Positions 1 to 64,000 of a DNA stretch of 64,000 nt are shown one piece after another; position 1 is the stretch's first letter, and each line of letters begins with the position of its first letter. The DNA lies in contig NZ_JACCBF010000001.1 in assembly GCF_013409625.1 (NCBI RefSeq), positions 682,001 to 746,000 of the forward strand, given 5' to 3'. The stretch comes from Nocardioides kongjuensis. Lineage in GTDB: Bacteria > Actinomycetota > Actinomycetes > Propionibacteriales > Nocardioidaceae. The position numbers and the translations under genes are program-made. The notes beneath the pieces were generated by a model. The model was not told where the DNA came from. It saw only the letters and a program-made list of their open reading frames with translations, and searched no databases.

Positions 1-776
1 AGATCGACCTCGCCGCCGGCAACCAGCGGATCAACGAGGGCATCGCGCAGGGTGTCGACGCGATCGTCACGTTCCCGCTGGACGCCAACGCGATCCGCCC
101 CGGGGTCGAGGCCGCCAACGAGGCGGGCATCCCGATCTTCACCTTCCAGGACCTCGGCGGACTGGACGTCACCGGCAAGCTGAAGTTCCCCGACGAGCAG
201 CGCGGTGACGACACCGGCAAGGCACTCGCCGAGATCGCCGGGGGCCAGGGCGAGGCCACGGTCCTGTCGGGCATCCCCACCGACAACATCGAGGCAGCGG
301 TGCGTGGCGCGGTCAAGGGACTCGAGGACGGCGGCATGAAGCTCGTCGGCGACCCCGACAACCAGCGCAACCTCAAGGACGACGCTCCCGAGGCGCAGCG
401 GGTGGCGCAGACGATCTTCCAGAAGTTCCCCGACCTGAAGGCCCTCGTGGTCTACAACTCCGCCTCGGCCACCGGTGCCATCGCGGCCGCCCGCCAGGCA
501 GGCCTGGCGGACAAGGTCGTGATCGGGACGATGGCGGGCGAGGACACCAACATCGCGCAGGTCGAGGACGGCACCCTCGCGCTGTCCTACGACTTCAACG
601 GCCTCGACTACGGCAAGGCCATGGCCGGACTCGTCGAGCGCGCGCTCTCCGGCGAGCAGCTGCACAACGAGGTCGTGGAGGCTCCGCTCGGCGAGGTCTA
701 CACCAAGGACAACGTGGCGGACTACAAGCCGTGGACCGAGCGCCAGACCTACATCAAGATCCCGTCGGGCTTCTGA
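1..776 (+). CDS. Sugar-type ABC transporter substrate-binding protein, 5'-truncated
   Basis: The window opens inside this gene; the frame is read from base 3 and ends in TGA at 774-776. The visible 257 residues look like the C-terminal two thirds of a periplasmic binding protein of the ribose/galactose class (Peripla_BP_4), with stretches such as GVDAIVTFPLDANAI, IPIFTFQDLGG and ALVVYNSASATGAIAAARQAG. The signal peptide and lipobox lie outside the window. It is followed after 4 nt by the ATPase and permease of the same importer, so it should capture the substrate outside the membrane. The substrate is unknown; downstream hydantoinase/DUF917/amidohydrolase genes suggest a cyclic amide, peptide-like or nucleoside-like compound rather than a plain sugar (inference). 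Confidence 0.85.
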   Translation, partial: IDLAAGNQRINEGIAQGVDAIVTFPLDANAIRPGVEAANEAGIPIFTFQDLGGLDVTGKLKFPDEQRGDDTGKALAEIAGGQGEATVLSGIPTDNIEAAVRGAVKGLEDGGMKLVGDPDNQRNLKDDAPEAQRVAQTIFQKFPDLKALVVYNSASATGAIAAARQAGLADKVVIGTMAGEDTNIAQVEDGTLALSYDFNGLDYGKAMAGLVERALSGEQLHNEVVEAPLGEVYTKDNVADYKPWTERQTYIKIPSGF

Positions 777-780
777 GCCG

Positions 781-2334
781 ATGAGCACGATCCGGGACCA
801 GGCCGTGCCGACGAACAGCGTCGTCGTCTCCGGCGTGACCAAGCTCTACGGCGCGACCAAGGCGCTCGCCGGCGTCGACGTCGCGTTCCGCCGGGGGGTC
901 GTGACCGCCGTCGTCGGCGCGAACGGCTCCGGCAAGACCACCCTGCTCCGGGTCGTGTCCGGACTCCTCGACCCGTCCTCCGGGCGGGTCGAGGGGCCCA
1001 CCGGGCGTCCCGTCCGGGGGCTCACCTCGGCCCAGGACGCGGGCATCGTGCTGGTCCCGCAGGAGCCCACGCTCGCCGGGCACCTCACCGTCTGGCAGAA
1101 CGTCAGCCTCGGCCGGTCCGAGGCGGCGAGGGGGCCCTTCCTCCGGGACCGGGCGGCGCGTTCGCTCGCGGCTCGACACCTCGAGGGGCTGCTGCCCGCG
1201 GCGGTCCTCGACCGGGTGACCTCCACCCTCAACAAGTCGTCGCGCCAGCTGGTGCAGCTCGCGGCCGCGATGGCTCGCCGGCCGGTCGTGCTGATGCTCG
1301 ACGAGCCCACGGCGGTCCTCGACGAGGACGGCGTCCAGGCGCTCCACGCACTCATCCGGCGCTTCGTGGCCGAGGGCGGGACGGTCGTGATCGTCTCGCA
1401 CCGGCTGCGCGACGTGCTCGAGCTGGCCGACGACGTCGTCGTGCTGCGCAACGGCCTGGTGAGCCACACCGGTCCGGTCACCCCGCAGACGGAGCACCAG
1501 GTGGTCCGCCTGCTCTCCGCGGAGGAGCGCGAGGACCGTCCGGTCCACCGGCCCGACCGCGGGCACGTCGTCCTGGAGGCGTCGGGCCTGCGCGGCTGGC
1601 GAGGTCTGCACGTCGAGCACCTGCGGGTGCACGCCGGCGAGATCGTCGGCATCGCGGGCCAGAGCGGCAGCGGTCGCTCGCGCCTGGCGTCGGTGCTGGC
1701 CGGCGCCCACCCGGCCGAGGGCGAGGTCCGGGTCGAGGGCACGTCCTTCCGGCTCGGCAGCATCCGCTCGGCCCAGGCCGCGGGGGTCGCCTACATCCCC
1801 GAGGACCGCCAGGTCACCGCGATCCTCGGCAACCAGTCGGTCGCGGCCAACCTGCTCGTCGGTCGTGAGGACGCCACCGTGCGCCGTGGCCCGTTCCGTC
1901 GCCGCGCGGCGGAGCGGAGGGAGAGCGCGGACCTCATCGACCGCTTCGAGGTCCGGCCGCGGGACCCCGAGCGTCACGCCGCCCTGCTCTCGGGCGGCAA
2001 CCAGCAGAAGCTCGTCGTCGGCCGGGCGCTGTCCCGCAAGGCCAAGGTGATCGTGGCCGACGAGCCCACGCAGGGCGTCGACGCCAGCGCCCGGGGCGCC
2101 ATCCACGCCGCTCTCGCGGCGGCCGCTGCCGAGGGCAGCGCCGTGGTCGCCGTGTGCAGCGAGTTCGAGGAGCTCTTCGACCTCTGCGACCGGGTCGTCG
2201 TCGTGCGCGACGGCTCGGTGGTCCTCGACCGCCCCATCGCCCAGGTGAGCCAGGACGAGGTCCTCGCGTCCTCGCTGGGCTCCGACCTTCCCGACCCGAA
2301 CCACGCTCCGAACCCCACGGAGGAGATCCGATGA
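781..2334 (+). CDS. Sugar-type ABC transporter ATP-binding protein (two ATPase domains)
   Basis: A 517-aa RbsA/MglA-type ATPase with two ABC domains in one chain. Domain 1 has a Walker A GANGSGKT at about residues 46-53 and Walker B VLMLDEPTAVLDE. Its signature, LNKSSRQ, is non-canonical, as is common in domain 1 of this family. Domain 2 has a degenerate Walker A GQSGSGRS (Arg for Lys), the signature LSGGNQQK and VIVADEPTQGVD. This asymmetry is usual for carbohydrate-type importers. The ATG lies 4 nt after the binding-protein stop, and the gene's stop overlaps the permease start (ATGA). It energises import across the inner membrane. Confidence 0.93.
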   Translation: MSTIRDQAVPTNSVVVSGVTKLYGATKALAGVDVAFRRGVVTAVVGANGSGKTTLLRVVSGLLDPSSGRVEGPTGRPVRGLTSAQDAGIVLVPQEPTLAGHLTVWQNVSLGRSEAARGPFLRDRAARSLAARHLEGLLPAAVLDRVTSTLNKSSRQLVQLAAAMARRPVVLMLDEPTAVLDEDGVQALHALIRRFVAEGGTVVIVSHRLRDVLELADDVVVLRNGLVSHTGPVTPQTEHQVVRLLSAEEREDRPVHRPDRGHVVLEASGLRGWRGLHVEHLRVHAGEIVGIAGQSGSGRSRLASVLAGAHPAEGEVRVEGTSFRLGSIRSAQAAGVAYIPEDRQVTAILGNQSVAANLLVGREDATVRRGPFRRRAAERRESADLIDRFEVRPRDPERHAALLSGGNQQKLVVGRALSRKAKVIVADEPTQGVDASARGAIHAALAAAAAEGSAVVAVCSEFEELFDLCDRVVVVRDGSVVLDRPIAQVSQDEVLASSLGSDLPDPNHAPNPTEEIR

Positions 2335-3320
2335 CCATGACCCAGCCCTCGACCCAGGCGGCCCCGGTGCCCGAGCCGGTCGTCGCGGCCAGCCCGTCGA
2401 CCCTCAAGCAGCAGGGACTCTTCTTCGCGATCGTCGCGGCGATGTTCCTGCTCGCCATGCCGTTCCTGCCCCAGCTGCGCAGCGGTCCCTACCTGATGGT
2501 CCAGCTGGCGACGTACGCCGCCGTGCTGGTGATGGCGCTCGGCCAGACCTTCGTGGTCGTCCAGGTCGGCTTCGACCTCTCGACCGGCGCGATGCAGGGT
2601 TTCGTCGGCGGCCTGGTCTTCCTCTTCGTCGGCTGGCACCTCGCGGACGGCCTGGTGATCGTGCTGTCGCTGGCCGCGGCCCTCGGCATCGGGCTGCTCG
2701 TGCACGGCCTGCTCATCGCGAAGGGGAAGATGAACTTCTTCATCGTCACCCTGGCGAGCTTCACGATCCTGCCCAGCCTGCTGCGGGTGATCCTCGACGG
2801 TTCGAGCAAGCCGGTCTACAGCCCGGCGCTCGACTCGCTGGCCAACGGCTCGGTGCTCGGGATCCGCACGCCGGTCATCATCGCTGCCGTCGTGTTCGGC
2901 GTGCTGTGGGTGCTGCTGAACCGCACGGTCTTCGGCCGCAACGTGTACGCCGTCGGCAGCAACCGTGAGGCGGCCCGGCTGGCCGGTGTGAACGTGGACC
3001 GGGTCACGATGGCCTGCTACGGCATCTGCGCGCTCTGCGCGGGCATCGCCGGCCTCCTGCTGCTCGGCGCGCTCGGCGCTGCTGACCCGTCGGCGGGCCT
3101 CGGCAACGAGTTCTTCGCGCTCACCGCCGTGCTGCTCGGAGGCACCCGGTTCTCCGGTGGCCAGGGCACCCTGCTCGGCACCCTGCTCGGCCTGCTCTTC
3201 CTCGTCGTGCTGTCCAACATCCTGCTGCTGAGCGGGATGCCCCAGTTCTGGATCGGCGCAGTCCAGGGCGTCGTCCTGCTCATCGCGGTCGGGATCGACC
3301 GAGCGCGTCGCGACGCCTGA
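2331..3320 (+). CDS. Sugar-type ABC transporter permease
   Basis: A 329-aa hydrophobic protein of the RbsC/BPD_transp_2 family with roughly eight to ten membrane segments. The family EAA-like loop region is visible as NVYAVGSNREAARLAGVNVDRV, followed by a C-terminal run of segments. The chosen ATG overlaps the ATPase stop (ATGA at 2331-2334), typical of translational coupling; longer upstream frames would overlap the ATPase gene. Only one permease gene is present, so a homodimer is expected. Substrate is not evident from sequence. Confidence 0.92.
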   Translation: MTMTQPSTQAAPVPEPVVAASPSTLKQQGLFFAIVAAMFLLAMPFLPQLRSGPYLMVQLATYAAVLVMALGQTFVVVQVGFDLSTGAMQGFVGGLVFLFVGWHLADGLVIVLSLAAALGIGLLVHGLLIAKGKMNFFIVTLASFTILPSLLRVILDGSSKPVYSPALDSLANGSVLGIRTPVIIAAVVFGVLWVLLNRTVFGRNVYAVGSNREAARLAGVNVDRVTMACYGICALCAGIAGLLLLGALGAADPSAGLGNEFFALTAVLLGGTRFSGGQGTLLGTLLGLLFLVVLSNILLLSGMPQFWIGAVQGVVLLIAVGIDRARRDA

Positions 3321-3345
3321 CCCACCTTCCCAAGGAGTGAATCCC

Positions 3346-4908
3346 ATGTCCCTTCGCATCGGCATCGACGTCGGAGGCACCAACACCGACGCCGTCGTCC
3401 TCGACGGCCGCACGGTCGTCGCCTCGACCAAGTCGCCCACCACCGAGGACGTCACCATCGGCATCCGCGCCGCCCTCACCGAGGTGCTCGCGGACGTCGA
3501 CCCGGCCGACATCGACTCGGTCTTCATCGGCACCACGCACTTCATCAACGCGATCGCCCAGGCCCGCGGGCTGGAGCGGGTGGCGCTGATCCGCCTCGCC
3601 ACCCCGCCGCAGAGCCTGCTGCCGATGATCGACTGGCCGGACCGGCTGCGCGGGGTCGTGGGCGACGACGTCCACATCGTCGCCGGCGGCGCCCAGTTCG
3701 ACGGCGCCCCGCTCAGCGAGGTCGACGTCGACGGCCTGCGCGACGTGGCGCGCAAGATCGCCGAGTCCGGGGTCCGCCACATCGCGTTGAGCTCGGTCTT
3801 CTCGCCGGTCAACCCGGAGCCCGAGCTGCTCGCCGAGCGCATCCTCGCCGAGGAGCTGCCGGAGGTCTCGATCACCCGCTCGACGCTGGTCGGCCGGGTC
3901 GGGCTGCTGGAGCGCGAGAACGCCACCATCCTCAACGCCTCGCTGCTCGAGCTCGCGGCCCGCGTGATCGACGGGCTGGAGCAGGTGGTGGCGTCGACCG
4001 GCATCGCGGCGCCGATCCTGCTCTCGCAGAACGACGGCACCGTGATGACCCTGGACCGTGCCCGGCTCTACCCGATCTTCACGATCGCCTCCGGACCGAC
4101 GAACTCGATGCGCGGCGCCGCACTGCTGACCGGCATCGAGGACGCGGTCGTCGTCGACGTCGGCGGTACGACGGCCGACATCGGCCTGCTCCAGAGCGGC
4201 TTCCCCCGCGAGTCCACGGTCGCCCTGAGCCTGGCCGGGGTGCGCAGCAACTTCCGGATCCCCGACGTCCTCTCGCTCGCCATCGGTGGCGGCACGATCA
4301 TCGCCGAGGACGGCGGCACGGTCGGCCCCGAGAGCGTGGGGTTCCGGATCACCGAGCAGGCCCGGGTGTTCGGCGGTGACACGCTGACCTTCAGCGACAT
4401 CGCCGTGCGCGCCGGCGCCGACCCGATGGGAGACCCGGCCCTGGTGGCCGACGTGCCGGACGCCACCGTCGCGCAGGCGCTGCGCATCGTGGGCGAGCGC
4501 GTCATCCACGCCGTCGAGAAGGCGAAGCTCAGCGCCGACGACACGCCCGTCGTGGTGGTCGGCGGTGGTGGCCCGCTGCTGCGCGTGGTCCCCGGCCTCG
4601 AGGACCTCGTCGTCCCGGAGCACGCCGGCATCGCCAACGCGGTCGGCGCCGCCTTCGCCGAGGCCGGCGGCGAGGTCGACCGGATCTACGACCTCAGCGG
4701 CACGACCCGGGCCGAGGTGCTGGAGCAGGCGAAGGCCGAGGCGACCGCGCTGGCCGTCGCGTCCGGTGCCGACCCGGCGCAGGTCCGCATCGTCGACGCC
4801 GACGACGTGCCGTTGACCCACCTCGGCGGCGGTTCCGCCGTCCGTGTCCGGGTGAAGGCCGCCGGCCCGTTCGCCCAGCAGCCCGCCACGACCCCGGAAG
4901 GGAACTGA
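3346..4908 (+). CDS. Hydantoinase/oxoprolinase family protein (HyuA-like)
   Basis: A 520-aa protein with the N-terminal GIDVGGTNTDAV phosphate-binding motif and the second ATPase motif VVDVGGTTADIG typical of the hydantoinase A/oxoprolinase (HyuA) family. These enzymes couple ATP hydrolysis to opening of cyclic amides such as hydantoins, 5-oxoproline or N-methylhydantoin. The start is ATG 3346, preceded by AAGGAG at 3332-3337; the in-frame GTG at 3337 overlaps that site and is less likely. No HyuB-type subunit follows. Instead a DUF917 gene starts 1 nt after the stop, an arrangement also known for HyuA homologues. It probably processes whatever the upstream importer brings in; the substrate is unknown. 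Confidence 0.87.
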   Translation: MSLRIGIDVGGTNTDAVVLDGRTVVASTKSPTTEDVTIGIRAALTEVLADVDPADIDSVFIGTTHFINAIAQARGLERVALIRLATPPQSLLPMIDWPDRLRGVVGDDVHIVAGGAQFDGAPLSEVDVDGLRDVARKIAESGVRHIALSSVFSPVNPEPELLAERILAEELPEVSITRSTLVGRVGLLERENATILNASLLELAARVIDGLEQVVASTGIAAPILLSQNDGTVMTLDRARLYPIFTIASGPTNSMRGAALLTGIEDAVVVDVGGTTADIGLLQSGFPRESTVALSLAGVRSNFRIPDVLSLAIGGGTIIAEDGGTVGPESVGFRITEQARVFGGDTLTFSDIAVRAGADPMGDPALVADVPDATVAQALRIVGERVIHAVEKAKLSADDTPVVVVGGGGPLLRVVPGLEDLVVPEHAGIANAVGAAFAEAGGEVDRIYDLSGTTRAEVLEQAKAEATALAVASGADPAQVRIVDADDVPLTHLGGGSAVRVRVKAAGPFAQQPATTPEGN

Positions 4909-4909
4909 C

Positions 4910-5995
4910 ATGCGCATCATCGACGAGGCAGCCCTCGACGACATCACCCTCGGCTCGACGATCCTCGGGTCCGGCGGCGGCGGTGACCCGTACGTCGGCA
5001 TGCTGCTCGCCCGCGACGCCATCCGGCGCTTCGGCCCGGTGAGCCTGGTCGACATCGAGGAGGTGCCGGACGACGCCAACGTCGTGTTCATCGCCGGCAT
5101 CGGCGCGCCCGGGGTGCTGATCGAGAAGCTGCCGCGCGCGGCGGAGTACGAGCGTGTGCTCGACGAGCTCGAGCGGTTCACCGGCGTCACCTACGACTAC
5201 GTGTGCCCCATCGAGGCCGGCGGCCTCAACGCCGTCACCCCGTTCGCGACCGCAGCCGCGCGCAACCTCCCGGTCATCGACGCCGACGGCATGGGACGCG
5301 CGTTCCCGCACCTGGAGATGGTCACCCCGACCCTCTACGGCGGATCCGCGACGCCCATGGTGATGATCGACGAGCACGGCAACACCATGTTCCTGGAGTC
5401 GGCGACGAACTCCTGGGCCGAGGCCTACTCCAGGGCTGCGGTCCTGGCCAGCGGCGCGAACGCCGCCTCGGCGCTGTACCCGATGTCGGGAAGGCAGGCG
5501 AAGGAGTGGCTGGTCCGCGGTGCGCTCTCGATGGCGCAGGACATCGGCCGCACGATCCGCGAGGCGAGGGACGCCCACGTCTCGCCCGTGCACGCCGTGC
5601 TGGAGAAGCAGGGCGGAGTCCTGCTCTTCACGGGCAAGGTGGAGGAGGTCGACCGCCGCAACGAGCGGGGCTGGACCATCGGCACCGCCCACCTGAGCGG
5701 GGTGGACGCGGACAGCGGTCACACGATGACGATCCACTTCCAGAACGAGAACCTGGCGGCCAAGCGTGACGGCGAGGTCGTCGCCAGCAGCCCGGACCTG
5801 ATCATGGCGATGGAGATCGACACCGGTGAGCCGATCCCGGCCGAGGAGATCCGCTACGGCTACCGGGTGGCGGTCATCGGCCTGCCGGCCGACCCGCACT
5901 GGCGCACCGAGGCGGGCATCGAGCTCTCCGGCCCCCGCCGGTTCGGCTACGACATCGACTACCGCCCGGTCGAGGACGCGGTGACGGTCGGGTGA
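4910..5995 (+). CDS. DUF917 domain protein
   Basis: A 361-aa soluble protein matching the DUF917 family: N-terminal GSTILGSGGGGDPYVG, central CPIEAGGLNAVTPFATAA and IDADGMGRAFPHLEM, and a C-terminal region with MAMEIDTGEPI. DUF917 proteins are commonly encoded next to HyuA-like proteins, and some members act on thiohydantoin-type rings, so a role in cyclic amide or peptide turnover is plausible but unproven here. It begins 1 nt after the HyuA-like stop and overlaps the amidohydrolase start (GTGA), so the three are almost certainly one operon. Confidence 0.87.
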   Translation: MRIIDEAALDDITLGSTILGSGGGGDPYVGMLLARDAIRRFGPVSLVDIEEVPDDANVVFIAGIGAPGVLIEKLPRAAEYERVLDELERFTGVTYDYVCPIEAGGLNAVTPFATAAARNLPVIDADGMGRAFPHLEMVTPTLYGGSATPMVMIDEHGNTMFLESATNSWAEAYSRAAVLASGANAASALYPMSGRQAKEWLVRGALSMAQDIGRTIREARDAHVSPVHAVLEKQGGVLLFTGKVEEVDRRNERGWTIGTAHLSGVDADSGHTMTIHFQNENLAAKRDGEVVASSPDLIMAMEIDTGEPIPAEEIRYGYRVAVIGLPADPHWRTEAGIELSGPRRFGYDIDYRPVEDAVTVG

Positions 5996-7209
5996 CCCGC
6001 ACGGTCCTGCGCGGCGGGCGCGTCTTCGACGGCACCGGCGCCGATCCGTTCGCGGCCGACGTCGCGCTCGCCGGGGGCCGGATCGTGGAGGTCGGCGCCG
6101 GCCTGGGGGGCGACGCCGTCATCGACGTGACGGGAGCGCTCGTCGCGCCGGGCCTGATCGACTGCCACGTGCACACGATCTTCGACGGGATGGACCTCGC
6201 TCGCGTGCAGGCCCGGCCGTTCTCGATGGAGTTCTTCGAGGCGATCGGGAACCTGCGGACGATCCTGCACAGCGGGGTGACGACGGTGCGGGACGCCGGA
6301 GGCGCCGACCTGGGGGTGAAGACCGCTGTCGAGCAGGGCCTCGTCGCCGGTCCCCGGATGAGCATCTCCATCTCGGCGCTGAGCCAGACCGGGGGACACG
6401 TCGACGGCTGGAACGTGCACGGCGACCACCAGCGGCTGTTCGTGCCGCACCCCGGCCGGCCCGACTGCGTCGTCGACGGCGTGGAGGACATGCGCAAGCG
6501 CGTGCGCGAGCTGCTCCGCGCCGGTGCCGACACGATCAAGGTGTGCGCATCGGGTGGGGTCATGTCGACCCGCGACGACCCGAGGCACCCGCAGTTCTCC
6601 TACGACGAGCTCGCCGTGTGCGTCGAGGAGGCAGCGGCCGCCGGCGCCTCGGTGATGGCCCATGCCCACGGTGCGGCGGGCATCAAGCAGGCGCTGCGTG
6701 CCGGAGTGCGCTCGATCGAGCACGGTGTGTTCATCGACGACGAGTGCGTCGAGCTGTTCGGCTCCACCGGTGCCTGGCTGGTTCCCACGCTGCTGGCACC
6801 GGTGGCCCTGGTCGAGGCCATCGACGGCGGCATGGTCGTCGCCCCCGAGATGGAGGCGAAGGCGCGCGGCATCGCCGCCACCCATCTCGACGCGGTGGCG
6901 CGGGCCCACGCGGGTGGCGTACGGATCGCGATGGGGACCGACAGCGGCGTGTTCGCCCACGGCAGCGCGCCCCGCGAGCTCGCCTGGCTGGTCCGCGCCG
7001 GCCTCACTCCGGCCCAGGCCCTGCACGCGGCCACCGGCTCGGCAGCCGACCTGCTCGACCGCGACGACATCGGCCGGGTGGCGGCCGGGCGCGTCGCGGA
7101 CCTCGTGGTGCTCGACGGCGACCTCGCCGACCTCGAGCACTTCGCCGACAACCTGCGCCTGGTCCTCCGGGACGGCGAGGTCGTCCGCCGCCGCGAGGGC
7201 GCAGCCTGA
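5992..7209 (+). CDS. Metal-dependent amidohydrolase family protein
   Basis: A 405-aa amidohydrolase of the Xaa-Pro dipeptidase/imidazolonepropionase-like group. Metal-site motifs are visible in order: CHVHTIFD (HxH), DTIKVCASGG with the bridging Lys, VMAHAHG, SIEHGVFIDDE and GTDSGVFAHG with the catalytic Asp. The GTG start overlaps the DUF917 stop by 4 nt. With HyuA-like and DUF917 proteins upstream, it probably hydrolyses a linear or cyclic amide intermediate, or a dipeptide, in the cytoplasm; no signal peptide is present. The exact substrate cannot be read from sequence. Confidence 0.9.
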   Translation: MTRTVLRGGRVFDGTGADPFAADVALAGGRIVEVGAGLGGDAVIDVTGALVAPGLIDCHVHTIFDGMDLARVQARPFSMEFFEAIGNLRTILHSGVTTVRDAGGADLGVKTAVEQGLVAGPRMSISISALSQTGGHVDGWNVHGDHQRLFVPHPGRPDCVVDGVEDMRKRVRELLRAGADTIKVCASGGVMSTRDDPRHPQFSYDELAVCVEEAAAAGASVMAHAHGAAGIKQALRAGVRSIEHGVFIDDECVELFGSTGAWLVPTLLAPVALVEAIDGGMVVAPEMEAKARGIAATHLDAVARAHAGGVRIAMGTDSGVFAHGSAPRELAWLVRAGLTPAQALHAATGSAADLLDRDDIGRVAAGRVADLVVLDGDLADLEHFADNLRLVLRDGEVVRRREGAA

Positions 7210-7212
7210 CGT

Positions 7213-7229
7213 TTGTGCGAACGTATGAA
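7213..7229. promoter_or_regulatory. Candidate operator, copy 1 (TTGTGCGAACGTATGAA)
   Basis: A 17-bp near-palindrome between the amidohydrolase stop and the APC permease start. It matches the site at 12764-12780 at 14 of 17 positions (consensus TTGTGCGAWCGYAYGAA). Both copies lie in the two largest gaps of this catabolic region, in front of two separate operons that flank the PucR-family gene. A PucR-type regulator binding both is an inference. Confidence 0.5.
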
Positions 7230-7334
7230 CGGCAGCGTGCGATCTGTTACCTCCTCGAGGCTGCCCCGGTGTGACCTCCGTCGCCATGATGGCGCCACCT
7301 GGTGCCCGCCGCGGGCGCCTCGGAGGAGGACGAC

Positions 7335-8792
7335 GTGGGACCAGAGACCTCGCAGCGACCGGGGGCCACAGCCCCTCCCACGGGAGGGCACGCTGCGTCG
7401 CACGACGTGCTGAACCGCGGGTTCGGCTTCCGCTCGGCGCTGTCCCTGGCGTTCGCGGACATCTCGCCGATCGTCGCGCTGTACGCGATCTTCGCGCTCG
7501 GCCTGTTCGCCGCCGGCCCGCGCTTCTTCTGGGCGTTCCCGCTGGTGCTGGCCGGCCAGATGCTGGTCGCGCTGGTCTTCGGTGAGCTCGCCTCGCGCTG
7601 GCCGTACGCCGGCAGCGTCTACCAGTGGGCCCGTCACGCCCGCGGCACCGCGTGGGGCTGGACCGCGGCGTGGGCCTACATCTGGGGCCTGACCCTGACC
7701 CTGTCGACGATGGCGTACGCCGCCGCCGGCTTCCTCCTCGAGGCGCTCGACGTCGTCGAGCCGAGCCGGCTGCAGCTGATGGCCGTGTCGATGGGCATCA
7801 TCGGCCTCGGCACCGCGGCCAACATGGTCGGCCGCCAGGTGCTCAAGGTGATGATCATCGCCAGCATCATGTGCGAGATCGTCGGCTCGGTCGTGCTCGG
7901 CATCGTGCTGCTGGCCTTCCACCGGGTCAACCCCGTCTCCACCCTCTTCGACGGCCTCCCGCACGCGGACGGCGGCACCCTGAGCACGATGCTCGTGGCG
8001 ACCGCCTTCGTCGGCTGGGCCTTCCTCGGGTTCGAGTCGGCCGGGTCGATCGCCGAGGAGGTCGAGGAGCCGGAGCGCAACGTGCCGAAGGCGATCGTGC
8101 TCGGCCTGCTGCTCGTCGGCACGATCGTGATGTTCTCGGCCGTCGCCGTCATCCTCGCGATCCCCGACCTGCCCGCCGTCCTCACCGCCCGGACCGGCGA
8201 CCCGGTCTCGGCGACGCTGACCACCCAGCTCGGCGCCTCGATCGCCAAGCCGCTGCTCATCATGTTCGTGATCGGCTTCGTCTCGGCGTTCCTCGCCGTC
8301 CAGTCCGCGGTCTCGCGCGCGGTCTACGGCATGGCCCGCGACGGTGCCCTGCCCGGCGCGAAGGCCCTGTCCCGGCTCGCCGGCCCGGAGCGCATGCCGA
8401 TCCGCGCGATCGGCCTGACCGCCGTCGTGTCCGCGCTGTTCCTGCTCCTCGCGGGATCCGACCTCTACAACGTGCTGGTGAACTTCTCGGTCCTCGGCCC
8501 CTACATCGCCTTCGCGGTGCCGGTCTTCGCCGCCGCCCTGCTCCGGCTCAGCGGCCGCTGGGAGCCGGGTCCCTTCTCGCTGGGCCGCTGGGGTGGCTTC
8601 GTCACCTACGCCGCCGCGGTGTGGCTGGCACTCGAGATCGTCAACGTCCTCTGGCCGCGCACGCAGCCCGGCCAGCCCTGGTACATCAACTGGAGCATGG
8701 TGATCAGCTTGGTAGCGCTCGGCATCGTCGGCGTCGCGGTCTACGCGAGCCGGCGCGACAGGATCAGCGAGCCGGTGGGGGAGCGGTCGTGA
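7335..8792 (+). CDS. APC-family amino acid/amine permease
   Basis: A 485-aa integral membrane protein of the amino acid-polyamine-organocation superfamily with about 12 hydrophobic segments. The N-terminal FGFRSALSLAFADISPIVALYAIF region and a WPYAGSVYQWARH segment match the family. The start is GTG 7335, preceded by GGAGGAGG at 7322-7329; an in-frame GTG at 7302 lacks a site. The stop overlaps the next SDR start (GTGA). It likely imports an amino acid, amine or amide for the SDR/deacetylase enzymes that follow. Confidence 0.9.
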   Translation: MGPETSQRPGATAPPTGGHAASHDVLNRGFGFRSALSLAFADISPIVALYAIFALGLFAAGPRFFWAFPLVLAGQMLVALVFGELASRWPYAGSVYQWARHARGTAWGWTAAWAYIWGLTLTLSTMAYAAAGFLLEALDVVEPSRLQLMAVSMGIIGLGTAANMVGRQVLKVMIIASIMCEIVGSVVLGIVLLAFHRVNPVSTLFDGLPHADGGTLSTMLVATAFVGWAFLGFESAGSIAEEVEEPERNVPKAIVLGLLLVGTIVMFSAVAVILAIPDLPAVLTARTGDPVSATLTTQLGASIAKPLLIMFVIGFVSAFLAVQSAVSRAVYGMARDGALPGAKALSRLAGPERMPIRAIGLTAVVSALFLLLAGSDLYNVLVNFSVLGPYIAFAVPVFAAALLRLSGRWEPGPFSLGRWGGFVTYAAAVWLALEIVNVLWPRTQPGQPWYINWSMVISLVALGIVGVAVYASRRDRISEPVGERS

Positions 8793-9487
8793 GCGGGCGG
8801 GACGCGCGCGTCGCCGTCGTCACCGGCGCCGCCTCCGGCATCGGCGCGGCCGTGTGCCGCGCGCTGGAGGAGACCGGGTGGACCGTGTGCGGCATGGACA
8901 TGCGCCGGGCCGACCACCTCGAGCACACGGTCGTCTGCGACGTCTCGGACCCGCACGCCGTCAAGGCGGGACTCGCCCGGGTGCAGGCGGAGGTCGGGCC
9001 GATCGGCGCGCTCGTCACGGCCGCCGGCCACTACGAGCTGGTGCCGTTCTCCGAGATCGGGGAGGACCGGTGGGCGCGGATGATGCGCGTCCACATCGGC
9101 GGCCTGCTCAACCCGGTGCGCGAGGTGCTGCCCGGCATGATCGAGCGGGGGGAGGGTGCGATCGTCGCGATCTCCTCCGAGCTCGGCATCGGCGGCACCG
9201 AGAGCGAGGCGCACTACTCCGCCGCCAAGGGCGCGATCCTCGGCTTCGTCCGCAGCCTCGGCGCCGAGGTCGCCGGGCACGGCGTCCGCATCAACGCAGT
9301 GGCGCCCGGCCCGACGGACACCCCGCTGCTGCCCGCGCCGCAGCGCACGCCGGAGTACCTCGCCTCGCTGCCCGCCCGCGCCCTCGGCCAGCCGGAGGAC
9401 ATCGCGCAGGCCGTGCAGTTCCTCGTCGACGAGGGTGGCTTCTGCTTCGGCGAAGTCATCTCGCCCAACATGGGAGCAGTGATCTGA
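8789..9487 (+). CDS. SDR family oxidoreductase (first of two)
   Basis: A 232-aa classical short-chain dehydrogenase with the cofactor motif TGAASGIGA near the N-terminus, a degenerate NNAG region (VTAAGHYEL), the active-site YSAAKG and NAVAPGPTDTPLL. The GTG start overlaps the permease stop, and its TGA shares one base with the next ATG. At 232 aa it is slightly short but complete. Substrate unknown; the tandem SDR pair next to a permease suggests stepwise oxidation or reduction of an imported alcohol or ketone. Confidence 0.9.
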   Translation: MSGRDARVAVVTGAASGIGAAVCRALEETGWTVCGMDMRRADHLEHTVVCDVSDPHAVKAGLARVQAEVGPIGALVTAAGHYELVPFSEIGEDRWARMMRVHIGGLLNPVREVLPGMIERGEGAIVAISSELGIGGTESEAHYSAAKGAILGFVRSLGAEVAGHGVRINAVAPGPTDTPLLPAPQRTPEYLASLPARALGQPEDIAQAVQFLVDEGGFCFGEVISPNMGAVI

Positions 9488-10266
9488 TGAGCGACCTCCA
9501 GCCCCCACGCCACCAGGAGGGCCGCGTCGCGGTCGTCACCGGCGCCACGCAGGGCATCGGCCGCGCGATCGCGCTGCGCCTGGCCGCCGAGGGCGCGAAG
9601 GTCGGCGTCAACGGTCGCGCCGACACCGAGCAGATGCGCGAGGTGGTCGAGCTCACCGGTGGCTTCCCGGTCGTCGCCGACATGGCCGACCCGACCTCCG
9701 TGCGGACGGCGTTCGCGAGCGTCGAGCAGGAGCACGGCCCGGTCGACGTGCTGGTCTGCAACGCGGCGTACATGTCGATGAGCCCGCTCCTCGACCAGCC
9801 GCTCGACGACTGGTGGCGCAACATCGACACCAACCTGTCCGGCACCTACCGCTGCGTGCAGTCCGTGCTGCCCGGGATGCGCAGCAAGGGTCGCGGCAAC
9901 ATCGTGATCATCACCTCCGAGTGGGGCGTGGTCGGCTGGCCGAACGCGACGGCGTACGCCTCCTCCAAGGCCGGCCTGATCGCGCTGACGAAGTCGCTCG
10001 GCCGTGAGCTCGCGCCCGAGGACATCACCGTCAACGCGGTCGCCCCCGGCATCATCGACACCCCGCAGCTGCAGGTCGACGCCGACGACGCCGGCCTCAC
10101 GCTCGAGGAGATGCACGTCGAGTACGGCAAGGCCATCCCCGCCGGCCGGATCGGCCGTCCCGAGGAGATCGCCGCCACCGTCGCTCTCCTCGCGCGGCCG
10201 GGACTGAAGGCCTTCGTCGGCCAGACCCTGTCCGCCAACGGCGGCAGCACCCGCGCCCGCGCCTGA
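9487..10266 (+). CDS. SDR family oxidoreductase (second of two)
   Basis: A 259-aa classical SDR, similar in layout to FabG-like enzymes: TGATQGIGR cofactor motif, VCNAAY in place of NNAG, catalytic YASSKAG and NAVAPGIIDTPQ. The start ATG overlaps the previous stop by one base. It is the second of two tandem SDRs; the sequences differ enough that they probably act on different intermediates or form a heteromer. Cofactor preference is not assigned. Confidence 0.9.
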   Translation: MSDLQPPRHQEGRVAVVTGATQGIGRAIALRLAAEGAKVGVNGRADTEQMREVVELTGGFPVVADMADPTSVRTAFASVEQEHGPVDVLVCNAAYMSMSPLLDQPLDDWWRNIDTNLSGTYRCVQSVLPGMRSKGRGNIVIITSEWGVVGWPNATAYASSKAGLIALTKSLGRELAPEDITVNAVAPGIIDTPQLQVDADDAGLTLEEMHVEYGKAIPAGRIGRPEEIAATVALLARPGLKAFVGQTLSANGGSTRARA

Positions 10267-10291
10267 CCGTCCCTCCCCGAAAGGACCACCC

Positions 10292-11188
10292 ATGACCACG
10301 GGTGACGCCACCCTCCCCGCAGCTCCGATCGCCTGGCCGGCCGGCTTCCGCGCGGCCGCCAACCTCGGCTTCGACCTCGACTCCGAGGACGTCGCGCTCA
10401 CCATCGACCCCGGCACCCGCGACCGGCTGTCGGTGATGAGCCACCAGGCGTACGGCGCCCTGACCGGCGTCCCGCGGGTGCTGGACCTGCTCGACCGGTT
10501 CGACCTCAAGGCCACCTTCTTCGCGCCCGGCTACACCGTCGAGCGCTACCCGGACCTGCTGCGCCGGATCCGCGACGCCGGCCACGAGATCGCCCACCAC
10601 GGCTACCTGCATGAGGCCATGGCCGGCCTGTCGTACGACGAGGAGGCGGCCGTCATCGACCGCGGGCTCGAGTCCCTGGAGAAGGTGCTCGGTGTGCGTC
10701 CCGTCGGCTACCGCGCGCCGCTGTGGGAGACGTCGTACTCCACCGCCGAGATCCTGCTCGACCGCGGCTTCCTCTACGACTCGAGCCTGATGGACTCCGA
10801 CCTGCCCTACGAGCTGGCCGAGCGGCCGGGGGAGGGCGCCCGATCGATCGTGGAGATCCCGGTCTCGTGGGCGCTCGACGACTGGGAGCAGTTCGCGTTC
10901 GTGCCCGAGGTCTTCGGTCCCGGCGTGATCGAGGACCCGGCCAAGGCGCTGTCGATGTGGACCGGCGAGCTGACCGAGGCACACCGCTACGAGTCCTGCT
11001 TCACGCTGACGATCCACCCGTTCCTCAGCGGCCGCTTGGGCCGGATCCGCGCGCTGGAGTCGCTCCTCGAGACGATGGCCTCCCTGCCGGACCTGTGGGT
11101 CACGACGTGCGGCGAGATCGCCCGGCACGTGCGCAGCCTGGACCTCGCCCCGCGGGTCTTCCCGCAGCCGGAGATCCCGGGGGCCTGA
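10292..11188 (+). CDS. Polysaccharide deacetylase (NodB/PuuE-like) family hydrolase
   Basis: A 298-aa protein of the carbohydrate esterase 4 fold, cytoplasmic (no signal peptide). Visible are FDLDSEDVAL near residue 27 (metal-binding Asp), the metal-binding EIAHHGYLHE, GYRAPLWE and a late TLTIHPFLSGR with a further His. This soluble subgroup includes the allantoinase PuuE and related amidases rather than cell-wall enzymes, so amide hydrolysis in the same catabolic pathway is more likely than peptidoglycan deacetylation. The start ATG has AAAGGA at 10280-10285. The leaderless PucR gene begins 28 nt downstream. Confidence 0.85.
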   Translation: MTTGDATLPAAPIAWPAGFRAAANLGFDLDSEDVALTIDPGTRDRLSVMSHQAYGALTGVPRVLDLLDRFDLKATFFAPGYTVERYPDLLRRIRDAGHEIAHHGYLHEAMAGLSYDEEAAVIDRGLESLEKVLGVRPVGYRAPLWETSYSTAEILLDRGFLYDSSLMDSDLPYELAERPGEGARSIVEIPVSWALDDWEQFAFVPEVFGPGVIEDPAKALSMWTGELTEAHRYESCFTLTIHPFLSGRLGRIRALESLLETMASLPDLWVTTCGEIARHVRSLDLAPRVFPQPEIPGA

Positions 11189-11204
11189 GCGGGCCGCCGA
11201 GCCC

Positions 11205-11210
11205 TATCCT
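11205..11210 (+). promoter_or_regulatory. -10 box of the leaderless PucR-family gene
   Basis: TATCCT lies 6 nt upstream of the ATG at 11217, with no ribosome binding site between. This is the spacing expected when transcription starts at the A of the ATG, as is common in actinobacteria. Confidence 0.5.
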
Positions 11211-11216
11211 CGCCCC

Positions 11217-12743
11217 ATGGCGATCACCGTCGCGGACCTGCTCGAGATGCAGCACCTGCGGCTGCACCTGGTCTCGGGCAAGGGCGGCGTGGGCCGCTCG
11301 GTGTCGTGGACGCACGGCTCGGACCTGCCCGAGCCGTGGCGCTGGCTGACCGGCGGCGAGCTGCTGCTGACCAACGGGATGTCCTTCCCCGAGGGCGGCG
11401 CCGAGCAGCGTGAGCTGATCGAGAAGCTCGACGAGGCGGGCGCCAGCGCGCTCGCGATCGGCGAGAAGATGTACTGCCCGCCGCTGACCGACGAGCTGCT
11501 CGCGGCCAGCGAGCGGCTCGGGCTCAGCGTGCTGTCGGTGGAGTTCCCGATGCCGTTCGTCGCGATCTCCCAGGCGGTCGCCGCGGCCAACCTGCTCGAG
11601 CAGTCCGACCGGCTCGTGCGCACCGAGAAGATCTACCGGACCGTGCAGCGCATGGTCAGCACCCACGAGGGCACCTCGGTGCTGCGCGAGCCGCTGGCCC
11701 AGGTCCTCGGCTGCGAGGTGCACGTGTGCCACCGCGAGTCGGGGGAGCCGTGGTACCCCGAGGACCCGCGGTTCGACCCGGTCCTCGCCGGGGCGCTGCA
11801 CGAGATCACCCGTGGCACGGCGGACCTGCGGGCCGGGGCGCTCGTCGTACCGCTGTCAGACGGTCGGGACCTGCGGCTGATCGACATCCCGACCCAGCAG
11901 GGTGCGCTGATGGTGCTGGTCTCGCAGGGCCGCAGCCCGGTCGACGCGATCCTCATGCAGCACGCCGTCACCGTGCTCGCCCTCGAGCTGTCCCAGAGCG
12001 TCGTGGCCAACGAGCACCGGCGCCGGATCGGTGCCGAGCTGCTGGGCCAGCTGCTCGAGGGCCGGGTCGAGGCGCGGGCAGCCGGCCGCCAGCTCAAGGG
12101 GCTCGGCGTCGACCCCGCGAAGGCGCGCCTGTACGCCGTCAGCGGCGACGACGTCGGGCGGCTCCGCGACGCCCACATCGCCCTGTGGCGCAACGGGATC
12201 GGCCACGTCGTCACCTACCGCTCCGGCGTGCTCTACGCGCTCGCTCCGCCCGGCGCCGAGGTGCAGGACGTGCTCCGCGCCGACCTCGGACCGCAGGCCC
12301 TGATCGGCGTGAGCGCACCGCTGCGCAACGTCGACCGGGCGCCCGAGGCGCTGCGCGAGTCGGCCTGGGCGCTGCGCGCCGCGGAGGGCTCGGTCGGGCG
12401 CACCTTCCACTACGGCGACGCCAGCCCGATCGTGGGTGTCGGGGGCATCGACGACGCCGCGGCCCTGGTCTCCCGGGTGCTCGGGCCACTGCTGGAGTAC
12501 GAGCGCGTCCACGACACGCCCCTGCTCGCCACCCTCGACGCCTTCCTCGCCCACCAGCGCTCCTGGCAGCGCACCGCCGACGCGCTCCAGGTGCACCGGC
12601 AGACCGTGCTCTACCGGATCCGCAAGGTCGAGGAGATCACCGGTCGCACCACCAGCGAGACCGGCGACATCGCCGAGCTGTGGCTCGCGCTGCGGGCGCA
12701 GTCGCTGCTCACGCCGGCGAAGGGGCCCGCGCCCCGAGGCTGA
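11217..12743 (+). CDS. PucR family transcriptional regulator
   Basis: A 508-aa regulator with an N-terminal PucR-type sensory domain (about residues 8-125), a central CdaR/GGDEF-like region and a C-terminal PucR helix-turn-helix around LATLDAFLAHQRSWQRTADAL and VHRQTVLYRIRKVEEITG. PucR proteins control purine, amino acid or amine catabolism. It sits between the APC-SDR operon and the GMC-ALDH-ureohydrolase operon, both of which have the 17-bp motif at 7213 or 12764, so it is the best local candidate for their regulator. Translation appears to start from a leaderless transcript. Confidence 0.9.
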   Translation: MAITVADLLEMQHLRLHLVSGKGGVGRSVSWTHGSDLPEPWRWLTGGELLLTNGMSFPEGGAEQRELIEKLDEAGASALAIGEKMYCPPLTDELLAASERLGLSVLSVEFPMPFVAISQAVAAANLLEQSDRLVRTEKIYRTVQRMVSTHEGTSVLREPLAQVLGCEVHVCHRESGEPWYPEDPRFDPVLAGALHEITRGTADLRAGALVVPLSDGRDLRLIDIPTQQGALMVLVSQGRSPVDAILMQHAVTVLALELSQSVVANEHRRRIGAELLGQLLEGRVEARAAGRQLKGLGVDPAKARLYAVSGDDVGRLRDAHIALWRNGIGHVVTYRSGVLYALAPPGAEVQDVLRADLGPQALIGVSAPLRNVDRAPEALRESAWALRAAEGSVGRTFHYGDASPIVGVGGIDDAAALVSRVLGPLLEYERVHDTPLLATLDAFLAHQRSWQRTADALQVHRQTVLYRIRKVEEITGRTTSETGDIAELWLALRAQSLLTPAKGPAPRG

Positions 12744-12763
12744 GCCGACCGCTTTCGCGTGGC

Positions 12764-12780
12764 TTGTGCGATCGCACGAA
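12764..12780. promoter_or_regulatory. Candidate operator, copy 2 (TTGTGCGATCGCACGAA)
   Basis: This 17-bp site contains a perfect 12-bp palindrome, GTGCGATCGCAC, flanked by TT and AA. It lies 21 nt after the PucR stop and about 110 nt ahead of the GMC oxidoreductase start. It is the partner of the site at 7213-7229. A second imperfect palindrome, CCAGGTGTGACATCTGG, follows at 12791-12807. Confidence 0.55.
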
Positions 12781-12890
12781 ACCTCTCGTGCCAGGTGTGA
12801 CATCTGGAGGGCAGCGCTGTGACCTGGGTCGCAGGCACTCTGGTCGCACCGGGAAACCGGGGACCACCGATGCGCAGAGGAAGTGTGAAC

Positions 12891-14513
12891 GTGCAGGCAG
12901 CAGTCGAAGACGCCGACGTCCTGATCGTCGGCGCGGGCCCCTCGGGGGCGGTGGCGGCGTACGAGCTGGCCCGACGCGGCTTCAAGGTCGTCTGCCTCGA
13001 GCAGGGTGAGTGGAACCTCCCCGACGACTTCACCGGCGACAAGCCGTCCTGGGAACTGGCCCGCCTCAAGCAGTGGCACCCGAGCCCCAACCGGCGCGGC
13101 AACGACGCCGACTACCCGATCAACGCCGACAACAGCCCGCTCGAGCCGCTGCTGTTCAACGGCGTCGGTGGCAGCAGCATCCTCTACTCGGGCCACTGGG
13201 TCCGCGCCCTCCCGTCGGACTTCCGGGTCAGGACCCTCGACGGGGTGGCCGAGGACTGGCCGTTCACCTACGAGGACCTGCGGCCCTTCTACGACGAGGT
13301 CACCCACCACATCGGCGCCTCCGGACTCGAGGGCGACCCGTCCTACCCCGACGCCCACACCTTCCCGCTGCCGCCGCTGCCGATCGGCAAGGCCGGCCTG
13401 CGCGCCGCCCGCGGCATGGACAAGCTCGGCTGGCACTGGTGGCCGGCGCCCAACGCGATCGCCTCCCGCGCCTTCCGCAACCGTCCCGCCTGCCAGCGCT
13501 ACGGCGCCTGCGAGTCCGGCTGCCCCGCCGGTGCGAAGGCCAGCGCCGACCTGACCTACTGGCCGGACGCGATCGCCGCCGGCGCGGTGCTCGTCACCGG
13601 CGCCCGGGTGCGCACGCTGACCACCAACGAGAACGGCCTGGTCGCCGGGGCGGAGTACGTCGACCGCGACGGCCACTGGCACCACCAGCGTGCGGGCATC
13701 ACGATCCTGGCCGCCAACGGCATCGGCACCCCGCGGATCCTGCTCAACTCCGCCTCCTCCGCGCACCCCGACGGCCTCGCCAACTCCTCCGGCCTGGTCG
13801 GCAAACGGCTGATGATCCACCCGTACGCATCGGTCTACGGCACCTACGACGAGGACCTGGAGAGCCACCTCGGGCCGGCCGGCCAGTCCCTGCAGTCGCT
13901 GCAGTTCTACGAGACCGACGAGTCCCGCGGCTTCGTGCGCGGCGGCAAGTGGAACCTGATGCCGACCCCCGGTCCGCTCAACCGGGTGCTCTGGGAGCCC
14001 GGCACCGACTGGCGCGACGGCTTCGGCAGCAGCTTCCACGACAAGCTCAGCAGCACCTTCGGGCGCACCCTCGAGTGGGGCATCACGACCGAGGACCTGC
14101 CCGAGGAGAGCAACGAGGTCGTCCTCGACCCCGACCTCACCGACTCCGACGGGATCCCGGCCGCCAAGATCAACTACCAGATCACCGAGAACAACGACCG
14201 GCTGCTCGACTTCCACATCGCCCGCGCCGTCGAGGCCCACGAGGCCGCCGGTGCGGTCAGCATCCACGTCGACCGGGTGGTCCGCGACAGCGGCTGGCAC
14301 CTGCTCGGCAGCGCCCGGATGGGCGAGGACCGCACGGACTCCGTCGTCGACCAGTGGGGTCGCTCGCACGACATCGCGAACCTGTTCGTCCTCGACGGAA
14401 GCAACTTCGTCACCTCGACCGGCGTGAACCCGACCGCGACGATCATGGCCGTCGCCCTGCGCGCCGCCCGTCACCTCGCCGACAACCGCGCCAACCAGGT
14501 CTCCGCCTCCTGA
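12891..14513 (+). CDS. GMC family oxidoreductase
   Basis: About 540 aa. The N-terminal FAD motif is VGAGPSGAVAAYELARRG followed by an acidic LEQG. A cysteine cluster (pattern CxxxGxCxxGCPxGAK) at mid-protein and the C-terminal WHLLGSARMG and NPTATIMAVALR segments hold the usual catalytic His region. GMC enzymes oxidise alcohols or sugars to aldehydes or ketones. The following gluconate-dehydrogenase-subunit-3-like protein is the usual partner of membrane-linked GMC dehydrogenases, so electrons may go to the respiratory chain rather than O2. GTG 12891 is chosen because AGAGGAAG sits 7 nt upstream; ATG 12870 and GTG 12819 are in-frame alternatives. Confidence 0.88.
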   Translation: MQAAVEDADVLIVGAGPSGAVAAYELARRGFKVVCLEQGEWNLPDDFTGDKPSWELARLKQWHPSPNRRGNDADYPINADNSPLEPLLFNGVGGSSILYSGHWVRALPSDFRVRTLDGVAEDWPFTYEDLRPFYDEVTHHIGASGLEGDPSYPDAHTFPLPPLPIGKAGLRAARGMDKLGWHWWPAPNAIASRAFRNRPACQRYGACESGCPAGAKASADLTYWPDAIAAGAVLVTGARVRTLTTNENGLVAGAEYVDRDGHWHHQRAGITILAANGIGTPRILLNSASSAHPDGLANSSGLVGKRLMIHPYASVYGTYDEDLESHLGPAGQSLQSLQFYETDESRGFVRGGKWNLMPTPGPLNRVLWEPGTDWRDGFGSSFHDKLSSTFGRTLEWGITTEDLPEESNEVVLDPDLTDSDGIPAAKINYQITENNDRLLDFHIARAVEAHEAAGAVSIHVDRVVRDSGWHLLGSARMGEDRTDSVVDQWGRSHDIANLFVLDGSNFVTSTGVNPTATIMAVALRAARHLADNRANQVSAS

Positions 14514-14543
14514 CGGCCCCGACGGACAGCAAAGGACATCGTG

Positions 14544-14951
14544 ATGCTCGACCCCACCGCTCGTGACCGCCTGGCCATCCTGGCCGACGTCCTGATCCCC
14601 GGCTCGGGTGCGTTCCCGTCCGCGTCGGCGGCCGGCGTGCCCGCCGACCTGATCGACCGCGCCCTGGGCTTCCGCCCGGACCTGGTCCCCGCCTTCACCC
14701 GCGCCCTCGACCTCGCCGACGGCCTGGACGCCGAGGCCGCGCTCGACCTGATCTCGACGGCCCACATCGCCGAGTTCGAGGCACTCTCGACGCTGGTCTC
14801 CGGTGCCTACCTGCAGAGCCCGCAGGTGCAGCAGGCGCTCAGCTACCGCCCGGCGCCGCGCCAGGCCAACGACGACATCGACAGCTACGTCGACATGCTG
14901 GAGGTCGTCGTCGACCGCGGCTTCGACATCCACGGGGCGGACCTGTCGTGA
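14544..14951 (+). CDS. Gluconate 2-dehydrogenase subunit 3-like protein
   Basis: A 135-aa protein with the pattern of the gluconate 2-dehydrogenase subunit 3 family: LADVLIPGSGAFPSASAAGVP near the N-terminus and a C-terminal DMLEVVVDRGFDIHG. These small subunits accompany GMC dehydrogenases. No Tat signal is visible, so the complex may be cytoplasmic, which is unusual for the family. ATG 14544 is preferred (AAGGA at 14532-14536); GTG 14541 is one codon earlier. The stop overlaps the aldehyde dehydrogenase start (GTGA). Confidence 0.82.
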   Translation: MLDPTARDRLAILADVLIPGSGAFPSASAAGVPADLIDRALGFRPDLVPAFTRALDLADGLDAEAALDLISTAHIAEFEALSTLVSGAYLQSPQVQQALSYRPAPRQANDDIDSYVDMLEVVVDRGFDIHGADLS

Positions 14952-16381
14952 CCGTCCTGTCCCACGTCATCGACGGTGCCGCCTGGGACGGCGACGGTCC
15001 CGCGACCCAGGAGGTCGTCGACCCGTCCACCGAGCAGGTCATCGCCCACGCCCGTCGCGGCACCGCTGCGGACGTCGACCGGGCCGTCGGCGCGGCCCGT
15101 CGCGCGAGTGCCGACTGGGGGCGGCGGACGCCGAAGGACCGCGCCGACGCGCTCCTCGCCATCGCCGCGGTGGTCGACGAGCACGCGGCCGAGCTCGCCG
15201 AGCTCGAGTCGCGCAACACCGGCAAGCCGCAGGGCCTCGCCGCCGACGACGTCGCCGGCGCCGCCGACACCTTCCGGTTCATGGCCGGTGCGGTGCGCGC
15301 GCAGGTGGCGCTGGCGGCGGGGGAGTACGTCGAGGGCAGCACCTCGACGATCCTGCGCGAGCCGGTCGGCGTGGTCGGCGCGATCACGCCGTGGAACTAC
15401 CCGCTGCTGATGGCCGCCTGGAAGCTCGGGCCGATCCTCGCCGCAGGCAACACCTGCGTGCTGAAGCCCTCCGAGCAGACCCCGCTCAGCACCTTGCGGC
15501 TGGCCGAGCTGGTCGCCGACGTCCTGCCCGCCGGTGTCCTCAACGTCGTCACCGGCGACGGTGCCGTCGTCGGCGCCGCCATCGCCACCCACCCGGGCAT
15601 CGACCTGGTCTCCGTCACCGGCAGCGTCCGCAGCGGGCAGGCCGTCGCGGCCGCCGCGGCCGCCACCCTCAAGCGGGTCCACCTCGAGCTCGGCGGCAAG
15701 GCACCGGTCCTCGTCTTCGCCGACGCCGACCTCGACGCGGTCGCCGACGGCATCGTGTTCGCGGGCTTCGGCAACAGCGGCCAGGACTGCGGCGCCGCCT
15801 GCCGGGTCCTCGTCGACGCCGCCGTCCACGACGACCTCGTCGCCCGCCTCGTCAAGCGGGTCGAGGCGATGGTCGTCGGCGCCCCGACCGAGGGGGAGGA
15901 CGTCGAGATGGGCCCGCTCGTCTCCCGCGAGCACCACGCCCGCGTCGTCGCCGCCCTCCAGCGTGCCCACGCCGACGGCGCCCGTGCCGCGGTGGGCGGC
16001 AAGGTCCCCGACCGGCCCGGCTTCTTCGTCGAGCCCACCGTGCTCGTCGACATCCCGGCCGGTGCCGCCTGCACGACCGAGGAGATCTTCGGCCCGGTCG
16101 TCACCATCGAGACCTTCACCGACGAGGACGCGGCGATCGCCGCGGCCAACGCCACGCCGTACGGCCTCTCGGCCTCGGTGTGGACCGAGAACGCCCGCCG
16201 GGCAGCGGGCGTTCCGAGCAGGCTGGACTTCGGGACCGTCTGGGTCAACGACCACCTCGCCTTCGCCACGGAGATGCCGTGGGGCGGCTTCAAGTCATCC
16301 GGCTACGGCCGCGACCTGTCGGCGTACGCGCTCGACGACTACTCACGCACCAAGCACGTCATGGTCAAGCACCACGCGTGA
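14948..16381 (+). CDS. Aldehyde dehydrogenase (aminoaldehyde/betaine-aldehyde type)
   Basis: A 477-aa NAD-dependent aldehyde dehydrogenase. Visible motifs are PWNYPLLMAAWKLGPILAAG, the glutamate motif LELGGKAP, the catalytic cysteine region GNSGQDCGAACRV and EEIFGPVV near the C-terminus. The GQDC context resembles gamma-aminobutyraldehyde and betaine-aldehyde dehydrogenases. It probably oxidises the aldehyde formed by the GMC enzyme to a carboxylic acid. The GTG start overlaps the previous stop. Confidence 0.92.
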   Translation: MTVLSHVIDGAAWDGDGPATQEVVDPSTEQVIAHARRGTAADVDRAVGAARRASADWGRRTPKDRADALLAIAAVVDEHAAELAELESRNTGKPQGLAADDVAGAADTFRFMAGAVRAQVALAAGEYVEGSTSTILREPVGVVGAITPWNYPLLMAAWKLGPILAAGNTCVLKPSEQTPLSTLRLAELVADVLPAGVLNVVTGDGAVVGAAIATHPGIDLVSVTGSVRSGQAVAAAAAATLKRVHLELGGKAPVLVFADADLDAVADGIVFAGFGNSGQDCGAACRVLVDAAVHDDLVARLVKRVEAMVVGAPTEGEDVEMGPLVSREHHARVVAALQRAHADGARAAVGGKVPDRPGFFVEPTVLVDIPAGAACTTEEIFGPVVTIETFTDEDAAIAAANATPYGLSASVWTENARRAAGVPSRLDFGTVWVNDHLAFATEMPWGGFKSSGYGRDLSAYALDDYSRTKHVMVKHHA

Positions 16382-16406
16382 CCCTCAGCAGCGAAGGAAC
16401 ACCGCC

Positions 16407-17816
16407 ATGTCGCAGGAAAGCACGCTCGTCGAAGGCCTGACGATCCAACCGGTGCCGGAGTCGCAGCGCACCGGCAAGGTCCAGCACCTGTTCTCCTTCT
16501 GGTTCACCGTCCAGATCATCCCGCTCGCCGTCGTCACCGGCCTGCTGGGGCCGACCATCTTCGGCCTCGACGTGGGCTCGACGATCCTCGCGATCATCTC
16601 CGGCAGCCTCGTCGGCGCGGTGTTCATGGCTCTGCACTCCGCCCAGGGCTCGAAGCTCGGCGTACCGCAGATGATCCAGGCCCGGGCGCAGTTCGGCATG
16701 TACGGCTCGGTCCCGATCACCGTGATCGTGGTGCTGATCTACGTCGGCTGGATCGTCTCGCTGATGGTGCTGGCGCAGCAGACCTTGAGCGCGGTGTTCA
16801 CGGGCCTCGGCCACACCGCCGGCCTGCTGCTCAGCACCGCGCTGACCCTGACCGCCGTCGTGGTCGGCTACCAGCTGATCCTCCGGTTCAACCGGATCAT
16901 GGTCTGGCTCTCCGGGCTGGCGCTCGTGCTGACGCTCGTCTACACCGGCATGGAGGCCGGTGACGGCGGCGCCAGCATCACCGGCGCCGGCGGCTCGTTC
17001 AGCTGGGCCGGCTTCCTCGGCATGGCCTCGGTCGTCGGCGTGTGGCAGCTGTCCTACGCGCCGTACGTCTCCGACTACTCGCGCTACCTGCCCTCCAGCA
17101 CCGGCACCCGTCCGGCGTTCTGGTACACCTACGCCGGCACCGTGCTCGGCGTGATCGGGGCGATGACCGTCGGCGCCTTCCTGGTCGCCGGCCTCGGTGC
17201 GGACGGCGTGCTCGCCGACCTCGACAACATCATGCCGAAGCCCGTGTTCGTCTTCGTGATGCTGGCGTTCTTCCTCGGCGCGATCGACGCCGGCGTGATC
17301 AACATGTACGGCTCGTCGCTGTGCGTGCTGACCTGCATCCAGACCTTCCGGCTGAACTGGGCGCCGCGGGCCTCCGCCCGCCACATCACCGCCGTGGTGC
17401 TCGCGATCGCCGTCTTCGTCGCCTCCACGACCGTCTCCGACGACTTCATGGCCGACTACACCAACTTCATCCTGGTCCTCGCCTACCTGCTGGTGCCGTG
17501 GAGCATCATCAACCTCGTCGACTACTACCTGGTCCACAAGGGCCACTACGACCCCGACTCGTTCAGCGACCCGAAGAGCGGCTACGGCTCCTTCAACGTG
17601 CCCGCCCTGGTCAGCTACGTCCTGGGCTGCCTGGTGCAGATCCCGTTCATGTCGACGACCCTCTACGTCGGCGCGATCGCCAAGCAGACCGGCGCCGTCG
17701 ACACGTCGTGGATCGTCGGGAGCGTCGCGACGTTCTTCATCTATCTCGGCCTGCTGCGGCTCTGGCGCCGGCAGTCGGCCACCCTCCTCGCCCGTGAAAC
17801 GGAGATGTCTGCATGA
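16407..17816 (+). CDS. NCS1 family nucleobase/hydantoin-type permease
   Basis: A 469-aa polytopic membrane protein with about 12 hydrophobic segments, of the purine-cytosine permease (NCS1) family; the N-terminal FSFWFTVQIIPLAVVTGLLG and mid-protein YAPYVSDYSRYLP segments are typical. NCS1 carriers import cytosine, purines, allantoin, hydantoins or related amides. ATG 16407 has GAAGGA at 16393-16398. The stop overlaps the ureohydrolase start (ATGA). It is the most likely uptake system for this operon's substrate. Confidence 0.9.
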   Translation: MSQESTLVEGLTIQPVPESQRTGKVQHLFSFWFTVQIIPLAVVTGLLGPTIFGLDVGSTILAIISGSLVGAVFMALHSAQGSKLGVPQMIQARAQFGMYGSVPITVIVVLIYVGWIVSLMVLAQQTLSAVFTGLGHTAGLLLSTALTLTAVVVGYQLILRFNRIMVWLSGLALVLTLVYTGMEAGDGGASITGAGGSFSWAGFLGMASVVGVWQLSYAPYVSDYSRYLPSSTGTRPAFWYTYAGTVLGVIGAMTVGAFLVAGLGADGVLADLDNIMPKPVFVFVMLAFFLGAIDAGVINMYGSSLCVLTCIQTFRLNWAPRASARHITAVVLAIAVFVASTTVSDDFMADYTNFILVLAYLLVPWSIINLVDYYLVHKGHYDPDSFSDPKSGYGSFNVPALVSYVLGCLVQIPFMSTTLYVGAIAKQTGAVDTSWIVGSVATFFIYLGLLRLWRRQSATLLARETEMSA

Positions 17817-18793
17817 GCAACCGCGTGAGCACGCACCAGCCGATCGGCGCCCTCGAGGCGACCAAGGTCCCGCGGTACGCCGGTCTCGGCACGTTCGCGC
17901 GGATCCCGTTGATCGAGTCGGTGCCCGACTACGACGTCGCGATCCTCGGCGTCCCGTTCGACGGCGGTACGTCGTACCGGCCCGGTGCCCGGTTCGGCCC
18001 GATGGGCATCCGCCAGGCCTCGCGCCACCTGCGGCCGCGCTTCCACGTCGAGCTCGACACCGCGCCCCTGGACGAGTTCCAGGTGGTCGACGCGGGCGAC
18101 GTGCCGTGCACGCCGTTCAACATCGAGGAGGCCATGCAGCAGATCGAGGACATGGCCCGCGACGTCCACGGCCAGGCGGGCCGCCGGATCGTCACCCTCG
18201 GCGGCGACCACACCGTCGCCCTGCCGATGCTGCGCGCCGCACACGCCCAGCACGGCCGGATCGCGCTGATCCACTTCGACGCCCACCTCGACACCTGGGA
18301 CACCTACTTCAAGGCGCCGATCACCCACGGCACCGTCTTCCGCCGGGCCTTCGAGGAGGGCCTGCTGGCCGAGGACAGGTCGATCCACATCGGCATCCGC
18401 GGTCCGATCTACGACAAGATGGACCTGGTCGACGACGCGTCCTTCGGGTTCCGGATCATCCGCGCCGGCGACCTCGACTTCCTCGGCATCGAGGGTGCCG
18501 CCGAGCAGGTCCGGCAGCGGGTCGGCGACGCGCCGGTCTACATCTCGATCGACATCGACGTCCTGGACCCGGCCTTCGCGCCCGGCACCGGCACGCCGGA
18601 GATGGGCGGGCTCAACAGCCGCGAGCTGCTGCACGTGCTGCGCCGGCTGGACGGGCTCAACATCATCGGCGCCGACGTCGTCGAGACTGCTCCGGACTAC
18701 GACCACGCGGAGATCACGTGCGTCGCTGCGGCGACCGTCGCCTTCGACCTGGTGACCCTGATGAGCAAGACGCCCTCTTCCGTCACCTCCTGA
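17813..18793 (+). CDS. Agmatinase-family ureohydrolase
   Basis: A 326-aa manganese ureohydrolase of the arginase/agmatinase superfamily. All metal-ligand motifs are intact: GGDHTVALP, HFDAHLDTWD and SIDIDVLDPAFAPG. It hydrolyses a guanidino compound to an amine plus urea; agmatinase, guanidinobutyrase, guanidinoacetase-like and guanidine hydrolase activities share this fold and cannot be separated by eye. It ends the GMC-ALDH-NCS1 operon, which makes a guanidino acid a more natural substrate than agmatine. A glycine riboswitch begins about 50 nt after its stop. Confidence 0.88.
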   Translation: MSNRVSTHQPIGALEATKVPRYAGLGTFARIPLIESVPDYDVAILGVPFDGGTSYRPGARFGPMGIRQASRHLRPRFHVELDTAPLDEFQVVDAGDVPCTPFNIEEAMQQIEDMARDVHGQAGRRIVTLGGDHTVALPMLRAAHAQHGRIALIHFDAHLDTWDTYFKAPITHGTVFRRAFEEGLLAEDRSIHIGIRGPIYDKMDLVDDASFGFRIIRAGDLDFLGIEGAAEQVRQRVGDAPVYISIDIDVLDPAFAPGTGTPEMGGLNSRELLHVLRRLDGLNIIGADVVETAPDYDHAEITCVAAATVAFDLVTLMSKTPSSVTS

Positions 18794-18844
18794 GGCGTGC
18801 CATCCTGACGCCGTCACACAACTGAAGACCCGCCGTTCGTAGCC

Positions 18845-19036
18845 GAAGCAGGAGAGACCTCGCCACCGAGCGGGGCGCCGTAGGAGCAACTCTCCCCGAG
18901 AAACTCTCAGGCACCGTCACTGCCCGTGCGAGGCGACTCTGGAAAGACAGGACCACCCATGACCGGTCCTGCGCCCAAGGTGCAAGCCGCTGTCGCGGTG
19001 AAGCTCTCAGGCACCGATGACAGAGCGGGGAGGCAC
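18845..19036 (+). ncRNA. Tandem glycine riboswitch
   Basis: Two consecutive glycine aptamers precede glyA. Aptamer 1 (about 18845-18927) has GGAGAGACC, GGAGCAACTCTCC and ACTCTCAGGCACCG. Aptamer 2 (about 18928-19036) has GACTCTGGAAAGACAGGACC and GCTCTCAGGCACCGATGACA followed by GCGGGGAGGCA. These are the conserved joining and core sequences of the gcvT-type RNA. The expression platform must lie in the 20-odd bases before the glyA ribosome binding site, so control of translation or early termination is likely. Glycine should switch glyA on, as for most tandem glycine riboswitches (family knowledge). Confidence 0.93.
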
Positions 19037-19059
19037 ACCACCACGACGGGAGCCTCCGC

Positions 19060-20340
19060 ATGTCCACGAACGACGCCTTCGACCAGCACCTCGCCGACTA
19101 CGACCCGGACGTCCACGCGGCGATCAGCGCCGAGCTCGCCCGCCAGCAGGGCACGCTCGAGCTGATCGCCTCGGAGAACTTCGCCCCGGTCGCCGTCATG
19201 GAGGCCCAGGGGTCGGTCCTCACCAACAAGTACGCCGAGGGCTACCCGGGCCGCCGCTACTACGGCGGGTGCGAGCACGTCGACGTCATCGAGCAGCTCG
19301 CGATCGACCGGGTGAAGGAGCTGTTCGGCGCCGAGGCGGCCAACGTGCAGCCGCACTCCGGTGCCCAGGCCAACGCCGCCGCCATGTTCGCCCTGCTGGA
19401 CCCCGGCGACACGATCCTCGGCCTCGACCTCGCGCACGGCGGGCACCTGACGCACGGCATGCGGATCAACTTCTCCGGCAAGCTCTACGACGTGGTCGCC
19501 TACCACGTCGACGCCGAGGACTTCCGGGTCGACATGGCCGAGGTCGAGCGGCTCGCCCTGGAGCACCGGCCGAAGCTGATCGTCGCCGGGTGGTCGGCCT
19601 ACCCGCGACAGCTGGACTTCGCCGAGTTCCGCCGGATCGCCGACCTCGTCGGGGCGTACCTGATGGTCGACATGGCGCACTTCGCCGGCCTGGTCGCGAC
19701 CGGCCTGCACCCGAGCCCGGTGCCCTTCGCGGACGTGGTGACGACCACGACGCACAAGACCCTCGGCGGCCCGCGCGGCGGCGTGATCCTGTCGAAGGCC
19801 GAGCTGGCCAAGAAGATCAACTCGGCCGTCTTCCCCGGCCAGCAGGGCGGGCCGCTCGAGCACGTCGTCGCGGCCAAGGCCGTGGCGTTCAAGATGGCCG
19901 CCTCGCCGGCGTTCCGGGAGCGTCAGGAGCGGACGCTGGAAGGTGCCCGTCTGCTTGCCGCGCGCCTCACGGAGCCGGACGTGGTCGACGCCGGGGTGTC
20001 GGTGCTCACCGGTGGCACCGAGGTGCACCTGGTCCTCGTCGACCTGCGCGACTCCGAGTTGGACGGCCAGCAGGCCGAGGACCGCCTCCACGCCATCGGC
20101 CTCACCGTCAACCGCAACGCCGTCCCCTTCGACCCCCGTCCGCCGATGGTCACCTCGGGCCTGCGCATCGGCACGCCCGCGCTGGCGACGCGAGGGTTCG
20201 ACGCCGAGGCCTTCGCCGAGGTCGCCGACATCATCGCGGAGGCGCTGAAGCCGTCGTACGACGAGTCGGTCGCGGTCGAGCTGCGCGACCGGGTCGCGAC
20301 GCTGGCGGCGGCGCACCCGCTCTACCCGGGGCTCGGCTGA
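19060..20340 (+). CDS. glyA: Serine hydroxymethyltransferase
   Basis: A 426-aa PLP enzyme interconverting glycine and serine with tetrahydrofolate one-carbon units. The PLP-lysine motif [14 protein letters not shown] is present, as is [13 protein letters not shown] near the N-terminus. ATG 19060 has GGGAG at 19048-19052. It is preceded by a tandem glycine riboswitch and follows a guanidino-compound catabolic operon, so it probably serves to use excess glycine rather than as the sole biosynthetic SHMT; a second glyA elsewhere in the genome is expected (inference). A 13-bp hairpin terminates it. Confidence 0.95.
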
Positions 20341-20357
20341 GGCACACTGGCCACTCG

Positions 20358-20388
20358 GTGCTCGCCGGTCGTGCGGACCGGCGAGCAC
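20358..20388. terminator. Bidirectional hairpin between glyA and the EEP hydrolase
   Basis: A perfect 13-bp stem (20358-20370 with 20376-20388) closes a 5-nt loop, GTGCG. It lies between convergent genes and lacks a T-run, as is usual for high-GC actinobacteria. Confidence 0.75.
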
Positions 20389-20403
20389 GGCGTGCTCGGC
20401 AGG

Positions 20404-21057
20404 TCAGCCCCGGTCGATGCTCCGCGGCAGGACCTCGACGACATAGGCGTCGTGGTCGGAGAGACGCCCACCCGCGACGAGCGCCGAGTGGTGCTCGACG
20501 TGTGCCTGCCAGCCCGCCGGCACGGCGACGTGGTCGATCGACAGCAGCCCATCGATCTGGTGTGGTGCCGTCGCGGTCGGCGCGCCGAGCCCGAGCTGAT
20601 GCAGCGCGGCGAGGAGGTGTCGTCTGCCGGCCGCGGATCCACTGTACTCGCGACCGTCCATCGCGTGGTTCCAGTCGCCGCCCCACACGTCGGGACGGGC
20701 TGTCGAGATCGCGTCGACGGCGTTGCGCGTGCGTTGCTCGGTCGTCTCGCCGACCCACGGCGACCTCGAGCCGCACGACCGCCAGGGCAGGACGGAGGAG
20801 CAGAACCTCAACCCCTCGATCTCGGCCATCGCCGTCGCGCCATGCGGGTCCGGGAGCGGTGCGACCGGGTGCCGCGACCAGATCGCGGCCCAGCGACGGC
20901 GCGCGGCCATCGTGGCCGCGGTGACGTGGGTCGTGCCGGGCAGGTCGATGCGATCGGACACCTCGGTGAGCAACAGGACGTCGCACGCCAACGTCGAGAG
21001 CAGGTCCGCGTGCCGAGCGTCCCAGCGCCCGGCGAGGTTCCATGTCCCGATGCGCAC
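20404..21057 (-). CDS. Endonuclease/exonuclease/phosphatase family protein
   Basis: A 217-aa EEP-fold hydrolase. MRIGTWNLAGRWDARH at the N-terminus, LLLTEV with the metal-binding Glu, GGDWNHAM and the C-terminal SDHDAYVV carry the family's Asn, Glu, Asp and His active-site residues. It is short for the family and has no secretion signal, so it probably acts in the cytoplasm on a nucleic acid or phosphoester. It is 12 nt downstream of the ABC-F gene on the same strand and may share its transcript. Confidence 0.82.
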   Translation of the reverse strand: MRIGTWNLAGRWDARHADLLSTLACDVLLLTEVSDRIDLPGTTHVTAATMAARRRWAAIWSRHPVAPLPDPHGATAMAEIEGLRFCSSVLPWRSCGSRSPWVGETTEQRTRNAVDAISTARPDVWGGDWNHAMDGREYSGSAAGRRHLLAALHQLGLGAPTATAPHQIDGLLSIDHVAVPAGWQAHVEHHSALVAGGRLSDHDAYVVEVLPRSIDRG

Positions 21058-21069
21058 GAGGGATCCTCG

Positions 21070-22722
<1,653 letters not shown>

Positions 22723-22728
22723 GGGGCG

Positions 22729-22734
22729 ATCGTA
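22729..22734 (-). promoter_or_regulatory. -10 box of the leaderless ABC-F gene
   Basis: Read on the minus strand this is TACGAT, separated by 6 nt from the ATG at 22722. No ribosome binding site lies between, so the message probably starts at the ATG. Confidence 0.5.
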
Positions 22735-22746
22735 GTTTCCGCGGAG

Positions 22747-22813
22747 AGAGGGGATCAGGCGCCCCTCTTCGGGTACCGCATCCGTGCTGGCAGCGTTGCC
22801 GCCACCAGCACGG
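22747..22813. terminator. Two adjacent hairpins between DUF3099 and ABC-F genes
   Basis: Hairpin 1 pairs AGAGGGG (22747-22753) with CCCCTCT (22762-22768). Hairpin 2 pairs CCGTGCTGG (22782-22790) with CCAGCACGG (22805-22813). They lie downstream of the DUF3099 gene in its direction of transcription and just before the ABC-F promoter, so termination is the simplest role. Confidence 0.45.
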
Positions 22814-22881
22814 GCCCGCAGGGATTGCCGACGAAACAGCCGCTTCGCGGTGACCGGTTCGACTCCGGTCTGGGCCGCCCA
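22813..22881 (+). other. tRNA-like sequence with a perfect T-arm (not a normal tRNA)
   Basis: A 5-bp stem, ACCGG/CCGGT, closes the 7-nt loop TTCGACT (22858-22864), the exact form of a tRNA T-arm. It is followed by CTGGGCC and GCCCA. Upstream GGCCCGC at 22813-22819 can form six of seven acceptor pairs, but only 33 nt separate acceptor and T-arm, and no convincing D-arm or anticodon arm fits. It could be a tRNA remnant, an old integration site or chance. Confidence 0.25.
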
Positions 22882-22887
22882 CGACCG

Positions 22888-23121
22888 TCAGTGGTCCTCG
22901 TCCCAGTTGGCGACGATCACCGCGATGGGCGGCAGCACCGCGGCCACGACCGACATCACCACGGCGGCGGTCGTCGACCACAGCCGGACGAGGTTCCAGG
23001 CCAGGACGATCAGCAGCAGGCACAGGCCCATCAGGGCGAAGTACCACCGCTTTCGCCGGCGCAGCCGCTCGCTCTGCGAGCTGCGCACCTCGCTGATCGT
23101 GAACCGCCGCCGACGTCCCAT
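22888..23121 (-). CDS. Small membrane protein, DUF3099-like
   Basis: A 77-aa protein with a basic N-terminus (MGRRRRFT, then RRRKR) and two hydrophobic segments ending in PPIAVIVAN, the layout of actinobacterial DUF3099 proteins. The start is ATG 23121, preceded on the minus strand by GGAGAG; a GTG or similar start six codons upstream is possible but has no site. Function unknown; the protein is expected in the cytoplasmic membrane. Confidence 0.75.
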   Translation of the reverse strand: MGRRRRFTISEVRSSQSERLRRRKRWYFALMGLCLLLIVLAWNLVRLWSTTAAVVMSVVAAVLPPIAVIVANWDEDH

Positions 23122-23161
23122 CGCTCTCCACTCAACCACGTGGATCGGGCGGCGGTCTCGG

Positions 23162-24889
23162 TCAGGCGCTGTCCTCGGTCAGTGCCGTCGACGGCAGCCA
23201 GTCGGCCCCGAGCAGCTGGGCGAGGTCGGCGAGGCCGGTCGTGTCGCTGCCGACGGTGTCCGAGGCGGCGGCGATCCGCTCGACCATCACCTTGCCGACC
23301 TGCTCCTCGACGGTGCCCTCGGCGTACGCGATGTGCCAGGGCGAGACCTGGTGGTCGCGGTGCGTGCGGCCGGTCACCTGTCGCCCGGCGATGCCCGAGA
23401 AGCGCGCCTGGTGGAACACGCCGACACGTGGCTCGGTGCTCGCCCGGCGCCCGTCGGCGAGCGTCTCGCCGGCGTGCAGGCTGATCGAGGCGACGGTGGT
23501 GAAGACACAGACCTTCGCCTCGCCGGTCTGGAACCGCAGCCGCTCGGCCTCGGCGTCGAACCGGTCGCGGCCGTAGATCGTGGCGACCTCGATGCCGGAG
23601 TCGCGCAGCCGGTCGGCGATCGGGTCGGCGGCCGTCGCGACGAACTCCACCGAGCACGCCACCTGCCGCTCGGCCCGCACCTGCTGGGCGATCCAGTCGA
23701 CCGTCGAGTCGACTCGGATCAACCCGGCCTTCTGGCGGAACCGCAGCAGCGCCGCCCGGCCCTTGGCGACGTTGCGGCCACGTCGTGCGATGTCCATCTC
23801 GCGGCAGAACTCGCCCCACTCCGCCTCGTACGCCGTCCGCTCGGCCGGCGTCAGCGCGACCGGCATCCCGGAGATCGGCACCGGCCCCCACGGCGCGGCG
23901 CGGTGCAGCATCGCCGGAGGCCGCTCGTCGGCGAGCCAGCCGCGGACGAGCTTGAGGTCGGCAGCCCGCCGCGCCGGATCGGCGGTCCAGGCCGCGCCGT
24001 ACCGTCCCTGTTCCACGGCGACGCCGTGCCGCTCGAGTGCCTCGCCGAACGTCGCACCGGGTTGGGTGGCGGTGGTCCACTCCTTCATCGACTCGCCGAG
24101 GACCTGCGCGTACGCCGGCGCGAGGTACGGCAGCTCCAGCGGCGTGTGGCCGGGCGTCGCGGTGGTCGCGATGACGAACGGCGCCTTGTCGTGGGGCTTG
24201 GCGTGCCCGGAGACGCGGGTCCAGTGCTTCCACCGCTTGGTGGTCGTGCGGCGCAGCGCGTGGGCCTCGTCCGCGATGATCACGTCCCACGCGTGGTCCT
24301 TCACCTTCTCCAGCCGATCCCAGGTGATCACCACCCACTCGAGACCGCTGTCGCCGAGCGCCGTGATCGTGCGGCACCAGTGGCCGATCGTGATCGCGGC
24401 CGGTCGGTCGGCGACGACGAGCACGCGCCGGGCACCACGCAGGTCGCCCACCGCGCTCGCCCCGAGCACGGCCGAGATCGTCTTGCCGACACCGGGCTCG
24501 TCGGCGAGCAGGAACATCCGTCCGCCTGCTTCGGCACGGGCTGCGATCGCGTCGGCCGCCTCGAACTGGAGCCTGCGGGGCTCGAGGGCATCGGTGGGCT
24601 CGGGGTTGGGGACCGGACTGCCGGGGTTGAGGGTGTTCTCGATGAAGCGGCCAAGCGTGTGGGGTCCGGGGGCGTACGGCGCCAGGTGCGCGGGGAGCCG
24701 GCTGCCGACGTACAGGTGGGTCTTGACCGCCGGGTGCCAGGTGGCGCCGTCGACCTGCGTCCCGTACGGGACGTCGAGCACCCACACACGCTCACCCGGC
24801 CCGGCGACCGGCAACGGCCGCTGTTGGCGGGTCCCGCTCCGGCGCGGACCGCTGCGTCGACGAGCGCTGGATCGGCGGGTGCTGGCCAC
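23162..24889 (-). CDS. Orphan DEAH/SNF2-like helicase
   Basis: A 575-aa superfamily 2 helicase-like ATPase. An Arg-rich tail of about 25 residues comes first, then FLLADEPGVGKTISA (Walker A), IIADEAHALR (DEAH box), ATTATPGHTP (motif III), and in the second RecA lobe VCVFTTVASISLHAG and GRQVTGRTHRDHQ (motif VI). This is the SNF2/phage-type arrangement without any fused nuclease or methylase domain. It has no partner genes that would make it a restriction or defence system. It sits between an FAD monooxygenase and a DUF3099 gene, all on the minus strand. DNA translocation or remodelling is likely; the target is unknown. Confidence 0.8.
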   Translation of the reverse strand: MASTRRSSARRRSGPRRSGTRQQRPLPVAGPGERVWVLDVPYGTQVDGATWHPAVKTHLYVGSRLPAHLAPYAPGPHTLGRFIENTLNPGSPVPNPEPTDALEPRRLQFEAADAIAARAEAGGRMFLLADEPGVGKTISAVLGASAVGDLRGARRVLVVADRPAAITIGHWCRTITALGDSGLEWVVITWDRLEKVKDHAWDVIIADEAHALRRTTTKRWKHWTRVSGHAKPHDKAPFVIATTATPGHTPLELPYLAPAYAQVLGESMKEWTTATQPGATFGEALERHGVAVEQGRYGAAWTADPARRAADLKLVRGWLADERPPAMLHRAAPWGPVPISGMPVALTPAERTAYEAEWGEFCREMDIARRGRNVAKGRAALLRFRQKAGLIRVDSTVDWIAQQVRAERQVACSVEFVATAADPIADRLRDSGIEVATIYGRDRFDAEAERLRFQTGEAKVCVFTTVASISLHAGETLADGRRASTEPRVGVFHQARFSGIAGRQVTGRTHRDHQVSPWHIAYAEGTVEEQVGKVMVERIAAASDTVGSDTTGLADLAQLLGADWLPSTALTEDSA

Positions 24890-24898
24890 CCGGCGACG

Positions 24899-26101
24899 CT
24901 ACCGGGAGTGGACCCCCGGGCCGGCGTCCGGCGCGCCGTCGTACGCCGGCAGCTCGGGGCCGCCGACCGCGCGCTCGATGAGCGCGGTGAAGTCGTCCGT
25001 CTCGGGTCCGGGGCTCGGCTCCTCGCCGTGGCCGGTCGAGGTGAGCATGTCCACGTGCATCCGGCCGATCTCCTGGTTGGCGTCGACGTAGTCGCGCATC
25101 CGTTCGCGGTAGGCGGCGAAGCCCGCCTCCGGGTCCCAGCCGGCGCTGGCCAGCTCCCCGGCCAACAGGTACGCGCCGACCAGCGCCAGCCCGGTGCCGG
25201 CGCCGGACATCGGCGATGCGCTGAACGCGGCGTCGCCGAGGAGCCCCACCCGCCCGGTGTGCCAGTCGGCCATCACGACCTGGGCGACCTGGTCGAGGTA
25301 GAAGTCGGGTGTCTCGTCCAGGTGCTCCAGGATGCGCGCGGTCTCCCAGCCGAAGCCGGCCATCTGCTCGCGCAGCAGCCGCTTCTGTGCCTCGACGTCA
25401 CGGTGGTCGATCTCGAAGTCGGCGGCCGGGAACGACAGCATCGCGATCGCCCGGGTGGCGTCGGGCACCGGACGCAGCCCGGCCCACCGGCCCGCCTCCT
25501 GGTAGTCGTACATCCAGCCGTCCAGCCCGAACTCGTTCGGCACGGTGAAGAACGCGAGGACCAGCCCGAGGTGGCGGACGAACTTCTCGCGCGGCCCGAA
25601 GACCATGCCGCGCAGCGCCGAGTGCAGGCCGTCGGCCCCGACCACGAGGTCGAAGCGCCGCCTGTTGCCACCGGCGAACGTCACGTCGACACCGCCGTCG
25701 TCCTGGGTGAGCTGGGCGATCCTGTCGCCGAAGACGTACTCGACGTGCTGGCTGGTGTCGTCGTACAGCACCTGGGCGAGGTCGCCGCGCAGGATCTCGA
25801 TCTCGGACACGTAGCCGTCACCGTCGTGGTCGTCGGCGCGGTATGTCTCCAGCACGGTGCCGTCGGCGTCCACCGAGTACGCGCCGGCGGTGTTCGTGCA
25901 CGCTGCCCGCACCGCCGCGTCGAGCCCCATCCGCCGGATCACCTCCTTGGCCACCCCGCGCGCGTCCACCGCCTGCCCGCCCGGCCGCAGCCCCGGCGCC
26001 TGCTCGACCACCGTCACCGCGGCCCCGCGCCGGTGCAGCCAGTGGGCGAGCGCCGGGCCCGCGATGCTCGCTCCGGTCACCAACACCTTGACGTCGCTCA
26101 T
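24899..26101 (-). CDS. FAD-dependent aromatic-type monooxygenase
   Basis: A 400-aa class A flavoprotein monooxygenase. KVLVTGASIAGPALAHWLHRRG is the FAD-binding start, GADGLHSALRGMVFG the DG motif, and GRVGLLGDAAFSASPMSGAGTGLAL the GD motif. The family hydroxylates aromatic or polyketide substrates and includes tetracycline-inactivating enzymes; similarity by eye does not identify the substrate. It lies 9 nt upstream of the helicase gene and is divergent from the MTHFR-like gene. Confidence 0.87.
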   Translation of the reverse strand: MSDVKVLVTGASIAGPALAHWLHRRGAAVTVVEQAPGLRPGGQAVDARGVAKEVIRRMGLDAAVRAACTNTAGAYSVDADGTVLETYRADDHDGDGYVSEIEILRGDLAQVLYDDTSQHVEYVFGDRIAQLTQDDGGVDVTFAGGNRRRFDLVVGADGLHSALRGMVFGPREKFVRHLGLVLAFFTVPNEFGLDGWMYDYQEAGRWAGLRPVPDATRAIAMLSFPAADFEIDHRDVEAQKRLLREQMAGFGWETARILEHLDETPDFYLDQVAQVVMADWHTGRVGLLGDAAFSASPMSGAGTGLALVGAYLLAGELASAGWDPEAGFAAYRERMRDYVDANQEIGRMHVDMLTSTGHGEEPSPGPETDDFTALIERAVGGPELPAYDGAPDAGPGVHSR

Positions 26102-26205
26102 CGTGTCCTCTGCCCTGCTCTCCTCGTACGTCGGCTGATGCTGGTGTGACCGGCCGACCGGCCGTTAGTCATCGGTCGGCTCCAGCCGGTCGACCTCGAG
26201 CCCGC

Positions 26206-26211
26206 TACCCT
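26206..26211 (+). promoter_or_regulatory. -10 box of the leaderless MTHFR-like gene
   Basis: TACCCT is separated by 6 nt from the GTG at 26218, with no ribosome binding site. This spacing supports GTG 26218 as start rather than the longer frame from 26146. Confidence 0.5.
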
Positions 26212-26217
26212 CGCGGC

Positions 26218-27141
26218 GTGGATGTCGCAACGTGCATCGAGCAGGGGCGTGGAGACTTCCTCCTCTTCGCGATCACGCCGCCGCGTCAGTCCACGCCGGC
26301 CGAGCGGCTCCCGGAGATCGCGCGGGCCACCGTGGAGCGGCTGGAGCACCTGGATCTCGACGGACTGGTCCTCTACGACATCGACGACGAGAGCTCCCGC
26401 AACCCGGCCGAGCGTCCCTTCCCCTTCAGCCCGACGGTCGACCCGTCGACGTACCGCGCCGAGCACCTCGGGTCGTGGCAGGCCCCGGTCATCGTCTATC
26501 GCGCCGTCGGCAAGTACCAGCGCGAGGAGCTGCGCACCTGGCTCGCCGAGCAGGACGACCGCCGGACCTTGACCGTCATGGTCGGCGCCTCCTCCAGCAG
26601 TACGTCGACGCCGGTCTCCCTCGTCGACGCGCAGGTCCTGCGCGCCGAGGAGAACCCGCGCCTGCTCCTCGGCGGGGTCGCGATCCCCGAGCGGCACAGC
26701 CGCCGCGGGGATGAGCACCTGCGCCTGATCGCCAAGCAGGAGGCGGGCTGCCGGTTCTTCGTCACGCAGGTCGTCTACGACCTCAACGCCGCCAAGAACC
26801 TGGTCTCCGACTACCGCTACGCGTGCGAGGAGCGGGGACTGGCCCCGGTGCCGATCGTCTTCACCTTCTCGGTCTGTGGCTCGATGAAGACCCTGGAGTT
26901 CCTCCGCTGGCTCGGCGTCGACGTGCCCCGGTGGATCGAGAACGACCTGCGCCACTCCACGAACCCACTCACCGCGTCCTTCGAGCAAGCCGCCGCCACC
27001 GCAGCCGAGCTCGCCGAGTTCTGCCGCCGGCTGCAGGTGCCGTTCGGGCTCAACGTCGAGAGCGTCTCCATCCGGCGGGAGGAGATCGAGGCTTCGGTCG
27101 AGCTCGCAGCGAGGTTGAGCGGGTTGGTCCGCTCTGGTTGA
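26218..27141 (+). CDS. Methylenetetrahydrofolate reductase-like protein
   Basis: A 307-aa protein resembling the 5,10-methylenetetrahydrofolate reductase barrel: DGLVLYDIDDESSRN, LLLGGVAIPERH, KQEAGCRFFVTQVVYDLNAA (the MetF-like stretch) and FTFSVCGSMKTLEFLRWLGV. It is not the typical short MetF, since the N-terminal PPR segment is modified, so a folate-linked role is family-based inference. GTG 26218 is supported by an adjacent -10 box. Confidence 0.78.
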   Translation: MDVATCIEQGRGDFLLFAITPPRQSTPAERLPEIARATVERLEHLDLDGLVLYDIDDESSRNPAERPFPFSPTVDPSTYRAEHLGSWQAPVIVYRAVGKYQREELRTWLAEQDDRRTLTVMVGASSSSTSTPVSLVDAQVLRAEENPRLLLGGVAIPERHSRRGDEHLRLIAKQEAGCRFFVTQVVYDLNAAKNLVSDYRYACEERGLAPVPIVFTFSVCGSMKTLEFLRWLGVDVPRWIENDLRHSTNPLTASFEQAAATAAELAEFCRRLQVPFGLNVESVSIRREEIEASVELAARLSGLVRSG

Positions 27142-27233
27142 GGCGGTGGAGGTCGTCGGACGGTCGCGATCGAGACGGGCACACGTTCGGCGCGGCGCGA
27201 CGCTGCACGACCGTTCGAACGAGAAGGGTGCGC

Positions 27234-27440
27234 CTACTGCTCGGGACTCCGCGGTACGTACCGACGTTCGTGGACCCGGAGAGCCGACCAGTGGATGAGC
27301 CCGGCACCACTGGCCATGCCGATCACGACGGCCAGCACTGCCCAGAAGGGCTCGACCCCGCGTGAGATGACAAAAGTCGCGTACGCCGCGACGCCGTAGA
27401 GCATCCCTACCGCAAGCCGAAACGCGATGTCGCGACGCAT
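27234..27440 (-). CDS. Small membrane protein
   Basis: A 68-aa protein with two hydrophobic segments (about residues 8-24 and 30-48) and a charged tail. ATG 27440 is fixed by a strong AAGGAGG at 27446-27452, 5 nt away. I do not recognise the family. It stands alone between the MTHFR-like gene and the NERD remnant. Confidence 0.6.
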   Translation of the reverse strand: MRRDIAFRLAVGMLYGVAAYATFVISRGVEPFWAVLAVVIGMASGAGLIHWSALRVHERRYVPRSPEQ

Positions 27441-27546
27441 GGGCGCCTCCTTCGATGTCACGGTCATTCTGGCCTGGGCCCGCGCGAGACCGCACTCGAA
27501 TCGGCGATGCGGGCGTCCGCTACGCGGCGGAGTACGGCATTCGCGA

Positions 27547-27780
27547 TCAGGCCGGTGGCAACGCGACCGCCAACCTCTGCTGCACAGACGCAACGGCCGA
27601 GGCGTGCGGGCCCTCGGCGCCGAGCTGGGCGACGAGCTTCTTCGGCCAGAGCACCTCGACCCCGCGCGTGGTGAACGCTCCACCGATCAGCGGCCAGTCG
27701 GAGTCGATGAAGCACAGGACGCCACGAGCAGCGGACGGTGTGGCCGGTTCCGTCGAGCTGGCTGCTTCGGCGTCTCGATA
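27547..27780 (-). pseudogene. C-terminal remnant of a NERD-domain (nuclease-related) protein
   Basis: On the minus strand the frame ending at 27547 reads VLCFIDSDWPLIGGAFTTRG, then VEVLWPKKLVAQLG and QQRLAVALPPA before the stop. This is the characteristic C-terminus of actinobacterial NERD-domain proteins. Upstream the homology stops at about 27720, and a repeat-like sequence with an in-frame TAG near 27830 replaces the rest. No start codon or N-terminal NERD core is present, so it is a decayed fragment truncated beside the repeat. Confidence 0.6.
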
Positions 27781-27843
27781 CGCCCTCGCCCAGGGGCTCG
27801 GGCTACTCGACGATCTCGGTGGCTCGGGCTACTCGACGAGCTT
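27771..27843. repeat. Dispersed repeat, copy A
   Basis: It begins with CGTCTCGATACGCC, has a GGCTCGGGCTACTCGACGA unit twice, and ends in CGACGAGCT. The 14-bp head and 9-bp tail recur at 58091-58146 inside an MFS gene. It abuts the truncated NERD fragment and rnpB. Palindromic, REP-like behaviour is inferred. Confidence 0.5.
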
Positions 27844-28216
27844 GGGGGACGGGCTGGCCTGTAAGCCGGGTTCTGTGATCGGCGACCATCCATCTAGGGC
27901 TGCCGTTGCCGACAGCCTCGAGCGACCTACCCGCACACTCGGACGAGCCGCCCTCGAACGTGTGCTGTCTGGTCTTGCTCCGGGTGGGGTTTGCCTAGCT
28001 GCGTCGGTCACCCGGCGCACTGGTGGGCTCTTGCCCCACCGTTTCACCCTTACCCCGCCCACGAGGGGCGAGGCGGTCTGTTCTCTGTGGCACTGTCCCG
28101 CGGGTCACCCCGGGTGGGTGTTACCCACCACCCTGCTCTGTGGAGCCCGGACTTTCCTCGGGACCCGACGCCTCGCGGCGATGGGTCACGCGGTCGCCCG
28201 GCCAGCCCGTCCGCAG
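27843..28216 (-). ncRNA. rnpB: RNase P RNA (type A)
   Basis: The catalytic RNA of RNase P, which matures tRNA 5' ends. The conserved core is visible on the opposite strand as GTAAGCCGGGTTCTGT, ATCCATCTAGGGCTGCCGTT, CGAGCGACCTACCCG, GGTTTGCCTAGC, CGTTTCACCCTTACC and GCCCGGACTTTCCTCG. Helix P1 pairs 27847-27859 with 28200-28212 over 13 bp. On the minus strand TACAGT (28219-28224) is a plausible -10 box. Ends are estimated to within a few bases. Confidence 0.95.
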
Positions 28217-28260
28217 CCACTGTAGGGAATGTCCGCGGGCAATGGACAGTTGAAGGCCAC

Positions 28261-28683
28261 ATGAACGAGATGCCCGAGATCAAGGTGCTGCCGCCGATCG
28301 TGTTCCCGGGTACGACGGCACGCCACGAGGCGGCGTACCGGACCGCCCACGACTTCCTCTCCCGCCGGGCGCCGCGCGAGGCGCTGCAGGTGCTGGAGCC
28401 GGCGCTCGACCAGGAGCCGGAGAACCGGGGGCTGCGGTCGCTGCGGGCGTGGGCGTACCTGATGCGCGCGCAGCTGCAGAAGGCGACCGACGAGCTGACC
28501 GGGCTGGTGGCCGACGACCCGGCCGACGCCTGGAGCCGGCACGCGCTGGGGCGGGCGCTGGAGCGCCAGTCGAGGTACGACGACGCGCTGCCGCACCTGC
28601 GGCTGGCGGCCGCGATGACCGGCGACCCCGAGCACGAGTACGACGTGCTGCGGGTCGAGCGGCTGGCGGGTCGTCTGCAGTAG
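28261..28683 (+). CDS. TPR-type tetratricopeptide protein
   Basis: A 140-aa soluble protein made of helical repeats: FLSRRAPREALQVLEPALDQEP, a second repeat around LRAWAYLMRAQLQKATDEL, and WSRHALGRALERQSRYDDAL. Such small TPR proteins usually mediate protein contacts. ATG 28261 begins 45 nt beyond the rnpB end; upstream frame extensions overlap rnpB and are rejected. Its TAG stop is part of the next gene's -10 box. Function unknown. Confidence 0.82.
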   Translation: MNEMPEIKVLPPIVFPGTTARHEAAYRTAHDFLSRRAPREALQVLEPALDQEPENRGLRSLRAWAYLMRAQLQKATDELTGLVADDPADAWSRHALGRALERQSRYDDALPHLRLAAAMTGDPEHEYDVLRVERLAGRLQ

Positions 28684-28686
28684 GTT
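28681..28686 (+). promoter_or_regulatory. -10 box of the leaderless small gene at 28693
   Basis: TAGGTT contains the stop codon of the TPR gene and is 6 nt from the next ATG at 28693. A promoter embedded in the upstream stop suggests independent leaderless expression. Confidence 0.45.
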
Positions 28687-28692
28687 CGGACC

Positions 28693-28890
28693 ATGTCCGC
28701 GGACAACGAGTACTGGTTCTGCCTGACCCACCACCAGGTCGAGGGCGTCGAGGGCTGTCCCAACAAGGACCGGCTCGGTCCGTACCCCACGGAGGCCGAG
28801 GCCGCCCGGGCGTTGGAGAAGGCCGCCGAGCGCACCGAGGCCTGGGACCACGACCCGGCCTGGAACGACGACGCCGACGAGGACGAGTAG
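28693..28890 (+). CDS. Conserved small acidic actinobacterial protein
   Basis: A 65-aa protein with EYWFCLTHHQVEG and CPNKDRLGPYPTEAEAARALE, ending in a very acidic tail. The CxxHH-CxxK arrangement hints at a possible metal site. It resembles short conserved actinobacterial proteins of unknown function. It lies between the TPR gene and a small membrane protein, all on the plus strand. Confidence 0.75.
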   Translation: MSADNEYWFCLTHHQVEGVEGCPNKDRLGPYPTEAEAARALEKAAERTEAWDHDPAWNDDADEDE

Positions 28891-28894
28891 CCCC

Positions 28895-29206
28895 TTGGCC
28901 CTCGCCCGACGCCGCCGGGTCCGTCCGGTGGCGATCGACCCTGCCACCGGACGGCGGATCTCGCCGTGGCCGTTCGTGGGCCTGGTGCTGCTGGTCTCGT
29001 CGTTCTTCCTGTACGCCGCCTCGGGCCTGCTCGCGCCGGCGTGGGCGGTCGTCGTCCTGCTGCTGACCTGGCTGGTCATGCTGGTGCTGTGCTTCGTGTG
29101 GTGGAACGCGCACCCCAAGCGCACGGTGGTCCTCGGGATCTTCTCGTTCGTGTGGTGGTGGGTCGCCGTCACCGCCGGCGGGATCTTCCTCGACTGGACG
29201 GCCTGA
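28895..29206 (+). CDS. Small membrane protein
   Basis: A 103-aa protein with three hydrophobic segments (about 26-42, 47-67 and 78-98) and a basic N-terminus. TTG 28895 is used because the frame has GGACGAG about 7 nt upstream and no suitable ATG or GTG precedes the first segment. Family not recognised. It begins 4 nt after the previous stop and ends 1 nt before the TetR gene, so co-transcription is likely. Confidence 0.6.
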   Translation: MALARRRRVRPVAIDPATGRRISPWPFVGLVLLVSSFFLYAASGLLAPAWAVVVLLLTWLVMLVLCFVWWNAHPKRTVVLGIFSFVWWWVAVTAGGIFLDWTA

Positions 29207-29207
29207 G

Positions 29208-29810
29208 GTGGCCGAGCCGCGGCGTCGCCTCGCGCCCGAGGTGCGACGCGCGCAGCTGATCGCCGTCGCCGAGGACGTGTTCGTGCAGCACGGATACCAG
29301 GGCACCGCCGTCGAGGACATCGCGGCGGCGGCGGGGGTGACCCGGACGTTGGTCTACAAGTACTTCGCCGACAAGGACGAGATCTACCTCGAGTGCCTGC
29401 GGGCCGCGCGCGACGAGCTCGACCGGGCCGTCGTCGCGGCGGCCGGGGGAGAGGTCGAGGTCGAGGCGCGGCTGCGCGCCGGGTTCAGGGCGTACTACGC
29501 GTTCGTCCGCGACCGCGGTACGACGTGGGAGGTCCTCTTCGGCGGAGGCGCGGCGGTCGCGGGCAAGGTGGCCGCCTCGGCCGCCGAGCACCGCTACCAG
29601 ACCGCGGAGGTGATCGCCGGGCTGGTGCGTGACGCGGCCCCGCACGTCGCCGAGGAGGCCGCGTCGGCGTACGCCCACGCCATCTCCGGTGCTGCCGAGC
29701 AGCTCGCGAAGTGGTGGCGGCGCCACCCCGACGTCGGGCTCGAGACGATGGTCGAGCGGACCATGGACGCGCTGTGGACCGGGCTCGCGACGATCGCCGA
29801 GGGCCGCTGA
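29208..29810 (+). CDS. TetR family transcriptional regulator
   Basis: A 200-aa regulator. The N-terminal helix-turn-helix spans RRAQLIAVAEDVFVQHGYQG and AVEDIAAAAGVTRTLVYKYF, and the rest is a helical ligand-binding domain. The GTG start is 1 nt after the preceding membrane-protein stop. Its target is unknown; its 3' end converges with the OYE gene across a palindrome at 29806-29821. Confidence 0.9.
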   Translation: MAEPRRRLAPEVRRAQLIAVAEDVFVQHGYQGTAVEDIAAAAGVTRTLVYKYFADKDEIYLECLRAARDELDRAVVAAAGGEVEVEARLRAGFRAYYAFVRDRGTTWEVLFGGGAAVAGKVAASAAEHRYQTAEVIAGLVRDAAPHVAEEAASAYAHAISGAAEQLAKWWRRHPDVGLETMVERTMDALWTGLATIAEGR

Positions 29811-29821
29811 GGGCCCTCAGC
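29806..29821. terminator. Palindrome shared by two convergent stop regions
   Basis: The 16-bp perfect palindrome GCTGAGGGCCCTCAGC includes the TetR TGA and the OYE TGA on the other strand. It could act as a compact bidirectional terminator, although the hairpin loop would have to open a few central pairs. Confidence 0.4.
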
Positions 29822-31061
29822 CGCGCTTCGCGCGGAACGCCCCCGGCCCGTTGCGCAGGCCCAGCCAGAGCGCGGCCTCGGCCCACGAGCGGCCGGGGTC
29901 GGGCTCCTTGCCCGCGCCGAGCCGGTGCAGCTGGTCGGTGTGCCACGACAGGTCGAGGGCGCCGTCGAGCTGCTTGAGGTTGGCGACCTTGCCGAGCACC
30001 GGGCGCAGCCCGGCCTTGACGTTCGAGCTCGGCAGCGTGGCGAGTCCCTCCTCGAGGATCGCGCGCGGCGCCTCGGGCAGCAGGCAGGTCGGGCGGCCCA
30101 GGCCGACGATGTCGCAGTCACCGGACGCGACGGCGGCCTCCATGGCGGCGGCGGAGCGGAAGCCGCCGGTCACGGCGATGGGTACGTCGCCCGCCAGGTC
30201 GCGCACGGAGGCGGCGTACTCGAGGAAGTAGGCCTCGCGTGCGGCCGTCGAGGCGGCCATCGTGCCCATCATCGCGGGCGCCTCGTAGGAGCCGCCGCTG
30301 ATCTCGATCAGGTCGATGCCGTCGGCGACCAGCGCCCGGACGACCTCGCGGGACTCCTCCTCGCTGAACCCGCCGCGCTGGAAGTCCGCGGAGTTGAGCT
30401 TGATCCCGACGCCGAAGGTCCGCGAGGTCGTGGCCCGGATCGCGCGCAGGACCTCGAGCACGAACCGCCGGCGCCGCTCGGCGTCGCCGCCCCACGCGTC
30501 GTCGCGCTGGTTGGTGCGCGGGGAGAGGAACTGGGTGACGAGGTAGCCGTGGGCGCCGTGGATCTGCACACCCGCGAAGCCGGCCTGCTCGGCGACGGCG
30601 GCGGCGGTGGCGTACCGGTCGACGATCTCGCGGATCTCCGCGTCCTCCAGCGCCCGCGGCTTCGAGGCGCCCGGCACCTTGGCCTGGATCGCGCTCGGCG
30701 CGACCGGCCGGTGGCGGCCGACGAGGGCGTTGGCCTGGCGGCCGGGGTGGTTGACCTGCATCCACAGGGGAGTGCCGCCGTCCTGGAAGCCGGACGCCCA
30801 GGCGCGCAGCCGGTCGAGGTGGCGGTCGTCCTCGATGACGACGTTGCCGGGCTCGCCGAGGTGGCGCCGGTCGACCATGACGTTGCCGGTCACGACCAGG
30901 CCGTAGCTGCCGCCGGCCCAGCGTGCGTACAGCCGCTCGAGCTTCTCCGACGGCCCGCCGTCGCGCTCGCCGAGGGACTCGCTCAGGGCCGACTTCATGA
31001 ACCGGTTGGCCAGCATCTGGCCGTGGGGCAGGGCGACGGGGGAGCCGAGGTGCGTGGTCAC
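29817..31061 (-). CDS. NADH:flavin oxidoreductase, Old Yellow Enzyme family
   Basis: A 414-aa FMN-binding TIM-barrel protein. NRFMKSALSESLGERDG, QVNHPGRQAN, GFAGVQIHGAHGYLVTQFLSPRTN (the HGAHGY substrate motif) and VTGGFRSAAAMEAAV are typical. Such enzymes reduce activated double bonds or enals. GTG 31061 overlaps the SDR stop (GTGA); the longer frame overlaps the SDR gene and is rejected. It forms an operon with the SDR, controlled probably by the divergent TetR protein. Confidence 0.9.
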   Translation of the reverse strand: MTTHLGSPVALPHGQMLANRFMKSALSESLGERDGGPSEKLERLYARWAGGSYGLVVTGNVMVDRRHLGEPGNVVIEDDRHLDRLRAWASGFQDGGTPLWMQVNHPGRQANALVGRHRPVAPSAIQAKVPGASKPRALEDAEIREIVDRYATAAAVAEQAGFAGVQIHGAHGYLVTQFLSPRTNQRDDAWGGDAERRRRFVLEVLRAIRATTSRTFGVGIKLNSADFQRGGFSEEESREVVRALVADGIDLIEISGGSYEAPAMMGTMAASTAAREAYFLEYAASVRDLAGDVPIAVTGGFRSAAAMEAAVASGDCDIVGLGRPTCLLPEAPRAILEEGLATLPSSNVKAGLRPVLGKVANLKQLDGALDLSWHTDQLHRLGAGKEPDPGRSWAEAALWLGLRNGPGAFRAKRG

Positions 31062-31918
31062 GCCGAGACCTTCTTCCGGTGGGCGGGCGCGGCGAGGGTG
31101 GCGGTGAGACGACGGGAGACCGCCGCGAACGGCCGCTGGTACGACGCACCCAGGGCGCGCACGACCAGGTCGACCGCGACCGCGTCGGCGCCGATCAGCA
31201 CCTTCGGGCGGCCGCGCCGGACGCCGCGCAGGATGGTGCGGGCGGCGGCCTCGGGCGTGGTCCGGGTCAGCTTCTCGTTGAAGACCCGCGCGATGCCGGA
31301 GGTGTCGGCGGCGTTGCTCGCCGTCGCGTTGTTGACGATGTTGGTCTTGATCCCGCCGGGGTGCACGCACGTGACGCCGACCGGCTGGCCGGAGATGAGC
31401 AGCTCCTGGCGCAGCGCCTCGGTGAACCCGCGCACCGCGAACTTGGCGGCGTTGTAGGAGCTCTGGGTCGGCACGCCGAACAGGCCGAAGATGCTCGACA
31501 CGTTGACGACGTGGCCCTCACCGGACGCGGCGAGGTGGGGGAGGAACGCCTTGGTGCCGTGCACGACGCCCCAGAAGTCGACGTCGACGACCTTCTCGAT
31601 GTCCTCGTAGGGGCTCTCCTCGACGGTGCCGAAGATGGTGATGCCGGCGTTGTTGACGACGAGGTTGACCGCGCCGAAGTGGGCGGCGACCGCGTCGGCC
31701 CAGGCGTGCACGGCGGCCCGGTCGCGGACGTCGAGCACCGTGCTGTGCGGCTGCGCACCCCGCTCCTCGAGCAGCAGCGCCGTCTCGGCGAGGCCGTCGG
31801 CGTCCCAGTCGCTGATCGCGACCCGGGCGCCGTCGGCGACGAGCTGGAGGGCGAGCGCCCGGCCGATGCCGGATCCCGCGCCGGTGATCGCGGCGACCTT
31901 GTCCTGGAAGTCCTTCAT
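31058..31918 (-). CDS. SDR family oxidoreductase
   Basis: A 286-aa short-chain dehydrogenase with ITGAGSGIGRALA, NNAGITIFG and the active-site YNAAKFAVRGF, plus a C-terminal extension of about 40 residues as in the SDR/ketoreductase subfamily of Nocardia and mycobacteria. It starts 84 nt from the divergent TetR gene with a clear operator between, so both it and the OYE gene are probably repressed by that TetR protein. Substrate unknown. Confidence 0.9.
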   Translation of the reverse strand: MKDFQDKVAAITGAGSGIGRALALQLVADGARVAISDWDADGLAETALLLEERGAQPHSTVLDVRDRAAVHAWADAVAAHFGAVNLVVNNAGITIFGTVEESPYEDIEKVVDVDFWGVVHGTKAFLPHLAASGEGHVVNVSSIFGLFGVPTQSSYNAAKFAVRGFTEALRQELLISGQPVGVTCVHPGGIKTNIVNNATASNAADTSGIARVFNEKLTRTTPEAAARTILRGVRRGRPKVLIGADAVAVDLVVRALGASYQRPFAAVSRRLTATLAAPAHRKKVSA

Positions 31919-31944
31919 GGCCGGGAAACCTAGTTCCCAGTCAG

Positions 31945-31976
31945 GTGACTTGACAAGTCACTTGACTTGCAAAGTC
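31945..31976. promoter_or_regulatory. Two TetR-type operators in the divergent promoter
   Basis: The perfect 17-bp palindrome GTGACTTGACAAGTCAC is at 31945-31961. A second, shorter one, GACTTGCAAAGTC, follows at 31964-31976. They share the GACTTG half-site and lie between SDR and TetR starts, where a TetR dimer would control both directions. Confidence 0.7.
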
Positions 31977-32002
31977 GGCGAGACCTGCGCCACGATCGGC
32001 CC

Positions 32003-32635
32003 ATGGCAGCGGCGGCGAGGGCGACGGCGACGGCGGGACGGCGTCAGGTCGACCGTCGTGCCGCGACCACCGAGCGCCTGCTCGACGCGACCATCGAGTG
32101 CCTCGCCGAGGACGGGTACGTCGCCACCACCACCCGCCGCGTCGCCGAGCGTGCCGGGGTCAGCCAGGGCGCCCAGCAGCACTACTTCCCGACCAAGGCG
32201 GCCCTCGTCGACGCGGCGATGCTCCGCCTCGTCGAGCAGCTCCTCGCCGACGCCGCGACCCGTGGCCTCGACGTCGGCTCCGAGCAGGAGCGGGCCGGCG
32301 CGCTGCTCGACATGATCTGGGAGATCCACAACCTCCCCGTCACGCCGGCGGTCCTCGAGCTGTTCAACGTCGCGCGCACCGAGCCGGTCCTGGCGGCGCG
32401 GGTGGCCGAGATCGTGTGCAGCGGCATGAGCGAGATCCAGGGGATCGCGGCGGCCCTGCTGCCGTCGTACGCCGAGCGCGAGGGCTTCGCCGACCTCATC
32501 CAGATCGCGATGGCCACCGTCCGCGGCACCGTCGTGGTCGCCAACATCCCCGGCGCCACGGACGCGTACCCGGACTGGCCGGTGCTGCGCGCCCACCTCC
32601 TCGCGAGTCTCGAGCGGCTAGGCTCGCCCGCATGA
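32003..32635 (+). CDS. TetR family transcriptional regulator (divergent from SDR-OYE)
   Basis: A 210-aa regulator with RRAATTERLLDATIECLAEDG and the helix-turn-helix TTRRVAERAGVSQGAQQHYF, followed by a TetR_C-type domain. ATG 32003 is preferred over a longer frame from 31967 that would run into the operators. The upstream palindromes at 31945-31976 make autoregulation and control of the SDR-OYE operon likely. Its TGA overlaps the ATG of a possible 6-codon leader for the MFS gene. Confidence 0.9.
   Translation: MAAAARATATAGRRQVDRRAATTERLLDATIECLAEDGYVATTTRRVAERAGVSQGAQQHYFPTKAALVDAAMLRLVEQLLADAATRGLDVGSEQERAGALLDMIWEIHNLPVTPAVLELFNVARTEPVLAARVAEIVCSGMSEIQGIAAALLPSYAEREGFADLIQIAMATVRGTVVVANIPGATDAYPDWPVLRAHLLASLERLGSPA
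32619..32624 (+). promoter_or_regulatory. -10 box for the MFS leader transcript
   Basis: TAGGCT lies 7 nt before the ATG at 32632, the spacing of a leaderless start. It is inside the 3' end of the TetR gene, so the MFS gene may have its own promoter. Confidence 0.45.
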
Positions 32636-32652
32636 CCTCCCGGAACCACTAG
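32632..32652 (+). CDS. Candidate leader peptide of the MFS transporter (MTSRNH)
   Basis: A 6-codon reading frame ATG to TAG, overlapping the TetR stop. Bases 32636-32646 (CCTCCCGGAAC) are complementary, with one bulged C, to 32714-32723, which contains the MFS ribosome binding site. A hairpin lies between: 32662-32669 with 32680-32687, extended by AGGAC/GTCCT. Ribosomes stalled on the leader would free the MFS site, as in ermC-type translational attenuators. This is an inference from pairing alone. Confidence 0.45.
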   Translation: MTSRNH

Positions 32653-32692
32653 GACTCCGCTGCGGCCGGTCGCCTCGCGCCGGCCGCGTCCT
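32651..32692 (+). promoter_or_regulatory. Stem-loop in the MFS leader
   Basis: AGGAC (32651-32655) pairs with GTCCT (32688-32692) and GCGGCCGG (32662-32669) pairs with CCGGCCGC (32680-32687) around a 10-nt loop. It may serve as TetR terminator, as part of an attenuator, or both. Confidence 0.55.
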
Positions 32693-32729
32693 CGGCGTCC
32701 CCTCACCCCTTCTGTTCCGGAGGAATCCC

Positions 32730-33962
32730 ATGTCCGGCGTCACCGACGCCGGGAGCACCCGCCTGCTTCTCGCCGGCCCCGCGGTCGCGCGCACCTTCGC
32801 GTGCGCGCTGCTCGGCCGGCTGGCGTACGGCGTGCTCCCGCTCTGCTTCCTGTTCACCGTCCGCGACGCGACCGGGTCGTTCGCGGTCGCGGCCACCTGC
32901 TCGGCGACCCTCGGGCTCGCCACCCTCGTCATGCCCGTCCAGGCCCGGCTGCTCGACCGGCTCGGCCAGCACCGCGTGCTGCCCATCGCCGCCGGCTGCT
33001 GGTCGGGACTGCTGCTGTGTGTCGTCGCGCTGGCGCAGGGACAGCACCCGGCCGGCGCGTGGCTCGGACTGTCCCTGCTGCTCGGGCTCTGCGGCCCGCT
33101 GCTCGGGCCCTCGATGCGCGCGCAGTGGCGCGAGATCGCGCCGGAAGGCCCACCGCGCCGCCGGGCCTACGCGCTGGACTCGGTCGGCGAGGAGTCGCTC
33201 TACCTGGTCGGGCCCGTCGTGGCGGGCGGCGTGCTGGCGGCCGGCCCCGCGTGGGTCGGGCTGCTCGTCGCCGCCGGGCTGGTCTGGTCCGGCACGCTCG
33301 CGCTGCTCGCCTCGCCGTACCGGCCGCCGGTCCGAGCGGTCGCCGCCGCTCCAGCCGCGCGCCGAGGCGGACCTGCCGGCCTGAGCGGGCTGAGCGGGCT
33401 GGTGCTCGCGCTGCTGCTCTTCGGCGCCGGCAGCGCGGCGAGCTTCGTCGGCATCGCCGCCCTGGCCGACCGGGCAGGCCGCCCGGGCCTCGCCGGTCCC
33501 GTCGAGGCGGCCCTCTCGGTCGGGGCGGTAACCGGCGGACTCCTGTGGGCCCGGCACGGCCACCGTGGTCCCGCCGGCCGGGTGCTCGCCCTGCTGGTCG
33601 CCTTGCTCGCCGCCGCCCAGCTCATCGTCGCAATCACCGGCGGCCTGCTGGTCGCCGCTGTCGTGCTCGGGGTCGGCGGCCTCGCCACGTCGCCTGTCCT
33701 CGTGGTCGCCTACGCCGCCGTCGACGAGCGCGTCCCGGCCGGTCGTCGTACCGAGATGTCGACGTGGGTCAACGTCGGCGTCAACAGCGGCAGCGCGCTC
33801 GGTACGGCGGGGGCCGGGCTGCTCGCCGGCGGGGGAACGGCACTGCCGTTCGTCCTCGCTGCCGGGCTCTCGGCGGGCGCCGCCGGCGTCGCGCTGGCGT
33901 GGGGCAGGATGTCCCCATGGCCATCCACATCACCGACGACGCCGCCGCCGACGAGCTCCTGA
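32730..33962 (+). CDS. MFS transporter
   Basis: A 410-aa major facilitator protein with about 12 hydrophobic segments and the usual central break near LASPYRPPVRAVAAAPAARR. ATG 32730 is preceded by GGAGGAA at 32719-32725. It probably exports a small molecule or drug; the upstream short leader with anti-ribosome-binding-site pairing supports inducible expression. The 3' end overlaps the HhH-GPD gene by 46 nt in another frame. Confidence 0.85.
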   Translation: MSGVTDAGSTRLLLAGPAVARTFACALLGRLAYGVLPLCFLFTVRDATGSFAVAATCSATLGLATLVMPVQARLLDRLGQHRVLPIAAGCWSGLLLCVVALAQGQHPAGAWLGLSLLLGLCGPLLGPSMRAQWREIAPEGPPRRRAYALDSVGEESLYLVGPVVAGGVLAAGPAWVGLLVAAGLVWSGTLALLASPYRPPVRAVAAAPAARRGGPAGLSGLSGLVLALLLFGAGSAASFVGIAALADRAGRPGLAGPVEAALSVGAVTGGLLWARHGHRGPAGRVLALLVALLAAAQLIVAITGGLLVAAVVLGVGGLATSPVLVVAYAAVDERVPAGRRTEMSTWVNVGVNSGSALGTAGAGLLAGGGTALPFVLAAGLSAGAAGVALAWGRMSPWPSTSPTTPPPTSS

Positions 33963-34483
33963 GCTCCAACCCGTTCGCGCTGCTCGTGGGGATGATGCTC
34001 GACCAGCAGTACCCGATGGAGCACGCCTTCATGGGCCCGCAGAAGGTCGTCAGCCGGTTCGGCAGCTTCGACCCGGCGGCGATCGCGGCGGCCGACCCCG
34101 AGGAGTTCGCGGCGCTGTGCTCGACCACGCCGGCGATCCACCGGTTCCCGGGCTCGATGGCAGCGCGGCTGCAGGAGCTGGCCCGCATCGTCGTCGACCA
34201 GTACGACGGCGACGCCTCGCGGCTGTGGACCGAGGCGGCCGACGGCAAGGACCTGCTCAAGCGGATCCAGGCGCTGCCCGGGTTCGGGGCGCAGAAGGCG
34301 AAGATCTTCACCGCGCTGGTGGCCAAGCAGCTCGACGTCCGGCCGACCGGGTGGGAGAAGGCGGCGGGCGACTACGCCCTCGACGGCTTCCGCTCGGTCG
34401 CCGACGTCGTCGACCCGGTGTCGCTGCAGAAGGTGCGCGACCACAAGAAGGCGGCGAAGGCGGCCGCCAAGGCGAAGGCTTAG
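33917..34483 (+). CDS. HhH-GPD base-excision DNA repair protein
   Basis: A 188-aa DNA glycosylase-like protein. [19 protein letters not shown] corresponds to the N-terminal helices and [19 protein letters not shown] to the helix-hairpin-helix. A Lys/Ala-rich tail ([12 protein letters not shown]) may contact DNA. The actinobacterial small HhH-GPD proteins lack an iron-sulfur cluster, and no cysteine cluster is visible here. ATG 33917 lies inside the MFS gene's end. Substrate lesion unknown. Confidence 0.87.
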
Positions 34484-34544
34484 CGCCACCGCCGACGCCC
34501 CGGCCGCCGTATCCTCGGGACACCCCCTGCGGAAAGGTGCCGAG

Positions 34545-36761
34545 ATGTCATCCCAGACGGACGAGTCGGACCGGGTCGCGCTCGGGGGGCTGCGGGTGGC
34601 GCCGGTCCTCCACGCGTTCGTCCGCGACGAGGCGCTGCCGGGCAGCGGCCTGGACGAGGCGGCCTTCTGGACCGGTGTCGAGGCGCTGCTGCGGACCTTC
34701 GTCCCGCGCAACCGCGCGCTGCTGGCCCGACGCGACGAGCTGCAGGCGCAGCTCGATGCCTGGCACACGGCGCACCCGGGCCCGGTGACCGACCAGGCGG
34801 CCTACGTCGCGATGCTGCGCGAGATCGGCTACCTGGTCGAGGAGCCGGACGACTTCGAGATCGAGCCGGGGGAGGTGGACGCGGAGGTGGCGGTCCAGGC
34901 CGGGCCGCAGCTCGTCGTCCCCGTCCTCAACGCCCGCTTCGCGGCGAATGCGGCCAACGCGCGCTGGGGTTCGCTCTACGACGCGCTCTACGGCACCGAC
35001 GTGGTGCCGGAGGACGACGGGCGCGAGCGGGGTGCGTCGTACAACCCCCGCCGAGGGGCGGCCGTCATCGCGCGGGCCCGGGCGTTCCTGGACACGCACT
35101 TCCCGCTCGCGATGGGCAGCCACGCCGACGCGACCGGGTACGCCGTCACCGGCGGCGGCCTCGTCGTCGACCTCGCCCACGGCTCCACCGGCCTCGCCGA
35201 GCCGACCCAGTACGTCGGGCACCGCGGTGACCCGGCGACCCCCGAGGCGGTGCTGCTCGTCCACCACGGGCTGCACGTCGAGGTCCAGGTCGACCGCACG
35301 GACCCGGTCGGCCGCGACGACCCGGCAGGGATCAGGGACGTCGTCCTGGAGGCGGCCGTCTCGACGATCATGGACCTCGAGGACTCGGTGGCCGCCGTGG
35401 ACGCCGAGGACAAGGTCGTCGGCTACCGCAACTGGCTGCTGCTCAACCAGGGCACGCTGAGCGCGGAGGTGAGCAAGGGCGGCACCACCTTCGTCCGCGG
35501 CCTCGCGCCCGATCGCACGTACGACGGTCCGCACGGTCCGTTCACGCTGCCCGGCCGGTCGCTGCTGTTCGTGCGCCAGGTCGGGCACCTGATGACGACC
35601 GACGCGGTCCTCCTCGACGGCCCGGACGGTCCGGAGGAGGTGCCCGAGGGAGTGCTCGACGCGGTCATGACCGCGCTGTGCAGCCTGCCCGACCTGCAGG
35701 GGCGCACGGAGCGGCCGAGCTCGCGGGTCGGTGCGATGTACGCGGTCAAGCCGAAGATGCACGGCCCCGACGAGGTCGCGTTCACCGACGACCTGTTCGC
35801 CGCCGTCGAGGACCTGCTCGGTCTGCCGCGCGCGACGATCAAGCTCGGGATCATGGACGAGGAGCGGCGCACCTCGGCCAACCTGAAGGCGTGCATCCAC
35901 GCCGCCCGCGGCCGGGTCGCGTTCATCAACACCGGGTTCTTGGACCGCACGGGCGACGAGCTGCACACCTCGATGCAGGGCGGCCCGATGGTCCGCAAGG
36001 CCGCGATGCGCTCGACCGCGTGGATCGCCGCCTACGAGGACCGATCCGTCGACATCGGCCTGGCCTGCGGCCTGGCCGGACGGGCGCAGATCGGCAAGGG
36101 GATGTGGGCGGCGCCGGACGCCATGGCCGCGATGGTCGAGCAGAAGATCGCCCACCCGCAGGCCGGCGCGAGCTGCGCCTGGGTGCCGTCGCCGACCGCC
36201 GCCACCCTGCACGCGATCCACTACCACGAGGTCGACGTCGCGGCCCGGCAGCGCGAGCTCGCCGGCGGGCTGGTCGAGGGGCGGAGCACGACGCTCGAGC
36301 AGCTGCTCACCGTGCCCCTCGCCGACGACGCCGAGGTGGCGGCCTGGTCCGCGCAGGACAGGGCGGACGAGGTCGACAACAACCTGCAGGGCGTCCTGGG
36401 CTACGTGAAGCGCTGGGTCGACGACGGCATCGGCTGCTCCAAGGTGCCCGACATCCACGGTGTGGCCCTGATGGAGGACCGGGCGACCTGCCGGATCTCC
36501 AGCCAGCACGTCGCGAACTGGATGCGCCACGGCGTGGTCACCCGCGACGAGGTCGAGGCGGCGCTGCGGCGGATGGCTGCGGTCGTCGACGAGCAGCAGG
36601 CCGGCGAGGGTTACGTGCCGATGGGTCCCGGCTTCGACGGCCACGCCTTCGCGGCGGCCCGGGCGCTGGTCCTCGAGGGGCTGACCCAGCCCAACGGCTA
36701 CACCGAGCCGATCCTGCACCGGCAGCGTCGTTCGGTGAAGCGCGAGGCGGCGCAGGGGTGA
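34545..36761 (+). CDS. glcB: Malate synthase G
   Basis: A 738-aa enzyme condensing glyoxylate with acetyl-CoA to malate. [40 protein letters not shown] and [21 protein letters not shown] (with the catalytic Asp) are visible, and length matches the G isoform. A TATCCT box at 34510-34515 and AAAGG before the ATG suggest the operon promoter is here. It heads the urate operon, where glyoxylate from ureidoglycolate would be its substrate. Confidence 0.96.
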
Positions 36762-37999
36762 GCACCGACGCGCTCGCCGCGACCCTGACGGCGGACCTCG
36801 ACGCACGACTGGCCGAGGCCGACGCGGCACTGGCGCGCGACTACCCCGGCGAGCGGCCCGGCCGACAGCCGGTGCACACGCTCTACGTCCCCGCCGACCG
36901 CTACGACGCCGGCCTGGTCCCGCGCGCCGGAGCCGAGGCGCTGGCCGCCCTCGACGAGCACGCCGACGCCTTCGCCGCGCTGGTGGGCGATCCCGCGATC
37001 GTCGAGCGGGTGCGGGCCAAGCTGGCGGCCGAGCCGGTCGAGGACCTGCGGATCGACTTCGAGGACGGCTACCTCGACAAGTCCGACGCCGAGGAGGACG
37101 CCGACGTCCAGCGGGCCGCGACCGACCTCGCTGCGAGCCAGCGCGACGGACGGGCCGCGCCGTTCGGCGGCATCCGGGTCAAGAGCCTCGACCCGGCGAC
37201 CCGGGCGCGGGGGATCCGCACCCTCACCGCCTACGTCGCCGTCCTCGCCGCGGCGGGAGCCGACCTCTCCGGGTGGGTGGTGACCCTGCCGAAGGTGACC
37301 AGCGTCGACCAGGCGGAGGCGATGGTGCACGCTTGCGCCACGCTCGAGCAGCACCTCGGGCTGGCCGCGGGAGCGCTGCGCTTCGAGGTCCAGGTCGAGA
37401 CGCCGCAGTCGATCCTCGGCGCCGACGGCACCGCCCTGGTCGCCCGGATGATCCACGCGGCGGGGGCTCGGCTGACCGGGCTGCACTACGGCACCTACGA
37501 CTACTCGGCCTTCTGCGGGATCTCCGCGGAGCAGCAGTCGCTCGAGCACGCGGTGGCCGACCACGCCAAGGTGGTGATGCAAGCGGCCGCGGCCGGCACC
37601 GGGGTGCGGCTCTCCGACGGGTCGACCAACCTGCTGCCGGTCGGCGGCCCCGCGGAGGTGGCCGCGGCGTGGGCCAACCACCTCCGTCTCGTGCGCCGAT
37701 CGCTCGAGCACGGGTTCTACCAGGGCTGGGACCTGCACCCGGCCCAGCTCCCGACCAGGTACGCCGCGACCTACGCCTTCCACCGCGCCGGGCTGCCGAG
37801 CGCGGTGGCGCGGCTCGCCGCCTACCTCGGGGCCCGCACCGACCACGGCGGGATCGCCGACGAGCCCGCGACCGCACGCGCCCTCGCGTCGTACCTGCTG
37901 CGTGGGCTCGACTGCGGCGCCGTCGACCCGACCGAGGTGCCCGACGTCGCAGCGCTGCGCGACCTGGCCGCCGGACGACCGGAGAGGAGCCGCGCATGA
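36758..37999 (+). CDS. DUF6986 family protein (aldolase/citrate lyase-like)
   Basis: A 413-aa protein with a TIM-barrel lyase appearance: [53 protein letters not shown] and [15 protein letters not shown]. These acidic pairs resemble the Mg-binding residues of HpcH/HpaI and citrate lyase beta families. GTG 36758 overlaps the malate synthase stop, and its own stop overlaps uricase. Its consistent place between malate synthase and uricase suggests a step of ureide or glyoxylate metabolism; the reaction is not known to me. Confidence 0.82.
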
Positions 38000-38892
38000 C
38001 CCACCACCTGGGAGCCAACCAGTACGGCAAGGCGGAGACCCGCGTCGTGCGGATCGTCCGCGACTCGCCGGTGCACGAGATCCGCGACCTCAACGTGTCG
38101 ACGACACTGCGCGGCGACTTCGCGGCCGCCCACGTCGCCGGTGACCAGGCGGCGGTGCTGCCCACCGACACCCAGAAGAACACCGCGTTCGCCTACGCCA
38201 AGCTGCACGGAGTCGACTCGCCCGAGGACTACGCGCTGGCCCTGGCCCGCCGGCTCCTCGATGCCTGCCCCGCCGCCCGCCAGGCCCAGGTCCGGGTCGA
38301 GCAGTACGCCTGGGACCGGATCGGCGACCACTCCTTCGTACGCCGCGGCGGCGGCGTGCGGACCGCCGTCGTGACCGTCGGGCCCGACGAGGCCCACGTG
38401 CTGTCGGGCGTCGAGGACCTGGTGCTGCTCAACACCACCGACTCCGAGTTCAAGGGCTTCCTCCGCGACGAGTTCACCACCCTCGCCGAGGCGGACGACC
38501 GGATCCTCGCCACCGCTCTGGTCGCCCGGTGGCGGCACACGACGACCGACGCGGGCAGGGAGACGGACTGGAACGCGTCGTACGACGCCGCGCTCGCCAC
38601 CTTGCTGAGCACCTTCGCCGGCACCTACTCCCGCGCGCTGCAGGAGACGCTCCACGCGATGGGCGGCGCGCTGCTCGACGCGCAGGACGGGCTGGCCGAG
38701 GTGCGCTTCTCGGCGCCCAACAAGCACCACTTCCTCGTCGACTTCAGCCCGTTCCGCGTCGACGGGCTGACCAACGAGGGCGAGGTCTTCGTCGCCGCCG
38801 ACCGGCCCTACGGCCTGATCGAGGCCCAGGTCGTCCGCGACGACGCGCCGCCGGCCGGCGACGCCTGGCTCGGCGTGCCGGGGTTCTGCTGA
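37996..38892 (+). CDS. Urate oxidase (factor-independent)
   Basis: A 298-aa uricase converting urate to 5-hydroxyisourate with O2. VLPTDTQKNTAFAYAK contains the catalytic Thr region, VEQYAWDRIGDHSFVR follows, then VLLNTTDSEFKGFLRDEFTTL and the active-site PNKHHFLVDF. ATG 37996 overlaps the previous stop. Together with the next two genes it completes urate to allantoin. Cofactor-free peroxisome-type enzyme, cytoplasmic here. Confidence 0.95.
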   Translation: MTHHLGANQYGKAETRVVRIVRDSPVHEIRDLNVSTTLRGDFAAAHVAGDQAAVLPTDTQKNTAFAYAKLHGVDSPEDYALALARRLLDACPAARQAQVRVEQYAWDRIGDHSFVRRGGGVRTAVVTVGPDEAHVLSGVEDLVLLNTTDSEFKGFLRDEFTTLAEADDRILATALVARWRHTTTDAGRETDWNASYDAALATLLSTFAGTYSRALQETLHAMGGALLDAQDGLAEVRFSAPNKHHFLVDFSPFRVDGLTNEGEVFVAADRPYGLIEAQVVRDDAPPAGDAWLGVPGFC

Positions 38893-39347
38893 TGACCGGC
38901 GTGACCACGACCCGGGAGACCCTGCTCGGCTGCCTGTCCGTGCCGCGCTGGGCCGACGAGGTCCTCGCCGGGCAGCCGTACGACGACCGGGCGGCCCTGC
39001 TCGCCGCCGCCGACGCCGCGGCCCGTGCGCTCAGCGACGCCGAGCTGGACCAGGCACTCGCGGCCCACCCGCGGATCGGCGAGCGCGGGGGAGCGCGCTC
39101 GCAGCGCGAGCAGGCCGGCGTCGACCCCACCGCCGGTGACACCGCACCCCGGCTCGCCGCCGGCAACGCCGCCTACGAGCAGCGCTTCGGGCGGGTCTTC
39201 CTGATCCGCGCCGCCGGCCGGGACGCCCCGGCGATCCTCGCCGAGCTCGAGCGCCGGATGGGCAACGACGACGCCGCGGAGCGCGCCGAGACCGTCGACA
39301 ACCTGCGCCAGATCGCCCTGCTCCGGCTCGAGGAGGTCCTGTCATGA
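38892..39347 (+). CDS. uraD: 2-oxo-4-hydroxy-4-carboxy-5-ureidoimidazoline decarboxylase
   Basis: A 151-aa OHCU decarboxylase that produces S-allantoin. HPRIGER holds the catalytic His; YEQRFGRVFLIRAAGR and ELERRMGNDDAAER complete the fold. ATG shares one base with the uricase stop, and its own stop overlaps the hydroxyisourate hydrolase start. Confidence 0.93.
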   Translation: MTGVTTTRETLLGCLSVPRWADEVLAGQPYDDRAALLAAADAAARALSDAELDQALAAHPRIGERGGARSQREQAGVDPTAGDTAPRLAAGNAAYEQRFGRVFLIRAAGRDAPAILAELERRMGNDDAAERAETVDNLRQIALLRLEEVLS

Positions 39348-39655
39348 GCTCCCTGTCCACCCACGTGCTCGACACGGCGAGCGGGCGCCCGGCGGCCGGC
39401 GTACCGGTCCGGCTCGAGACCCGCTCCGGCGCGCTGCTCGGCGACGGGGTGACCGACGCCGACGGCCGCATCGCCGCCCTCGGGCCGGCGGACCTGGCCG
39501 AGGGCGTCTACGTCCTGCGTTTCGACACCGCCGCCTACGTCACCGGCTTCTACCCCGAGGTCGTCGTCGTGTTCACGATCGCCGATGCCGGCCAGCACCA
39601 CCACGTGCCGCTGCTGCTCAGTCCCTACGGCTACTCGACCTACCGTGGCAGCTGA
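39344..39655 (+). CDS. uraH: 5-hydroxyisourate hydrolase
   Basis: A 103-aa transthyretin-like enzyme hydrolysing 5-hydroxyisourate to OHCU. LSTHVLDTASGRPAAGVPV is the N-terminal motif and the C-terminus STYRGS is the signature of the hydrolase as opposed to transthyretin. The 3' end overlaps the allantoinase start by 11 nt. Confidence 0.95.
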   Translation: MSSLSTHVLDTASGRPAAGVPVRLETRSGALLGDGVTDADGRIAALGPADLAEGVYVLRFDTAAYVTGFYPEVVVVFTIADAGQHHHVPLLLSPYGYSTYRGS

Positions 39656-40979
39656 CCTCGACCTGGTCGTCCGCGCCCGCCGCGCGGTCGTGGGTGACCG
39701 GGAGCAGGCGGTGGCGGTGGGCGTCGCCGGCGGCCGGATCGCCGTGCTGGCGTCGTACGACGACCCGCCGGCCGCGGCCGCGGCCCTCGCCCTCGGTGAC
39801 GACGAGGTGCTGCTGCCCGGCCTGGTCGACACCCACGTGCACGTCAACGAGCCCGGCCGCACCGAGTGGGAGGGCTTCGCCTCCGCGACCAGCGCCGCGG
39901 CGGCCGGGGGCGTCACCACGATCGTGGACATGCCGCTGAACTCGATCCCGCCCACCACGACCGTGGCCAACCTGCGGGCCAAGCAGGACGCGGGGCGGGG
40001 GCAGGTGCAGGTCGACGTCGGGTTCTGGGGCGGCGCCGTCCCGGGCAACCTCGCCGACCTCGAGCCGCTGCACCGGGCCGGGGTCTTCGGGTTCAAGTGC
40101 TTCCTGCTCGACTCCGGCGTCGCGGAGTTCGGCCACCTCGACCCCGACGGCTTCGCCGCGGCGATGGCCGAGACCGCCCGACTCGGCGCGCTGATGATCG
40201 TGCACGCCGAGGACGGCTCGCTGCTCGACGAGTCCGCCCTCGACGGGGAGCACTACGCCGGCTTCCTGGCCTCGCGACCCGCGGCCGCGGAGGAAGCGGC
40301 GATCGCCCTGGTCGTCGACCGGGCGCGGGCGACCGGTGGCCGGGCGCACGTCGTCCACCTGAGCAGCGCGGGCGCCGTCCCGGTGCTGCGCGCCGCCCGG
40401 ACCGAGGGCGTCGACGTCAGCGTCGAGACCTGCCCCCACTACCTGACCTTCGACGCCGAGCACGTCGCCGACGGCGCCACCGAGCTGAAGTGCTGCCCTC
40501 CGATCCGGGAGGCCGCCAACCGCGAGGCGCTGTGGGCCGCGCTGGCCGGGGGAGACGTCGACTTCGTGGTCTCCGACCACTCGCCCTGCACCGCCGACCT
40601 CAAGCACCGTGACGGCGGCGACTTCGGCGCCGCGTGGGGTGGCATCGCGTCGGTCCAGCTCGGCCTGCCGGCGGTGTGGACCGCCGCCCGTGCCCGCGGA
40701 CGAACGCTGGCCGAGGTCGTGGGCTGGATGGCGACCGCGCCGGCGGACCGGGTCGGGCTGGCCCACAAGGGGCGGATCGCGGTCGGCGCCGACGCCGACC
40801 TGGTCCGGTTCGCCCCGGACCAGGAGTTCACCGTCGACGTCGAGCGGCTGCTCCACCGCAACCCGGTCTCGCCGTACGCCGGGCGACGTCTGGTCGGCGT
40901 GGTCCGCGAGACGTGGCTGCGGGGCGTCCCGGTCGACGGCACTCCCCGCGGAAGGCTGCTCGAGAGAGGAAGACGATGA
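39645..40979 (+). CDS. allB: Allantoinase
   Basis: A 444-aa metal-dependent amidohydrolase that opens allantoin to allantoate. GLVDTHVHVNEPGRTEWEGF, FGFKCFLLDSG (carbamylated Lys), VHAEDGSLL, HVVHLSSAGA and VVSDHSPC carry the metal and catalytic residues. GTG 39645 is inside the end of uraH; the stop overlaps the aminohydrolase start (ATGA). Confidence 0.95.
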   Translation: MAADLDLVVRARRAVVGDREQAVAVGVAGGRIAVLASYDDPPAAAAALALGDDEVLLPGLVDTHVHVNEPGRTEWEGFASATSAAAAGGVTTIVDMPLNSIPPTTTVANLRAKQDAGRGQVQVDVGFWGGAVPGNLADLEPLHRAGVFGFKCFLLDSGVAEFGHLDPDGFAAAMAETARLGALMIVHAEDGSLLDESALDGEHYAGFLASRPAAAEEAAIALVVDRARATGGRAHVVHLSSAGAVPVLRAARTEGVDVSVETCPHYLTFDAEHVADGATELKCCPPIREAANREALWAALAGGDVDFVVSDHSPCTADLKHRDGGDFGAAWGGIASVQLGLPAVWTAARARGRTLAEVVGWMATAPADRVGLAHKGRIAVGADADLVRFAPDQEFTVDVERLLHRNPVSPYAGRRLVGVVRETWLRGVPVDGTPRGRLLERGRR

Positions 40980-41803
40980 CCTACCCCACGACCTACCACG
41001 TCCCCCGGGGCGGGCTGCCGCCGCAGAACGCGCTGACCACCGACCGCGCCCGGTTCACCGAGGCGTACGCCGTGATCCCGGCCCGCACGCTCAGCGACAT
41101 CACCGCCTCCTTCCTGCCCGGCTGGACGGGGATGCGGATGTGGGTGCTCGCCCGGCCGCTGTCGGGCTTCGCCGAGACCTTCAGCCAGTACGTCGTCGAG
41201 GTCGCGCCCGGCGGCGGCTCCGACGCCCCCGAGGCCGACCCGGGTGCCGAGGCCGTGCTCTTCGTCGTCGCCGGCACCCCGGTGCTCACGCTCGACGGCG
41301 CCGAGCACCGCCTCGAGCCCGGCTCCTACGCGTTCCTCCCGCCCGGCTCCCGCTGGACGCTGCACAACCGCTCCGACGAGACCGCGGCCCTCCACTGGAT
41401 CCGCAAGGCCTACGAGCGGGTCGCCGGCCTCGACGTGCCTCCCGCCTTCGTCACCCGCGAGCAGGACGTCGCGCCGATCGAGATGCCCGGCACGGCCGGC
41501 GCCTGGTCCACCACCCGCTTCGTCGACATCGCCGACCTGCGCCACGACATGCACGTCAACATCGTCACCTTCGAGCCCGGCGGCTCCATCCCGTTCCCGG
41601 AGACCCACGTCATGGAGCACGGGCTGTACGTGCTCGAGGGCAAGGGCGTCTACCTGCTCAACCGGGACTGGGTCGAGGTCGAGGCCGGCGACTTCATGTG
41701 GCTGCGTGCCTTCTGCCCCCAGGCCTGCTACGCCGGCGGTCCGGGGCGCTTCCGCTACCTGCTCTACAAGGACGTCAACCGGCACGCCGGGCTGTCCACG
41801 TGA
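40976..41803 (+). CDS. allE: (S)-ureidoglycine aminohydrolase, bicupin
   Basis: A 275-aa double cupin that releases ammonia from ureidoglycine to give ureidoglycolate. The second cupin has the Mn-binding pattern in ETHVMEHGLYVLEGKGVYLL and FCPQACYAGG. It is the last gene of the operon. Allantoate amidohydrolase, which must make ureidoglycine, and ureidoglycolate lyase are not in this window. Confidence 0.93.
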   Translation: MTYPTTYHVPRGGLPPQNALTTDRARFTEAYAVIPARTLSDITASFLPGWTGMRMWVLARPLSGFAETFSQYVVEVAPGGGSDAPEADPGAEAVLFVVAGTPVLTLDGAEHRLEPGSYAFLPPGSRWTLHNRSDETAALHWIRKAYERVAGLDVPPAFVTREQDVAPIEMPGTAGAWSTTRFVDIADLRHDMHVNIVTFEPGGSIPFPETHVMEHGLYVLEGKGVYLLNRDWVEVEAGDFMWLRAFCPQACYAGGPGRFRYLLYKDVNRHAGLST

Positions 41804-41919
41804 CGACAGGCGGGCCCCGATGCCGGAGTGGCTGGGGGAGCCGTGGCAGAATGAGAAAAGCGGTCTTGACACCTCCGGTCTTTGCCGCGCCCTAGAACCG
41901 TCAGCATCGAGAGGTGTTC

Positions 41920-43407
41920 GTGTCCTCGAACCATCGTTCGGTCCCGCCCGCCCTGCTCAGCCACCCGTCGATCGCCGCGCTCATCGAGCGCGCCGAGCCG
42001 ATCGGCCGGGTCGCCGCGGAGGACCTCCGCCAGGCATTCGCCGCCGCTGAGGTCGCCCCGGCCCAGCTCAAGGGCCTGATGGCCCACCTGTCGGGTCTCG
42101 GCATCTCCGTCGAGCTCGGCGCGCCCGTCGAGCAGCGCGCCGTCGCCGCGGCCGCACGCAAGACGGCGTCGGCGACCGCGACCACCGCCAAGAAGGCAGC
42201 CCCGGCGCCGGCCAAGAAGGCCGCTCCCGCCCCGGCGCCGAAGGCCCCGGCGAAGAAGGCGGCGCCCGCGAAGGCAGCCGACGAGGACGCCCCGGTCGAC
42301 CTCGGCGACCTCGAGGTCGAGGCCGCTCCGGTCGTGGGCCCCGACGGCAAGAAGATCCTCGCCGACATCCCCGACGAGCAGTTCGAGAAGGACGTCGCCG
42401 CGGACCCGACGATCAAGGAGGACGAGAAGAACGCGTCCTTCATCGTCTCCTCCGCCGACGAGACCGACGAGCCCGCCCAGCAGGTCATGGTCGCCGGCGC
42501 GACCGCCGACCCGGTCAAGGACTACCTCAAGCAGATCGGCAAGGTGCCGCTCCTCAACGCCGAGATGGAGGTCGAGCTCGCCAAGCGGATCGAGGCCGGC
42601 CTGTTCTCGGAGGAGAAGCTCGGCAAGGGCGGCAAGCTCTCCCCGAAGGTGCAGGAGGAGCTCGAGTGGATCGCTGAGGACGGTCGCCGCGCGAAGAACC
42701 ACCTGCTCGAGGCCAACCTGCGACTCGTCGTCTCCCTCGCCAAGCGCTACACCGGCCGCGGCATGCTGTTCCTGGACCTGATCCAGGAGGGCAACCTCGG
42801 TCTGATCCGCGCGGTGGAGAAGTTCGACTACACCAAGGGCTACAAGTTCTCGACGTACGCCACCTGGTGGATCCGTCAGGCGATCACCCGCGCCATGGCC
42901 GACCAGGCCCGCACCATCCGTATCCCGGTGCACATGGTCGAGGTCATCAACAAGCTCGCCCGCGTCCAGCGCCAGATGCTGCAGGACCTCGGTCGCGAGC
43001 CCACCCCGGAGGAGCTCGCCAAGGAGCTCGACATGACCCCGGAGAAGGTCGTCGAGGTCCAGAAGTACGGCCGCGAGCCGATCTCGCTGCACACCCCGCT
43101 GGGTGAGGACGGCGACTCCGAGTTCGGTGACCTGATCGAGGACTCCGAGGCCATCGTCCCGGCCGACGCGGTGTCGTTCACCCTCCTCCAGGAGCAGCTG
43201 CACGCCGTCCTCGACACGCTCTCCGAGCGCGAGGCGGGTGTCGTCTCGATGCGCTTCGGCCTCACCGACGGCCAGCCGAAGACCCTCGACGAGATCGGCA
43301 AGGTCTACGGCGTGACCCGCGAGCGGATCCGCCAGATCGAGTCGAAGACGATGTCGAAGCTGCGGCACCCGTCGCGCTCGCAGGTCCTGCGCGACTACCT
43401 CGACTGA
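41920..43407 (+). CDS. sigA: Principal RNA polymerase sigma factor (SigA/HrdB type)
   Basis: About 495 aa. An N-terminal acidic and Ala/Lys/Pro-rich segment with repeated KKAAPAPA units precedes region 1.2 ([16 protein letters not shown]). Region 2 contains [40 protein letters not shown] and [11 protein letters not shown]; region 4 ends with [20 protein letters not shown]. It recognises housekeeping promoters. GTG 41920 has GAGAGG 5 nt upstream; GTG 41914 in the same frame overlaps that site and is less likely. TTGACA at 41866-41871 upstream may be part of its promoter. Confidence 0.95.
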
Positions 43408-43420
43408 CAGCTCCACGCAC

Positions 43421-43451
43421 GGCGGCCCCACCGGATCCCGGTGGGGCCGCC
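43421..43451. terminator. Hairpin terminator after sigA
   Basis: A perfect 14-bp stem (43421-43434 with 43438-43451) and an ATC loop lie 14 nt after the sigA stop. No T-run follows, consistent with high-GC intrinsic-like terminators. Confidence 0.75.
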
Positions 43452-43530
43452 GCCGTTCTCGGTGAGACCTCTGGACAACTCGCGGTCGGCTCCGCCACGC
43501 TGGGCACGCCGCGGAACCTGAGGAGTGTTC

Positions 43531-44928
43531 ATGTTTGCTCGCGTCGTCGCCCTGGCCGTCCTCGTGCCCGTGCTGGCCCTGCCCGTCGTGCCTCGTGCCG
43601 GTGCGGTCGAGCCCGGCCCGGTGCCGGTCACGACGAGCGAGATCCGCACCCCGCTGCACGTCGACGGTCGCCGCCTGCGCGACGCCGACGGCCGCGACGT
43701 GCTGCTGCGGGGCATCAACCTCGGCCGCAAGAGCGCGCCGTACCTCCCCGACGTCACCGACGCCGACCTCGCCCGGATCCGCAGCCTCGGGCTCAACCAC
43801 CTGCGGCTCTACACGTCGTGGCAGGCCGTGATGCCGAACCCGGGGCACGTCGACACGGCGTACCTCGCCCGCTTCCGCGACCTGGTCGACCGCGCCGGCG
43901 CCGCCGGGCTGCTGGTGACCGTCGACATGCACCAGGACCTCTACGGCAAGCCGGCCGGCAACGGGGCCCCGCTGTGGGCCTACCGCCCCGGCCTGTGCCC
44001 CTCGCTGCCGCTGGCGCAGCTCACGGGCGCCTGGGGAGCCGACTACTTCTCGCCCGCGGTGGACTGCGCCTTCACCGCCTTCTGGACCTCCGCCGACCTC
44101 CAGCGCTCCTTCGCCGATGCGTGGGTCGCGGTCGCCCGGGCGGTCGGCGACGCGCCGAACGTGGTCGGCTACGACCTGTTCAACGAGCCCTTCCCGGGCC
44201 TGGTGCCGCCGGTGGTGTTCGAGACGGCGTACCTGTTCCCGAGCCAGGCTCGCTGGCTCGAGGCGATCCGTACCGTCGATCCCGACGCCGTCGGCTTCAT
44301 CGAGCCGAACGTCATCAAGTCCGAGACCGTCGTCGAGATCCCGCCGGTCGGCCTGATGCCGCCGAACTCCGTCTACGCGCCGCACCTGTACGGCCCCTGG
44401 GACCTGACCGCCGACGTCCCGCTGCTCGAGAAGACCCGGGTCCTCGCCGACGCCGCCGTCGCCTCGTCGCGGCTGGCCGCCTCGCTGGCGGGCGTCCCGC
44501 TGTGGATCGGGGAGTGGGGCGTGTTCTCCGGTGCCGGCGGCGCCGCTGGGTACGTCGACCACGTCTACGACATGGCCGACAGCGCCCTGGCCGGCACCGC
44601 GCTGTGGGAGTACACCGACCCCGGCTACGGCCCGTTCCGCTCCGACGGCGGCCCGACGCCGATCCACGACGCGGTCCGGCGCCCGTACCCGCAGGCCGTC
44701 CCGGGCACCCTCACCGAGGTCCACTACGACAGCGCCACCGGTGCGCTGGACGTGGCGTGGACCGGCAGCCCCGGCGGTACGGCGTCCCTCCAGGTCCCGG
44801 CCGGCACCTACCCGGGCGGCATCCGGGTCACCGGCGCCACCGGGTGGACCTGGGACCCGGCCAGCGGTGTGCTGGACGCCACGCTCGCGCCGGGCGCGGG
44901 CGCGCTGCGCGTCGTGCCCCAGGGCTGA
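43531..44928 (+). CDS. Secreted glycoside hydrolase family 5 (endoglycoceramidase-like)
   Basis: A 465-aa secreted enzyme. The first 27 residues form a Sec signal (MFARVVALAVLVPVLALPVV). The barrel has LLRGINLGRKSAPYLPDV, VTVDMHQDLYGK, the acid/base motif YDLFNEPFPG and the nucleophile motif WIGEWGVF, followed by a C-terminal beta domain from about residue 390. The DMHQD context resembles endoglycoceramidases and related beta-glycosidases. ATG 43531 has AGGAG at 43521-43525. Substrate could be a glycolipid or beta-glucan; by eye this is not decided. Confidence 0.88.
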   Translation: MFARVVALAVLVPVLALPVVPRAGAVEPGPVPVTTSEIRTPLHVDGRRLRDADGRDVLLRGINLGRKSAPYLPDVTDADLARIRSLGLNHLRLYTSWQAVMPNPGHVDTAYLARFRDLVDRAGAAGLLVTVDMHQDLYGKPAGNGAPLWAYRPGLCPSLPLAQLTGAWGADYFSPAVDCAFTAFWTSADLQRSFADAWVAVARAVGDAPNVVGYDLFNEPFPGLVPPVVFETAYLFPSQARWLEAIRTVDPDAVGFIEPNVIKSETVVEIPPVGLMPPNSVYAPHLYGPWDLTADVPLLEKTRVLADAAVASSRLAASLAGVPLWIGEWGVFSGAGGAAGYVDHVYDMADSALAGTALWEYTDPGYGPFRSDGGPTPIHDAVRRPYPQAVPGTLTEVHYDSATGALDVAWTGSPGGTASLQVPAGTYPGGIRVTGATGWTWDPASGVLDATLAPGAGALRVVPQG

Positions 44929-44965
44929 GTGGGGACCCTGGGACCGGCGAGCGCCCGCAAAACGG

Positions 44966-44996
44966 CCGAGGCCCCGAGCGCTGCTCGGGGCCTCGG
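44966..44996. terminator. Bidirectional terminator between GH5 and DUF7455 genes
   Basis: A perfect 14-bp stem (44966-44979 with 44983-44996) with a 3-nt loop lies between convergent genes. Confidence 0.78.
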
Positions 44997-45008
44997 CGCG
45001 GATCCGGG

Positions 45009-45230
45009 TCAGTCGGCGGCGGGCGCCGGCTTGTCGGTCAGCTTGTGGGTCTCGTCGTGGAAGTTGACGGCGACGTCCTTGAGCGCATCTCCGTGCTCTC
45101 GCGCGTGGTGGGCGCAGAAGAGAAGCTCTCCGCCCGTGGCGAGCTCTACGCGGAGGTAGGCCTGGGCGCCACAACGGTCGCAGCGGTCCTCCGCGGTCAG
45201 CGGGGCGCTGGGAGCAACAGCAGTCGTCAT
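45009..45230 (-). CDS. DUF7455 small zinc-ribbon-like protein
   Basis: A 73-aa protein with a treble-clef-like CDRCGAQAYLRVEL and LFCAHHAREH, matching DUF7455 proteins that sit beside the principal sigma factor in actinobacteria. The pattern CxxC...CxxH suggests zinc binding. A minus-strand GAGAGG precedes the ATG. Function unknown. Confidence 0.87.
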   Translation of the reverse strand: MTTAVAPSAPLTAEDRCDRCGAQAYLRVELATGGELLFCAHHAREHGDALKDVAVNFHDETHKLTDKPAPAAD

Positions 45231-45530
45231 CTCGGGCCTCTCTTTCGTGCGATCACCACCCTCAGCGGGTGGACGTCCGGATCAACGTAGCGACTGGATC
45301 AAAGATTCCCGTCTCCATGTGGTCCATTCCACTTTCGCTTTCACCTTCATCCAAGCACCTGATGGGGGAAGCTTCTGTGATTTTCCACTGCCCGAAACAA
45401 GCTTGTGACCATCCGATCGACCGGTTCGGTGTGACCCGTCCGGGTTCCGTCATCCTCCTCCGCTCGTAGGCCGTGTCCCTGTGCTGGCGCCCGGCGTGTC
45501 GCGGGTAGATTCGTCCTCTCAGCCGTACCC
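45231..45530. promoter_or_regulatory. 300-bp divergent control region of the DUF7455 and parE genes
   Basis: This stretch has visibly lower GC than its neighbours and no convincing gene. TAGATT at 45506-45511, 19 nt before the parE GTG, is a plausible -10 box giving a short leader of about 13 nt. Two short frames at 45269 (+) and 45347 (-) lack codon bias and sites and are not called. AAGCTT occurs twice near 45370 and 45401, without evident meaning. Confidence 0.4.
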
Positions 45531-47627
45531 GTGATCCACCGTGAGGAGCCGGTCATCGCCGACAACACCTACAACGCAGCACACCTCCTGGTCCTCGAGG
45601 GCCTCGAAGCCGTGCGCAAGCGTCCCGGGATGTACATCGGCTCCACCGACACCCGGGGGCTGATGCACTGCCTCTGGGAGATCATCGACAACGGCGTCGA
45701 CGAGGCGCTCGGCGGCTTCGCCCGCACCGTCGACGTGACCCTGCACCCCGACGGCTCCGTCGAGGTCTACGACGACGGGCGCGGCATCCCGACCGACAAG
45801 GAGCCCAAGACGGGCCTGACCGGCGTCGAGGTCGTGGCGACCAAGCTGCACGCCGGCGGCAAGTTCGGCGGCGGCTCGTACGTCGCCACCGGCGGTCTGC
45901 ACGGCGTCGGCCTCTCGGTCGTCAACGCGCTGTCGAGCCGGATGGACATCGACGTCGACCGCTCGCCGGCCAGCCAGGGCATCAGCTTCCAGCGCGGCGT
46001 ACCCGGCGTCTTCGACGGCGAGGGCCCCGGCGCCTCGTTCACCCCGCAGTCCGGCCTGTCCCGCAAGGGCGGCCGCGTGACCAAGGGGCGGTCCGGCACC
46101 CGGATCCGGTTCTGGCCCGACCGCCAGATCTTCACCAAGGACGCCGACTTCGTCCTCGACGGGCTGATCGGGCGCGCCCGGCAGACCTCGTTCATCGTCC
46201 CCGGCCTCGAGCTGGTCATCAGGGACCAGCGCGCTGCGGATCAGGCGGAGTGGACCGAGGAGAGGTTCCGCCACGACGGCGGCATCGGCGAGTTCTGCGA
46301 CTACCTCGCCACCGGCGAGCCGGTCACCGAGGTGCTGCGGCTGCAGGGCAGCGACGTGTTCACCGAGACCGTCCCGCTGCTCGACGACAAGGGCCACATG
46401 ACCCCGCAGGACGTCGAGCGCGAGCTCACCGTCGACGTCGCGGTGCGCTGGGGCAGCGGCTACGACACCGAGCTGCGCTCGTTCGTCAACGTGATCGCCA
46501 CCCCCAAGGGCGGCACCCACGTCTCCGGCTTCGAGAACGCCCTCACCAAGACGTTCAACGAGTCCATGCGCGCGGCGAAGGCGCTCAAGGTCAACGACGA
46601 CGACGTCATCAAGGACGACATCCTCGAGGGCATGACCGCGGTCGTCACGGTCCGCCTCGCCGAGCCCCAGTTCGAGGGCCAGACCAAGGAGATCCTCGGT
46701 ACGCCGGCCGCGCGGACCGTGGTGCGCAAGGTCGTGGCGAAGGAGCTCAAGGAGTTCCTGACCTCGACCAAGCGGGCCGAGAAGGCGCAGGCCAAGCTCT
46801 TGATGGAGAAGGTCGTCGCGGCGTCCAAGACCCGGATCGCGGCGCGGCAGCACAAGGAGACCCAGCGCCGGAAGAACGCGCTGGAGTCCTCGACGCTGCC
46901 GGCCAAGCTCGCCGACTGCCGCTCCGGCGACAACGAGCGCACCGAGCTGTTCATCGTCGAGGGAGACTCCGCGCTCGGCACTGCCAAGCTGGCCCGCAAC
47001 GCCGAGTTCCAGGCGCTGCTGCCGATCCGCGGCAAGATCCTCAACGTGCAGAAGGCGTCCGTGGGCGACATGCTCAAGAACGCCGAGTGCGCCTCGATCA
47101 TCCAGGTCGTCGGCGCCGGCTCCGGGCGCACCTTCGACCTCGACGCCCGTCGCTACGGCCGGATCATCTTCATGGCCGACGCCGACTCCGACGGCGCCCA
47201 CATCCGCACCCTGCTCGCGACCCTCTTCTTCAAGTACATGCCCGACCTGGTCAAGGCCGGCCGCGTCTACTCCGCCGTCCCGCCGCTGCACCGCATCGAG
47301 ATCTCCAACCCCAAGAAGGGCCAGGAGAAGTACGTCTACACCTACTCCGACGACGAGCTGCAGCGGAAGCTGGCCGAGCTGAAGAAGAAGAACGTCAGGT
47401 GGAAGGACCCGGTCCAGCGCTACAAGGGTCTGGGCGAGATGGATGCCGACCAGCTGGCCGAGACCACCATGGACCCGCGTCGTCGTACCCTGCGCCGGCT
47501 CACGGTCGACGAGCTCGAGGTGGCCTCCGAGGTGTTCGAGCTGCTCATGGGCAGCGACGTGGCGCCCCGCAAGGAGTTCATCATCCAGGGGGCCTACGAG
47601 GTCGACATGGAGACGCTCGACGCCTGA
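45531..47627 (+). CDS. parE: Type IIA topoisomerase subunit B (ParE-like)
   Basis: A 698-aa ATPase subunit. IIDNGVDEALGG, YDDGRGIPTD and GGLHGVGLSVVNALS form the GHKL ATP site; EGDSALG and DADSDGAHIRTLL are the TOPRIM metal motifs. The partner gene, a ParC-like A subunit, is 12 kb downstream on the minus strand. A separate gyrBA near dnaA is expected elsewhere (inference), so this is named ParE. The GTG start is supported by a nearby -10 box; no ribosome binding site is visible. Confidence 0.92.
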   Translation: MIHREEPVIADNTYNAAHLLVLEGLEAVRKRPGMYIGSTDTRGLMHCLWEIIDNGVDEALGGFARTVDVTLHPDGSVEVYDDGRGIPTDKEPKTGLTGVEVVATKLHAGGKFGGGSYVATGGLHGVGLSVVNALSSRMDIDVDRSPASQGISFQRGVPGVFDGEGPGASFTPQSGLSRKGGRVTKGRSGTRIRFWPDRQIFTKDADFVLDGLIGRARQTSFIVPGLELVIRDQRAADQAEWTEERFRHDGGIGEFCDYLATGEPVTEVLRLQGSDVFTETVPLLDDKGHMTPQDVERELTVDVAVRWGSGYDTELRSFVNVIATPKGGTHVSGFENALTKTFNESMRAAKALKVNDDDVIKDDILEGMTAVVTVRLAEPQFEGQTKEILGTPAARTVVRKVVAKELKEFLTSTKRAEKAQAKLLMEKVVAASKTRIAARQHKETQRRKNALESSTLPAKLADCRSGDNERTELFIVEGDSALGTAKLARNAEFQALLPIRGKILNVQKASVGDMLKNAECASIIQVVGAGSGRTFDLDARRYGRIIFMADADSDGAHIRTLLATLFFKYMPDLVKAGRVYSAVPPLHRIEISNPKKGQEKYVYTYSDDELQRKLAELKKKNVRWKDPVQRYKGLGEMDADQLAETTMDPRRRTLRRLTVDELEVASEVFELLMGSDVAPRKEFIIQGAYEVDMETLDA

Positions 47628-47638
47628 CCCGGCCGGAA

Positions 47639-47660
47639 CCGCCGACGGTGGCATCGGCGG
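47639..47660 (+). terminator. Hairpin after parE
   Basis: CCGCCGA (47639-47645) pairs with TCGGCGG (47654-47660) around an 8-nt loop, 12 nt after the parE stop. Confidence 0.45.
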
Positions 47661-47748
47661 AACCGTGCGCGTTCTGTGGCGCAGGTCTCTGGCGCGACCG
47701 GCCAAAGTCCATAAAGTCAGTCGAGATACATTCGACGACAGGACAGCC

Positions 47749-48759
47749 ATGATCGAGATCTCCGGACTGACCAAGAGCTACGGCTCGACCACCGTGCTGG
47801 ACGGCATCGACCTGCAGGTCCCGGACGGCCGGATCGCGGCCGTCGTGGGCCCGAGCGGGGCGGGCAAGAGCACCCTCGCACGCTGCGTCAACGCACTGGA
47901 GCGCCCGACGAGCGGCAGCGTGACGGTGCACGGGCAGGACCTCGCCGCACTGTCGGGCAAGGACCTGCGCCGCGCCCGCCAGCAGATCGGCACCGTGTTC
48001 CAGTCGGCGAGCCTGCTGCGCCGGCTGACGGCGGCGCAGAACGTCGCCCTGCCGCTGCGTCATCAGGGCGTCGCCGAGCCCGAGGTACGTCGACGGGTCG
48101 GCGAGCTGCTCGAGCGCGTGGACATGCTGCACCGGGCCAACCACTACCCGTCCCAGCTCTCCGGTGGCCAGCGCCAGCGGATCGGCATCGCCCGAGGGCT
48201 CGCCCTCCAGCCGTCGGTGCTGCTCTCGGACGAGGCCACCTCCGGGCTCGACCCCGAGTCCACCCGGGCGATCCTCGCGCTGCTGACCGAGCTGCGCGAC
48301 GACCTGGGTGTCACGATCCTCGTGATCACCCACGAGATGGACGTCGTGCGGGGCATCGCCGACCACGTGGCCCAGCTCGACCACGGCCGGATCGTCGAGC
48401 AGGGGCCCGTCAGCGACGTCGTACGACGCTCCGACTCGCCCCTGGCGCAGGCACTGCTGCCCATGCCGCCGGTGCTGTGCGTGCCCGGGCTGCGGCAGTG
48501 GCGGCTGCGGCTCGCGGGCGACGTCGCCCCGACCTGGCTCTCCCGGGCCGGCGCCGAGCTCGGCGTGGACGTCGCCGTGCTGGCCGCCCTGGTGGAGGAG
48601 TCGGGCGCGGTGCCCGTCGGCCGCCTGGTCGTCGGCCTGCCGCCACGGCTCGAGGACGAGGTCGTCGTGACGACCTTCCGGCGGCTCGGGGTCGTCGCCG
48701 AGCCCGAGGTCGGGGTCGAGCCCGTCCCCGAGCGGGCGAGCCGGGAGTCGGCCGCATGA
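47749..48759 (+). CDS. metN: Methionine-type ABC transporter ATP-binding protein (MetN-like)
   Basis: A 336-aa ATPase with Walker A GPSGAGKST, the signature LSGGQRQRIGIARGLALQP, Walker B VLLSDEATSGLD and a C-terminal NIL-like regulatory domain from about residue 260, which in MetN binds methionine and inhibits transport. ATG 47749 has AGGA 5 nt upstream; a long upstream frame overlaps parE. Imported compound is methionine or a related sulfur compound, given the sulfur genes that follow. Confidence 0.9.
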   Translation: MIEISGLTKSYGSTTVLDGIDLQVPDGRIAAVVGPSGAGKSTLARCVNALERPTSGSVTVHGQDLAALSGKDLRRARQQIGTVFQSASLLRRLTAAQNVALPLRHQGVAEPEVRRRVGELLERVDMLHRANHYPSQLSGGQRQRIGIARGLALQPSVLLSDEATSGLDPESTRAILALLTELRDDLGVTILVITHEMDVVRGIADHVAQLDHGRIVEQGPVSDVVRRSDSPLAQALLPMPPVLCVPGLRQWRLRLAGDVAPTWLSRAGAELGVDVAVLAALVEESGAVPVGRLVVGLPPRLEDEVVVTTFRRLGVVAEPEVGVEPVPERASRESAA

Positions 48760-49436
48760 GCGCCCTGGCCCCGCTGATCGCCACGCCGTGGCCCGACGTC
48801 CCCGACCTGCTGCTGCCCGCGCTGGGGGAGACGGCGCGCACGGTCGCAGTGGTGATGACGATCGTCGTCCTGCTCGGCGGCCCCCTCGGGCTCCTCATCT
48901 TCAACACCTCGCCGTTGGGGCTCACGCCGAACCGGGCCGCCCACGTGACGATCAGCTGGATCGCCAACCTGGGCCGGTCGCTGCCGTTCCTGGTGCTGAT
49001 GGCCGCGATCATCCCGGTCACCAAGCTGGTGTTCGGCACGACCATCGGCTTCAAGGCGGCCCTCATCCCGATGGCGGTGGCCGGCGTCGCCTTCTTCGCC
49101 CGGCTGACCGAGAACGCCGTGCGCGAGGTGCCCCGCGACCTGCTCGACGTCGGCCTCGCGGGCGGCTCCGGCAGGTGGCAGATCATGGCCGGCATCCAGC
49201 TGCGCGAGGCGCTGCCCGGCCTGGTCGCCGGCTTCACCCTCAATGTCATCGCGATGATCGAGTACTCCGCCATCGCCGGGGCGATCGGCTCCGGGGGCAT
49301 CGGCTACCTGGCCGTCAACTACGGCTACCGCCGCTTCGACAACACCATCATGATCGCCTGCATCGTCTTGCTGATCGCTCTCGTGCAGCTGATCCAGTTC
49401 ACCGGCGACCGCGCCGTCCGCGCGCTCACGCACTGA
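48756..49436 (+). CDS. metI: Methionine-type ABC transporter permease (MetI-like)
   Basis: A 226-aa permease with about five hydrophobic segments. The EAA loop VPRDLLDVGLAGGSGRWQIM and the ending EYSAIAGAIGSGGIGYLAVN are characteristic of MetI. The start overlaps the ATPase stop (ATGA). It forms the channel as a homodimer. Confidence 0.92.
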   Translation: MSALAPLIATPWPDVPDLLLPALGETARTVAVVMTIVVLLGGPLGLLIFNTSPLGLTPNRAAHVTISWIANLGRSLPFLVLMAAIIPVTKLVFGTTIGFKAALIPMAVAGVAFFARLTENAVREVPRDLLDVGLAGGSGRWQIMAGIQLREALPGLVAGFTLNVIAMIEYSAIAGAIGSGGIGYLAVNYGYRRFDNTIMIACIVLLIALVQLIQFTGDRAVRALTH

Positions 49437-49500
49437 CACTCCGCACCGACGCTGACGCGTCCCCGTGCTGCCTCCACCCCCTGCGAAAGGAAGCTCTGCC

Positions 49501-50436
49501 ATGTCCACCACCCGTTCCACCCTCGACACCCACACCCCGGGTGACCGGCCCGAGATCGACCTCGGCGGCGGCCGCGGTCGCCGCTGGATCCTCCTCGCCG
49601 TCGCCGGCGTCGTGCTGATCGGCGTCGTCGTCGCGCTCGTGCTGCGCTTCGCGGCCGACGACGAGAAGACCGTCGCCGGCAGCCACTTCTCCGACGACTT
49701 CGCGATCGCCTACCAGGCCAGCTCCGCCTCCGAGCAGGCGTTCCTCGAATACCTCGACAAGGAGATCGCGCCGGACTACGGCGTCCACATCGACGGCGTC
49801 GGGATCGAGGACGGCAACCAGCTCGACCAGGCCACGGCCGACGGGAAGTACATCGCGAACATCTACCAGCACAAGCACTGGCTCCAGCAGGTCACGGACT
49901 CGACCGGGATGAGGCTGACCGCGCTGGGTCCGGTGTTCCAGTGGTCGTACTCGATCTACTCGGCGCGCTTCGGCTCGCTCGAGGAGCTCCCGGACGGCGC
50001 GACCATCGCGCTGCTCAACGACCCGGCCAACACGGCGCAGGCCCTGTGGATCCTCGAGCGGGCCGGCGTCCTGACCTTCAAGGACGGCGTGAACCCCTGG
50101 GCCGCGACCGAGCAGGACATCGCGAGCAACCCGCGTGGATTCCGGTTCACCTACATGGAGTACGGCGCCGGCCCGCGCACCCTGGACTCGGTCGACGCCG
50201 TCGTGGACTACAACATGTCCTTCGTCGACGCCGGCACCCCGGACGACCAGCGGATCTACGCCCCCGACGCGCCCAAGGAGTTCGCCGGTCAGCTGGTCGT
50301 CGGCACGGCGTACCTGGACGACCCGCAGGTCGCCAAGCTGAAGAAGGTCTTCTTCGACCCGCGGGTGCAGGAGTACCTCGCGACGAACGACGACCCGGAC
50401 CTGTCGGGCCAGCTGGCTCCGGTCTCGGCGAGCTGA
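49501..50436 (+). CDS. metQ: MetQ/NlpA-type substrate-binding protein with membrane anchor
   Basis: A 311-aa binding protein for the MetNI importer. After a Gly/Arg-rich cytoplasmic stretch, residues about 27-48 form a single membrane segment (WILLAVAGVVLIGVVVALVL) with no lipobox Cys, so it appears to be anchored by a transmembrane helix instead of a lipid. The fold shows YGVHIDGVGIEDG, IYQHKHWLQQV and LLNDPANTAQALWILE, typical of the NlpA family. ATG 49501 has AAAGGA upstream. Confidence 0.87.
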   Translation: MSTTRSTLDTHTPGDRPEIDLGGGRGRRWILLAVAGVVLIGVVVALVLRFAADDEKTVAGSHFSDDFAIAYQASSASEQAFLEYLDKEIAPDYGVHIDGVGIEDGNQLDQATADGKYIANIYQHKHWLQQVTDSTGMRLTALGPVFQWSYSIYSARFGSLEELPDGATIALLNDPANTAQALWILERAGVLTFKDGVNPWAATEQDIASNPRGFRFTYMEYGAGPRTLDSVDAVVDYNMSFVDAGTPDDQRIYAPDAPKEFAGQLVVGTAYLDDPQVAKLKKVFFDPRVQEYLATNDDPDLSGQLAPVSAS

Positions 50437-50455
50437 CGCGGGCCCTGGGAGGGGC

Positions 50456-51358
50456 TCAGGCCGCGAGCCTCCGCGCGTGCGCGACGAGCGCCGCGTGGAG
50501 GTCGCGGACCGCGGCCCGGACGTGATCGGTCTTGCGCTGCAGGAGGACCAGGGTGACCCGGGTGGCGTCGCCGGCGATCGGACGGGCGGTGATCAGCCCG
50601 GCCAGCTCCAGCGGGTCGCCGGCGACGCTGTAGTCGGGGAGCACCGTGACGCCCAGGCCCTGGGAGACCATGAACTTCCCCATCTCGGCGCCGTCGGTCG
50701 TGTGGCACACCCGGGGCAGCCGGCTGCCGAAGATCCGGTGCGCGAAGCGGTGCATCACGTAACCGGCCCGCATGGCGACGAAACGCTCCTCGCGCAGCTG
50801 GTCGACGCTCACCTCGTCCGCTGCCGCCAGCGGGTGGTCGGCCGGCATCACGACGACAGGGCGCCCGTGCAGCAGGGCGGTACCCAGCAGGTCGTGCGCC
50901 GGCTCGTCGCCGGCCAGCAGGTTGACCAGACCGAGGTCGAGGGAACCTTCGAGGAGGCCCTGCTGGATCTCGGCCTGCTGCACGTTGAGGACCTCGACGG
51001 TCGCATTGGGGGCCGACTCCTGGAAGTCCCGGGAGGCCGGGACCAGCAGGGTCGAGGTGGCCGCGTTGACCGTGCCGATCCGCACGGTGCGGCTCACGTT
51101 GTGCTGGTCGCCCGCAGAGGTCCGGAGCCGGTCGACCGCGTCCAGGACCGCGACCATGTCCGGCAGCAGGTCCAGGCCCTGGCGGCTGATCCGGGCGCCC
51201 GTCCGTCGCCGGTCGAGCAGGGTCACCCCGAGCTCCCGCTCGAGCTTGCTGACGGCCTCGCTGAGCGCGGGCTGCGAGATGTGCAGGCTCTCACTCGCGC
51301 GGCGCAGCGACCCGTGCTGCGTCACGGCCGCGACGTACTCCAGCTGCTCGATCCTCAT
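50456..51358 (-). CDS. LysR family transcriptional regulator
   Basis: A 300-aa LysR protein. The N-terminal winged helix is MRIEQLEYVAAVTQHGSLRR and SESLHISQPALSEAVSKLER; the rest is a periplasmic-binding-like effector domain. It is divergent from sfnG and ends 19 nt from the metQ stop, so it most likely activates the sulfone/sulfonate operon when sulfur is limiting. A candidate site, AGTAA-N10-TTACT, lies 18 nt upstream of its start. Confidence 0.92.
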   Translation of the reverse strand: MRIEQLEYVAAVTQHGSLRRASESLHISQPALSEAVSKLERELGVTLLDRRRTGARISRQGLDLLPDMVAVLDAVDRLRTSAGDQHNVSRTVRIGTVNAATSTLLVPASRDFQESAPNATVEVLNVQQAEIQQGLLEGSLDLGLVNLLAGDEPAHDLLGTALLHGRPVVVMPADHPLAAADEVSVDQLREERFVAMRAGYVMHRFAHRIFGSRLPRVCHTTDGAEMGKFMVSQGLGVTVLPDYSVAGDPLELAGLITARPIAGDATRVTLVLLQRKTDHVRAAVRDLHAALVAHARRLAA

Positions 51359-51375
51359 GGCGGCCTCTCAAATCA

Positions 51376-51395
51376 AGTAAGTAGAGTCAGTTACT
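51376..51395. promoter_or_regulatory. Candidate LysR-binding site
   Basis: An inverted repeat AGTAA-N10-TTACT fits the general LysR T-N11-A form and lies in the LysR/sfnG divergent region. The overlapping TACTAT (51392-51397) may be a -10 box for the sfnG transcript. Confidence 0.45.
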
Positions 51396-51455
51396 ATGAA
51401 AAGCGTAGCGCAGCACGGCCGGGGCCCGATCTGCGCGGAGTGGAAGGCCCTGCCG

Positions 51456-51530
51456 ATGGTGCCGTCGTGCATTGCGACGGCGAACCGCGCGGTTCGGCCT
51501 TGTCCGGCCAACCAAAGACGAGCAATCTGA
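51456..51530 (+). CDS. Candidate leader peptide of the sulfone operon (24 aa, two Cys)
   Basis: A short frame, beginning MVPSCIATANR and containing a later RPCP, with GGAAGG at 51442-51447, 8 nt before its ATG. It covers two competing hairpins: CGAACCGC/GCGGTTCG (51481-51496) and GGTT-GGCC pairing with GGCCAACC from about 51491. Its end is 27 nt from sfnG. Cysteine-dependent attenuation is an inference; the frame may be accidental. Confidence 0.35.
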   Translation: MVPSCIATANRAVRPCPANQRRAI

Positions 51531-51557
51531 TCGACATACCCGAATTGAGGAGCAGTG

Positions 51558-52676
51558 ATGACCAGCAACCCGACCCGCGCGCCCGAGCCGCTGAAGTTCG
51601 CCTACTGGGTGCCCAACGTGAGCGGCGGCCTCGTGGTGAGCAGGATCGAGCAGCGCACCGACTGGGGACTCGACTACAACATCGAGCTTGCCCGGCTGGC
51701 CGAGGCCAACGGCTTCGACTACGCCCTCTCGCAGGTGCGCTACATCGCGTCGTACGGTGCCGCCTACCAGCACGAGTCGACCTCGATCAGCCTCGCCATC
51801 GCGCTGGCGACCGAGCGGCTCAAGGTGATCGCCGCGGTCCACCCGGGCCTGTGGCAGCCGGGCGTGCTCGCCAAGCTGGTCGCGAGCTCCGACCAGTACA
51901 CCAAGGGCCGGTTCTGCGTGAACGTCGTCAGCGGCTGGTTCAAGGACGAGTTCACCAAGCTCGGCGAGCCGTGGCTCGAGCACGGCGAGCGCTACCGCCG
52001 GTCGGAGGAGTTCATCCGGTACCTGCGGGAGATCTGGACCAGCGAGCACGCCGAGCTCAACGGCGACTTCTACCGGCTGCACGACTTCGACCTCAAGCCG
52101 AAGCCGTACGACGTGCCCGGCCGCGCGCACCCCGAGATCTTCATGGGCGGCAACTCGACCGACGCGCGCGGCATGGGCGGCCGGGTCGCCGACTGGTACT
52201 TCATGAACGGCAACACCCCCGACGGCATCGCCGAGCAGATCCACGACGTCAGCGACGTCGCCGCCGTCAACGGCCGGGCCGGACAGGTGCGCTTCGGCGT
52301 CAACGGCTTCCTCATCGGTCGCGACACCGAGGCCGAGGCCCGCGACGTGCTGCGCGAGATCGTCGACAAGGCCGACCGCGAGGCGGTCGAGGGCTTCGGG
52401 TCCGCGGTCAAGCAGGCCGGGCAGTCGACCGGCGACAAGGTCGGCATGTGGCAGGACTCGGAGTTCGCCGACCTGGTGCAGTACAACGACGGCTTCCGCA
52501 CCGGCCTGATCGGCACGCCGGAGCAGATCGCCCACCGGATGCTGGAGTACAAGCGCCGCGGTGTGGACCTGTTCCTGCTCGGCTTCCTGCACTTCCAGGA
52601 GGACGTGCAGTACTTCGGGCGCGAGGTGCTCCCGATCGTGCGCGAGCTCGAGGCCGCGGAGCTGGAGCGGGTCTGA
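51558..52676 (+). CDS. sfnG: Dimethyl sulfone monooxygenase, SfnG-like (LLM flavin-dependent)
   Basis: A 372-aa FMNH2-dependent monooxygenase of the luciferase-like family. KFAYWVPNVSGGLVVSRIEQ, LSQVRYIASYGAAYQHEST, VIAAVHPGLWQPGVLAK and NVVSGWFKDEFTKLGEPWLEH are close to SfnG. It converts dimethyl sulfone to methanesulfinate. ATG 51558 has GAGGAG at 51547-51552; GTG 51555 is too near that site. The stop shares a base with the next ATG. Confidence 0.9.
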   Translation: MTSNPTRAPEPLKFAYWVPNVSGGLVVSRIEQRTDWGLDYNIELARLAEANGFDYALSQVRYIASYGAAYQHESTSISLAIALATERLKVIAAVHPGLWQPGVLAKLVASSDQYTKGRFCVNVVSGWFKDEFTKLGEPWLEHGERYRRSEEFIRYLREIWTSEHAELNGDFYRLHDFDLKPKPYDVPGRAHPEIFMGGNSTDARGMGGRVADWYFMNGNTPDGIAEQIHDVSDVAAVNGRAGQVRFGVNGFLIGRDTEAEARDVLREIVDKADREAVEGFGSAVKQAGQSTGDKVGMWQDSEFADLVQYNDGFRTGLIGTPEQIAHRMLEYKRRGVDLFLLGFLHFQEDVQYFGREVLPIVRELEAAELERV

Positions 52677-53872
52677 TGCCGGTCCCCGTGCTGTCCGACC
52701 GCGAGGCGATCGCCGTCGCCGCCGAGCTCGGCGAGCGGTTCGCGAAGGGCGCGGCCGCGCGCGACGCCGACCGGGTGCTGCCCGTCGACGAGCTCGCCGA
52801 GCTGTCCGCGTCCGGGCTGCTCGCGGTGAGCGTGCCTGCGGCGTACGGCGGTGCCGGGCTCCCGGCGTCCGTGCTGGCAGAGGTGTTCCGCCTGCTGGCC
52901 GCCGGCGACCCGAGCATCGCGCAGGTCCCGCACAGCCACTTCGTCTACGTCAACGCGCTCAGCCACCAGGGGACGCCCGACCAGCAGGCGTTCCTCTTCG
53001 GCGAGGTGCTGGACGGGAAGCGGTTCGGCAACGCCCAGTCCGAGATCGGCACGCGCCACGTGCGTGACTTCCGGACCACGTTGCGGCCCGACGGCGCCGG
53101 CGGCTGGGTGCTCGACGGGGAGAAGGGCTACGCCACCGGCGCCCTGCTCGCCGACTGGATCCCGGTGCTGTGCCACCTCGACGTCGACGGGCCGTTGCAC
53201 GTCGCCTGGGTCGAGCGGCACGCCCCCGGCGTGAGCGTCGTCGACGACTGGAACGGCATGGGCCAGCGGACGACGGCCAGCGGCACGGTGCGGCTCGAGG
53301 GCGTCGCCGTCGGCGCGGACCGGATCACGCCGTACCACCTGACCTTCGAGGGGCCGCAGACCTACGGCGCCTTCGCCCAGCTGCTGCACGCGGCTCTCGA
53401 CGCGGGCATCGCCCGCGCCGCCCTCGCCGACGCGGCGGAGTTCGTCACCACCAAGAGCCGGCCCTGCCCGGACGCCATCGCGGAGCTCGGCACCACCCGG
53501 CACGCCGAGGACCCCACGGTCGTCCAGGCGTTCGGCGAGCTCGAGCTCGCGGTGCGGGCCGCGGAGGCGCTGCTCGCCGAGGCCGGTCGCGCGGTCGACC
53601 GGGCCGATGCCGACCTCGATGCCGAGTCGGCCGGCGCCGCCAGCCTGGCGGTCGCGGCGGCGCGGGCCGCGACGACCAGCGCGAGCCTCGAGGCGGGCAC
53701 GCGTCTCTTCGAGGTCAGCGGGACCCGGGCCGCCCTCGACTCCCTCAACCTGCACCGGCACTGGCGCAACGCGCGCACCCACACCCTCCACGACCCGGCC
53801 GCCTGGAAGGTGCGTCACCTGGGGCGCTGGGCCCTCGACGGCCAGCTGCCTCCCAACCACGGCCAGCTCTGA
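52676..53872 (+). CDS. Acyl-CoA dehydrogenase-like flavin monooxygenase (MsuC/SfnC type)
   Basis: A 398-aa member of the acyl-CoA dehydrogenase fold that in sulfur clusters acts as an FMNH2-dependent monooxygenase (DszC, MsuC, SfnC). AVSVPAAYGGAGLPASVLAEV, AQVPHSHFVYVNAL and the C-terminal LNLHRHWRNARTHTLHDP are characteristic of the DszC-like subgroup; the usual catalytic Glu context of dehydrogenases is absent by eye. Between SfnG and a sulfonate monooxygenase it most likely oxidises methanesulfinate to methanesulfonate. Confidence 0.82.
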   Translation: MPVPVLSDREAIAVAAELGERFAKGAAARDADRVLPVDELAELSASGLLAVSVPAAYGGAGLPASVLAEVFRLLAAGDPSIAQVPHSHFVYVNALSHQGTPDQQAFLFGEVLDGKRFGNAQSEIGTRHVRDFRTTLRPDGAGGWVLDGEKGYATGALLADWIPVLCHLDVDGPLHVAWVERHAPGVSVVDDWNGMGQRTTASGTVRLEGVAVGADRITPYHLTFEGPQTYGAFAQLLHAALDAGIARAALADAAEFVTTKSRPCPDAIAELGTTRHAEDPTVVQAFGELELAVRAAEALLAEAGRAVDRADADLDAESAGAASLAVAAARAATTSASLEAGTRLFEVSGTRAALDSLNLHRHWRNARTHTLHDPAAWKVRHLGRWALDGQLPPNHGQL

Positions 53873-53903
53873 CCACCCACCCGCGGACTCGCAGAAGGAC
53901 GAC

Positions 53904-55061
53904 ATGACTCATCAGCTCAAGTTCCACTGGTTCCTGCCCACCAACGGCGGCGACGGACGACACGTGGTCGGCGGGGGACACGGCGTCACCTCGTTCACGG
54001 GGGAGCGCCCCAACTCCGTCGCCTACCTGGGCCAGATCGCGCGCAGCGCCGAGCAGCTCGGCTTCGAGGCGGCGCTGACCCCGACCGGGGCCTGGTGCGA
54101 GGACGCCTGGGTCTCGACGGCCATGCTGAGCTCGCTGTCGGAGCGGCTGAAGTTCCTCGTCGCCTTCCGGCCCGGTCTCACCTCGCCGTTCCTGGCGGCG
54201 CAGATGGCCGGGACCTTCCAGAACCTCTCCGGCGGCCGGCTGCTGCTGAACGTGGTCACCGGGGGCGAGTCCCACGAGCAGCGGATGTACGGCGACCACC
54301 TCGACAAGGACGCTCGCTACGAGCGCTGCGACGAGTTCCTGCACCTGGTCCGCGCGCTCTGGGCGGGGGAGAGCGTCACCCACGAGGGCGAGCACTACCG
54401 CCTCGACGACGCGGTGCTGGCGCAGATCCCCGACCCGCTGCCGGAGATCTACTTCGGAGGATCGTCGGCCGCCGCCGGCCGAGTGGCCGCCCGGCACGTC
54501 GACGTCTACCTGACCTGGGGCGAGCCGCCGGCCGCCGTACGGGAGAAGATCGAGTGGGTCTCCAAGCTGGCCGCCGACGAGGGGCGCCAGCTGCGCTTCG
54601 GCATCCGGCTGCACTCGATCGCCCGCGACACCTCCGAGGCGGCCTGGGCCGAGGCGGACCGGCTCCTCGCCGGCATCGACGACGACCAGATCGCACAGGT
54701 CCAGGCGGGCCTGCGGCGCAGCGAGTCGGTGGGCCAGGCCCGGATGCTGGAGCTCAACGGCGGCAGCAGGGACTCCCTGGAGATCCACCCGAACCTGTGG
54801 GCCGGGGTCGGCTTGGTGCGGGGCGGCGCCGGAACTGCCATGGTCGGCAGCTTCACCGAGATCGCCGACCTGGTCGAGCAGTACGTCGAGGTGGGGATCT
54901 CGGAGTTCGTGATGTCCGGCTACCCCCACCTCGAGGAGTCCTACTGGTTCGGTGAGGGCGTGCTGCCCGAGCTGGCCCGGCGGGGCCTGTGGTCACACCC
55001 GGCTCCGGCCGCCCGGTCGGTCGCAGCGGTGCCCTTCGGTGGCCGTCAGGTGGTGTCGTGA
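53904..55061 (+). CDS. ssuD: Alkanesulfonate monooxygenase (SsuD/MsuD-like)
   Basis: A 385-aa luciferase-like monooxygenase cleaving alkanesulfonates to aldehyde and sulfite. FHWFLPTNGGDGRHV, FRPGLTSPFLAAQMAGTFQ, LLLNVVTGGE and VSGYPHLEESYWFGEGVLP are family hallmarks. ATG 53904 has GAAGG upstream; the stop overlaps the FMN reductase start (GTGA). It needs FMNH2 from the next gene. Confidence 0.9.
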   Translation: MTHQLKFHWFLPTNGGDGRHVVGGGHGVTSFTGERPNSVAYLGQIARSAEQLGFEAALTPTGAWCEDAWVSTAMLSSLSERLKFLVAFRPGLTSPFLAAQMAGTFQNLSGGRLLLNVVTGGESHEQRMYGDHLDKDARYERCDEFLHLVRALWAGESVTHEGEHYRLDDAVLAQIPDPLPEIYFGGSSAAAGRVAARHVDVYLTWGEPPAAVREKIEWVSKLAADEGRQLRFGIRLHSIARDTSEAAWAEADRLLAGIDDDQIAQVQAGLRRSESVGQARMLELNGGSRDSLEIHPNLWAGVGLVRGGAGTAMVGSFTEIADLVEQYVEVGISEFVMSGYPHLEESYWFGEGVLPELARRGLWSHPAPAARSVAAVPFGGRQVVS

Positions 55062-55555
55062 GCACAGCGGTCGTCGTCGGCAATCCCAGGCCGGCGTCGC
55101 GCACCCTCGCCGCGGCGACGCTGCTCGCCGGCCAGCTGACCGGCACGACGCCCGACCCGGTCGTCGACCTCGCCACCGTGGGCGCCGGCCTGCTGGAGCT
55201 GGACGACCCCGGGACCGGGCGCCTGGTCGAGCAGGTGGAGCAGGCGGACGTCGTGGTGTTCGCGTGCCCGACCTACAAGGGGACCTACACCGGGCTGCTC
55301 AAGCTCTTCCTCGACCGTTTCGAGGCGCGGCCCCGACCCGCGCTCGCCGTCCCGCTGATGCTGGGGGCGGGTCCCGGGCACTCACTGGCCGCCGAGCTGA
55401 CCCTGCGTCCGGTGCTCGCCGAGCTCGGCTTCACCACCGTGCGCGGCCTGTACGTCCTCGACAGCCAGCACGATGACCCGGCCGCCCACGCGGCCTGGCT
55501 GGAGCAGGTCCGGCCGGTCGTCTCCGCCCTCCACCGATCGGGAGCATCCGCATGA
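55058..55555 (+). CDS. NAD(P)H-dependent FMN reductase (SsuE/MsuE-like)
   Basis: A 165-aa flavodoxin-like FMN reductase. The phosphate loop VVVGNPRPASRT at the N-terminus and FACPTYKGTYTGLLKLFLDR are typical of SsuE/MsuE. It supplies FMNH2 to the monooxygenases encoded upstream. GTG 55058 overlaps the previous stop; its own stop overlaps the flavin reductase start. Confidence 0.9.
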   Translation: MSTAVVVGNPRPASRTLAAATLLAGQLTGTTPDPVVDLATVGAGLLELDDPGTGRLVEQVEQADVVVFACPTYKGTYTGLLKLFLDRFEARPRPALAVPLMLGAGPGHSLAAELTLRPVLAELGFTTVRGLYVLDSQHDDPAAHAAWLEQVRPVVSALHRSGASA

Positions 55556-56061
55556 GCCTCACCGCACTGACCACCAACCAGGACCTCGACCCGGGGCGGC
55601 TGCGTGAGGCCTTCGGCGTCTTCCCGAGCGGCGTCGTCGCCGTGGCCGCCGAGGTCGACGGCACGCTGACCGGGCTCGCCGCGAGCTCCTTCACCTCGGT
55701 CAGCCTCGACCCGCCGTTGGTCTCGTTCTCGGTGGCGAACACCTCGAAGACCTGGCCGGACCTGCGCCGCGCCGACCACCTGGGGCTCACCGTGCTGGCC
55801 GAGCACCACGGAGACGTGTGCCGGCGGCTGGCGGGCCCGGTCGAGCACCGCTTCGACGACGTCGAGGTGACGGTGAGCCCCGAAGGCGCGGTGCTCCTGG
55901 ACGACGGGCTCGCCCGCTTCGACTGCACCATCCACCACGAGGTCCGGGCGGGCGACCACACCCTCGTGCTGCTCGAGCTGCACGCCGTCGACCACGCCGA
56001 CACGGCGCAGCCGCTGGTGTTCCACCGCAGCGGATTCGGGAGGCTCACCGCCGCCGTGTGA
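55552..56061 (+). CDS. Flavin reductase family protein
   Basis: A 169-aa split-barrel flavin reductase: REAFGVFPSGVVAVAAEVDG, LAASSFTSVSLDPPLVSFSV and a conserved late GDHTLVLLELHAVDH. A second reductase in the same operon may serve a different monooxygenase or use a different flavin. It is the last gene of the sulfone operon; the next gene starts after 19 nt. Confidence 0.9.
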   Translation: MSLTALTTNQDLDPGRLREAFGVFPSGVVAVAAEVDGTLTGLAASSFTSVSLDPPLVSFSVANTSKTWPDLRRADHLGLTVLAEHHGDVCRRLAGPVEHRFDDVEVTVSPEGAVLLDDGLARFDCTIHHEVRAGDHTLVLLELHAVDHADTAQPLVFHRSGFGRLTAAV

Positions 56062-56080
56062 CCTGTGCCAGCATGAGGCC

Positions 56081-56452
56081 ATGAGCGCCGCCGACCGCAC
56101 CGCCGTCGTCAAGCTGCTCAAGGCACGCGGCGCCAAGACCCGGCGCGGTCACCTGCGGATCCCGGTCGGCGAGCTGTTCTGGTACGTCGACGTGCTCGCC
56201 GACGGCGTCGGCCCGACCGCGCCCCTGCGGCTCGAGGTCGGCTGCTGGACCGGTGCACTGCCGCCCGAGCCCGACGGCGGCGCCGTCGACTGCCCGCTGC
56301 TGATGGACGTGCCGCTCGGCAGCGACCCGGTCGGCACCGCCACGGCGCTGCTCGACCGGATCACCGCACTCGGCGACCTCGCAGGTCTCGGTCGCAGCCT
56401 GGGCGACCTGCCCGGTGCGCTGGTCGACCAGCGGCTGCGGGACCTGCTGTAG
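56081..56452 (+). CDS. Small hypothetical protein
   Basis: A 123-aa soluble protein, with KLLKARGAKTRRGHLRIPVG near the N-terminus and a repeated LGDLAGLGRSLGDLPGAL region. Codon bias fits a real gene. I do not recognise the family. The ATG has no strong site and CAGCAT lies 6 nt upstream, so it may be leaderless. It converges with the carbonic anhydrase gene. Confidence 0.65.
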   Translation: MSAADRTAVVKLLKARGAKTRRGHLRIPVGELFWYVDVLADGVGPTAPLRLEVGCWTGALPPEPDGGAVDCPLLMDVPLGSDPVGTATALLDRITALGDLAGLGRSLGDLPGALVDQRLRDLL

Positions 56453-56480
56453 GAGGCCTCAGACCTCCTGGGACAGCAGG
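56443..56480. terminator. Hairpin terminator embedded in two convergent gene ends
   Basis: CCTGCTGT (56443-56450) pairs with ACAGCAGG (56473-56480), and AGGAGG (56451-56456) with CCTCCT (56464-56469), with a bulged GGG and a 7-nt loop. It includes both stop codons. Confidence 0.65.
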
Positions 56481-56953
56481 CCCGTGTCGACGTCGTAGAT
56501 GAACCCGCCGACCTTGACCGAGTCGGGGATGAGCGGGTGCGAGGTGACCTTGCGGACGTCCTCGGCCAGGCTCCGCTTCTGGTCCTCGATCACGTGGAAG
56601 GCGTGCCAGGTGACGTCCTGGCCGACAGCGGCGCCGATCTTGTCGTGGATCTCGGCCTCGCTGTTCGACGCCATCGCACAGCGGGTGTGCGGGATGACCA
56701 GGATCCGGTCGACGTTGAGCAGGTGGGCGCCGAGCACGAGCGCCTCGAGGGCGGCCTCGGTGACGCGGCCACCCGGGTTGCGGAAGATCTTGGCGTCGCC
56801 GTAGTCGAGGCCGAGCATCCGCAGCGGGTCGATGCGGGAGTCCATGCAGGTCACGATCGCGACACCGGCATGGGCCTTGCCGTCGAACCCGCCCTGGTCG
56901 AAGGTCTCGGCGTAGTCGCGGTTCGCCTTCAGCAGATCGTCGAAGTCACCCAT
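56459..56953 (-). CDS. Beta-class carbonic anhydrase
   Basis: A 164-aa enzyme hydrating CO2. The zinc ligands are in VTCMDSRIDPLRM and VIPHTRCAMASNS (CxDSR and HxxC), and the length matches the short mycobacterial Rv1284-type enzyme. ATG 56953 is 7 nt from TAACCT, indicating a leaderless transcript. Confidence 0.93.
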   Translation of the reverse strand: MGDFDDLLKANRDYAETFDQGGFDGKAHAGVAIVTCMDSRIDPLRMLGLDYGDAKIFRNPGGRVTEAALEALVLGAHLLNVDRILVIPHTRCAMASNSEAEIHDKIGAAVGQDVTWHAFHVIEDQKRSLAEDVRKVTSHPLIPDSVKVGGFIYDVDTGLLSQEV

Positions 56954-56960
56954 GAGCCTC

Positions 56961-56966
56961 AGGTTA
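56961..56966 (-). promoter_or_regulatory. -10 box of the leaderless carbonic anhydrase gene
   Basis: On the minus strand TAACCT lies 7 nt before the ATG at 56953. It overlaps the very end of the downstream-coded MFS gene region (stop at 56964). Confidence 0.5.
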
Positions 56967-58697
56967 GCCCCCGGCGCGCAGCACCTCGGCGGTGTCCACG
57001 TCCCGGGTGTGTGCTCTCGACAACACTGCCAGGGCGAGCACGGCGGCCGCGAAGGCCGCCGCGGACGCACCGCGGAACACCGCCTGCTCCTGCAGGATGC
57101 CGAGCTCGCTGATGCCGAGGCTCGGGTCGGCGGCGCGCTCGGCGTACAGGCGGCGCAGGCCGATCGTGGTCAGCGCCGAGATCCCGACCAGCATGCCGAC
57201 CATCCGGGCCACGACCACCAGTGCGCTGGCGAGGCCGTGGGCGTCGTCGTCGGTGCTGGCGAGGATCGCGGCGTTGACGGGCGCGAGGGCCAGGCCGAAG
57301 CCGAAGCCCCCGACGACCAGCGGGACGTTGGACGCGAACCCGTCGAGGCTGTGCGCGCCCCACTGGCCCATCACCAGGAAGGAGCCGCTCGCGGCGAGCA
57401 TGCCGACGGCGGTGAGGACCCCCGCATTGGTACGGCGCAGCAGCCAGCCGCCCACGACCGCGCCGACGGGCAGCGCGGCCAGGAAGCGCAGCAGGACCAG
57501 CGCCGCGCCGAGCTGGGACTCCTTCTCGGTGGTCGTGCGGGCGAACAGGGGGATGTCGACGAGGGCCGCGATCAGGGCCCAGCCGACGAGGAAGCTGACG
57601 ACGAGGGACCCCCACGCGGGGACCGCGCGCAGGGCGCCGCGGGGCACGATCGGGGCGTCGGCCCGGCGCAGGTGCACCACGAGCAGCACGGCCGCCACGG
57701 CCGAGCCCGTGAGGAACCACGGTCCCTGGGGGGAGAAGACCGCGACCTCGGGGTCGGCGGTCGCGAAGGCCAGCACGATGCCGCCGAGGACGATCGCCAG
57801 CAGGCCCGCACCGGGCAGGTCGGCGGCGAGCAGGTGGCCGAGCCAGCCGCGCAGGTCGACCAGCGCCCGCGGCCGGAACCAGCACCACGCCACCAGCAGC
57901 ACGAAGGCGGCGAGTGCTGCGATGCCGACCGGGGTGACCCAGCGACTGCCCCCGTCGACGTACGGGATGAACAGCTGGCCCCAGGCGAGGTCGCGCTGCA
58001 GGCTGCCGGGCTCGACGAAGGTGAGGAAGCCGGCGACCAGGGTCGCGGCGAGGAGCAGGACGCCGAGGGTGCGGTCGAGGTGTCGGCGGGCGTCTCGATA
58101 CGCCGTCTCCGTCCCTTCGTCGCTCCGGCGGCTGCCCGACGAGCTCACGAGGCCGACCGCGACGACCAGCAGCGCACCGACGGCGAGGTTGATCGCGAAG
58201 ATCCCGCGCCAGGAGGTGAAGGAGAGCACGAGGGCCCCGAACAGCGGGCCGAGGACGCTGCCGAACTCCTGGACCGCCGAGACGATGCCGAGAGGGAGCC
58301 CGCGCCGCTCGACCGGGTAGAGGGCGGCGACCAGCGACATGGTCGCGGGGACCAGCCCACCGCCGCCGACGCCCTGCAGGAAGCGGCCGGCGACCATGCT
58401 CGGCAGGTCGTAGGAGATCGCGGTGACCAGCGAGCCGGCGGAGAACACCACGAGCGACATCGCCAGCACCGGCACCTGGCCGCGCAGGTCGGCGATCCGG
58501 CCCACGAGCGGCAGGATCGCGACGTACCCCAGCAGGAAGCCGGAGACGATCGGCGCTGCCCGCTGGAGCTCCTCGACCGGGATGCCGGCGCCGGCCATCA
58601 TGTCCGGCAGCGCGAGCACGACGACGTAGGTGTCGACCGCCGCGAACGCCACGGCGAGCGTGCAGAAGGCCAGCAGCAGCCGGTTCGCCGTGCTCAT
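56964..58697 (-). CDS. MFS transporter of the P55 (Rv1410c) type
   Basis: A 577-aa transporter with about 14 hydrophobic segments. VDTYVVVLALPDMMAG, LLGYVAILPLVGRIADLRG, LRFLAALPVGAVVGGWLL and VVVARMVGMLVGISALTTIG resemble mycobacterial P55, which works with LprG in lipid export to the cell envelope. The adjacent LprG-like gene supports this. ATG 58697 is used; GTG 58709 overlapping the lprG stop is an alternative. A linker around ETAYRDARRH is encoded by repeat copy B. Confidence 0.85.
   Translation of the reverse strand: MSTANRLLLAFCTLAVAFAAVDTYVVVLALPDMMAGAGIPVEELQRAAPIVSGFLLGYVAILPLVGRIADLRGQVPVLAMSLVVFSAGSLVTAISYDLPSMVAGRFLQGVGGGGLVPATMSLVAALYPVERRGLPLGIVSAVQEFGSVLGPLFGALVLSFTSWRGIFAINLAVGALLVVAVGLVSSSGSRRSDEGTETAYRDARRHLDRTLGVLLLAATLVAGFLTFVEPGSLQRDLAWGQLFIPYVDGGSRWVTPVGIAALAAFVLLVAWCWFRPRALVDLRGWLGHLLAADLPGAGLLAIVLGGIVLAFATADPEVAVFSPQGPWFLTGSAVAAVLLVVHLRRADAPIVPRGALRAVPAWGSLVVSFLVGWALIAALVDIPLFARTTTEKESQLGAALVLLRFLAALPVGAVVGGWLLRRTNAGVLTAVGMLAASGSFLVMGQWGAHSLDGFASNVPLVVGGFGFGLALAPVNAAILASTDDDAHGLASALVVVARMVGMLVGISALTTIGLRRLYAERAADPSLGISELGILQEQAVFRGASAAAFAAAVLALAVLSRAHTRDVDTAEVLRAGG
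58091..58146. repeat. Dispersed repeat, copy B, inside the MFS coding sequence
   Basis: It shares CGTCTCGATACGCC and the end CGACGAGCT with copy A (27771-27843). Read on the minus strand it keeps the MFS frame open and encodes about 19 residues in a cytoplasmic loop. Confidence 0.5.
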
Positions 58698-58705
58698 CGC
58701 AGGGC

Positions 58706-59419
58706 TCACCGGGGAGCCGAGATGTCCTTCGTGACGCCGTACCTCGTGACGTCGATGGTGTAGGTCAGCGGCTCGGAGTCCTTGAAGAAGACGCCGGTCA
58801 GCCGCGCGGTGCGCAGGTAGCCCTTGTCGTCGAGGCGGTACGTCGCCTCGAAGTCGTCTCCCTCGGCGCACGGCAGGATCTTGCGGATCGCGTCGCCCGT
58901 GGCGGTGCCGGCGTAGGTGTGGAAGATCTCCTTGTTGTCCTTGCCGCCTCGCTCGGACTTGCCGGCCTTCACCCCCGTGCTGCTGGTGAGCACGGTCGAG
59001 ACGCCGGTCGACGGGTCGAGCAGCTTCGCCGGGTCGGGGGCGCACAGCTTCGCCGGCTGGTACTCGTCGGTCCAGCCGATCACGGGCGCGTCGATCCACA
59101 GCGTGCCGTCGACCGAGACCACGTCGATCGAGCTCGCCTCGAACCCGCTGACCCGGCCGGCGACGGTGCCCTCGAAGGCCGGCGGGTCGGCGACGATGGT
59201 GCCGCTCGCGGCCGAGAGGTAGTCGGTGCCGGGGTCGTCGCCGGTCGACAGGGAGACCTCGATGCCGCTGGTGTCGTCGAGCAGCTCCTTGGCCTTCGCG
59301 CCGGCCTCGGACCACGACGCGGCCTTCGAGCCGCCGTCGTCACCCGAGCAGGCGGTCAGGCCGCCGACGGCGACGATGGCGGAGAGCAGGCCGGCGGCCA
59401 CGCGGGTCGGGGTCGTCAT
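58706..59419 (-). CDS. LprG-like lipoprotein
   Basis: A 237-aa lipoprotein: signal peptide VAAGLLSAIVAVGGLTAC with the lipobox LTAC, then an LppX_LprAFG-type beta domain (KAKELLDDTSGIEVSLST, GTVAGRVSGFEASSIDVVSV, YRLDDKGYLRTARLTGVFF). LprG carries triacylated lipids and works with the P55 transporter, whose homologue follows directly. ATG 59419 is chosen; a frame extension of six codons is possible. Confidence 0.87.
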   Translation of the reverse strand: MTTPTRVAAGLLSAIVAVGGLTACSGDDGGSKAASWSEAGAKAKELLDDTSGIEVSLSTGDDPGTDYLSAASGTIVADPPAFEGTVAGRVSGFEASSIDVVSVDGTLWIDAPVIGWTDEYQPAKLCAPDPAKLLDPSTGVSTVLTSSTGVKAGKSERGGKDNKEIFHTYAGTATGDAIRKILPCAEGDDFEATYRLDDKGYLRTARLTGVFFKDSEPLTYTIDVTRYGVTKDISAPR

Positions 59420-59423
59420 GCGC

Positions 59424-61904
<2,481 letters not shown>

Positions 61905-61923
61905 GGGGGGCATTCTTCCGGGT

Positions 61924-61947
61924 GCCCCCGACAAGCCGACCGGGGGC
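61924..61947. promoter_or_regulatory. Interrupted palindrome in the parC/GNAT divergent region
   Basis: GCCCCCG (61924-61930) and CGGGGGC (61941-61947) form inverted arms 10 nt apart, between two divergent starts. It may be an operator or a chance GC-rich pairing. Confidence 0.3.
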
Positions 61948-61962
61948 TCGCGGGCGACCCGA

Positions 61963-61968
61963 TAGATT
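61963..61968 (+). promoter_or_regulatory. -10 box of the leaderless GNAT/synthetase gene
   Basis: TAGATT lies 7 nt before the GTG at 61976, with no ribosome binding site, which fixes the start of the downstream gene. Confidence 0.55.
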
Positions 61969-61975
61969 TCTCCCT

Positions 61976-64000
61976 GTGAGCCCCGGCGACCCGACCCCCA
62001 CCGACGAGATCGAGGCGCCTCCGGCGCACTGGGAGGGCGACGTCCTGCTCCGCGACGGGCGTACGGCGCACATCCGGCCGATCCGTCCCGAGGACGACGA
62101 GCTGCTCGTCGAGTTCTACGCCCGGGTCTCCGACGAGTCGAAGTACTACCGGTTCTTCTCGCCGATGCCGGTGCTCTCCGAGCGCGACGTACGCCGGTTC
62201 ACCCACGTCGACCACCGCGACCGGGTCGCGCTCGTGCTGATCCTCCAGGAGCGGATGATCGCCGTCGGCCGGTACGACGTCGTCGAGAACCGCGAGGCCG
62301 AGGTCGCCTTCCTCGTGGAGGACGAGCACCAGGGCCGCGGCATCGCCCAGCTCCTGCTCGAGCACCTGGCCCAGGCCGGTCGCGAGCGCGGGGTGGACCG
62401 GTTCACCGCCGAGGTGCTGCCCGACAACTCCCGGATGATCCAGACCTTCCGCGACGCCGGCTACAAGGTGGTCAGCGGCTACCACGACGGCGTGATCACC
62501 CTCGAGTTCCCGATCGACCCGACCGACACCGCGATCGGGGTGATGCGAGACCGCGAGCACGCCGCCGAGGCCGAGTCGATCGACCGGTTCTTCCACCCGC
62601 GCTCGGTGGCGATCATCGGTGCCAGTCGCCGCCAGGACACGATCGGCCAGGTCCTGGTCCGCAACCTGGTCAACGGTGGCTTCACCGGCCGGGTCCACGT
62701 CGTCAACCCCAGCGCGCCCGCGGTGTCGGGCTTCCCGGCGTACAAGAACGTCAACCAGGTCCCCGACGACGTCGACGTCGCGATCGTCGCGGTCCCGGCC
62801 GACGCGGTCACCGACGTTGTGCTCGACTGCGCCAACAAGGGCGTGCACGGCCTGATCGTCATCTCCTCGGGCTTCGCCGAGACCGGCGAGGAGGGGCGCA
62901 AGCGCCAGCGCCACCTGGCCGGGCTGTGCCGGTCCTACGGGCTGCGGCTGATCGGTCCCAACTGCCTGGGTGTCATCAACACCGAGCCGGCCGTGCAGGT
63001 CAACGCCTCGCTGTCGTCGGTGATGCCGGCCCGCGGCCGTGCGGGCTTCTTCTGCCAGTCCGGTGCGCTCGGCTCGGCCATCCTCGAGAAGGTCAAGAAC
63101 CGTGGCCTCGGCATCTCGACCTTCGTCAGCGCGGGCAACCGTGCCGACGTCTCCGGCAACGACCTCCTGCAGTACTGGGAGGAGGACGACGCCACCGAGG
63201 TCGTCATGATGTACCTCGAGTCGATCGGAAACCCGCGCAAGTTCTCCCGCATCGCGCGGCGGGTCTCGGCCCGCAAGCCGATCGTCGCGGTCCGCTCCGG
63301 GCGTACGACGCAGGGTGTGCCGATGGGTCACACGGTGCGCCGGATCGGCGCCCCGCAGGCCGCGGTCGACGCGATGTTCCGCCAGGCCGGCGTGATCCAG
63401 GTCGACACCCTCGACGACATGTTCGACGTCGCCCAGCTGCTGGCGCACCAGCCGCTGCCGCGCGGACGCCGGGTCGCGATCGTCGGGAACTCCGACGCCC
63501 TGGGCCTGCTCGCCGCCGACGCCGCGTCCGCCGTCGGCCTGGTCGTCAACCGCTCGGTCGCCCTGGGCGCCGACGCCACCGCCGAGGACTTCGAGGACGC
63601 CCTCGACGACGCGATCGACGATCCCGACGTCGACTCGGTCATCGCGGTCTACATCCCGCCGCTGGACGTGTCCGGCGAGGAGGTCGCCAACGTGCTGGCG
63701 GCCGTGGGGGAGCAGTCCGACAAGCCGCTCGTCTCGTCCTTCCTCGGCGCCGAGGGAATCCCCGAGCTGCTGCGGGTCCCCGACGTCGCGGGCTCGTCGG
63801 CGGGACGCGGCTCGGTGCCGTCGTACCCGGCGGTCGAGGCGGCGGTCCGGGCGCTGGCCCGGGTGGTGGAGTACGCCGTGTGGCTGCACGCCCCCGACGG
63901 CCCGGCCGCCGACGCCGGCGAGGTCGACGCGCGCAGCGCCCGGCGGCTCGTCGACCGGGTCCTGGCCGACCCCGACGTGGTCGCGGCGGACCGCGAGGTC
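61976..64000 (+). CDS. GNAT acetyltransferase / acyl-CoA synthetase (NDP-forming) fusion, 3'-truncated
   Basis: At least 675 aa; the frame is open to the window end. An N-terminal GNAT domain (about 20-175) has VAFLVEDEHQGRGIAQLLLEHL with the acetyl-CoA loop. It is followed by a CoA-binding domain (FFHPRSVAIIGASRRQDTIG), then succinyl-CoA-synthetase-like domains with RLIGPNCLGVINTEP, GRAGFFCQSGALGSAI and VSAGNRADVSGNDLLQYW. Such proteins (Pat/acetyl-CoA synthetase type) acetylate lysines or form acyl-CoA. A leaderless start is supported by the -10 box. The ATP-grasp end lies outside. Confidence 0.9.
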   Translation, partial: MSPGDPTPTDEIEAPPAHWEGDVLLRDGRTAHIRPIRPEDDELLVEFYARVSDESKYYRFFSPMPVLSERDVRRFTHVDHRDRVALVLILQERMIAVGRYDVVENREAEVAFLVEDEHQGRGIAQLLLEHLAQAGRERGVDRFTAEVLPDNSRMIQTFRDAGYKVVSGYHDGVITLEFPIDPTDTAIGVMRDREHAAEAESIDRFFHPRSVAIIGASRRQDTIGQVLVRNLVNGGFTGRVHVVNPSAPAVSGFPAYKNVNQVPDDVDVAIVAVPADAVTDVVLDCANKGVHGLIVISSGFAETGEEGRKRQRHLAGLCRSYGLRLIGPNCLGVINTEPAVQVNASLSSVMPARGRAGFFCQSGALGSAILEKVKNRGLGISTFVSAGNRADVSGNDLLQYWEEDDATEVVMMYLESIGNPRKFSRIARRVSARKPIVAVRSGRTTQGVPMGHTVRRIGAPQAAVDAMFRQAGVIQVDTLDDMFDVAQLLAHQPLPRGRRVAIVGNSDALGLLAADAASAVGLVVNRSVALGADATAEDFEDALDDAIDDPDVDSVIAVYIPPLDVSGEEVANVLAAVGEQSDKPLVSSFLGAEGIPELLRVPDVAGSSAGRGSVPSYPAVEAAVRALARVVEYAVWLHAPDGPAADAGEVDARSARRLVDRVLADPDVVAADREV

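Follow-up and report, generated by a model that had tools for sequence, protein, structure and literature searches.

In the window, the whole 64,000-nt stretch of Nocardioides kongjuensis DNA that was analysed (assembly GCF_013409625.1, contig NZ_JACCBF010000001.1, positions 682,001-746,000 of the forward strand), a six-codon open reading frame at the start of an mRNA probably serves to sense ribosomes, concealing or exposing the start site of an MFS transporter gene. Judged from sequence, related transporters in many soil actinobacteria are preceded by an element of this layout, with peptides that differ widely. Sequence and computation give its architecture, its conservation, a covarying pairing and, in most loci, a predicted release of the ribosome binding site (RBS), and the likely reading is translational attenuation by a leaderless mini-ORF, on which a delayed ribosome would free the RBS of the MFS gene. 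The leader is presumably translated and, by analogy with parallel systems, the delay would be caused by ribosome-targeting antibiotics and the transporter would export such a drug.

The features of the locus are collected in Table 1. The leader frame reads ATG ACC TCC CGG AAC CAC TAG and a 7-nt spacer separates TAGGCT from the ATG at 32632, so that the box, spacer, start codon and MTSRNH frame described in an earlier sequence-only reading are all found as proposed; that reading did not include the overlap of the leader ATG with the TetR stop codon TGA (ATGA, 32632-32635). The ATG of the MFS gene (32730) lies 77 nt past the leader stop codon. When both strands of the 64 kb were scanned with a strict motif (TAnnnT, 6-7 nt, ATG or GTG, five to six codons, stop), the site at 32619-32652 was the single occurrence. 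A simple E. coli-type promoter scan of 31500-34500 returned no promoter, which counts against the proposed promoter, and an Rfam covariance-model search of the window stretch and six homologous loci returned no family at the leader. The interval that separates the TetR gene from the divergent SDR gene contains a palindrome, GTGACTTGACAAGTCAC (window 31940-31975), a possible TetR operator that is distinct from the MFS element.

Table 1. Positions of the leader, its pairing partners and the proposed regulated gene in the window.
Feature	Position	Strand	Basis or remark
-10 box TAGGCT (TAnnnT)	32619..32624	+	within last TetR codons; sequence
Leader ORF MTSRNH*, 6 codons, stop TAG, putatively leaderless	32632..32652	+	sequence; homologues
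Anti-RBS strand in leader codons, bulged C at 32641	32636..32646	+	MFE fold; covariation
Inner pairings, 32652-32655 + 32657-32659 with 32697-32700 + 32693-32695	32652..32700	+	MFE fold
Inner GC stem, with 8 bp at 32662-32669 / 32680-32687	32661-32669 / 32680-32688	+	MFE fold
Leader-paired RBS strand	32714..32723	+	MFE fold
Shine-Dalgarno GGAGGA of MFS gene	32719..32724	+	by eye
MFS transporter gene, 410 aa, proposed regulated gene	32730..33962	+	ORF; PF07690 E 6.1e-14

The complementarity of 32636-32646 (CCTCCCGGAAC) with 32714-32723 (GTTCCGGAGG), noticed before with its one bulge (the C at 32641), amounts to 10 pairs and is present as a helix in the minimum-energy fold. This helix spans most of the Shine-Dalgarno GGAGGA and encloses the inner GC hairpin, which corresponds to the strong hairpin already noted between the paired strands. 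The segment 32632-32732, leader/RBS helix included, folds at -45.5 kcal/mol (z -4.21), a value equalled by 0 of 200 shuffles; the mean leader-RBS pairing probability in the window is 0.77 and, by computation only, masking of the leader releases the RBS by 5.5 kcal/mol. Another hairpin, CCGGCGTCACCGACGCCGG, opens the MFS coding sequence (window 32732-32750), and both arms, compared by eye, are present with altered bases in many homologues; it could additionally influence initiation.

Homologous loci (n=65) come from at least six actinobacterial families and include Nocardioides, Kribbella, Actinoplanes, Streptomyces and others. Searches within the genus with the MFS protein covered 196 genomes, 174 of them with some match, and among the 30 loci listed and examined the element is present in all 14 full-length relatives with at least 45% identity (the window gene counted) and absent from all 15 MFS genes that are more distant, with about 30% identity. 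One further locus (L015, 1747-1767, minus strand) retains a leader, MTSRDH*, with TGGGCT as its -10 box, next to a decayed MFS gene in which similarity is found only at residues 313-409. Among named genomes (Nocardioides, Pimelobacter, Arsenicicoccus, Kribbella, Aeromicrobium, Kineosporia, Actinoplanes/Paractinoplanes and one Micrococcales MAG), a search found the element in 25 of 25 loci (17 new and scanned, 8 repeat genes), a further search in 8 of 8 (3 examined, the rest repeats) and an order-level search in 24 of 24 (19 examined, the rest repeats). Since the MFS gene of L073 starts with TTG, the leader of this locus was initially identified by eye. At the class level, with a Streptomyces protein as query, the leader was found in 18 of 22 loci, 17 of which fit the usual window; L099 carries a leader of the same kind 306 nt ahead of the MFS start, and L104-L107 carry none. 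Four Streptomyces plasmid records were found, and both of those examined have the leader together with the MFS gene. These copies, L109 and L110, reside on plasmids pCLA1 and p3211-1, respectively, and the one on p3211-1 adjoins an IS30 transposase gene.

The 65-locus set omits repeats of the same gene (L032-L035, L041, L043, L047, L052, L056-L060, L063, L064, L069, L070, L072 and L082-L086), as well as the near-copy L076, L015 and L099, while the leader-less loci L016-L030 and L104-L107 stand outside it and are counted apart. The strict motif occurs in 31 of 31 homologous upstream regions versus 2 of 9300 dinucleotide shuffles of those regions, figures that apply to a window chosen post hoc with the data already seen (a loose window matches 0.8% of shuffles); none of the 15 distant MFS genes carries the strict motif. 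In a tree of 83 MFS proteins (64 with and 19 without leader), from which L081 was excluded for its short translated match and whose root and several long branches are uncertain, the leader label requires 3 changes versus 17.3 with shuffled labels; the leader therefore belongs to one MFS subfamily. With the same caveat about branches and root, L106 may have lost its leader.

All 65 loci combine TAnnnT and a spacer of 6-7 nt with an ATG (55) or GTG (10) start and a frame of six (59) or five (6) codons, located 70-134 nt ahead of the MFS start. A TAnnnT box 5-7 nt ahead of a start codon is the mark of a leaderless mRNA, and in S. lividans the mean distance from TAnnnT to the 5′ end is 6.3 nt (PMC8079986); from this mapped spacing we infer a 5′ end at the leader ATG. 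The -35 region scarcely rises above shuffles, at least three of five matches to TTGAC being found in 29 of 65 loci and in 35% of shuffled sequences.

Compensatory changes in orthologues, which the sequence-only reading had named as a check on the pairing, are evident as covariation. Specifically, cognate leader/RBS duplexes reach -21.0 kcal/mol in 31 loci versus -17.0 kcal/mol for non-cognate ones (0 of 20000 permutations), and a different helix score over the 65 loci gives 20.7 for cognate versus 16.7 for non-cognate pairs (0 of 5000). Permutations restricted to groups, which lessen but do not abolish the effect of shared ancestry, were as extreme in 0 of 5000 cases for the Nocardioidaceae and others (n=23), 1 for Kribbella/Kineosporia (n=18), 3 for the streptomycetes and others (n=19) and 243 for Actinoplanes (n=5 only). 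The helix sequences vary widely, as in CCTCCGGAAG/CTTCCGGAGG (L006), CTCCGTGA/TCACGGAG (L010), TGCATGAAG/CTTCATGCA (L013) and CTAGAGAGC/GCTCTCTAG (L038), and the pairing register varies from clade to clade: in many Kribbella loci the pairing strand is shifted to the leader stop codon, and in L053-L055, of the Actinoplanes group, the leader pairs upstream of the Shine-Dalgarno. The computed mean RBS-leader pairing probability is at least 0.3 in 56 of 65 loci and predicted pairing is weak in the other nine (L004, L013, L046, L049, L050, L053, L054, L055 and L108).

The effect of a ribosome was mimicked by masking leader nucleotides 1-30, with the cost of opening the RBS as readout. On average over the 65 loci this cost falls by 3.6 kcal/mol, versus 0.35 kcal/mol with shuffled leaders, and a release of at least 2 kcal/mol is reached in 46 loci versus 3 of 65 shuffled-leader means. 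The release stays below 2 kcal/mol in 19 loci, and there is zero gain in L004, which is closely related to the window, as well as in L046 and L053. Ribosome masks placed at codons 1 to 6 give a mean release of 2.9-3.8 kcal/mol over all loci, and the means are positive in every group, with only 0.6-1.3 kcal/mol in Actinoplanes; the Nocardioidaceae group is released already with masking from codon 1. Features of a translational attenuator that are present here are a short leader ORF in 65 of 65 loci and, by computation, RBS sequestration and ribosome-driven exposure.

The mechanism that we propose is as follows: (i) the MFS mRNA would begin at the ATG of a leaderless ORF of five to six codons, (ii) a leader free of ribosomes would pair with the MFS RBS around the inner hairpin, leaving the transporter untranslated, and (iii) a ribosome lingering on the leader would mask the anti-RBS strand, because it covers about 30 nt and hence the whole mini-ORF, so that the RBS would open and the transporter would be made. 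With the length locked in this way, a ribosome stopped almost anywhere on the mini-ORF, its start and stop codons included, could free the RBS. As a tentative generalisation, possible rather than probable, the leaders could be length-gated and largely sequence-independent occupancy sensors of one MFS subfamily across Actinomycetia, where one ribosome covers the five to six codons, any unfinished ribosome is reported, slow release at UAG is the key step and the outcome is an alarm for many translation inhibitors.

A partly overlapping explanation, somewhat doubtful on its own, is that termination itself is sensed, with slowed release at UAG, through a drug or through the supply of release factor, as the event that is read out. 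TAG ends 59 of the 65 leaders versus 12 of the 65 MFS genes at the same loci (the latter with 50 TGA and 3 TAA), and this preference suggests that the release step may play a role; the MsrDL leader provides a precedent in which release factors are blocked (PMC10314930), and RBS release in Kribbella/Kineosporia peaks when the ribosome sits near codons 3-6. However, many Kribbella loci, such as L038, have the TAG within the helix, where pairing could maintain it, and the remaining leaders end in TGA (5) or TAA (1). The release by masking from codon 1 in the Nocardioidaceae group also speaks against termination as the signal, as does the observation that MsrDL with UAG or UGA is less inducible than with UAA (PMC10314930).

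The sequence-only reading had likened the element to an ermC-type attenuator. Translational attenuation as such is upheld by the conservation, the covariation and the predicted release in most loci, whereas an ermC-like peptide-specific arrest is unsupported, because the leader residues are not conserved beyond close relatives. In such an arrest, one drug and a defined nascent-chain motif would stall the ribosome at a set codon, and this is improbable for a collection of 47 distinct peptides over 65 loci, from MTSRNH to MFLLLA to MSQTPP; the conservation of MTSRNH, named as a check in that reading, does not extend past close relatives. The final residue is A in 22 leaders, D in 19, H in 14, P in 7, V in 2 and C in 1. 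In three of four groups a codon-position test gave no synonymous excess (314 of 2000 column shuffles in the streptomycetes and others, 1651 in Kribbella, 1560 in Nocardioides). The fourth, Actinoplanes, is a small set with 22 synonymous changes versus 8 that are not (5 of 2000), and the residues of its MSQTPP leader, kept through synonymous changes, would agree with peptide recognition, as would the Streptomyces leaders MFLLLA, MYLLLA and MYLLMA, which are akin in length and character to the macrolide-sensing MYLIFM. Peptide conservation was dropped as an argument, the codon-position test being positive only in that small Actinoplanes set. Start, stop and length are kept while the residues drift, and occupancy sensing therefore fits better than a fixed arrest peptide.

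It is distinctly unlikely that the element is a static hairpin or uORF that holds the transporter at a constant low level and conveys no signal. The 5′ UTR folds would accord with it, since they are better than the average of the shuffles in every one of the 65 loci (z below 0, mean -3.5, and -2 or lower in 57), but a static block needs neither an in-frame start and stop at 15 or 18 nt nor a fixed promoter spacing. Transcription attenuation, or amino-acid attenuation, via the leader has a very low probability. The pairing target is the RBS, and no terminator-like site (GC hairpin followed by a T run), as an intrinsic-terminator attenuator would carry, was found on the plus strand of 31500-34500. 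MTSRNH has no repeated residue, no residue is common to all 47 peptides (Arg, the most frequent, occurs in 29), and leucine-rich leaders of the kind that an amino-acid attenuator might use (MFLLLA, MYLLLA) are present in 8 of 65 loci only, even if leaderless amino-acid attenuators are known in Streptomyces (PMC8079986). At L103 a T run follows a GC hairpin immediately ahead of the RBS (about 1454-1477), and this branch may use transcription attenuation. Finally, the tail of a tetR transcript with a chance ATG, given earlier as the alternative in the form of a TetR terminator, is untenable and of next to no probability: the window does have a TetR-like gene upstream, with a stop codon that shares bases with the leader ATG, but the homologues refute it, with the element retained behind a LuxR-type response regulator (L008) and behind an ORF without Pfam family (L003), and with the motif in just 2 of 9300 shuffles.

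The transporter itself is described in general terms. Pfam assigns the window protein to MFS_1 (PF07690, E 6.1e-14) only, NCBIfam gives no family at E 0.1, and among six MFS proteins none exceeds a curated NCBIfam cut-off, the top model being TIGR00900 (H+ antiporter) with 54.4 bits versus the 319.6 required. A PDB sequence search returned no solved relative, and the 120 relatives listed for each protein search bear generic names (MFS transporter, MFS family permease, MFS family arabinose efflux permease, membrane protein, hypothetical protein). At L003 an RNase P RNA gene (20-394) lies about 1.1 kb upstream of the MFS copy.

If the leaderless attenuator holds, it would be a widespread type that is lacking from Rfam and missed by the length cut-offs of gene calling, in genera that both produce and encounter numerous antibiotics. 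It would link leaderless translation, which is common in actinobacteria, to the sensing of ribosome state, and it amounts to a prediction, made on sequence alone, that delayed ribosomes turn on a transporter family so far uncharacterised. Its Streptomyces copies bring the element within reach of standard laboratory strains. The element is unreported in the titles and abstract starts among the literature matches listed, a coverage outside which most subscription papers fall, and a full-text search with six leader peptides found none in the texts covered.

Translational attenuation as a kind is already known; what appears new is a form that is leaderless and locked in length, together with its wide occurrence ahead of one MFS subfamily. 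In the translational attenuators of the ermC/cat type, as proposed for the MFS leader, a short leader ORF governs RBS exposure, there of a resistance gene; those leaders are longer and have their own RBS, and Erm leaders have a defined arrest peptide, unlike the leader described here. The hexapeptide leader MsrDL of msrD (MYLIFM*) is also six codons long and arrests at its own stop codon with erythromycin; as described in the available passages, it differs in acting on a transcription terminator, in its UAA stop, in being peptide-specific and in serving a streptococcal ABC-F gene (PMC10314930). Short actinobacterial uORFs are known as well from are5sc, tiaA and lmrC (PMC12421871, PMC8546547). 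Specifically, the S. coelicolor are5sc uORF, MLV, is responsive to drugs by which ribosomes are held at start codons (PMC12421871), and drugs also hold ribosomes at the start codon for tiaA (PMC12421871, PMC8546547). Unlike the present case these uORFs precede ABC-F genes, with premature terminators for are5sc and lmrC, and the passages on them contain no description of leaderless translation (PMC12421871, PMC8546547). The leuL and trpL attenuators of S. lividans have a leaderless leader peptide and a TAnnnT promoter, as proposed here, but they comprise 12-29 codons, are tied to the sensed amino acid and are described as transcriptional (PMC8079986). For toiL-topAI of E. coli, the available account gives the uORF its own Shine-Dalgarno and control over a toxin-antitoxin operon and does not make it leaderless (PMC12121999). 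Yet toiL, like the leader described here, pairs around the RBS of its target, and stalling anywhere in the uORF, at various sites, is proposed to unmask the topAI RBS, in a system that senses several drug classes (PMC12121999).
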